DNA of 34,742 nt from Acidobacteriota bacterium (GTDB lineage: Bacteria > Acidobacteriota > Terriglobia > 2-12-FULL-54-10). The notes below the pieces were generated by a model. The model saw only the letters and a list, made by a program, of their open reading frames with translations, was not told the origin of the DNA and searched no databases. The DNA lies in contig SHUM01000038.1 in assembly GCA_009691245.1 (NCBI GenBank), forward strand, positions 1-34,742, in the 5' to 3' direction. A program made the position numbers and the translations under genes. The stretch's first letter is position 1. Each line of letters starts with the position of its first letter. Below, one piece after another: positions 1 through 34,742 of this stretch.

Positions 1-88
1 GCGGCGTTGTCTTCCCGCTGGCCACCGCCACTTCAACCTGCCGCAACACCGTTACGATCTGCTCTGGTTTGTACCTCTGCATCGGCAT
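1..88 (-). CDS. IS3-type transposase OrfA, N-terminal part (cut by window edge)
   Basis: The minus strand reads MPMQRYKPEQIVTVLRQVEV and continues AVASGKTTP up to the window edge. This is the typical start of the helix-turn-helix OrfA-like part of IS3-family transposases (KPEQIV...LRQ.EV...GKT). The ATG at 88-86 has a strong GGGAGG ribosome-binding site at 103-98, nine bases upstream, so this copy may be intact beyond the window. Only 29 codons are visible, so catalytic residues cannot be judged. A decayed paralogous copy lies about 650 bp away at 634-738. The family assignment rests on this short N-terminal motif only. Confidence 0.7.
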   Translation of the reverse strand, partial: MPMQRYKPEQIVTVLRQVEVAVASGKTTP

Positions 89-633
89 ATTCAAATACCT
101 CCCTCATGAGATTCTCTCTCACTTCGGCTGGTATCGAAATCGCCGGGCATCCAGCGCGATCCCACCAGCAAGTCCGGCGGGTAAGCGGCGCCTCAGTTCG
201 TCGGATATTTCTTGGCGTTGCTTGGCGCGCTGGGCACGCTTGGCGGCGGCGGATCCCTTGCCGCACTCCAGTTTTCGACGGCAAGTTTACTTAGGAAGCG
301 GCGGCGCCGGACCCGCTGCCTCGTCACGCCGGACTCTCGTGTGTCTTCAGGCCATACGGTACGGCAGTTGGAGTCTGTACTTTTATGGCTCTTAACCGGC
401 CAGGCGTGCTCACGTTATGCAACGGCGCTCGGTGAAGTCCGATGCGCTCCGTTGAATCGCGAGAAATTGGAAGTGGGAATCCAGTACCGGCTGCCGGAAA
501 GGATTGGGGTTAATTTGGTTGCGGGGACTGAATTTTAACCAGCGACCTTTGGGTTATGAGGGCATTGCGGCCTGCGACTTCAGCCAATTGAATATTCCAC
601 CGCATAGAAATTTGCCGCTTGACGGCGTGAGTT
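89..633. other. Gene-poor stretch between two IS3 transposase starts
   Basis: I see no convincing gene here. Bases 89-165 resemble bases about 740-830, so the similarity between the two transposase copies extends upstream of both start codons. That is expected if both are ends of related insertion sequences. Short frames are open on both strands but have no ribosome-binding site and no recognisable product. Confidence 0.5.
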
Positions 634-738
634 GATCCCGGCCTCCTTGCATGCTTTGGGCGGTGTCTTCCCAGTCGCTACTGCCACTTCAATCTGGCGT
701 AACACCGTCGCGATCTATTCCGGTTTGCAACTCTACAT
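634..738 (-). pseudogene. Decayed IS3-type transposase N-terminus
   Basis: The minus strand from the ATG at 738 aligns codon by codon with the copy at 1-88. Two CAG glutamine codons have become TAG stops: codon 2 here, matching Q4 of the other copy, and the codon after KPE. After the second stop the frame reads IATVLRQIEVAVATGKTPP followed by KACKEAGI, the classic IS3 OrfA motif. Similarity ends near 634, where the frame runs into unrelated sequence. It is a non-functional remnant. Its presence also argues that the long open frame running through here on the plus strand is not part of the downstream receptor gene. Confidence 0.75.
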
Positions 739-1021
739 GGGCACATTCCATTCCCGCATCCATGAGAGTCTCTCTCCCTTCATCTGGTATCAATGTCGTC
801 GGGCAGGACACTCTTGGCCGCACGGCAGCCCGATGCCAAAACTGTTTGGCAATTTGGCTGAGTCAGACTATAATGTCGCCAACTGGCTTTGGCCGCATGG
901 GGCGTGGGCAGCCTTCGGCTTGGCCGAGTTTCAGCAAGAACTGAATGTAGCTTTGGATACGCCGCAAATTTCGATGTCGCCACGAACGACGTGCAGACCC
1001 GCGTGGCTGGGAGAGATCAAA

Positions 1022-4000
1022 ATGTACACCAAGATGACTGAAATAGTCCGCATGCTCGTGCTGCTGGGAGTTGTGAGCGCAGGAGCGATCATGGCGCACG
1101 CGCAGGCCGTAACGGCCAGCATTACTGGCACGGTGAAGGACGGCACCGGGGCGGTGCTGCCGGCCGCGCAGGTGGTGGTGCGCAACACGGACACCGGCGT
1201 GGCCCGCTCCGTGAATGCCGATGAGACCGGCAATTTTCGCGTGGCCGATCTTAAGCCCGGCCCCTATGAAGTTACCGTTACCGTCGCCGGCTTCCAGACG
1301 CTGGTGCGCTCAGGCATCACTCTCTTAGTAGGCCAGCTGGCCAGCCTGCCGTTGACCTTGAGCGTAGGCGCGGTGGCCGAGCAGGTTACGGTTACAGGCG
1401 AGCTGCCGCTGATCAACACCACGGGCAGTGCGGTCTCCGGCGTGGTCGAGCAGGAGCGCATTGAATCGCTCCCGCTGAATGGCCGCGACTTCAGCCAGCT
1501 CCCGCTTATACAGCCCGGCGTGGCCGCGGTGCGCAACGGCGATGTGGTGGTCTCGAAAGGTTACGGCGCGCGGCTGGCCATGGGCGGCTCGCGGCCTGAC
1601 CAGACCGCCTGGCTGGTGGACGGCACCAACATCAACAGCCCGTCGAACTTCGGCACGCCGGGCAGCGCCGCCGGCGTGATGCTGGGCGTGGAGGCGGTGC
1701 GCGAATTCCAGGTGCTCACCAGCAACTATTCAGCGGAACTCGGCGGCACCAGCGGCGGCGTCATCAACATGGTGACCAAGTCCGGCACAAACACGATTCA
1801 CGGCTCGGCCTATGAGTTTCTGCGCAATGACAAACTCGATGCACGCAACTTCTTCGACGGTCGCCAGAAGCCTGCCTTCAAGCGCAACCAGTTCGGCTTC
1901 TCGCTCGGCGGGCCCATCAAGCAGGACAACACCTTCTTCTTCGGCAACTACGAAGGCCTGCGCCAGCGCCAGGGCAACACGCTGGTCTCGACCGTGCTCG
2001 ATGCCGACGTGCATCGCGGCATCGTGCCCGGCTCGGCCACGCCCATCGCGGTGGCGTCCATCGTGCGGCCGTTCCTCGACTACTGGCCGCTGCCCAATGG
2101 CGACATCGTGCGCACCGCGGCGGGTGGACCCTCGGGTCTGGCGATTCTCTCCACGGTGGCCAGCACCAAGGTGCGCGAGGACTACTTCGTCACGCGCGGC
2201 GACCATCGCATCACTGACAAGCAATCCATCTTCGCGCGCGTCACGTTTGATCAGGGCAACTTCACGCAGCCCGACCTGGTGCCGGTATACGAAAACGTGG
2301 TGAAAGTGCATTCGCGCTACTCGACCATCCAGCATGACTACGTCATCTCGCCCGGCTTCCTCACCACCACGCGCGCGGCCTACAACCGCACGCTGATGGG
2401 CGGCACGGAAGTCCCGCTCGGCAACCACCCGGCCGGGCTGAACGTCTTCAACCCGGACTTCCCGCCGACGGTTACCATTCCCGGCGCAACAACCATTGGC
2501 CCGCCCGGAACCAACCTGCTGGCGCGCGTGCAGAACTGGTACAACATTCAGGAAGACATCCAGATGTTCCGCGGCCGGCACTCCATCAAGACCGGCGTGT
2601 CCTACAGCCGCATCGGCACCAACATCTTCAACCAGCTTGGCGCGCTGCCCGGCACGCTGACCTGGGCCACCATCCCGGCATTCCTGCAGGATCAGACGCT
2701 GCAGGCCTTCACCGGCGTGGCGCAGGGCTCAGACCCCTACCGCGCCTTTCGCCAGCAGATCTTCGGCGTATATGTGCAGGACGACTGGAAGATGAGGCAG
2801 AACTTTACCTGGAACCTCGGCCTGCGCTATGAGCCATTCAGCGCGCCCACTGAAAAACACAACCGCATGTCCACGGTGCGCGATTGGGTGAATGATACGG
2901 CGTTCACGCCCGGCATCGGGTTGTTTGAGACGCCGGCGAAGATGAACTTCTCGCCGCGGGTGGGCTTTGCCTGGGCGCCGGGCGGCGACGGCAAGACCGC
3001 CGTGCGCGCCGGCTTCGGCATCTTCTATGTGAACCTGCTGAGCGCCTACTACGGCACGCCGGGCGGCAAGAATCCGCCGTACGCGGCTTCCACCGCGGCG
3101 GTGCTGGGCAATCTGGCCACGTCCATTCAGCGCATGAAGGAGATTGACGCCGAGCTGCTGCGCCCCGCCTTCACCCCGAGCACCCTGATGGACTTCATTC
3201 AGTACGATCTCGACCCTACTTACGAAATGAAATACAACTTGTCAGTCGAGCGGCAGCTTGCCGGAGGCGTGGCAGTCACTTTGGGTTACCTGGGCAATCG
3301 CGGCATTCACCTGTGGCGGCTCGCGGACGCCAACAACCCGGCCCCGATCACCGTGGACAACCGTCCATTTGTGGTGAACGGCCTGCCGCGCCCGAACCGT
3401 CTGGTGGGCGCCGGCACGGTGCGCTACTCGGACGCGCAGGGCTTCTACAACGCGCTGCAGATGGAAGCCAAGAAGCGCTTCAGCCACGGCTTCCAGTTCC
3501 AGACCGCCTATACTTGGTCCCGCAACATTGATGATTCCACTACCGGCGTGGCGCAGACGGACTTCACTCCCGGCACCGTGGGCAACACCACGCAACCGCA
3601 CAATCCGAAGGCCGACCGCAGCCGCTCCTCGCTCGACATCGGCCAGACCTTCGTGGTGAATGGCGTGTTTGAGATTCCCTCGCCCACCGAGACCGGCATC
3701 GCCGGCGCGCTGCTGCATGGCTGGCAGGTGGCCGGAATTTTCTCGGCCAGCGAAGGCGCGCCCTTCACCGTCTATGTCTCCGGGCGTAATGCTCCGGACC
3801 AGACCCGCCAGGTGGGCTTCCAGCACCCGGACCTCGACTCGAGCCGCTCGTTCGACAGCATCGTGGTGGGCGACCCGAACCGCTACTTCGACGCGACGGC
3901 CTTCCGCATCCCGCCGCCCGCGCCGGCCGGTTTCGCCGCCGGCAGCGGCTTCTACGGCAACGCGGGCCGCAATATCATCGAAGGCCCCGGGCTGACCAGC

Positions 4001-4234
4001 GTGGACGTGTCCTTCCAGAAGACCACGCACCTGCCCGGGCGTGAAGGCCTGCGCCTCGAGTTCCAGGCCAACTTCTTCAACCTGCTCAACCGCGCCAACT
4101 TCGCCAACCCGCGCGGCGCGCAGTCGCAGGTGATCAATCCGACCAACGGCAGCTACATCGCCGGAGCGGGCAAGATCACCAACACCGTTACCAGCTCGCG
4201 CCAGATGCAGTTCGGCCTGAAGTTGGCGTTCTAA
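1022..4234 (+). CDS. TonB-dependent receptor, Oar-like, with carboxypeptidase-regulatory-like domain
   Basis: This 1070-residue outer-membrane protein probably imports a large substrate with TonB energy; the substrate cannot be told from sequence. A signal peptide occupies about residues 1-34 (cleavage near AHAQA). It is followed by a carboxypeptidase-regulatory-like beta-sandwich beginning ASITGTVKDGTGAVLPAA (about 38-120), a plug-like region with LPLNGRDFSQL and EFQVLTSNYSAELGG, and a long beta-barrel ending in LKLAF. The frame is open from 632, but I chose the ATG at 1022. GGGAG sits just upstream of it, a good signal peptide begins there, and the upstream part overlaps a transposase remnant. 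A similar receptor follows 128 bp downstream on the same strand. The TonB box is not obvious, as is common in this group. Confidence 0.9.
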   Translation: MYTKMTEIVRMLVLLGVVSAGAIMAHAQAVTASITGTVKDGTGAVLPAAQVVVRNTDTGVARSVNADETGNFRVADLKPGPYEVTVTVAGFQTLVRSGITLLVGQLASLPLTLSVGAVAEQVTVTGELPLINTTGSAVSGVVEQERIESLPLNGRDFSQLPLIQPGVAAVRNGDVVVSKGYGARLAMGGSRPDQTAWLVDGTNINSPSNFGTPGSAAGVMLGVEAVREFQVLTSNYSAELGGTSGGVINMVTKSGTNTIHGSAYEFLRNDKLDARNFFDGRQKPAFKRNQFGFSLGGPIKQDNTFFFGNYEGLRQRQGNTLVSTVLDADVHRGIVPGSATPIAVASIVRPFLDYWPLPNGDIVRTAAGGPSGLAILSTVASTKVREDYFVTRGDHRITDKQSIFARVTFDQGNFTQPDLVPVYENVVKVHSRYSTIQHDYVISPGFLTTTRAAYNRTLMGGTEVPLGNHPAGLNVFNPDFPPTVTIPGATTIGPPGTNLLARVQNWYNIQEDIQMFRGRHSIKTGVSYSRIGTNIFNQLGALPGTLTWATIPAFLQDQTLQAFTGVAQGSDPYRAFRQQIFGVYVQDDWKMRQNFTWNLGLRYEPFSAPTEKHNRMSTVRDWVNDTAFTPGIGLFETPAKMNFSPRVGFAWAPGGDGKTAVRAGFGIFYVNLLSAYYGTPGGKNPPYAASTAAVLGNLATSIQRMKEIDAELLRPAFTPSTLMDFIQYDLDPTYEMKYNLSVERQLAGGVAVTLGYLGNRGIHLWRLADANNPAPITVDNRPFVVNGLPRPNRLVGAGTVRYSDAQGFYNALQMEAKKRFSHGFQFQTAYTWSRNIDDSTTGVAQTDFTPGTVGNTTQPHNPKADRSRSSLDIGQTFVVNGVFEIPSPTETGIAGALLHGWQVAGIFSASEGAPFTVYVSGRNAPDQTRQVGFQHPDLDSSRSFDSIVVGDPNRYFDATAFRIPPPAPAGFAAGSGFYGNAGRNIIEGPGLTSVDVSFQKTTHLPGREGLRLEFQANFFNLLNRANFANPRGAQSQVINPTNGSYIAGAGKITNTVTSSRQMQFGLKLAF

Positions 4235-4246
4235 CAGCTCATTGCT

Positions 4247-4294
4247 TTTGCGCCATCCGGGCATTGGCGGAAACGCCAATCCCGGATGGGCAAA
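4247..4294 (+). terminator. Hairpin between the two receptor genes
   Basis: An almost perfect inverted repeat lies 12 bp after the first receptor stop. The arms are TTTGC, CCATCCGGG and ATTGGCG on the left (4247-4269) and CGCCAAT, CCCGGATGG and GCAAA on the right (4274-4294). The loop is GAAA, and there are two single-base bulges (4252 and 4262). No T-run follows, so it is not a canonical intrinsic terminator. It could instead be a transcript-stabilising hairpin or a terminator with little U-tract. Confidence 0.5.
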
Positions 4295-4362
4295 TGCGAG
4301 AAGTCAATTGACCGCGACCGCTGATTTATAGTGAGTCATGTTTTCACGGAGAGGGAGTCGTC

Positions 4363-7300
4363 ATGTTCAATTCATTTGTGAGTCAAGCACTAGGCCGTCT
4401 CGCTGCCCTGGCGGCGATCCTGCTGGTGGCGCAGCTGGCCCTGCACGCGCAGTTGCCAACGGCAACTATTCTTGGTTCGGTGAAGGATGAGAGCGGGGCG
4501 GTGATTCCTGGCGCCAGCATCACGGCGCGCAATACGGACAATGGTCTGACGCGCACCACCACGGCCGCGAACGACGGCAGTTACCGTCTGCCCGCGCTGC
4601 CCGTGGGCACCTATGAAGTGCGCGGCGAAAATCCCGGCTTCCGCGCCGAGGTAATCAGCGGACTCACGCTAGCCGTCTCGCAGGAGGCCGTGGTGAACCT
4701 GGCGCTGCGCGTGGGCTCGGTCGAGGAAAGCGTTACGGTTGCCGCCGAGGCTCCGCTCGTGAACACCACCAGCGGCGCGCTGGGCTCGCTGGTGAATGAA
4801 CAGAAGGTCGCCGACCTGCCGCTTAACGGTCGCAACTACATGGACCTCACGCTGCTGCAGCCCGGCATCGTGCGCAACACGCGCCTGACGCCCAACTCCA
4901 CCTCCACCATTGGCGTCTATTTCAGTAGCAACGGCGCGCCCGTCCGCTCGAACAACTACATGCTCGATGGCGCGTTGCTCACCAACCAGACCGGCGCCAC
5001 GGCGGCCTCCGCCGACGGGTCGACGCTGGGCATCAGCGCCATTCGCGAATACAAAGTGGTTACCAGCTCCGTCAGCGCCGAGTACGGCATGACCATGGGC
5101 GGGCAGATCACCATGGTAAGCAAGAGCGGCACCAACCAGAATCACTTCGAGCTGTTCGAGTTTCTGCGCAACTCGGTGCTGGACGCCCGCAACTTCTTCG
5201 ACTACAAGTCCGTCGCCAGCCAGCGCCGCCTGCCAGCCTACACGCGCAACCAGTTCGGCGGCACGGCAGGTGGGCCCATCAAGCAGGACAAGGCCTTCTA
5301 CCTGGTCTCGTTTGAAGCGCTCCGCGAGCGTCTGGGCATCACCATCATTGATAACGTGTTCGGCTCAGGCTGCCACGCCGGCGGCGGCTCGACCATCACC
5401 AACGCGCAGTGCCCGCAACTTGGCGCAACGACCGCCTCGGTAACCGTGACGCCGCAGATTGCGCCGCTGCTGGATCTGTTCCCCAAGCCCAACCTGCCGA
5501 ATAATCAGTACACGTTCCCGTTCAGCCAACCGACGAGCGAGGATTATGTCCTCGGCCGCTACGACCACAACTTCTCCTCGAACGACACGATCTACGCGCG
5601 CTACGCTGTGGACGATACCCAGCAGACCAACCCGGTGGCCTACGAGCAGTTCAAGTTCCTGCGCAACAGCCGCGCCCAGCACGCTGTGGCCAGCCAGATT
5701 CACATCTTCTCGCCGGCGCTGCTGAACACCGTGCGCTTCTCCTTCAGCCGCAACAACGCGCTGACCGGCTCGCTGAATCCTTTCTCCGGCCCGCAGTATT
5801 CCTTCGTGCCGGGCCGGCCCATGGGCGCCATCGTCATCGCCGGACTCACGTCCATGTCACCCTCCACGCCCAGCCAGCAGTTGCGCACCGTGCTCACCTG
5901 GAGCGACGACATGTTCCATACGCTTGGCCGGCACTCGCTGAAGTTTGGCACGCTTATCAATCACTACACCGACACCAACTTCACCGCCACCAACATCAAC
6001 GGCACCATGAATTTTCCCAGCGTGGCCAACTTCTTCACCGCGCAGCCGACCAGCTATAACTCCATCACGCCAGGCTCGAACCTGAATAAGACGTATGAGT
6101 TTGTTACCTTCGGCTTCTACCTGCAGGATGACTTCCGCCCGCTGCCCACGCTCACCCTGAACCTGGGCGTGCGCTACGAGGCGCACACAGTGCCGCGCGA
6201 AGTCGATGGCAACTCGGCCGCGCTGCGCGACGTGCAGAACGATTCGGCCACCACCGTGGGCCCCATCTTCGAGAACATGTCGCTCAAAAATTTCAGCCCG
6301 CGCTTCGGCTTCGCCTGGGACATCGGCGGGCAGGGAAGGATGGCGCTGCGCGGCGGATTTGCCGAGCTGTTTGACATCGCCGTGTTCGGCCAGACGCTGA
6401 ACATAGCCACCACGGGCACGCCGCCGTTTTCCTCCAACAGCGCCTTCACCGCGCCGGCCGGCCAGCCTGTCCCGGTGGTGACATTCCCGTTCCCGTTCAC
6501 CGCAGGCAACGTGGGCCGCTCGTTGCGCACGCAGGATTACCACATGGCGCAGCCGCACCTGCTGGCCTACAACCTGTCCTTCGAGCGGCAGTTGCCCGGC
6601 CAGACGGCCATCTCGGTGGCCTACGTTGGCTCGCGCGGGTTGAACCTGATGAAGACCGTCGAGGGCAACCCGACCGTCTCGCAGATTCAGGCCGACGGGC
6701 GACAGTTCTTCCCCGTGGGCGCCTCCCGCGTGAACCGCAACTGGACCAGCATGGAGTTCAAGACCGCCGGCGGCGACTCTTGGTACAACTCGCTGCAGGC
6801 CAGCTTCAACAAGGCGCTGACCCACGGCTTCCAGCTGCAAACTTCCTACACCTGGGCGAAGCTGATTGATGAGACGCAGGGGCAAGCGCTCGGCGAGAAC
6901 ACCGCCGCCAGCCTGTTCGGCGCCGACCCGCTGAATCACAAGACCGACCGCGCCGTCGCCGACTTCGATCTCACGCAGAGCCTGCGCATCAACACCATTT
7001 ACGACCTGCCCAAGTTGGACGTGGGCGGCCTGCGCGGCAAGCTGCTCAGCGGCTGGCGCGTGAGCAGCATTCTCTCGCTGCAGGACGGCCTGCCGAGCAG
7101 CATCGTGCTGGCCAACAACAATTCGCGCTCCGGCGTGAACAACGCGGGCCCCGGCATTGACCGGCCCGATCTGGTCGCGGGACGCACCAAGTCCGACGTA
7201 ATCCTGGGTCAGCCCCAGCGTTACTACGACCCCAGCGCCTTCACGCTGCCTGCGGCTGGCTTCCTCGGCAACGTGGGCCGCAACTTTCTGCGCGGGCCGG

Positions 7301-7542
7301 GCACGGCCACGCTGGACCTGTCGCTGGTGAAGAACACGCCGGTGAGCGCGCTGGGCGAGCAGGGCCGCGTCGAGTTTCGCGCCGAGATGTTCAACATCCT
7401 CAACCGCGTGAACTTCGCCGACCCCAATCGCACCGTGTTTTCCGGCACGCAGGGAAGCACGCCGCTGCCCACGGCTGGCACTATTACCTCCACCGCCACC
7501 ACCGCGCGGCAGATTCAGTTATCGCTGAAGCTGTTTTTCTAG
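4363..7542 (+). CDS. TonB-dependent receptor, Oar-like, second copy
   Basis: This 1059-residue outer-membrane receptor has the same plan as its upstream neighbour. The signal peptide covers about residues 1-30 (ends LALHAQ). A carboxypeptidase-regulatory-like domain starts ATILGSVKDESGAVIPGAS. The plug region carries LPLNGRNYMDLTLLQPG and EYKVVTSSVSAEYGM, and the barrel ends in LKLFF. The ATG at 4363 is preceded by GAGAGGGAG. The two receptors share order and motifs but differ clearly in sequence, so the pair is an old duplication or a paired acquisition, not a recent copy. No SusD-like partner lies next to either one. Substrate unknown. Confidence 0.9.
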   Translation: MFNSFVSQALGRLAALAAILLVAQLALHAQLPTATILGSVKDESGAVIPGASITARNTDNGLTRTTTAANDGSYRLPALPVGTYEVRGENPGFRAEVISGLTLAVSQEAVVNLALRVGSVEESVTVAAEAPLVNTTSGALGSLVNEQKVADLPLNGRNYMDLTLLQPGIVRNTRLTPNSTSTIGVYFSSNGAPVRSNNYMLDGALLTNQTGATAASADGSTLGISAIREYKVVTSSVSAEYGMTMGGQITMVSKSGTNQNHFELFEFLRNSVLDARNFFDYKSVASQRRLPAYTRNQFGGTAGGPIKQDKAFYLVSFEALRERLGITIIDNVFGSGCHAGGGSTITNAQCPQLGATTASVTVTPQIAPLLDLFPKPNLPNNQYTFPFSQPTSEDYVLGRYDHNFSSNDTIYARYAVDDTQQTNPVAYEQFKFLRNSRAQHAVASQIHIFSPALLNTVRFSFSRNNALTGSLNPFSGPQYSFVPGRPMGAIVIAGLTSMSPSTPSQQLRTVLTWSDDMFHTLGRHSLKFGTLINHYTDTNFTATNINGTMNFPSVANFFTAQPTSYNSITPGSNLNKTYEFVTFGFYLQDDFRPLPTLTLNLGVRYEAHTVPREVDGNSAALRDVQNDSATTVGPIFENMSLKNFSPRFGFAWDIGGQGRMALRGGFAELFDIAVFGQTLNIATTGTPPFSSNSAFTAPAGQPVPVVTFPFPFTAGNVGRSLRTQDYHMAQPHLLAYNLSFERQLPGQTAISVAYVGSRGLNLMKTVEGNPTVSQIQADGRQFFPVGASRVNRNWTSMEFKTAGGDSWYNSLQASFNKALTHGFQLQTSYTWAKLIDETQGQALGENTAASLFGADPLNHKTDRAVADFDLTQSLRINTIYDLPKLDVGGLRGKLLSGWRVSSILSLQDGLPSSIVLANNNSRSGVNNAGPGIDRPDLVAGRTKSDVILGQPQRYYDPSAFTLPAAGFLGNVGRNFLRGPGTATLDLSLVKNTPVSALGEQGRVEFRAEMFNILNRVNFADPNRTVFSGTQGSTPLPTAGTITSTATTARQIQLSLKLFF

Positions 7543-7578
7543 ACGCCGGTTTTGGATAGGCCGCGCCTGTCCAAAAGA

Positions 7579-7673
7579 TTGTCATCCTAAGCGCAGCGCA
7601 GGACCTGCTTTTCCTCCGAGTGGAGTCGAAAAACAGGTCCTTCGCTCTGCTGGCGCTGCGCTCAGGATGACAA
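7579..7673. repeat. Long imperfect palindrome, likely bidirectional terminator
   Basis: The ends are exact complements: TTGTCATCCT at 7579-7588 and AGGATGACAA at 7664-7673. Inside them, AGCGCAGCGC pairs with GCGCTGCGCT and AGGACCTG pairs with CAGGTCCT. It lies between two convergent genes (stops at 7542 and 7706), the right place for a shared terminator. As I recall, sequences of the form GTCATCCTGAGCGCAGCG are common intergenic repeats in Acidobacteria and some other phyla, so this is probably a member of a dispersed family. Confidence 0.75.
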
Positions 7674-7705
7674 CGTTGTGGGGAAGGTAAGAGTGGCGAA
7701 GTCCG

Positions 7706-8197
7706 CTACTGCTTGTCGTAATATTGCACGCGTACTTGCTCTTTGCCGGCGGCGTCTGTGGTCCTGATGGTGGTGGTCATGGTCTTGCCATCGGGGGCGA
7801 CTTCCAGCCGCGTGTTCGATGACACTTTTCCGGCCTTCTTGCTCACCGTGTCCACGATGCGCTCGCTGACGCGCTTCATGGAAACCTGATCGCGCGCCGG
7901 GTCGCCCACCACGAGATAGTCCTTGCCGTCGTAGTAGGCCGTGTAATCGTAGTGCGTGATCTTGCCCGGCCCGTAGACCGTGTGGGTGGTGGATTTGAAG
8001 CCGTTCGGCAGCTCCTCGCGCGTAACCACGGAGCTCTCCGGCGCCGCGCCCGGCGCGTATTTCGACTTGGCCAAATTCAGCTTCCAGGTACCCATAAGGG
8101 CGTCGCCTGATTGCTTCGCGCCGCCCTGCGCCATTGCCTGCACAGCGATCGCGCACAGTGCTATGGCAACGTTAATTCCCAGCTTGCTCATTCTCAT
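7706..8197 (-). CDS. Small secreted protein of unknown function
   Basis: The 163-residue product has a signal peptide (about 1-24, ending QAMAQ) and a short beta-rich mature part. It contains GTWKLNLAKSKYAPG near residue 36 and alternating strands afterwards, such as HYDYTAYYDGKDY. The GTWKLN start recalls lipocalin-like small secreted proteins of Acidobacteria, but I cannot assign a ligand or reaction. The ATG at 8197 has AAGGAG at 8211-8206, eight bases upstream. It starts 27 bp after the stop of the PQQ dehydrogenase on the same strand, so the two are probably co-transcribed. A structural or accessory role beside that periplasmic enzyme is only inference. Confidence 0.75.
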   Translation of the reverse strand: MRMSKLGINVAIALCAIAVQAMAQGGAKQSGDALMGTWKLNLAKSKYAPGAAPESSVVTREELPNGFKSTTHTVYGPGKITHYDYTAYYDGKDYLVVGDPARDQVSMKRVSERIVDTVSKKAGKVSSNTRLEVAPDGKTMTTTIRTTDAAGKEQVRVQYYDKQ

Positions 8198-8224
8198 CGT
8201 CTACTCTCCTTGAGTCTGGATTTC

Positions 8225-9949
8225 CTATGGCAGTGCAAATACGTTGATTGAGTTGTGATTGCGCGGCGGACGGATGTCCGGCGTGATCTCGAAGGGAATG
8301 GTCGTGCCCGCCGTGCCGTCGCCGGTCATTACGGCGATGTACTGTTTGCCGTTCACTGCGTAGCTGATGGTGCTCATCTGCACCACGCCGGGCAGGATGG
8401 CCTCCCACAATACCTTACCACTCTCGGCGTCGAAGGCGCGGAAGCGCCGGTTCATGTCGCCCCAGAAGATCACGTCGCCGGCGGTGGCAAGTACAGCGCC
8501 GTTGGTGGGGGCGTGCTGTGTGTAGCGCCACTCAATTTTGCCGGTGGCCATGTTGACCTTGGCGAGGCCGCCGTATTTGGCCACATCCCCACTTGGCCGC
8601 AGGATGCCTTTGCGCGGGCCAAAGCCAGAGGCCGCGTTGTTGTTCGCGGTCATGTCCAGGCACTGGTCATTGTATTGCACGTAGATGGAGTTGCGTCCGG
8701 GGTGGTAGGCCATCGGCCAGTAGCCTTTGGTGTTGTGCGCGCAGATGATGTGGCGGTCGCCATCCTTCTTGAACACCAGGTCCCAGTTGATGAAAGTCTT
8801 GCCTGTCTCTACGTCGATCTTCGAGATGTGAAACTCCGGCGTGTCGTAAGGGAATGGCGTGGCCCACAGGAACTGGCCTGTGGCGCGGTCGATGGTCCAG
8901 ATGCCGCCAGCCTCGGCCACGGTTACGACCACGTCGCGCTCCTCGCCGCGCTTGATGCGAGGGTTTATCCATTTCACTTCCTTGGGATCAATGCTCAGCG
9001 GCGTGCGCAGCAGGATGCGCTCATGAGTGTGATCCTGATCCCAGTCATCGCCGGGTAGGTACTGGAAATACCAGTCGAGCTTGCCTGTGTCGGGATCAAT
9101 CGCCACTGTTGAGTTGCTGTACAATTCCGCCGGCGAGGAGCGTGAGATGGCATCCGGATCGCCGTTGTGCCGCTTCATGCGCGTGAAGGGAATCGGGTTG
9201 GCGATGCCCCAGTATATTCGGTTGCGTACAGGGTCATAAGAGCCAGGCAGGCCCCAGGGGTTGGCCACGCGCTTGTCGACAGGCATATCAGCCCAGGTGT
9301 CGCCGCCGGGCTCGCCCGTGCCAGGAGCGGTGTAGAACTTCCACGCCTCCCTGCCGGTGTGCGCATCGAGCGCGACGATGGAGGCACGGCCGCCCGCAGC
9401 GGCTTGAATACCGGCAATCACTTTATCACCCACCACGCGCGGCCCGGAGCTGGACGTGCCGACCTTGCTTTCCCAGCGGAGTTTGCCGGTGCGCGCGTCC
9501 ACGGCTACCAGCGCCGAGTCCGGTGCGGCGTAGATGATCATGTCCTCGAAGATGGCCATGGTGCGCCCGGCGCGTCCATTGGCGGGGCGCTTGTATTCCC
9601 AGATCAAGTCGCCGTTGGTGGCGTCAAGCGCCTCCAGCCCTCCGGGAATGCCAACGAAAAGGACGCCGTCATGCACGAGGGGAATGTGCTCCTGAATGCC
9701 AGCGTCGATGCCGCGGCTCCAGGCCATGCGCAACTGGCTGACGTTCTGCCGGGTGATCTGGTTCAGCGGCGTGAAGCGCTGCGCGTCATAGGTGCGGCTG
9801 AACATGAGCCAGTCATCGGCACTGGGCCCTTGCAGCGTCTCCTTGGTTACCGGAGTGAAGTTGGTCGGCGTTAAATTTCTCACCTGCGCCTGAGTAAGTG
9901 TTCCTGCACATATCAGCAGTAGCAGGAGGTGTCGAGCAGTTCTGGCCAC
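8225..9949 (-). CDS. PQQ-dependent dehydrogenase, methanol/ethanol type, periplasmic
   Basis: This 574-residue quinoprotein should oxidise an alcohol or similar substrate in the periplasm. It starts at GTG (9949) with CGGAGG seven bases upstream and has a signal peptide ending near TQAQ (residue 22). The eight-bladed propeller is recognisable from repeated DxxTGxxxW units (DATNGDLIWE, DARTGKLRWE, DAHTGREAWK, DPDTGKLDWY). The conserved Asn of the GNP motif is seen as ANP at 250-252, and the catalytic Asp region is DDWDQD at 301-306. The C-terminal region has GDMNRRFRAFDAESGKVLWE. There is no CC pair anywhere, so the vicinal disulfide ring of classical methanol dehydrogenases is missing. There is no cytochrome c domain, and no cytochrome gene lies beside it. 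Substrate cannot be predicted. Confidence 0.88.
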   Translation of the reverse strand: MARTARHLLLLLICAGTLTQAQVRNLTPTNFTPVTKETLQGPSADDWLMFSRTYDAQRFTPLNQITRQNVSQLRMAWSRGIDAGIQEHIPLVHDGVLFVGIPGGLEALDATNGDLIWEYKRPANGRAGRTMAIFEDMIIYAAPDSALVAVDARTGKLRWESKVGTSSSGPRVVGDKVIAGIQAAAGGRASIVALDAHTGREAWKFYTAPGTGEPGGDTWADMPVDKRVANPWGLPGSYDPVRNRIYWGIANPIPFTRMKRHNGDPDAISRSSPAELYSNSTVAIDPDTGKLDWYFQYLPGDDWDQDHTHERILLRTPLSIDPKEVKWINPRIKRGEERDVVVTVAEAGGIWTIDRATGQFLWATPFPYDTPEFHISKIDVETGKTFINWDLVFKKDGDRHIICAHNTKGYWPMAYHPGRNSIYVQYNDQCLDMTANNNAASGFGPRKGILRPSGDVAKYGGLAKVNMATGKIEWRYTQHAPTNGAVLATAGDVIFWGDMNRRFRAFDAESGKVLWEAILPGVVQMSTISYAVNGKQYIAVMTGDGTAGTTIPFEITPDIRPPRNHNSINVFALP

Positions 9950-10104
9950 AGAAATGCCTCCGTGAAGAAATGAGTCGCGATTGCCTAATTCAAGCAGTCA
10001 AGTGCATTCTAGCGCATTGGACGCCGGGGCGCAGAGGGATAGTTGCTGAACACAGATTGGTGAGCATTCACAAGAATTTCCGGTGCCTCCGCCATCTAGT
10101 GTTG

Positions 10105-10452
10105 TTAAGCTGCCAGGGAAAGCGGCGAAATCTTCCATGGCTGAGATTTCCGCTTCCCGGTGATCGGGAAAATGATCAGCGTTAAGCGCAAGAAAATCGA
10201 CACAGACAGGAACACTTCCAGAAACGTCAGTCGCTTCGTGGCAAGCCCGGCTTGCATCGCCGGAGTTCGTGTTTCCGGTCCAAACTTCAGAGCGCGATGT
10301 GGTCGCAGGAAGTTGTAGTGGCAGCGCAGCAATTCAAGATGGTCATCCAATCGTTCAAGTTGTTGGCGGAAGCACCAGCAACGCAACCACAGCTTCTGCA
10401 GCGGCAAGCCCTCTATGCAGTAATCGGAGCACATGAGAATCCTTCCTGCCAA
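10105..10452 (-). pseudogene. C-terminal scrap of a DDE transposase/integrase
   Basis: The minus strand contains LELLRCHYNFLRPHRALKFG followed by ETRTPAMQAGL and LTFLEVF. This is the usual C-terminal end of integrase-core transposases (YNF.RPH.AL....RTPA..AGL). Nothing matching the catalytic core precedes it, and the frame continues past the normal end into low-information sequence. I read it as a truncated relic. The rest of the 9950-10580 gap (about 150 bp before it and 130 bp after it) shows no gene. Confidence 0.6.
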
Positions 10453-10566
10453 AGTTCAGTTTCTCAATTTCCTGGGACAGCTGGACGAAGAGAGGCCATC
10501 AAAGCATCAACCTTGAACAGGCGCTAGCCGCCGCCGTACTGCATACGCGCCGCAGATGCCATAGCT

Positions 10567-10572
10567 TATACT
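10567..10572 (+). promoter_or_regulatory. Possible -10 box for a leaderless transcript
   Basis: TATACT ends eight bases before the ATG at 10581, so transcription would begin at or within about two bases of the start codon. No ribosome-binding site lies upstream of the ATG, which fits leaderless translation. No convincing -35 box is visible at the expected distance. Confidence 0.4.
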
Positions 10573-10580
10573 CAAACTAC

Positions 10581-11477
10581 ATGCTCAACCGCGGCTATGC
10601 CTTCACCACGATCATCAGCAGAAAATACCATGGACAAACCCTGCTCTCCCACTTGGCAAGCCTTTACCCCCACTCAACCCCACAAGCTTGGCAACAAAAA
10701 CTAAACCACGGCGAAGTCACCCTCAACGGTGTCACCGTCACCGGAAGCGAATCGGTCACTTTAGGCCAAACCCTTGTCTGGAACCGTCCACCCTGGATCG
10801 AACCAGACTCCCCTCAGCACTTCGAGGTGCTGTTTGAAGACCCATATCTATTGGCCGTAAGCAAACCCAGCGGGCTCCCCACCCTCCCCGGTGCGGGCTT
10901 CATGGAGAACACCCTCCTGCGCTGCGTGCAAAGGCGAACCCCCAACGCCAACCCTGTCCACCGGTTGGGCCGAGCCACCACCGGCATCGTCCTCTTCGCC
11001 AAAACACCGCAGGCGGCCTCTAATCTATTCGCAAACTGGAACACACCCAAGATTCAAAAAATCTACCGGGCGGTGGGTCAAAACATTGCACAACACGATG
11101 CCTACGAAATCCTTACACCCATCGGCCTCGTACCGCACCCGCTCATCGGTTCCGTGTGGGCCGCCAACCCAAGTGGCAAACCGTCAAAGTCATTGGCAAA
11201 GGTAATCTCACGCACCACCAGCACCACAACTTTTGAGGTAAGCCTAAATTCGGGCCGCCCTCATCAGATCAGAATACATCTGGCATCCATCGGCCATCCC
11301 CTGGTAGGCGATCCTCTGTACGGCTTAAACGGCCAGCCTCTTCAAAATCTCCCCGGCCTCCCCGGCGATGGAGGATATTTCCTGCACGCCCAATATCTGA
11401 AATTCAACCACCCCATCACCGGGGTACAAATCAATCTTGAGGCAGCTTTGCCGGCTGGATTCCCATTGCATCAGTAG
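10581..11477 (+). CDS. RluA-family pseudouridine synthase with altered catalytic motif
   Basis: The 298-residue protein has an S4-like RNA-binding N-terminus (about 15-70, including LNHGEVTLNGVTVTG). The RluA-type domain follows, with FEVLFEDPYLLAVSKPSGLP (81-100), the motif-II region VHRLGRATTGIVLFAKT (126-142) and the signature GRPHQIRIHLASIGHPLVGD. The family makes pseudouridine in rRNA or tRNA. In most members motif II reads HRLDxxTSG, and its Asp is the essential catalytic residue. Here that position is Gly130. Either this belongs to a subgroup with HRLGR, or it is inactive or has another role. Codons look less G+C-biased than in the neighbours, which may mean transfer. No ribosome-binding site is visible; a TATACT box sits just upstream. 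Confidence 0.85.
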   Translation: MLNRGYAFTTIISRKYHGQTLLSHLASLYPHSTPQAWQQKLNHGEVTLNGVTVTGSESVTLGQTLVWNRPPWIEPDSPQHFEVLFEDPYLLAVSKPSGLPTLPGAGFMENTLLRCVQRRTPNANPVHRLGRATTGIVLFAKTPQAASNLFANWNTPKIQKIYRAVGQNIAQHDAYEILTPIGLVPHPLIGSVWAANPSGKPSKSLAKVISRTTSTTTFEVSLNSGRPHQIRIHLASIGHPLVGDPLYGLNGQPLQNLPGLPGDGGYFLHAQYLKFNHPITGVQINLEAALPAGFPLHQ

Positions 11478-11639
11478 GTTCACGGCGGGAATGAAGCTGA
11501 GGCATGGACAGCGACACTGCGCGATCGGCAAGCTCATTTCGTGTGTTGTACTAATTTCAAGCAAAATCGATCCGAAAACGTGTAGCCTTTTCCTGAGAGC
11601 GTAGGGGATCCACTGGATTTGCGCTGGAAAGACAACGAG

Positions 11640-12260
11640 ATGCGAAAAGGGTTTACAAGAATACCGAAAGCAGACCAGCCCGCGACGCCAGGCAAAAACT
11701 ACATAACTCCGAGCGGGCTGCAGCGTCTTCAAGATGAGCACCGGTTTCTGCTCAACAGGGAACGCCCGGCCGTGACGGAGGTGGTGGCGTGGGCTGCCAG
11801 TAACGGCGATCGGAGTGAAAACGCCGACTATCAGTACGGCAAGCGGCGGCTGCGGCAGATCGATGGGCGGATTCGCTTTCTCAGGAAGCGGATCGAAGCT
11901 GCGGAAGTGGTGGACCCGGAAACTCCGAGAGCGGGGCCGGCGGCCACGAGAGCATATTTCGGCGCGACCGTGCGCTATGCCAACGCCGCGGGAGTGGAGC
12001 GAGTGGTGAGCATCGTGGGCACCGACGAAGTCGATCTCGACCGTAACCACATCAGTTGGGTGTCGCCGCTGGGGCGCGCGTTGCTGAAGTCGGCAGCAGG
12101 CGACAGAGTTGGGCTCCAAGCGCCGAGCGGCACAGAATACCTAGACGTGCTGGAAGTGTGTTACGAGCGCATCTCAGTGGAACCGTTCCGTGAGCCGCCT
12201 GGATCCGAATCCTCGTCAAAGGGCACGTCTCGGCGATCCATTCCAACTGACGAAGATTAG
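11640..12260 (+). CDS. greB: Transcription elongation factor GreB
   Basis: GreB rescues backtracked RNA polymerase by triggering transcript cleavage. The 206-residue product contains NYITPSGLQRLQDEHRFLL (about 20-38), RPAVTEVVAWAASNGDRSEN (42-61) and ADYQYGKRRLRQIDGR. These are the coiled coil and the acidic tip (D57, E60) that reaches the polymerase active site. A C-terminal FKBP-like domain follows (FGATVRY... SIVGTDEVD ... ISWVSPLGRALLK). The DYQYGK(K/R)R pattern fits GreB better than GreA. The frame opens at a TTG (11619), but I prefer the ATG at 11640, since GGAAAG lies eight bases upstream and many GreB proteins start with a similar polar extension. The last 25 residues are a polar tail not found in short GreBs. 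Confidence 0.92.
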   Translation: MRKGFTRIPKADQPATPGKNYITPSGLQRLQDEHRFLLNRERPAVTEVVAWAASNGDRSENADYQYGKRRLRQIDGRIRFLRKRIEAAEVVDPETPRAGPAATRAYFGATVRYANAAGVERVVSIVGTDEVDLDRNHISWVSPLGRALLKSAAGDRVGLQAPSGTEYLDVLEVCYERISVEPFREPPGSESSSKGTSRRSIPTDED

Positions 12261-12727
12261 CGATACGGCACACGAAAAATCCATGTCACGGGCAAGGACG
12301 AATTGTGAGCCGACTAGGCCTTCGTTCCGCTTTCATCCCACCCCATGAGAGGAGCGCTCGCACGCAATGAGTACTGTTCACTCAATCCGCGCTCGTATGA
12401 GTTCAGCCACTCCCGAGAAACGGCGTTGTGGGAAATGGTGCGAAATCGCTTGAAGCAAAGAAGTACCTTGGGCTGAGGTGGCAGGCGAAGCGCGTATCGG
12501 AGACCTGTCCCGAGCGCAATTCTATGGAGCCGAACAAAACCGTTCAAAATCGAAGGGGCCTCCGCTACACTGCGCGAGTTCGGAATGCCAAAAAGGAAAT
12601 CCCAGTTGATTCTTGTTCCGCCTACAACTTTGTTACTCACCGTGGGGTTCCAGATCATTACTCTCGCGACCGCATTACAACAAGTTGAATGATGGTCTGC
12701 GATAATCAATCAGGAGACTCAGGGAAA
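12261..12727. other. Gene-less stretch upstream of the secreted fusion gene
   Basis: Frames are open on both strands here, but none has a ribosome-binding site, a recognisable motif or codon use like the neighbours. The stretch presumably holds the promoter of the gene at 12728; I could not pick a convincing -35/-10 pair. Confidence 0.4.
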
Positions 12728-14404
12728 ATGAACGGACGCCTTTCCATTCTGCTTGCCATGCTCATCGCTGGCGCGGTGTCTGCGGACGTGCGTGCCGCCG
12801 TGCCGGTGATTCGCGAGACGCAGCCCGTGCTGCAGGCCTTTGACAATACGCCACGGCTGTCGTCGGGCACTTGGGTGCAGATTTTCGGGGCGGACTTCTC
12901 CACCGTTACGCGCGGCTGGGCGGCGAGCGACTTCAACGGGCCGTCGGCGCCAACGACTCTCGAAGGCGTCAGCGTGCGCATCAATGGCAAACCGGCGTAC
13001 GTCAGCTACGTCAGCCCCACGCAGGTGAACGTGCAGGCGCCGGACGACGATGCCGTGGACGTTGACGTTCCCGTGGTGGTGAGCAATCGCGATGGCGTGA
13101 GCAACACTGTGCTGGTGCGCAAGTCGCGCGCGACGCCAGCGCTGCTCACTGCGCCGCAATTCCAGCTGGCCGGGAGGCAGTACGCTGCGGCATTTCACAG
13201 CGACCTGGCCACGTTTGCCAGCCGGCCTGACCTGCCGCAAATCCCTCTCAGCCTGCCGGCCAGTCCCGGCGACGTGCTGGTGATCTACGCGGTCGGGTGT
13301 GGCCCCACGAATCCGCCCAGCCCGGCCGGGCAGATCGTTACCGCAGCAAACCCGGTAACCGGCGCCGCGCAGACGGTGCTCACCGCCGGCACCGCGCAGA
13401 CGGCCATCACGGTGCGCGCGTTCATGGAGCCGAACTACGTCGGTCTGTGTCGCTTCGACATTACTGTGCCCGACGTTAAAGGCGATGCCGCCGGCGACGT
13501 TCGCGTGGACGCCTCCGTCGGCCCGAGTGGCACGGTGCAGCCGCTGTACCTGAACGTGCAATCTTCCCAGTTGAGCCGCACCCTCACTGCGGCGTTTCGC
13601 GACTACGCGGCGATCGGTGCGGCCTACGCGCAGTTGCACAAGAAGTCGCTTGGCGTCACGCAGCCTCCGCCGCCGGCGATCGGTGCGGCCGCCTGGATTC
13701 CGCTGGCGCAAGTAACGCCCGGTAGTAGCCTCGACCGCGTGCTCAGCAGCCGCGTTCTGCGGTTCGGCTTCGTACCCGAGTACCCGCTGCACGACGTCAG
13801 CCCCACGGGCGAGCACAGCGGGTTCGACTACGAACTAGCCGTGGAGCTGGCGCGGCGTATCGGCTTGAACTTTGGCATCACCCTCGCCATTGAGTGGGTG
13901 CCGTTGAACATCACGCTGCCGGTGGGCCCGACCCGCGAGCCCGCGCTGATCAGCGCACTGACCACCGGCATGAGGAACGGCCAGTTCGACGCGGCGTTTG
14001 AGAGCACGCTGATCACCACGGCCAGCATCGCCTACGCGCGGCCCGTGCTGGGCATGTTCCCCGGCATTGTTTACACGCGGCGCGACAACCTGGATGTCTC
14101 CAGCATTGCGGACCGGCCATCGCTGGTGCGGTTTCTTATCGCGCATCCCGGACTCACATTCGTGCACGGCGCGGGCAAGGAAGTGTTTGACGCCCTCGCG
14201 GCGGACGCGGCGGCGGGCGGCGGCAACATCGTGGATATCACCACCGCCGGCGGCCCCAGCCCCAGCACCGCTCCGCATTTCCGCATGGCCGACATCAATG
14301 GCCTAACCAAGCTGGTTCACGACAACCCCGCCGCCGGAATCCTGCTCGACGTAAATCCCCGACTGGACTTCCAGCCCGAAGCTCCCTTCACTCTGCCGGA
14401 CTAG
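12728..14404 (+). CDS. Secreted fusion: TIGR03437-like domain plus family-3 solute-binding-like domain
   Basis: The 558-residue product has a signal peptide (about 1-24). Residues about 46-277 resemble the Solibacter-type domain TIGR03437: GTWVQIFGADFS, LEGVSVRINGKPAYVSYVSP, TQVNVQAP and PGDVLVIYAVGCGP. Residues about 342-558 resemble a family-3 periplasmic solute-binding protein. LRFGFVPEYPLHDV...GEHSGFDYELAVELARRIGL matches the usual start, and ALISALTTGMRNGQFDAAFE matches the first hinge region. I chose the ATG at 12728 over the in-frame ATG at 12689, because AGGAG lies at 12712-12716 and the signal peptide begins there. No ABC permease is nearby, so a free-standing or envelope-held sensor is more likely than a transport subunit. 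The stop codon TAG (14402-14404) is part of the CTAG target duplication of the adjoining IS. Confidence 0.75.
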   Translation: MNGRLSILLAMLIAGAVSADVRAAVPVIRETQPVLQAFDNTPRLSSGTWVQIFGADFSTVTRGWAASDFNGPSAPTTLEGVSVRINGKPAYVSYVSPTQVNVQAPDDDAVDVDVPVVVSNRDGVSNTVLVRKSRATPALLTAPQFQLAGRQYAAAFHSDLATFASRPDLPQIPLSLPASPGDVLVIYAVGCGPTNPPSPAGQIVTAANPVTGAAQTVLTAGTAQTAITVRAFMEPNYVGLCRFDITVPDVKGDAAGDVRVDASVGPSGTVQPLYLNVQSSQLSRTLTAAFRDYAAIGAAYAQLHKKSLGVTQPPPPAIGAAAWIPLAQVTPGSSLDRVLSSRVLRFGFVPEYPLHDVSPTGEHSGFDYELAVELARRIGLNFGITLAIEWVPLNITLPVGPTREPALISALTTGMRNGQFDAAFESTLITTASIAYARPVLGMFPGIVYTRRDNLDVSSIADRPSLVRFLIAHPGLTFVHGAGKEVFDALAADAAAGGGNIVDITTAGGPSPSTAPHFRMADINGLTKLVHDNPAAGILLDVNPRLDFQPEAPFTLPD

Positions 14405-14416
14405 GACGTGTTAACA

Positions 14417-15189
14417 CTAACGGAGGGCCTCGACGATGAGAGCGAAGTTGAGGAAAGCGAGGAAGACGACGTCGAGTTTGTCGAAGAGGGAGTTTATCGA
14501 AGCGGGAGAAGATGCGGCGAAAGCCTTTGAGTCTACGGAAGAGCCGCTCGATCTGGTTGCGTTTGCGATACATGGCCTTATCGTACTGCCAGGGTTGCAG
14601 GCGATTGCTTTTCGGGGGAACCACCGGGAGGAAGCCGAAGTCCAGAGCCAGTTGGAGCGTTTTGTTGTCTTCGTAGGCGCGATCCATGAGCAGATGTAAT
14701 GGTGCGGGCAGCGGCCCGATGCCGCCCAGCAGCACACGGCCTTCCACGGCGTCGGAGGCTTGGCCGGCGAGAGGGCATAGGTTATGGCCGTTCGAGCATC
14801 CGCGGCAACCATATGAATCTTGGTGGTCCATCCGCCGCGAGATTTTCCGATGGCCTGCGGACCGTTTTTTTTAGAGCGCCGGTGCCGTCGGGATGCACCT
14901 TGACGATAGTCGAGTCCAGCTGCACGGACTCGATCTTGAGGCGCACGATCTGCTCCCGCTGCAAACGCTCGAAGACGCGCTCCAGCACGCCGTTCTTGGA
15001 CCAGCGGTTCATGCGCGTGTAGATGGTGTGCCAGTTGCCGAAACGCTTGGGCAGTCCGCGCCACTTGCAGCCCTGCTCGGCCACGTACAGCAACGCGTTG
15101 AGCACCTGTAGATTGGTTAGACTGACATTGCCACGTTGGCGCGGCAGGCTGGGTTCGATGCGACGATACTGGGCCTCGGTGATTTCCAT
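14417..15189 (-). pseudogene. IS5-family transposase, two-frame gene with extra frame disruptions
   Basis: The first part (ATG at 15189) encodes MEITEAQYRRIEPSLPRQRG onward, with GCKWRGLPKRFGNWHTIYTR and the first catalytic Asp in LDSTIVKVH (D92). A run of eight A on the coding strand (14872-14865) lets ribosomes slip -1 from GALKK into NGPQAIGKSRGGWTTKIHMV, the normal mechanism in IS427-type elements. Two further changes look like damage. Near 14765 the frame changes between ALSP and GQASDAVEGR, as if one base were lost. At 14474-14505 a 16-base imperfect tandem repeat (14 of 16 identical) shifts the frame back before LDVVFLAFLNFALIVEAL. The segment between them holds the second Asp (LLMDRAYE) and the Glu (RNQIERLFRRLK). 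This copy is probably inactive unless the indels are sequence errors. Confidence 0.85.
14474..14505. repeat. 16-bp imperfect tandem duplication in the transposase
   Basis: GAGTTTGTCGAAGAGG (14474-14489) is followed directly by GAGTTTATCGAAGCGG (14490-14505). The extra 16 bases change the reading frame near the transposase C-terminus, duplicating the codons for FDKL. Confidence 0.8.
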
Positions 15190-15477
15190 ACACCGCAGTA
15201 TACCACAATATTCTATTTAGTGTTAACACGCCCTAGCTAAACCACGAAAACCATAGTCGGGATTAGGCGAAGGGAAGTGGAGCCCCGCAATCTGTTGGCA
15301 CGGCGTTGACACGGAAATCCAACACAGGCCGAAACGGGATGAAATGAAGCGCACGGACCACGTTGAAAAATAATGAGATAGCACGGGACAAGACATACCG
15401 AAACGCTAGCTAATACCTTCGATTCCCGGTAGCGCTACCAAACTTTTTTATTCTCCAACAGCACAACTCCTCTGCTC

Positions 15478-16200
15478 TTACTTCGCATTCAGAAGAGCGA
15501 CCACGCGTGTGGGCGCGCCTGAGCCGCTGGCGATCTTCATCGGCAGCGCCAGCACAAGATAGCCAGTGTCGGGCAACTGGTCGAGGTTGGCCACATTTTC
15601 AAGGCCAGCCACATTGGCGCCGTTCAGCACCTGATGCGTGATGAAGTCGCTGGAGGGGCCGTGATCGAGGCTGGCGGTGTCAATGCCGACCATGGAAACC
15701 TTGCGCACGTTCGCCAGAAACTCAGCGGCGTCCTGGGCGATGCCCGGAAAGTGGCGCTCGGCGTCTTCCGCAGCGCTATCGGTGCCCATGTACTGTTTTC
15801 TATCGCCCCAGAAGCGGCCCCAGCCGGTGTGGATCAGCACGATTGCGCCGGGCGAAATAGTCAGCCCCTTCTTCGTCTCCCAAGCTTGAATGTCCGCCGC
15901 GGTGATGCGGTAGTCGGGATACTGCGCTGCTTGATCCGCAACGCTGATCTTGAATCCCGGGCCGATGTGGCGCTCGATGGGAATCTGGTCCACGGTTAGT
16001 TTGCCCTCGGCGAAGTGAATGGGGGCGTCCATGTGCGTGCCGCCATGCTCGCTGCCCGCAAAGGTGTAGCTCGAGTAGAAATAGCCTGCCGGAGTCCTGC
16101 CGAATGCCACGGGAATGTGCTGAAACTTCTCGTGCGCCGACCAATAGATGGTCCTCTCGTCGAACGCATAGGTGAGATCAATGATCTTGGGAACTACCAT
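15478..16200 (-). CDS. Cyclase family protein, kynurenine-formamidase-like metal hydrolase
   Basis: The 240-residue protein belongs to the cyclase/KynB family (PF04199-type), which hydrolyses N-formylkynurenine or related amides and lactones with bound metal. The metal motif EHGGTHMDAPIHF (51-63) gives H52, H56 and D58. Other family marks are RHFPGIAQDAAEFL (149-162), GIDTASLDHGPS (172-183) and NVAGLENVANLDQLP (196-210). The ATG at 16200 is preceded by AGGAGA five bases upstream. It has no signal peptide, so it is cytoplasmic. It lies 62 bp downstream of the dus gene on the same strand, and may share its transcript. No other tryptophan-catabolism genes are nearby, so the substrate is uncertain. 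Confidence 0.85.
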   Translation of the reverse strand: MVVPKIIDLTYAFDERTIYWSAHEKFQHIPVAFGRTPAGYFYSSYTFAGSEHGGTHMDAPIHFAEGKLTVDQIPIERHIGPGFKISVADQAAQYPDYRITAADIQAWETKKGLTISPGAIVLIHTGWGRFWGDRKQYMGTDSAAEDAERHFPGIAQDAAEFLANVRKVSMVGIDTASLDHGPSSDFITHQVLNGANVAGLENVANLDQLPDTGYLVLALPMKIASGSGAPTRVVALLNAK

Positions 16201-16262
16201 CGTGGTCTCCTGTTGGGGAGTGGAAGTTTACCGGCACGCTATTGTGAGCAGCAGTAGACTTG

Positions 16263-17291
16263 TTACGAGCGCGAGTCGGAACACTGCGCACCTCCAGTAA
16301 CGGTGATTGCTGGAACAGAACTCTCAAGGATTGCCGCGAACTCTCGCGCATTGTTGGCGGCCATGAGTTTCATCCGCAACTCCTTGGCGCCATCCCAGCC
16401 TGAAACGTAAGCTTTGAAGTGCTTCTTCATGATGGCGAATGCCTTGTGCGGGAGTATCTCCCCATAGAGGCAAGTATGCTCCAGCAGCACGTTCAGTTTT
16501 TCTTCCGGCAATTTAACTTCCGGCGCGGGCCAAATTTCAGTGGCATTGCGAAGATTCCGGCGACTGTCTGCGAAGAGCCACGGATTGCCGAAGATGGCGC
16601 GGCCGAGCATCACGCCGTCGCAGCCTGATAACGTTGCCTTTTCCACGGCGTCCTGGATCGAGGCGACATCACCATTTCCGAAGATCAGCGTTTCGCGTCC
16701 GGATTGGTCGCGAATTTCCACGGCGCGCTTGACGTGCTCCCACCGCGCAGGCACCGCCGACATTTCGTCACGCGTGCGCGCGTGAATGGTAATGACCGCG
16801 GGCTCGGCTTCGAGCAATACGGGCAGCAGAGTTTCCATTTCGTCGCGGCTCCAGCCGATGCGTGTCTTGACGGAGACCGGCAGCGCGCCGGCTCCCTCTT
16901 TCGCCGCCAGCACAATCTCCTGCGCGAGCTTCGGGTGGCGAAGCAGGTGCGCTCCGGCGCCGGACTTCACGATACCCTTGTCGGGGCACCCCATGTTGAT
17001 GTCAACACCGTCGAAACCCAGCTCCACCGCCAGCGCTGCTGCCTTGCGCATCATCTCGGGGATGCCTGTAAAGAATTGCGCGACGATCGGCCGCTCAGCC
17101 TCCGTGAATGCCAGGTCCTTCACCAACGCGTCGTAGCCGCCTTTGAACAGGCCGTCGGCGGAGACGAACTCCGTCCACATGACATCAGGCTTGCCGCATT
17201 TGGCGATGATGCGGCGGAAGGCCGGGTCCGTAACGTCGGCCATCGGCGCCAACACCATGATGGGTTTCGGTAATGTCTGCCAAAAATTCAT
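16263..17291 (-). CDS. dus: tRNA-dihydrouridine synthase
   Basis: This FMN enzyme reduces uridines in tRNA to dihydrouridine. The 342-residue product shows the TIM-barrel start PIMVLAPMADVTDPAFRRII (10-29), the active-site motif NMGCPDKGIVKSGAGAHLL with catalytic C102, VKTRIGW with K142, IHARTRDEM with H170, and a flavin phosphate-binding segment GNGDV followed by GCDGVMLGRAIFGNPWLF. The C-terminal helical RNA-binding part is present. Length and motifs resemble DusB-like enzymes, but the subtype is not certain. It is transcribed towards the cyclase gene. Confidence 0.92.
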   Translation of the reverse strand: MNFWQTLPKPIMVLAPMADVTDPAFRRIIAKCGKPDVMWTEFVSADGLFKGGYDALVKDLAFTEAERPIVAQFFTGIPEMMRKAAALAVELGFDGVDINMGCPDKGIVKSGAGAHLLRHPKLAQEIVLAAKEGAGALPVSVKTRIGWSRDEMETLLPVLLEAEPAVITIHARTRDEMSAVPARWEHVKRAVEIRDQSGRETLIFGNGDVASIQDAVEKATLSGCDGVMLGRAIFGNPWLFADSRRNLRNATEIWPAPEVKLPEEKLNVLLEHTCLYGEILPHKAFAIMKKHFKAYVSGWDGAKELRMKLMAANNAREFAAILESSVPAITVTGGAQCSDSRS

Positions 17292-17423
17292 TTACGCTTA
17301 GTGTCAACCTGACCGGCGACCCGCGCCGCCTTTCCTATTCGATTTTACATCACCCGGCGTTCGTCGCCGGTGTAAAGCACCGGGGGCGACGCGCTGCCGC
17401 ACTGCGGAGTCTGCGGGCGTATT

Positions 17424-17432
17424 TGCTATAAT
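17424..17432 (+). promoter_or_regulatory. Extended -10 promoter for the metallophosphoesterase gene
   Basis: TGCTATAAT is a perfect extended -10 element (TGn plus TATAAT at 17427-17432). Transcription would start near 17439, about 63 bases before the ATG at 17502. There is no clear -35 box, which extended -10 promoters do not need. Confidence 0.6.
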
Positions 17433-17501
17433 TCCTCGTACTCATTTCATTTGACTGCGGTCGATCCGGCGTGATGACGATGGCTCGACGGGAAAATTCT
17501 C

Positions 17502-18965
17502 ATGGGATTCCGTTTTAATATTTTATTTTTTCTGATCTTATTCAACGCACTGCCTATCTTCGCGCTGGTGCGCAGCGTTCGTGTCTGGGCGGCCCCAGAG
17601 CGTCGCCGACGGATTTTGTGGTGCTCGCTGGCGATCATTCTACTGATCAATTTGCCCATCAGCATTTTTTGGTACCGCTCGATATACAACAATCTCTATC
17701 TATTCCCCGCCACTTTTTTGAGATTCAGTTTCTATCCCACGGTGGCGTGGCAAAGTTCGGCGGTGTTATTCACTTTGCTAGCGGGGCCGGTGTTTCTTGT
17801 GTGGGCCGCGGTATTGGCGATACGTTTAGCGGCCAAAGCCCTGCGCGCGCCAACAGCGGATCCCCGCACCGCCGCGCCTCTTTCACACAGCGAGGCGACC
17901 CCGCCAAGTTCCAGCAGCGCATTCGGATCGCCGCTGACTCACCGTGTGCTGTCGCGTCGCGCCCTGCTGACCGGCGGGCCTGGGTTGATTGTTCCGGCGA
18001 TGACGCTGGGGCTGAGCGCGAAGATGTTTCTGGATGATGAGGTGGACATCTCGCGGGAGATGACCATCCCCATGCCGCATCTGCCTCGTTCGCTTGATGG
18101 CATGACCATCGTACAACTTTCCGACCTCCACGCCGGCCCCTACATTCGCCGCAAGGAGATCGCATATTGGGTTCACTTGGCGAATGAGTTGAAGCCTGAT
18201 CTGGTGGTTCTGACCGGTGATATGATTGACCGCAATATGGACAGCTTGCCGGATTTGCTGGAAGGTCTGAGGGGCCTGCGCCCGTCGTTAGGACAAGCAC
18301 CGGGATTGGGGGCACCGCAAGGCGCGCCACCCTTGGGAGTGCCGCCCTTGGGAGTAATTGCCGTGTTGGGCAATCACGATTTGTCCTCCGACCCATCTTC
18401 CACGCGCGGAAATTTACAAGGCGGCGAGCGAATCGCGCAGGCCATGCAGTCCATCGGCATCCGCACGCTCCGCAACGAAGTGCTGCATATTGGTGCAAGC
18501 GGCCCTGACCTGAGCAATGACCTGAGCCGTGGGCAGGACCGGCTGGCGGTGCTGGGCATGGACTGGGTGCGGCGGCGCGATGGCGACAATTTCTTCGCCT
18601 ATCACGGCACGGAGACGTATGAGAAACTTCGTCAACTGACCGCGCAAGTGCAGCCGGAGACGCCCACGCTGTTGCTGGCGCATCATCCCGACACGTTCGC
18701 GGAAATCAAAGCAGCGGCGCTGGCCAAGGAGTTCTCCATCGGGCTGACACTTTCTGGTCACACGCACGGCGGTGGCCAGGTGGTCTTCTTCCAGTGGGCG
18801 GGGAAAAGCGTGGGGCTGACCTCGGTGCAGTTCCAATATGTGAGCGGACTGTTCCAGGAAGCGGGCTGCCATCTCTACGTCAATCGCGGACTGGGCTACT
18901 TCGGCGTGCCCATCCGCATTAACTGCCCGCCAGAGATCAGCCGCTTCAAGCTGGTCCGCGCCTGA
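17502..18965 (+). CDS. Membrane-anchored metallophosphoesterase (YkuE/YaeI-like)
   Basis: The 487-residue protein has hydrophobic helices at about 5-24, 38-56 and 85-108, then a polar linker. A segment starting SRRALLTGG (151-159) resembles the twin-arginine leader that normally begins YkuE-type proteins. The calcineurin-like domain follows with all metal motifs: SDLH (207-210), GDMID (239-243), GNHD (290-293), HHPD (394-397) and GHTHGG (419-424). It should hydrolyse a phosphoester at the membrane; in this family some members act on lipid substrates. A Pro/Gly-rich insert (about 262-285, with PPLGV twice) lies just before GNHD. The ATG at 17502 has only a weak GGGAAAA upstream. Confidence 0.88.
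   Translation: MGFRFNILFFLILFNALPIFALVRSVRVWAAPERRRRILWCSLAIILLINLPISIFWYRSIYNNLYLFPATFLRFSFYPTVAWQSSAVLFTLLAGPVFLVWAAVLAIRLAAKALRAPTADPRTAAPLSHSEATPPSSSSAFGSPLTHRVLSRRALLTGGPGLIVPAMTLGLSAKMFLDDEVDISREMTIPMPHLPRSLDGMTIVQLSDLHAGPYIRRKEIAYWVHLANELKPDLVVLTGDMIDRNMDSLPDLLEGLRGLRPSLGQAPGLGAPQGAPPLGVPPLGVIAVLGNHDLSSDPSSTRGNLQGGERIAQAMQSIGIRTLRNEVLHIGASGPDLSNDLSRGQDRLAVLGMDWVRRRDGDNFFAYHGTETYEKLRQLTAQVQPETPTLLLAHHPDTFAEIKAAALAKEFSIGLTLSGHTHGGGQVVFFQWAGKSVGLTSVQFQYVSGLFQEAGCHLYVNRGLGYFGVPIRINCPPEISRFKLVRA
18327..18356 (+). repeat. 15-bp tandem repeat inside the phosphoesterase gene
   Basis: CCACCCTTGGGAGTG (18327-18341) is followed by CCGCCCTTGGGAGTA (18342-18356), 13 of 15 identical. It encodes PPLGV twice in the low-complexity insert before the GNHD motif and keeps the frame. 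Confidence 0.7.
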
Positions 18966-18966
18966 T

Positions 18967-18986
18967 GGTGCGCGCGGCACCGTCAC
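18967..18986. repeat. Small hairpin with a half-copy of repeat family A
   Basis: GGTGC (18967-18971) and GCACC (18977-18981) form a short stem between two convergent genes (stops at 18965 and 19005), so it may help terminate both. The sequence GCGGCACCGTCACGCG resembles one arm of the longer palindromes at 21244 and 31418. Confidence 0.45.
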
Positions 18987-19004
18987 GCGCAATCACACAC
19001 GCAA

Positions 19005-21075
19005 TCACTTCACCGGGACTTTTTGCTTTAGTTCCTCGAACCAGTTCAGGACCACGTTGATCTGCGTCAGCGAGGTTTGCTGCTGCTCGGGGGGCTTCAT
19101 CATCAGGAAGCGCTGGCCGTCGGGCGAGACGGAGTAGAACGCGCCGGTTTGCGCTCCGGGACTGTACTTGCCTTCAAACAGCAGGCGGGGCTTGCCGGTG
19201 CTGAAGGTAGGCTCCGTCTGGTACTCCACCACCATCATTTTCTCCTTCTGCGCGCCCGCGCGGAAGAACAACTCATGGCCCTTGGGCGACCACATGTGTT
19301 CCGTACCACCTTCGGTGGAGATTTGCCACTTGCCGCCGGGGCCGGGGAACGGACGAACGTAAATTTCCAGACGTCCGGATTCATCCGAGCCATAAGCCAC
19401 CCAATGGCCATCCGGGGAAATTTGTCCGGAGGCCTCCAGAAACGGTGTCTGGAGAAACACCTGCGGTTTGCGGTCGCCCTCCAGCGACATCCACCACAGG
19501 TCGCTTCCTGTCTTGGGAGCGACCTCCGTGAAGAGGCTGATCCGGCCATCTGAGGAGATGGTGCCCGCTCTCTGAAGATTAGGGCTGGTGGTCAGGCGCT
19601 CTTCGGGACCGCTGCCATCCGCCGCCTTCCAAAACAGGTTGGTAGGCCCTGCCCGATTGGATGGGAAGACCACGCGCTTGCTGTCCGGCGTCCAGATGGC
19701 CGCTGTTCCGGCGTTGCCGTCCTCGAAGGTGAAGCGCGTCAGCGTGTCCCGGGCGAGGTCGTAGAGCCAGACGTCGTTGCCGATGCCCACGGACACCTTC
19801 GTGCCATCGGGCGAGAGCCGGGGCGCGCGATAAGGACGTGGCGGGCAGCGCTTGCGAGACTCCTTGCCGGTTCACCCATACCAGATTTGCATTGGCCAAT
19901 TGGGCTGTCCCGGCAACGTAAATAAGTGAGCCGGTGTTGGAGACGCTGTACTGCGCGACTCCTGTGGCAGTGTTGCCAAGAACTGCTTCGATCACCGGCG
20001 CTGGATTGCCCTTCACTTCCAGCGTCACCGGGTCAAAGGGCACCGCCATCAGCGTTCCGGCGCGGTAGTAGATTAGCTGGCCGGTAGGCCCTGTGGGAAC
20101 ATAGTGCGCATAGGTTCCGCCCCGGATCAGGACTTTTGCTTCCTTCGAGCCAACCTGCTGCACGGCGATTTGAGCATCATCAGTGTTGGTTGACGTGGCA
20201 ACGGTAAACAGAACGGTCTTGCCATCCGGCAGGAACTGCGGCCAGCGGTGGGTGAGTTCGCCCGGCTGCAAGGTGGTGAATGGCTCGGTCTCGCCTCCGG
20301 CCGAGGCAACCCGCATTAGTCCTGACGCGCTCGTGCCGAAAATGATCGTGCCGTCTTCCGCCCAAGTCCCGCCGCGAGCCGGGGAAGCCACTACAGGGCC
20401 AAGCGTCAGGGCCGCTCCACCGCTGACGGAAATCTTTTTTAGCAATCCGCCGGAAAAGAATCCGAGCCACTCGCCGTCCGGAGAGAAGAAAGGATTGATA
20501 GCGCCGTCCGTTCCGGCGAGGGCCGTGGTCGCCAGCGAGTCTATTGACCGAACATGAATTTGAGAGTTAGCCCCGTTTCCGGCGTTTCCGGCAATGTAGG
20601 CGAGGCGGCGGCCGTCCGGTGAAATCGCCAGCAAATGCTGCCCGGCGGTAACGGCCGCATCGATATTCAACATCGTGTTCGGCGGCAGCGCGGAGACGAA
20701 CCGCTCGACGGGGCGCGCCCCACCCGCCTGCTGCTCGCCGCGGGTGCCGGGCCGGTTCATGGCGATGACGGCGGCGATGACGCCTGCGGCGGCCAGCCCC
20801 CAGGGAATCCAGTTGCCGGTGATGTTAGCGGCCACCGTTCCGAACTGCTCCTGGACGTAGTGGACGACGTGGACCGTTACCATGACGCCGTAGAGCAGCA
20901 GGAACACGGCGGACGAGATGTTGATGGCTAGGCGGAAGAAGGGTTGTTCGGTGTGCAGCCAGCGCTCGAAGGCGAACTCGACGGCGAAGCCGACGACCAG
21001 GATGATGGCGTCCTGCAAAAGGATGCGCAGCAGGGCGAAGATTTCGCCAAGCATCCCGACCGTCTGGTGGCGCAC
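19005..21075 (-). pseudogene. Membrane-anchored WD40-like (PD40) beta-propeller protein, frameshifted
   Basis: Reading from the GTG at 21075, the product has three likely membrane helices (about 15-35, 48-70 and 88-106). A beta-propeller follows with repeated SPDG motifs, such as LLAISPDGRRLAYIAG and FFSPDGEWLGFFSGG. Near 19831-19840 the frame breaks. After ALPAT the propeller continues in another frame as PYRAPRLSPDGTKVSVGIG and runs to LKQKVPVK at 19005. The total length exceeds a multiple of three by one, so one base appears inserted. In Acidobacteria this propeller often follows a Ser/Thr kinase domain. Here the kinase is absent and a short membrane part stands in its place. A stop codon lies nine codons before the GTG, so the gene does not extend upstream. 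If the frameshift is an error, it encodes about 690 residues. Confidence 0.75.
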
Positions 21076-21417
21076 GTTGCCGCGCAGTTGCTCCCATTCC
21101 TAGGGGCCGGAATTGTGCGGGGCGTGTTGCGGAGAATTGTCCGGCGCAGTGTGCATCAGCGATACCAGTGGTTACGGGTGCGAGAGTCGGGGATGATTAT
21201 ATGCGGATTGCAGGCGGCGCAAAAGAGAAAAATGCCGCGCGTGACAGTGCCGTCGCGCGGCACTGTGTCGCGCAACGTCATTACCTGGCGCCGCAATGCA
21301 ACAGGGAAATCTGGATGATTCCGCGGAACAGGAAAATTTGGCGTGCGCCTGGGTTATGCGGAGTGATACTTGGGGCTGGGCCGCGAGTCTGGACGAACCG
21401 TCCGCGTCATTGGCCGC
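21076..21417. other. Gene-less stretch with a family A palindrome
   Basis: This lies between the stop of the BNR-repeat gene (21418) and the start of the propeller gene (21075), both on the minus strand. Apart from the palindrome at 21244-21266 I see no gene. The promoter of the propeller gene should be in here, but no clear boxes stand out. Confidence 0.4.
21244..21266. repeat. Palindromic repeat, family A (short form)
   Basis: ACAGTGCCG (21244-21252) and CGGCACTGT (21258-21266) are perfect complements around a TCGCG loop. The flanks CGCGCGTG and GTCGCGCAACG also match parts of the longer family A palindrome at 31418-31503. Confidence 0.7.
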
Positions 21418-24390
21418 TTACGGAATGACGTTGATGAACGTGGTGTTGGTTGGCTGCACCCCGGAATCCAGGCGAACGCTGAGGAGGCCAGTTTGTCCGG
21501 CTGGCACCATGAAATTGATCTGGTAGCGTCCCACGGACCCCGGCACGAGGTTGGCTGAGCGCACCTCAGAGGTGGCATTGCCCACGCGAACAACTGGATT
21601 GATCGTAGTCCGCGCGACAGGGAAAGATGGCGCGCCCTGTCCGGCGGGCACCGCGGGGGATACGGAACCAAGGCCGTAGGAGTACAGAACCAGTTCCTCG
21701 CCGACGCGCGCTGGAGCCGTTTCGCTCACTCGCAATCCGTTGCCGTGGGTAACCGCCTCGGTGCTGGCGCCTACGATACCGGGGTTGGTATCGGCTCGTG
21801 CCACGCGCATGGTTGCCTCGCCGTCATTCGTGCGAACCGTGATCTGAGTGAATGGCCCGGTCAGCCCGTAGGGAATCTGGAAATCCAGCCGAGTGGGGGA
21901 GACGGAGAACAGCGGTGCGGGAACGTCATTCACCAGAATCGTAGTGCCTGCCATCCCCGTCGGCAGGGGCAGGGAGTTGCCCACGGCGGCGGAAGTGGAA
22001 GCCATGTTGGCTCCCAGCAAGGAACTGATCATTCCCGGCGTGGCCGGAGCAACTTCACCGCTGGCCGCATTAGTGAGCAGCGCGGATCGCGGCGCGCTCA
22101 ACGCAGGTTGATTGGTGGAGATGGCGAATACTCCACGGCCATGCGTGGCCGCGGCGATCAGCCCGGTGGCGGGATTCTGCGCTAGGCCCAGCACCACCAC
22201 GTTGGGCAGCCCGTCGCGCATCGCCGACCATGTGCCATCCTCCAAGCGGACAAATACGCCGATGTCCGTGCCCACGTAGATAGTTGACGGATTAACGGCG
22301 TCGAGCATCACCGCATTGACGGGAATGTCGGGCAGGTTGGCGCTGATGTCCACCCAGGTCTCGCCGAAATTCTCGGTGCGAAATACATGGCCGGTCCCAA
22401 ATCCGGAGAGCGTCGCGACGGCGCGGCCCGGATAAACGGGTTCAATGGCGATGGAGGTTACGAAGCGATTGGGCAGAGCGGCGGTGGCGCGCCAGTTTGC
22501 TCCGTTGTCGAGCGTTACCATCACGCGGGCGTTGCTGGTGCCTGCAAACAATACTCGGGAGTCGGTGGGCGCCACGGCCAGCGCACTGATGGTGGCCGTG
22601 GCGCCGCCCGTCAGATCGCTGGACAGCGGTGTCCAGGAGTCGCCGCGATTGGTACTCCGCCAGATGCGTTGCGTGGCAAAGTAGAGAGTGGACGACTGCG
22701 AGGGGTCAGCCAAAAACGGTGGATAAAACTGAACGCGATCTGATCCGTCTAATCCTTCCGCAATCAACTGGAAGGTCTTGCCTCCATCAACCGAGCGGCG
22801 CAGCGAGTGCCGCCGAGCCACGGTGAAGATAGTCTGCGGATTCTCCCGATCATAGAACACCGCGCCGGAGTCGCCGGGCCGGCCCTGTTCCCATAACATC
22901 GAGCCAGCGTAGAGCGCCGTGCCGTTATCCTGCGTGCCTCCGACCGCCAGACTTGGATTGGTGGGATGCAGTGCGACGGATTGGAATAGTCCAGCGCCCA
23001 GGGTCTGATTGACGCTGAGGAAACTGCGCCCGGAGTCGGACGTGCGCCACACGCCGCTGTCGCCGATCAGATAGAATGTGGCCGGGTCGGAAGGGTCGAA
23101 CACGATGTCGCGCGGGTCTTCATGCAACCGCGCCGGCGTGCTGACATCTTCCCAAGTCGCCCCGAAATCCGCCGACCGCCACAGCTTGATGCCTCCGACA
23201 TAGACCACTCCAGGCGTGCGCGGGTCGGTGCGGACCAACGCGTTAAAGAGTCCCTGACCTTGGCCGTCCTCGCTGAACAGGTCGGCGGGAAGGTTGCCGA
23301 TCTGACTCCAGTTGGTTCCGCCATTAACCGAGCGGAACAGGCCCTGGAGGTTATAATCGGTGGCTCGGACAATCAGCGCAAATAAGATATTGGGATCGGA
23401 CGGAGCAATGGTCAGCGATATACGGCCCATGCTTCCGGATTCAGCCAGTCCATTGACAAGGCGCGTCCATGTCTCGCCGCCATCGGTGGAGCGGAAGATG
23501 CCGTTGTCCGGTCCGCCGTTGAAATTGCCCACGGCGGCATAGGCGATGTTGCTGTCCAGCGGATGGATGGCCAGGTCGGTGATGGCGCCGCGCAGCACCA
23601 CGCGCCAAGTCAGTCCATTGTCGGAGGTCTTCCACAGCGCCGTGGAACGACCGATGAAGATCGTTCCCTGGCGACGACTATCAAACTTAATCAACGAGGT
23701 GGGTGAAGTAAGAAATGCTTCCGGGTTGACGCGGTTCCAACTTATGCCACCGTCGCCGGAGCGGTAAACACCCGCGCCATAATAGCAGTCGCGGCAAAAG
23801 TTTAACTCGCCGGTTCCGTACCAAACTTCGCTGGTAAATGGATCGACGCCCACCGCGCCGGAGGCGAGTGACGGCAGATTGTCCGTGAGCGGTGTCCAAC
23901 GTCCGCCGCGATTGACTGATTTCCATACACCGCCGCCCGCCGCCGCGACATAAAGAGTCGAGGGATTGCGCGGGTCGATGGCCAGACTGTTGATGCGACC
24001 GCTGACGGTGTCATCGAGCGAAGAGTTGATCGCGCTCGGGCCCATCTCAAACCAGCGGCCATTGGTGATGGCAGGCACCGAGCCGTCTTCCAAAGATGAC
24101 GTGCCGCCGCCAATGGTGGCGTTGCTCAGGGCGCTAACGCTGAACCCATCCATGCCGGCCTTACGAATCCCGGTTGCCGCCTTGTCTCGCTGGCTGATGG
24201 CGCGCACCAGTGCGTCATTGGGAATATAGCCCAGCCCGTACATGCGCTGGCCGTAGAACCATTGTTCCCACTGCTCTGGAATTTGATACTGTGCGCGGAG
24301 GGGTAGGGCGCAGGCGGACAGGAGGAATATCGTCAGAGTAAAGCCGGCTCCCGCAGGCATCAAACGTCCGAGATGGCACCAAATTCGCAT
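21418..24390 (-). CDS. Large secreted BNR/sortilin-like repeat protein with C-terminal TIGR03437-like domain
   Basis: The 990-residue product has a signal peptide (about 1-33, ending PLRAQ). A two-propeller-like region follows with many Asp-box (BNR) repeats of the form S.DGG.TW: SVNRGGRWTPL, SGDGGISWNRV, TSDNGLTWRVV, STDGGETWTRL, SVDGGKTFQLI and STNRGDSWTPL. This fold is shared by sialidases, sortilins and plant-type photosystem factors, so it shows shape, not reaction. No sialidase catalytic set is evident. Residues about 761-990 resemble TIGR03437: ISSLLGANMAS, AGTTILVNDVPAPLFSVSP and VGEELVLYSYGLGSVSPAVP. It is probably an exported surface or extracellular protein. The upstream gap 24391-24578 shows no gene. 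Confidence 0.85.
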   Translation of the reverse strand: MRIWCHLGRLMPAGAGFTLTIFLLSACALPLRAQYQIPEQWEQWFYGQRMYGLGYIPNDALVRAISQRDKAATGIRKAGMDGFSVSALSNATIGGGTSSLEDGSVPAITNGRWFEMGPSAINSSLDDTVSGRINSLAIDPRNPSTLYVAAAGGGVWKSVNRGGRWTPLTDNLPSLASGAVGVDPFTSEVWYGTGELNFCRDCYYGAGVYRSGDGGISWNRVNPEAFLTSPTSLIKFDSRRQGTIFIGRSTALWKTSDNGLTWRVVLRGAITDLAIHPLDSNIAYAAVGNFNGGPDNGIFRSTDGGETWTRLVNGLAESGSMGRISLTIAPSDPNILFALIVRATDYNLQGLFRSVNGGTNWSQIGNLPADLFSEDGQGQGLFNALVRTDPRTPGVVYVGGIKLWRSADFGATWEDVSTPARLHEDPRDIVFDPSDPATFYLIGDSGVWRTSDSGRSFLSVNQTLGAGLFQSVALHPTNPSLAVGGTQDNGTALYAGSMLWEQGRPGDSGAVFYDRENPQTIFTVARRHSLRRSVDGGKTFQLIAEGLDGSDRVQFYPPFLADPSQSSTLYFATQRIWRSTNRGDSWTPLSSDLTGGATATISALAVAPTDSRVLFAGTSNARVMVTLDNGANWRATAALPNRFVTSIAIEPVYPGRAVATLSGFGTGHVFRTENFGETWVDISANLPDIPVNAVMLDAVNPSTIYVGTDIGVFVRLEDGTWSAMRDGLPNVVVLGLAQNPATGLIAAATHGRGVFAISTNQPALSAPRSALLTNAASGEVAPATPGMISSLLGANMASTSAAVGNSLPLPTGMAGTTILVNDVPAPLFSVSPTRLDFQIPYGLTGPFTQITVRTNDGEATMRVARADTNPGIVGASTEAVTHGNGLRVSETAPARVGEELVLYSYGLGSVSPAVPAGQGAPSFPVARTTINPVVRVGNATSEVRSANLVPGSVGRYQINFMVPAGQTGLLSVRLDSGVQPTNTTFINVIP

Positions 24391-24578
24391 CGATACCCAT
24401 TACCCCCCGCCGGATGGTATAGCCCAGCGGAACCTATAGAAACACTTCGGCTCGGATACAAGTTGATTACTTTTAGGGACTAACTACGGGGGACGCCGGG
24501 GGCGCTCTCCGTTGCTCAATGCGGATAAGAGAATGCTAGCAGTTTTCCAAAATGGGAACAAGACAATTCTGCGTATGG

Positions 24579-25108
24579 TCAATTTTTGACAAGGGTTTGC
24601 AGGTCAGTCAACGAGTTGGTTGTGCCTTTCGTCCGCACGATGCCTTCTTTATCTATGAGCAGTCCGTAAGGCGTGCCGGGAATCCCATAGGTTTCAAATA
24701 GTTCGGGGGCCACCGCCAGCGGAAGCGGCGCGCCGCCGCCCAGCTTCTGCGCGTAAGTCCGCGCCTCGCCGTCGGGCGGCTGGTCATGAACGACCAACAG
24801 AAGGTTATAGTCCGGGCTTAGGGACGCCGTGAACGGAGCCACGTCGGGAGCCAATTTTCGCACCACGGACATTTCGGCGAAGTGAAAATCAGAACCAGGT
24901 GGCGCGGGGACGGTTCGCCCAGAGCGTGCTTTACGCCCTCGATATCCACCACCTCGCGCCGGGGCGCGGGCTTGCCCAGCGGAAGCCCGTCGGGCGGAAC
25001 TCGGTCCATCAGCAGACCCATGTAGCGGAAAAACGACAAGATTAGCAGCGTCTGAACAATGACGACAATCCATAAGGCGATGTTCGATGCCAGTAGATAA
25101 GCTTCCAT
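24579..25108 (-). pseudogene. MauD-like thioredoxin-fold protein, frameshifted after CPWC
   Basis: From the ATG at 25108 the product has an N-terminal membrane anchor (about 5-27). A MauD-type linker follows with LPLGKPAPRREVVDIEG, then LVLIFTSPKCPWCE with the redox CPWC. Here one A seems to be missing from a short A-run (near 24852-24856). The fold resumes in another frame as KLAPDVAPFTASLSPDYNLL and continues through GIPGTPYGLLIDKEGIVRTK to the stop at 24579. The total length is one base short of a multiple of three. MauD proteins help form or shuffle disulfides in secreted proteins. The start lies four bases after the end of the MauE-like gene, so they form one transcription unit. Whether the frameshift is real is open. 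Confidence 0.75.
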
Positions 25109-25112
25109 GGTC

Positions 25113-25674
25113 CTATGGGGTTTTGATGCGACTCACCATCCGCAGCAATCTGGCCCGCACGTTCAGCAGCTCTTGCACGGCCAGGGGAAAGCACAGCAGT
25201 ATAGACGGCTGCCAGGATGGTCAGCGACGCGGAGGCAGGATTCCCCCAGCTCAACGCAGGGTTAGCCCGCAGCGCAACGATTCCAATCAGCAGGGAAACG
25301 GCCAGCATCAGGGTGTTATGGGCAACATGGCCCCAGCCGATCCGCACCGTTCGCCGGCCGAAGCATTGGCAGTCCAGATTGCGATGCCCGCGCAGCAGGT
25401 TTACGACCAGCGCAACAATGAAGGCGGCCAGCAGACTACCCAGCAGAAACGCGCCAAGCCAAACATAGATGCCCGCCAGCAGCAGGACGCCGCCAGCCAG
25501 CTCCAGTTACACTACGGCCCAGGCCACGGCTGGCGCCAAGCGAGTCGGGACGATCTGAAAACTGTCCACGGCGCTCTGGAAGGCGCGGCGATCCCAGGCT
25601 TTGGAAAGGCCCGCCACAATAAACAGAAGCCCCAGGATGATACGCAAGTAAAGGTATGCGACCGTCATTCCCAT
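25113..25674 (-). pseudogene. MauE/DoxX-like membrane protein, with stop codon and frameshift
   Basis: From the ATG at 25674 the frame reads MGMTVAYLYLRIILGLLFIV and AGLSKAWDRRAFQSAVDSF. A TAA (25509-25507, codon 56) interrupts it, and it then continues LELAGGVLLLAGIYVWLGAF and on to DCQCFGRRTVRIGWGHVAHN. The CxCFG motif (C102, C104 counting the stop) and four-helix layout are typical of MauE-like redox membrane proteins, partners of MauD. Near 25200 an extra base shifts the frame; the proper end LLCFPLAVQELLNVRARLLR then follows, stopping at 25113. Two independent lesions suggest real inactivation. No good ribosome-binding site is seen before 25674. Confidence 0.72.
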
Positions 25675-25751
25675 GTCTTAAATAGTCCGGCATCAAGCCA
25701 AGCCAATCCTGTGCGCCGGTTGGCGCATGGTGACTGCCACGGCAATTCCAA

Positions 25752-25828
25752 CAGTGCCGCGCGCGTGAGCAAGTGGAGGTTGGGCGTTAGCGCGGCCCCC
25801 CCGCTCGCTCACGCGCGCGGCTCGGACT
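25752..25828. repeat. Palindromic repeat, family A (diverged copy)
   Basis: GCCGCGCGCGTGAGC (25756-25770) and GCTCACGCGCGCGGC (25807-25821) are perfect complements around a 36-base loop. The order ACAGTGCCGCG, GTGAGC, GTGGAGGTTGGG on the left and CCCCCGCTCGCTCACG on the right matches the palindrome at 31418-31503 with substitutions. It lies between the Tat-peptide gene and the MauE-like gene. Confidence 0.7.
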
Positions 25829-25901
25829 GAAGCGAAGCGCTGCCTGGGTGCACACACCACCTTACACACGCTCCGCCGCTTCGGGATGCTAAACGGACAT
25901 A

Positions 25902-26183
25902 CTACTCAGGGCGGTACTCACATTTGTCGAGATAGTTCGGATCCCCTGCATTAACACAACGCTTACTCTGTCCGCCTTTGCCGGATCTGCACACGTCTCC
26001 CTCATTTTTACCTTTACACGGCCCAGCACTATCTACGCCGCAGAAATGATCACAAGCCGCCGCGCGTTTGGGAAGCAGAAGGACAGCGGCCGCTGCCGCC
26101 GCCCCCATCCCCATCTTGCCCACCAACCGCATGAACGAGCGCCGATCTACAGCATTCGCCAATCTCCGCATCAACTGTTCCAT
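25902..26183 (-). CDS. Tat-exported small six-cysteine protein
   Basis: The 93-residue product has a twin-arginine leader: DRRSFMRLVGKMGMG (13-27), then an alanine/leucine stretch, with cleavage near KRAAA (about 43). The mature part of about 50 residues has six Cys, starting CDHFCGVDSAGPCKGKNEGD, enough for three disulfides, and no Trp. I do not recognise the family. Its place upstream of MauE-like and MauD-like genes recalls mau clusters, where those proteins serve the disulfide-rich light chain of methylamine dehydrogenase. Without a Trp it cannot carry the TTQ cofactor of that subunit. Export through Tat suggests folding, or cofactor loading, before export. Confidence 0.7.
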   Translation of the reverse strand: MEQLMRRLANAVDRRSFMRLVGKMGMGAAAAAAVLLLPKRAAACDHFCGVDSAGPCKGKNEGDVCRSGKGGQSKRCVNAGDPNYLDKCEYRPE

Positions 26184-26347
26184 TCGGTTTGCTCTTTATT
26201 GACGTGAAATATACGCAGCATAAACTCCCGCCGCGAATGGGTACAGAGGCAATCTAGTCCCGCAAAGGAGAGGGTCAATCCGAATATCCAAATATTACGC
26301 AGGATTGGTCCTATACGTACTAGGACTGGCGAGGATCACGCGACACG

Positions 26348-26361
26348 GCGGCGCCCGCCGC
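26348..26361 (-). terminator. Short GC hairpin after tpx
   Basis: GCGGC and GCCGC pair around GCCC just past the tpx stop (26373). No T-run follows on the minus strand, so support is weak. A second small inverted repeat, GTCCTA...TAGGAC, lies at 26308-26326. Confidence 0.3.
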
Positions 26362-26372
26362 TCTTCATGCGC

Positions 26373-26885
26373 TTAGGAGGCCAGTTTCTTTGCGGCGTCC
26401 AGCGCGGCGTCGAAGTTGACCTGCTCGCTCACTTCCTTCACGTATTCGACATAACGGACCGTATCGTCCTTGTCGAGTACGAATACGGTGCGTGCTTCGA
26501 GCAGAATTTCCTGAATCAGCACGCCGTAGGCCGTGCCGAAATTGCGGTCGCGATAGTCGGAGAGCGTGCGGACTTTATCCACGCCCGCCGCGCCGCACCA
26601 GCGCTTCTGCGCCATGGGCAGGTCCACGCTGACGGTGAGAATCTCGACACCCGGCAGCTTCGCTGCTTCCTCATTGAAGCGCCGTGTCTCGGTGTCGCAC
26701 ACCGGCGTGTCCAGCGAGGGCACCACGGCGATGATGCGCACCTTGCCCGTGGTGTCCGCCAGCGTAACCGGCTTCATGTCATTGCCGGTCAGCGTAAAAT
26801 TCGGGGCCTTGTCTCCCACCTTGATCTCCGGGCCAACCAGAGTCATTGCGTTGCCACGCAGCGTAACCGCACCTTTACGTTCCAT
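26373..26885 (-). CDS. tpx: Thiol peroxidase Tpx
   Basis: Tpx reduces hydrogen and alkyl peroxides using thioredoxin. The 170-residue product matches the usual length. It has VGDKAPNFTLTGNDM (23-37), the peroxidatic C63 in SLDTPVCDTETRRFNEEA, and the resolving C97 in QKRWCGAAGV. The ATG at 26885 is set by AGGAGGAG nine bases upstream; the frame is open a little further upstream but without support. It has no signal peptide. It lies beside other thiol-redox genes but appears to have its own promoter. Confidence 0.95.
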   Translation of the reverse strand: MERKGAVTLRGNAMTLVGPEIKVGDKAPNFTLTGNDMKPVTLADTTGKVRIIAVVPSLDTPVCDTETRRFNEEAAKLPGVEILTVSVDLPMAQKRWCGAAGVDKVRTLSDYRDRNFGTAYGVLIQEILLEARTVFVLDKDDTVRYVEYVKEVSEQVNFDAALDAAKKLAS

Positions 26886-26933
26886 ATTAAGTTGCTCCTC
26901 CTGTGATGAACTGTTTCGCCTGATTAACCTGCC

Positions 26934-26939
26934 AGTATA
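26934..26939 (-). promoter_or_regulatory. Likely -10 box of tpx
   Basis: On the minus strand TATACT lies about 49 bases before the tpx ATG, giving a leader of roughly 40 bases. A weak TTTCAA is found 17 bases further upstream. The 26886-27216 gap between the divergent tpx and peptidase genes holds no gene that I can see. Confidence 0.45.
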
Positions 26940-27216
26940 GCCGCTCGAATCCATACTTGAAAGTACAATTAGGTCATGTCAGCCCCGCCATGCCGCCATG
27001 CCTATCGTGAACGGCAGAGCCCCATCAGCAACGCGATGCGCCCCCCCCGCCCGAATGCACGTCCGGATTCTGCCGAGAACGTGCCTTATCTCCAAGCTAG
27101 CGGCTGAGGAAGCTTGCTCCCTTAACCCCCAATATGGCTCATTGCCTTTGCACAATTGGCTGTATATACTCTCACCATCCCCTCAGTACAGTGAATGGTC
27201 TGCAGGAGGCGGGATC

Positions 27217-28665
27217 ATGAGAAACACTCTGGCGCTGGCAGCGCTTCTGCTGATCGCATCCCTAACTCCGCAGTCTTGTCTGAACGCGGCAGAGCCGAAG
27301 TGGAGACGACTCACTACCGCCAACTTTGAGTTACTGACTACCGAGGGCGACCGCCGCGCGCGGGCCGCGCTGCTACATTTCGAGCAGGTGCGCAGTTTCT
27401 TCCTGAAAGTAGGCATCAAGGAGCCGGTCTCGGAGAGCAAGACGCTCATTGTGGCCTTCCAGTCGGAAAAGGAGTTCAAGCCTTACCGGCCCACGGAGTC
27501 CGCAGCGGCATACTATCAACGCGGTTATGACCGCGACTATATCGTGATGCAGGAGCTCAGTCCCGATTTCCTGTCCGGAGCCACGCACGAGTACGTGCAT
27601 CTGCTGGTGCAGCACTCCGGAATGCGATTGCCGGCATGGTTGAATGAAGGCTTGGCGGATTTCTACTCCACCATGACGCCGGTAGGGAAGAAAGTAAAAG
27701 TGGGTGAGATTATCCCCGGCCGCATATATTCCTTCCGCGAGAGCAAGATGCTGGATTTGCCCACGCTATTTACCGTGGACCACGATTCGCCCTATTACAA
27801 CGAGCGTGACCGCACCCAGATTTTCTACGCGCAAAGCTGGGCACTGACACACATGCTGATGCTGTCGGAAACCTATCGACCGAAGTACGGCGAGTGGATG
27901 AGCGCGTTGGTCGCCGGCAAGTCCCATGAAGAAGCGTTTCAATCCGCCTACGGCCAGACCCTGGCTACGGTTGAGAAGAGCCTGAACTCTTATTTTCGAG
28001 CGGCAACGTACAACTACGCACTCTTTGACACGCAACTGGAGAAGTCCGCCGAGGAGCCTGCGATCGAAATCGTCAGCGCCTTGGAGTCAGGACTGGCTCT
28101 GGCCTCCATCATGGGTGCGGGACCCAAGGCCGATGAGGCCCGGGAGTTGCTGGTGGGCCTCGAGAAAAAATTTCCAGATGATCATCGCATTCCGGCTGCG
28201 CTGGGCTACCTGGCATTGCGGGAGCATCCTAATCCGGATGAGGCCATGGCGCGCGAGCAGTTCGCCAAGGCCATCGCCATGAACAGCCCCGAGGTGCGGC
28301 TGCTGGTGGATTACGCGCGGCTGCTGGAAAATGAAACGCGGGCCGATGGAGAAGGCGGGCTGCGGGAACGCGGCGCGGCCCGGGATAGCCGCTCGATGCC
28401 GGTGCTGCTAAGGGCGCTGGAAATGCGCCCCACGCAGTACGAGGTCTGCTATGACCTGGCCCGGATGCTGTTCAACGAAAATGCCTTCGCGCAAGCGATT
28501 ATCGCGCTGCAGCCGCTAAAGTCGCTCACCCGTGAGCAGGGGCGGCAAATCTTTCGTCTGCTGGCCTACCTGTACCTGCAGGTGAAACAGCCCACCGACG
28601 CCAAGTCCGCCGCAGAGAGGTTGCGCGGCATTTCCCAAACTCCTGAAGAGATTGCCGAGGCCTAA
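27217..28665 (+). CDS. Secreted peptidase MA-like (DUF1570-type) metalloprotease with TPR-like C-terminus
   Basis: The 482-residue protein has a signal peptide (about 1-25) and a gluzincin-type zinc site: THEYVHLLVQH gives H124, E125 and H128, and LPAWLNEGLADFYS gives the third ligand E144. The C-terminal half (about 290-470) is helical with TPR-like pairs, for example AALGYLALREHPNPDEAMAR and VCYDLARMLFNENAFAQAII. It probably cleaves proteins in the periplasm or outside; targets are unknown. I chose the ATG at 27217 because GGAGGCGG lies just upstream and the signal peptide begins there, although the frame is open from 26998. A small gene follows after 29 bp. Confidence 0.85.
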   Translation: MRNTLALAALLLIASLTPQSCLNAAEPKWRRLTTANFELLTTEGDRRARAALLHFEQVRSFFLKVGIKEPVSESKTLIVAFQSEKEFKPYRPTESAAAYYQRGYDRDYIVMQELSPDFLSGATHEYVHLLVQHSGMRLPAWLNEGLADFYSTMTPVGKKVKVGEIIPGRIYSFRESKMLDLPTLFTVDHDSPYYNERDRTQIFYAQSWALTHMLMLSETYRPKYGEWMSALVAGKSHEEAFQSAYGQTLATVEKSLNSYFRAATYNYALFDTQLEKSAEEPAIEIVSALESGLALASIMGAGPKADEARELLVGLEKKFPDDHRIPAALGYLALREHPNPDEAMAREQFAKAIAMNSPEVRLLVDYARLLENETRADGEGGLRERGAARDSRSMPVLLRALEMRPTQYEVCYDLARMLFNENAFAQAIIALQPLKSLTREQGRQIFRLLAYLYLQVKQPTDAKSAAERLRGISQTPEEIAEA

Positions 28666-28694
28666 AGTGTCGTCGAGTTTGTCGCCAATCCGGG

Positions 28695-29135
28695 ATGCCC
28701 CGGATGGCCCGCAACCAGCCAAGCAACGATCCGCTCAATGATTCGGAGCAGGGGGACGCAGTCGAGACTGGATACTCCGATTCGTCTGAGGAGCTTCCTC
28801 GTCTACGCCGCCGGGAGCCGATGGTTGCGGGGTATGTGGAGCAGGTTGCCCCGCAGGAACCGACTGAAAGCGCCGAAGGGGAATTGCAGAACTTCGAATG
28901 CATGGACGGCAAGGTGCGGCTAACCATGCTGGCGGGCGGGAAAAAACTGTCGCTGATGCTGGTGGACCCCGAGAACGTCCACATCCGTGGAACGGGTACC
29001 GCTACGCTTGACTTAACCTGCGGACCGCAGAACCCGGTGCCGGTGAAGATCGAGTATGTCCCGGAGCCGGACGCCAAGCTAGGCACGGCCGGGGTGATCA
29101 AGGCGATTATCTTTACGGGAAAGCCGGCGCTGTAA
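28695..29135 (+). CDS. Small conserved-looking protein, possible detached C-terminus of the upstream peptidase
   Basis: The 146-residue product has a polar N-terminal half without a signal peptide, then a beta-rich domain (about 60-141). That domain has GELQNFECMDGKVRLTML, LMLVDPENVHIRG and LTCGPQNPVPVKIEYVP. From memory, similar segments occur as the C-terminal end of DUF1570/TPR proteins in Acidobacteria. The gene may therefore be a separated piece of its neighbour, whose stop is 29 bp upstream in another frame. The ribosome-binding site is weak and the start (28695) is uncertain. Without a signal peptide the encoded piece would stay in the cytoplasm. It ends one base before the convergent thioredoxin gene. 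Confidence 0.55.
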   Translation: MPRMARNQPSNDPLNDSEQGDAVETGYSDSSEELPRLRRREPMVAGYVEQVAPQEPTESAEGELQNFECMDGKVRLTMLAGGKKLSLMLVDPENVHIRGTGTATLDLTCGPQNPVPVKIEYVPEPDAKLGTAGVIKAIIFTGKPAL

Positions 29136-29136
29136 G

Positions 29137-29994
29137 CTAGAGCTGCTTCAGCAACTCCTGCGCCTTGGCGGCGAATTCACTTTGGGGAAACTCGGAGACC
29201 ACCGCGCCGAGGCTCTTCCTCGCTTTGTCCTTCTTTTCGTCCAGCGCGTAGCCCTGGCCTGCGCCCAGCAGATACGTCGCGCGATTGGCGCTCTTGGAGA
29301 AATCCTTTAAGCACTTCTCGAATGTCGCGGCGGCGGTCTTGCCGTCCATTAATTCCAGAGCGTTCTTGCCGATGGCGAACATCGCGGTTTCGCGCTTCGC
29401 GGCATCTTTCTTTAGATTATTCTGCTTGAGGGCGCGGGTGTAGAAGTCGTTGCTGGATTCATAGAAGCCGGTCTGGCGCATCTCGACGGCCATGGCCACC
29501 AGGCCGTCGGCGCTATTGTTGTCTTCCTGAAGACCGCGATCGAGACGGTTGATCTCCGCCACATCTTTGGGCAGAGCTTTCAGCACCATGATGAGATTTT
29601 CTTTCTCCAGAATGCCGCGATGATAGAACAGCTTGGTGCCGTAGGAGTTGGTGAACAGCATAAAGGGCAGCGCGGGGATGCTGTATTTACGCGCCAACTC
29701 CTGCTGCATGTCGAAATGAATCTTCACGCTAACGACATGCTCATTGATCGCTGCGATCACTTCCGGGTCGGGATAGACGTCGGCGTCCATCACTTTGCAG
29801 GCCGTGCACCAGTCGGCCCAGAAATCCACCATCATGATCTTGTTCTCTTTGAGGGCGGTCTCGCTGGCCTTCTCGATGTCATTGAACCAGTAGATGCCGC
29901 CCGGCTCTTCGGCGCGCAGCAGGTTGCCGGATGCAGCAGCAAACAGGATGGCCAGCGTCAGTGTAATTTTTGTGCGCAGGATGGATTTCAGCAT
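29137..29994 (-). CDS. Secreted thioredoxin-like protein with TPR-type C-terminus
   Basis: The 285-residue product has a signal peptide (about 1-28). Its thioredoxin domain is of the DsbD-C-terminal/thioredoxin_7 type: MMVDFWADWCTACKVMDADV gives C63 and C66, and YSIPALPFMLF holds the cis-proline (P110). The remaining helical part (about 155-285) looks like TPR repeats, with SNDFYTRALKQNN and AATFEKCLKDFSKSANRATY. It should reduce or shuffle disulfides in the periplasm, perhaps on partners held by the TPR part. GAGGAAA lies five bases before the ATG at 29994. It starts 22 bp after the UxxC selenoprotein gene, so the two are very likely co-transcribed and may form a redox couple. Confidence 0.87.
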   Translation of the reverse strand: MLKSILRTKITLTLAILFAAASGNLLRAEEPGGIYWFNDIEKASETALKENKIMMVDFWADWCTACKVMDADVYPDPEVIAAINEHVVSVKIHFDMQQELARKYSIPALPFMLFTNSYGTKLFYHRGILEKENLIMVLKALPKDVAEINRLDRGLQEDNNSADGLVAMAVEMRQTGFYESSNDFYTRALKQNNLKKDAAKRETAMFAIGKNALELMDGKTAAATFEKCLKDFSKSANRATYLLGAGQGYALDEKKDKARKSLGAVVSEFPQSEFAAKAQELLKQL

Positions 29995-30016
29995 GACGTT
30001 TCCTCTAATTGATTTC

Positions 30017-30643
30017 TTATTGCTGCTCGCTCGGTGAGGTGGCGGCGGGTGTGGCAGAAGATACGCCGGACTGCTTCAATCCGTCGATGCCTTCCAGTAA
30101 TTTATTGCGTGCCTGGAGAATAGTTCGGCCCAGCGTTATGCGCGGACCAGGCTCGGCTTCCAGTTTAATCTCCGGCCACTCCGCGTCCGGCCCGTAAAGA
30201 TAAAACGCGTCCCACTGAATTGGCCCCTTGGGCGGCAACTCCTGGACCACTTCCTTGAACCACTTGCCGGTCTCTTTTTTGCTGTCCCAATAGTGCGACA
30301 CGCGCTTGTCCGGCAGTATCTTCCGTGCGGTGGGAAACGCCTCCGGGGTGTCGCTCTTAATCATCGAGTACCAGATCGTATAGACCTTGAGATTCAGATC
30401 AGGATTCTTCTTGAGCACATAGTCCTGTATCCACTGGGCACCGCCCAGGCAACCCATTCAGGTGGGCGAGACCAGCACCACCAGCCGCGGCACGCCCTTG
30501 TCCTTGTTGAACTGCTCGCGGACATCCTCGAGCACGCCGGCCTGCGCGCTGGCGATCACCGCGGGAGCGATGCTCATGGCCAGCAGCAGAATCAACGGGA
30601 GAAGAAAGTCCTGGGTTCGGCGGGTCGTCGAATGCACGGTCAT
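30017..30643 (-). CDS. Thioredoxin-fold selenoprotein candidate with U-x-x-C active site (UGA read-through)
   Basis: Two frames meet without a gap at a single UGA (30460-30458). Before it lies a signal peptide (about 11-35, ending ASAQA) and a strand PRLVVLVSPT. After it come MGCLGGAQWIQDYVLKKNP and the strand LKVYTIWYSMI. Together they form a thioredoxin fold, with UGA exactly where the first Cys of CxxC belongs (U62-M-G-C65). Later parts include VSHYWDSKKETGKWFKEV and WDAFYLYGPDAEWPEI, as in a family of secreted thioredoxin-like proteins. Total length is 208 residues with Sec. A SECIS-like hairpin follows the UGA. The ATG at 30643 touches the AAGGGA ribosome-binding site, so the GTG at 30637 (six bases away) is the better start. 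The Sec machinery genes are not in the window, so this is a strong inference, not proof. Confidence 0.8.
30434..30460 (-). promoter_or_regulatory. Bacterial SECIS-like hairpin at the in-frame UGA
   Basis: After the UGA (30460-30458) nine bases intervene. Then CTGGGC (30448-30443) pairs perfectly with GCCCAG (30439-30434) around the loop GGT (30442-30440). The loop begins 16 bases after the UGA and starts with G, which fits the known limits for bacterial SECIS elements. The E. coli fdhF element also presents GGU in its loop. It lies inside the coding region, as bacterial SECIS elements must. Confidence 0.7.
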
Positions 30644-30680
30644 TCCCTTTACGCCATTTGCTGTAGAGCGAGTTTGCCTG

Positions 30681-30767
30681 GGTAGCCACGGTCAGTGTTT
30701 TTCTGGTCGTGGGGTTTCCGCTGTGGTTCACAATCCCACGGCGAGAAAGGCGCTCACCGTGGCTGCC
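30681..30767. repeat. Palindromic repeat, family B (diverged copy)
   Basis: GGTAGCCACGGT at the left end pairs with ACCGTGGCTGCC at the right end, and TTTTTCT with AGAAA inside. The right half (CCCACGGCGAGAAAGGCGCTCACC) closely matches that of the palindrome at 34581-34698. It occupies the gap between the Cys-protein gene (stop 30819) and the selenoprotein start, so it could end transcription or shape the leader. Confidence 0.75.
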
Positions 30768-30818
30768 AGCGCTTCCTGTACCCATCCATAAAGATGGTCC
30801 AGAACACCGGCTGGCGGC

Positions 30819-31277
30819 CTACTTGGTCGTCTTTAACCCTTCGGTCTTGGCGGTTTCCAGATTGTCGAGATTTCTGCCGTAGAGCAGATTGTTCATCTGC
30901 TCATTCCAGCCGATGGCGAACCAGGCCTTCAGCAACTCCAACTGTTTGGGCGTAAGCTTCACCGCGGCGTCCTGAAACAACTGTAGCGTGGCCACATCCA
31001 CCGCCTTGTTGTACTTGCGCGCCCAGACGGTCCACTCTTCGGCGTCTGCTCCCTTCAGGCCCAGGATCGCGGCGGTGCCGTGCGTACACACCTGTCCGGT
31101 CTTCATCGTGGGGCAGAAGATGGATTCCTTGCCGTCGGCGCGGCTGGTTTCCTTGGCCGCCTCGCTCTTGCTTTCCTTGCTTTGCTCGCTGAACAGGTCC
31201 TGCCCAAACGCGGACGTCCCGAACGCGAAGGCAAGCAACGCGACCATTGGCACAAAATTCAAGCTGGTCCGAATCAT
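30819..31277 (-). CDS. Small secreted protein with two cysteines, function unknown
   Basis: The 153-residue product has a signal peptide (about 1-25, ending SAFGQ). A charged Ser/Lys/Glu-rich linker follows, then IFCPTMKTGQVCTHGTAAIL with the only two Cys, and a helical C-terminal half (VDVATLQLFQDAAVKLTPKQ, LELLKAWFAIGWNEQMNNLL). I do not recognise the family. AGGAGG lies five bases before the ATG at 31277. It is the first gene of a minus-strand row with the UxxC protein and the thioredoxin, although 175 bp with a palindrome separate it from them. It might be a redox substrate of those proteins; that is inference from position. Confidence 0.7.
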   Translation of the reverse strand: MIRTSLNFVPMVALLAFAFGTSAFGQDLFSEQSKESKSEAAKETSRADGKESIFCPTMKTGQVCTHGTAAILGLKGADAEEWTVWARKYNKAVDVATLQLFQDAAVKLTPKQLELLKAWFAIGWNEQMNNLLYGRNLDNLETAKTEGLKTTK

Positions 31278-31417
31278 TTGGTCCTCCTGCGGGTATTGAA
31301 ATCGCAAAATTGCATATAAGTAGTGGGAGGGTCGGCCCCCGCCATCCCTCCCACATTCTGGGTCGAGTCTAGCATCAAACAGTTCCAAACTCACCCAAAC
31401 TCGCCTAGTTCAAAATC

Positions 31418-31503
31418 CGTGACAGTGCCGCGACCGTCAGGGAGCGGGGGTTTGCCAGCATGGAAACCAACCCCCGCTCCCTGACGGTCGCGGCACTGTC
31501 ACG
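31418..31503. repeat. Perfect 35-bp palindrome, family A (long form)
   Basis: The arms at 31418-31452 and 31469-31503 are exact complements over 35 bases, starting CGTGACAGTGCCGCGACCGT, with a 16-base loop. It begins 9 bp past the TonB receptor stop (31512, minus strand), a good place for a terminator. Related shorter or diverged copies lie at 21244 and 25752, so it is a dispersed element and not only a terminator. The perfect arms suggest recent origin or strong upkeep. Confidence 0.88.
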
Positions 31504-31511
31504 CAACCAGC

Positions 31512-34500
31512 CTAGAACTGGAACCGCACTCCCAACTGCACCTGAAACGGCGTCGTCCGCAGCGTGCTGCTGGTGATGTAAGCATTGGTGGCCACATCAC
31601 GGACGCGCCCGAAGTTGGCGTTCGTGGCGGACACATCCAGGCTGTTGCCGTAAACCTGCTGGGCGGCGCTGATCTCGACGTTATCGAAATCGAGCAGGTT
31701 GAAGAACTCTGTCGAGAACGAAAGCGTGCCACGCTCGTTGGGCAGCGTGAACGACTTCTGCACGCGCAGGCTGGTGTCGGCAAATCCGCTGTTGCGGAAC
31801 GTGTAGCGCGGGATCGGATTACCGTTCTGCAGCGGGCGATCATTATTGTTGCCGTCCCGGTTTGAATCCACGCCGGTGCGCGGGCTGTAGGGACGTCCGG
31901 TGTTGAAGCGATTGACGGTGGAAAGCTCGATGCCCTTCGGCAGGAAGAACACTGCGCTCGAAGCAAACTGATGGCGCTGATCAATCTGCGTCCAGCTATA
32001 TTCGTTGTTCAGGTCGAAGGCGTTCTCATAGAAGGGAGCGCTGACGCCGCCGTTCTCATGCTCGTCATAGCCCTTGTTGAAGCCCAGGGTATAGGAAGCG
32101 TCGATGGTGTAGCGCGAACGGCGCAGGCTCATGGAGGCGACCATGCCGCGATAGAATCCGCGAGCCGACGACTCCGTGATGTAGACCTGCGCATACTGTT
32201 GGTTGGGACGCAGCGAGTTCAGGCTGGTGGCTGCCGACGGCGTATAGACCGGGCGGCCTGTCGCATCGCGCACGGGAGCGGGCAGGTTGGTGTCGCGGAC
32301 GCGGTCCATGCGTGTGGTGTTGATGCTGGTGTAGTCAATCGAGGCCGTGAAGCCGCTGGCGATCTGCTGCTCCAGCGCGACGCGATACTGGAACGAGCGG
32401 GCCAAACGGAAATCGGGCTGCATGTAATACACTTGAGCGGTGCTGTTGGGCAGGCGGCTGAGTTGATCGGCATTGAACACCGGAAGCGCATTCAGCGCCG
32501 CATTGCCGAGGTTGATTCCCTGATTGTTAAACGCGTTGCGGATGTCCGTCAGGTTCGTCAGGTTGACGCTCTTGCCCAGTTCCGGATTGCCGCCGTTGAA
32601 AGCGATGGCCTGTTCCCACAGCGTGATGTACGGCGGAGCGTAGAACACACCGGCAGCGGCGCGCAGAACGGTCTTGGCGTCCTGGCGAAGATCCCAGGCC
32701 AGGCCCATGCGCGGTCCATACATCTCCTTGTCGTCCTGGATAGGCTCGGTGGCAAACCGGCGCGAAGGCAGAGTGGCCGGCTCGTAGTCAGGCAGCAGAG
32801 CCATCTCATAACGGAAGCCGGGGCTTAAGGTCAATCCACGGCCCACGCGCCACTCGTCTTGCAGGTAGAACGCGATCTGGTGCTTGTGTGGCGTGGTGAC
32901 GCCTGAACCGGCGAACTGCGAGTAGGCGCCGGGAGTACGATCCAGGAACCCTTGCAGGCTGTCGAAGCGATACACGCCGTTATAGCCGGGGTTGAAACGG
33001 ACCTCGGAATTGACGAGGTTGGCGTCGAAGCCGATCTTCATGGTGTGTGTGCCGGTAACGATCGAGTAGTTATCAATAAACTGATTGCGCCGGTCCGAGA
33101 ACTTGTATCCGACGTTGCCATAGCTCAGCCCCGTGCCTTGCGGTCCATAGATGGCCAGCGTCTGGCCGGAATTGTTGACCGTGACCTCCGGGCCATCGCC
33201 CGGTTCCCAGGGGCGGAATTCGCTGGCCACCGTGTAACGGAACTCATTGACGGTGCGCGGTGAGAGGACCGAGGAAAGCTGCACCATCCCGGTATAGTTC
33301 GTGCGATTGCTGGTCGGGGCGGCATTGGTCGCATCGCGGTTGGTGATGGAGCCGGCGCCCAGTCCGTTGGTGTTGATGAACGAGCCAATCACGCCGGTAA
33401 TCTCGTTGCGCGTGAAATCAAAACGAGTGGTCAGGGTGTTGTTGTCGTTGATGCTGTGGTCCACGCGGTTGACGGTGGACTGCAATTCGCTGTTCGACTT
33501 GATGTTTTGCTCGGAAGCGATAGAAAGCAGTGTCTGCCCGCCGACCGTACCGCGCAGGTTTTGCGCATCCAGTTGCTCGTAGAGCACCTGAATGGGTTTG
33601 TTGTTGTACTGGAACTCACCGGCGCTGAAGAAGAACGTTTTGTCCTTCCGGATCGGGCCGCCGAAGGAGCCGCCGAACTGGTTGCCATTGGTAATCTGCT
33701 CGCGGCCAAAGGGATCGGTCTTGGTCAGCGATTCGTTCCGTCCCAGATAAAAGCCTGAACCGTGGAACTGGTTGGTGCCGGTCTTGGTGGCTAGATTCAC
33801 GATACCGCCGGTGGAGCGGCCGAACTCGGCGGAGAAGGTGCTGCGGAGCACCTGGAGTTCCCGGATCGACTCCACGGATATTGTCGGCGTCATTTCCACA
33901 TGGCCGCAGAAGTGCGAGCTGGTGTAATCGCCGCCGTCCACGTTGAAGCTGGTGTAGACGCCCTTTTGTCCGGAGATGGAGAAGCCGCCGCACTCCGGCT
34001 CAATCTGCGTCGCGGGCGTCAGCAGAAATAAATTCTTGATCCGGCGTCCCGGCGCGGGAATATTCTGCAACTGAATCTCGGTCAGCACTGCCTTGGAGAA
34101 TGTTTGCGCCGGTTCAATGACCGTGGCAGCGTCTGCCCTGACGTTCGCCGTTTCGCGGACCGACTTCATGCCCAGGGTGAATGTCGCATTGGCGCGCCCG
34201 CCGAGCGAAACGTAAACTTTCTGGCTGGACGCCTCCATGTTGGCTGGCTTCACGGTGACTTCATATTCGCCCACTGGCACTGGGCCGATGGCGTAGCGGC
34301 CGGAGCCGTCGGTGGTTACCGTGCGAGTCTGGTTGGTGTCGATATTGCGGGAGACGACTTCCTGTCCCGTCACGGCGGCGCCGGAAGGATCGAGCACCTG
34401 CCCGCCGATCTGTCCGCTATTGCCCGATGACTGCGCGAACGCTGTCCCTGTGGCCAGCGACAGGACCATCATCATCAGCAGCGCTGCGTGCTGAAATTGC

Positions 34501-34514
34501 TTTTGAATCTTCAC
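31512..34514 (-). CDS. TonB-dependent receptor, Oar-like, third copy
   Basis: This 1000-residue outer-membrane receptor starts at GTG (34514) with GGAGGA six bases upstream. The signal peptide is about 1-28 (ends TAFAQ). A carboxypeptidase-regulatory-like domain begins GQIGGQVLDPSGAAVTGQE. The plug region contains GYxS-like FSISGQKGVYTSFNVDGGDY and ELQVLRSTFSAEFGRSTGG, and the barrel runs to the terminal VRFQF. Compared with the two plus-strand receptors it is shorter and distinct in sequence, with two plug-domain Cys (in EPECGGF and SHFCGHV) that could form a disulfide. Such a bond would be a possible client of the neighbouring redox proteins. Substrate unknown. A perfect palindrome follows the stop and another precedes the start. 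Confidence 0.9.
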   Translation of the reverse strand: MKIQKQFQHAALLMMMVLSLATGTAFAQSSGNSGQIGGQVLDPSGAAVTGQEVVSRNIDTNQTRTVTTDGSGRYAIGPVPVGEYEVTVKPANMEASSQKVYVSLGGRANATFTLGMKSVRETANVRADAATVIEPAQTFSKAVLTEIQLQNIPAPGRRIKNLFLLTPATQIEPECGGFSISGQKGVYTSFNVDGGDYTSSHFCGHVEMTPTISVESIRELQVLRSTFSAEFGRSTGGIVNLATKTGTNQFHGSGFYLGRNESLTKTDPFGREQITNGNQFGGSFGGPIRKDKTFFFSAGEFQYNNKPIQVLYEQLDAQNLRGTVGGQTLLSIASEQNIKSNSELQSTVNRVDHSINDNNTLTTRFDFTRNEITGVIGSFINTNGLGAGSITNRDATNAAPTSNRTNYTGMVQLSSVLSPRTVNEFRYTVASEFRPWEPGDGPEVTVNNSGQTLAIYGPQGTGLSYGNVGYKFSDRRNQFIDNYSIVTGTHTMKIGFDANLVNSEVRFNPGYNGVYRFDSLQGFLDRTPGAYSQFAGSGVTTPHKHQIAFYLQDEWRVGRGLTLSPGFRYEMALLPDYEPATLPSRRFATEPIQDDKEMYGPRMGLAWDLRQDAKTVLRAAAGVFYAPPYITLWEQAIAFNGGNPELGKSVNLTNLTDIRNAFNNQGINLGNAALNALPVFNADQLSRLPNSTAQVYYMQPDFRLARSFQYRVALEQQIASGFTASIDYTSINTTRMDRVRDTNLPAPVRDATGRPVYTPSAATSLNSLRPNQQYAQVYITESSARGFYRGMVASMSLRRSRYTIDASYTLGFNKGYDEHENGGVSAPFYENAFDLNNEYSWTQIDQRHQFASSAVFFLPKGIELSTVNRFNTGRPYSPRTGVDSNRDGNNNDRPLQNGNPIPRYTFRNSGFADTSLRVQKSFTLPNERGTLSFSTEFFNLLDFDNVEISAAQQVYGNSLDVSATNANFGRVRDVATNAYITSSTLRTTPFQVQLGVRFQF

Positions 34515-34580
34515 GGTATTTCCTCCATTTAATGATTGCGGATGACCGGCAACCGGAATCCGGAAAATTGGCGATCAGTA

Positions 34581-34698
34581 GTCGCCATGGTAGCCACGGT
34601 GAACGATTTTCTCGCCGCGAGACTTATCTGCAGAACTCTCAGCCCACGACGCCAAAGCCCACGGCGAGAAAATCGTTCACCGTGGCTACCAGGGCGAC
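34581..34698. repeat. Long palindrome, family B, 37-bp arms
   Basis: The arms at 34581-34617 and 34662-34698 are complementary with a single mismatch (34587 against 34692). The inner 30 bases are perfect and include GGTAGCCACGGTGAACG. The loop is 44 bases. It lies 67 bp upstream of the receptor start and is closely related to 30681-30767. Confidence 0.88.
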
Positions 34699-34742
34699 TC
34701 CGCGTAACCACGGGAACGCAGCGGATTTCGCCTGGAATATCT

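Follow-up and report, generated by a model that had tools for sequence, protein, structure and literature searches.

The question raised by this locus is whether a UGA codon within an open frame is read as selenocysteine (Sec) and, if so, what kind of protein carries it. In the window, that is, the whole stretch of 34,742 nucleotides of acidobacterial DNA that was analyzed, a frame on the minus strand runs uninterrupted from M1 (30643) to its stop codon and encodes 208 residues when TGA is translated as U; the sole UGA is at residue 62 (TCA on the plus strand, 30458-30460), and a cysteine is present at residue 65. The sequence around the UGA is RLVVLVSPT-U-MGCLGGAQWIQDYV, with the core SPT-U-MGC; the motif stretch can be written RLVVLVSPT-U-MGCLGGAQWIQDY. 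The initial annotation described a frame interrupted by one UGA only, and the translation with U at residue 62 confirmed it; the strand (minus) was absent from that annotation. The gene, its elements and its immediate neighbours are the following.

30017..30643, minus strand: predicted selenoprotein gene; with TGA as U the translation has 208 aa, Sec62 and a putative secreted thioredoxin fold
30539..30643, minus strand: putative N-terminal signal peptide, residues about 1-35, with an AxA-type end, from reading of the sequence; pLDDT is low before residue 35
30458..30460, minus strand: in-frame UGA, residue 62, seen in the sequence; it aligns with TGA in 51 and with Cys (TGC) in 3 of 54 members
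30449..30451, minus strand: Cys65, the Cys of the UxxC motif and its putative resolving residue, present in all of the 29 aligned members
30434..30448, minus strand: putative SECIS hairpin CUGGGC-GGU-GCCCAG, loop 15 nt 3' of the UGA; fold of -12.1 kcal/mol for the stretch, with a covarying family hairpin at nearly the same place
29137..29994, minus strand: secreted thioredoxin (CTAC) with a TPR-like tail, Pfam Thioredoxin 8.6e-13, 22 bases downstream
30819..31394, minus strand: small secreted protein, upstream; similar ORFs occur in the genus-mate locus L004, likewise upstream

The standard list of open reading frames gives for this region just a 146-aa ORF, which starts at the ATG directly 3' of the UGA. 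Since both strands of the window together contain 18 comparable UGA-split frames (a TGA with >55 and >140 open codons at its sides), the split frame alone is weak evidence and is not significant; what makes it significant is that the UGA column, the protein around it and the hairpin are conserved across dozens of species. Over the 120 codons located 3' of the UGA, the comparison of the window with a genome of the same genus (G031) gave a dN/dS of 0.039 (dN 0.051, dS 1.32), so the part of the protein that follows the UGA is under strong purifying selection, and it is thus translated and needed.

Of the 399 genomes of this class that were searched with the protein, 59 have a homologue, and in 53 of these the match crosses an in-frame TGA. 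The 30 loci that were read show the motif (S/D/E)PTUxxCxxG; the codon of the U column is TGA in every locus except one, which has TGC. A profile made from 29 members matched 48 of the 396 genomes of a phylum-wide sample; 35 are TGA genomes outside the class set, and about ten stop-free genomes were also obtained. When 54 loci were aligned on the motif, TGA was present in 51 and Cys in three (L015, L066 and L075); among further loci, L054 and L074 have Cys and L052 has TGA. The UGA is then conserved in 53 class genomes and in 35 of the phylum sample, and the stop-free members that were read, these five, all have Cys at the column, a residue-level reading that leaves out five weak stop-free matches of the class search and five of the phylum search. 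A scan of a genome-contig collection with the single protein matched the genus-mate only, and no relatives were found in plasmid and viral collections. In the tree, where many deep forks are weak, the three aligned Cys members are scattered among Sec members, which favours Sec as the ancestral state of the family. The initial annotation had proposed that homologues should align Sec or Cys with residue 62, as is the case (motif PT(U/C)xxC), and that a TGC or TGT in place of the TGA would refute its reading; a separate genome of the same genus (locus L004) has TGA at the same codon, which argues against a sequencing error. It missed that the family of this gene extends across the phylum and mostly has Sec, and that many of the members are located in mercury-resistance-like clusters.

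A hairpin is present directly 3' of the UGA in the family. In most members it begins 10 nt after the UGA, as in CUGCGGGG-GGC-CUCCGCAG, and the hairpin of the window is offset two bases from this register. For the 51 TGA members, the eight-pair helix averages 6.86 pairs as compared with 4.58 under random synonymous recoding (z 15.9), and other helix registers score below the main one. Covariation was evaluated in all 51 members: 85.8% of the cells are paired versus 68.0% after shuffling, double changes amount to 66 versus 21, and none of 1000 shuffles reached either the paired fraction or the number of double changes. Shuffles leave the effect of relatedness in; slid registers (slides 1 to 3), which retain the kinship of the sequences, yielded only 41-57% paired cells, far below the main register. 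A hand-picked subset of members that have the main register (alignment A3) agrees, and the unselected 51-member count is the one to rely on. The energy of the whole fold in the 36 nt after the UGA gave a mean z of -0.86; this is a weak test in this background and was replaced by the helix-specific one. The published bSECIS model asks for a loop of 3-9 nt with G in the first two loop positions, a stem of 4-16 bp, a spacing of 16-37 nt and an MFE <= -7.5 (PMC13188914); the hairpin of the window fits it in its 6 bp, its GGU loop and its -12.1 kcal/mol, and its spacing of 15 nt is one short. Taken alone, the window hairpin is no better than synonymous recodings; it is at the level of the family that a covarying helix just 3' of the UGA, as demanded of a SECIS element, was found.

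The initial annotation had also called for a search of the same genome for selA, selB, selC and selD, and all four were found: the genome encodes SelA, SelB, a tRNA-Sec with a UCA anticodon and a SelD that contains a UGA. For the class, SelB was found in 50 of the 53 genomes that have the TGA form and in 242 of the 346 others sampled (p 3.6e-5, for genomes that are not phylogenetically independent); the three TGA genomes that lack it are 82-84% complete. In the phylum sample SelB was found in 30 of the 35 TGA genomes, the other five being fragmented assemblies of 270-950 contigs. A genome with the Cys form that is 99% complete (G174) does not have SelB, and nine other stop-free genomes retain it. 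The selD gene (L043, G000:C9:54052-54990, minus strand) carries its own in-frame TGA (KAAGUASK), and judging by the sequence SelD is likely a second selenoprotein of this organism; a GGU-looped hairpin can be drawn after its UGA, where it is not the minimum-energy fold. Just upstream of the tRNA-Sec gene (L035:1501-1594, G000:C16) there are two matches to the Acido-Lenti-1 RNA (RF01687) in opposite orientations, L035:1263-1308 (minus) and L035:1409-1455 (plus).

The structure that AlphaFold predicted from the family alignment, in which Cys was substituted for Sec, reached a pLDDT of 85.5 and a pTM of 0.77. Residue 62 is placed between a strand (53-58) and a helix (63-77) that it caps, and in Foldseek the nearest structures are TlpA/ResA/DsbE-like thiol-disulfide oxidoreductases, together with glutathione peroxidases (best E 5.7e-5). 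The predicted model is accordingly a thioredoxin fold with UxxC at the N-terminus of the first helix, which backs the fold given by the initial annotation and, together with the PT(U/C)xxC motif of the homologues, its claim that the UGA replaces the first Cys of a thioredoxin active site; the periplasmic location that it suggested is consistent with the signal peptide visible in the sequence. The invariant pair W144-D145 is found directly before strand 146-155; judging by sequence and secondary structure, this Trp-Asp would precede the strand in which thioredoxins usually have their cis-proline. No family of Pfam or NCBIfam (June 2026) reached its cut-off for any of the 29 members, sequence searches of the PDB gave nothing useful, the motif string gave no hit in the literature, and the 119-family selenoprotein catalogue of 2026 has no entry matching the motif. 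With relatives searched within the phylum and the catalogue consulted by its entries, this is an apparently uncatalogued selenoprotein family of the UxxC thioredoxin-fold kind.

Other readings of the UGA were weighed. The assembly consists of 96 contigs, and split frames of such size are common by chance in the window, so the UGA could be a mutation or a misread of a Cys codon in a pseudogene; given the TGA at the same codon in 53 class and 35 phylum genomes, the strong purifying selection past it and the conserved hairpin, we consider this extremely improbable. Termination at the UGA with re-initiation would yield two proteins, and it is formally possible in this one genus because the next codon is ATG in the window and in the genus-mate; other TGA members have TCC, CCG, GCG, ACG and so on at that position, the Cys members have a single frame, and the split would separate the first strand from the active-site helix of the predicted fold, which leaves this reading very unlikely. 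The frame would be equally open under any code in which UGA is sense, and suppression or a changed code could insert another residue, e.g. Trp. However, the column aligns with Cys and not with Trp, the genome encodes a machinery dedicated to Sec, the hairpin covaries, and the remaining genes of the window end normally, so this is hardly credible. On the strength of the UGA conservation, the alignment with Cys, the purifying selection and the hairpin, the three readings were rejected. Sequence data could hardly lend much firmer support to the view that the UGA stands for Sec in an exported protein with a thioredoxin fold; the conservation of the UGA, the covariation of the hairpin, the Sec machinery and the neighbouring genes were directly observed.

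The gene order selenoprotein-thioredoxin is the same in the genus-mate G031, and the downstream thioredoxin, likely encoded in the same operon as the selenoprotein, is a candidate reductant. The small secreted protein encoded upstream has no Pfam or NCBIfam match. Beyond these genes, the window contains at 31512-34514 (minus) an outer-membrane beta-barrel protein with a carboxypeptidase-regulatory domain, and a receptor-like ORF occupies the same relative place in the genus-mate contig; a peroxiredoxin of the AhpC/TSA-Redoxin family is encoded at 26373-26954 (minus), about 3 kb from the selenoprotein gene. Two short ORFs at 24579-25347 (minus), neither of which has a Pfam match, look like parts of one thioredoxin-like gene, possibly frameshifted, whose C-terminal part includes ...YGIPGTPYGLLIDKEG...

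A different neighbourhood was revealed by a pattern search in the relatives: 24 of 54 have, at a distance of up to about 1.7 kb, a gene of the MerT/MerC-like, DF-family, MerR or CopZ-like type, and often a MerT-like gene ends just before the selenoprotein gene. Representative neighbours match the Pfam families MerT, MerC, MerR, CopZ zinc-binding and cation efflux, and the NCBIfam DF family. The window locus itself has no mer-like linkage, and its gene precedes the periplasmic thioredoxin instead; the clade of the window copy includes L064, which adjoins MerT. In the window genome no DF-family match was found, and MerT gave no match in a search whose positive controls gave no match either. The DF-family (NF049942) proteins adjoin MerT-like genes and the selenoprotein gene in the region L029:722-1043, and also in L011, L014, L018, L020, L022, L023, L024, L026 and L027, which suggests a mercury or metal context for this uncharacterised family too.

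From these results we are highly confident that the gene encodes an exported thioredoxin-fold selenoprotein in which the UGA at 30460..30458 is read as Sec. SelB and the tRNA-Sec would decode the UGA, guided by the hairpin directly 3' of the codon; the product would be exported and would adopt a thioredoxin fold whose first long helix has Sec62-x-x-Cys65 at its N-terminal end. In the periplasm, Sec62 would most likely attack a disulfide (or bind a soft metal), Cys65 would resolve the Sec62 intermediate, and the protein would probably be reduced again by the thioredoxin whose gene lies 22 bases downstream. A periplasmic selenol/thiol pair for thiol-disulfide exchange is thus the most likely mechanism.

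Selenolates bind mercury tightly, and the selenoprotein could instead be a metal-binding protein, a selenol-based mercury carrier similar to MerP. The position of the gene directly after a MerT-like gene in many relatives speaks for this job, as do the MerR and DF-family genes upstream, or the MerC, CopZ-like and cation-efflux genes nearby, that many of them have; nevertheless, the predicted fold and the position of UxxC are typical of thiol oxidoreductases, the window copy is paired with a thioredoxin, MerT was not found in the window genome (by the search whose controls failed to match), and in 30 of the 54 relatives the inspected surroundings of roughly 1.7 kb contain no mer-like gene. We regard metal binding in place of thiol-disulfide exchange as possible but rather unlikely. 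Mercury or metal handling by the MerT-linked relatives, a role that rests on their neighbours, is plausible, if short of probable. A tentative broader scenario is that the family was ancestrally Sec and works with MerT-type transporters as a periplasmic selenium-based mercury carrier or reductase that replaces MerP, with scattered reversions to Cys, and that the window copy was recruited to a thioredoxin-linked redox pathway.

These observations add an apparently uncatalogued selenoprotein family to the Acidobacteriota, a phylum that is common in soils and has received little study with regard to selenium. In selenoprotein families the Cys members usually outnumber the Sec members; the members found here show the reverse, mostly Sec and few Cys, and this may be the reason that the family escapes searches seeded with Cys homologues. 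Ordinary gene calling would leave a 146-aa fragment without the signal peptide and the active-site Sec. Through the link with MerT-like genes, it can be tested directly whether protein-bound selenium serves bacteria against mercury.

The family resembles several known systems and differs from each of them. It shares with the TlpA/ResA/DsbE (CcmG)-type oxidoreductases, its nearest solved structures, the thioredoxin fold, the export and the active-site pair at the helix start, and differs in having no sequence-profile match, Sec for the first Cys and an invariant Trp-Asp that would precede the strand in which the cis-proline usually lies. Sec, and in several cases UxxC, are common to the thioredoxin-like selenoproteins of the catalogue (Trx UxxC, SaoT NF040730, VPGUxxT, HUIPC and DsbG-like); nonetheless, the NCBIfam models of those families match 0 of the 29 members, whose motif is (S/D)PTUxxCxxG. 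The DF-family (seleno)protein NF049942 is a neighbour in the same clusters and has some Sec members, but it is a distinct product of about 105 aa whose gene lies upstream, and its model does not match the new family. In classical mer operons merP follows merT. Like MerP, the new protein has an exported two-chalcogen motif, and in many relatives its gene comes immediately after a MerT-like one; MerP is a small heavy-metal-associated domain, whereas the members of the new family, for which the Pfam and NCBIfam scans gave no family match, have about 190-210 aa and a predicted thioredoxin fold.
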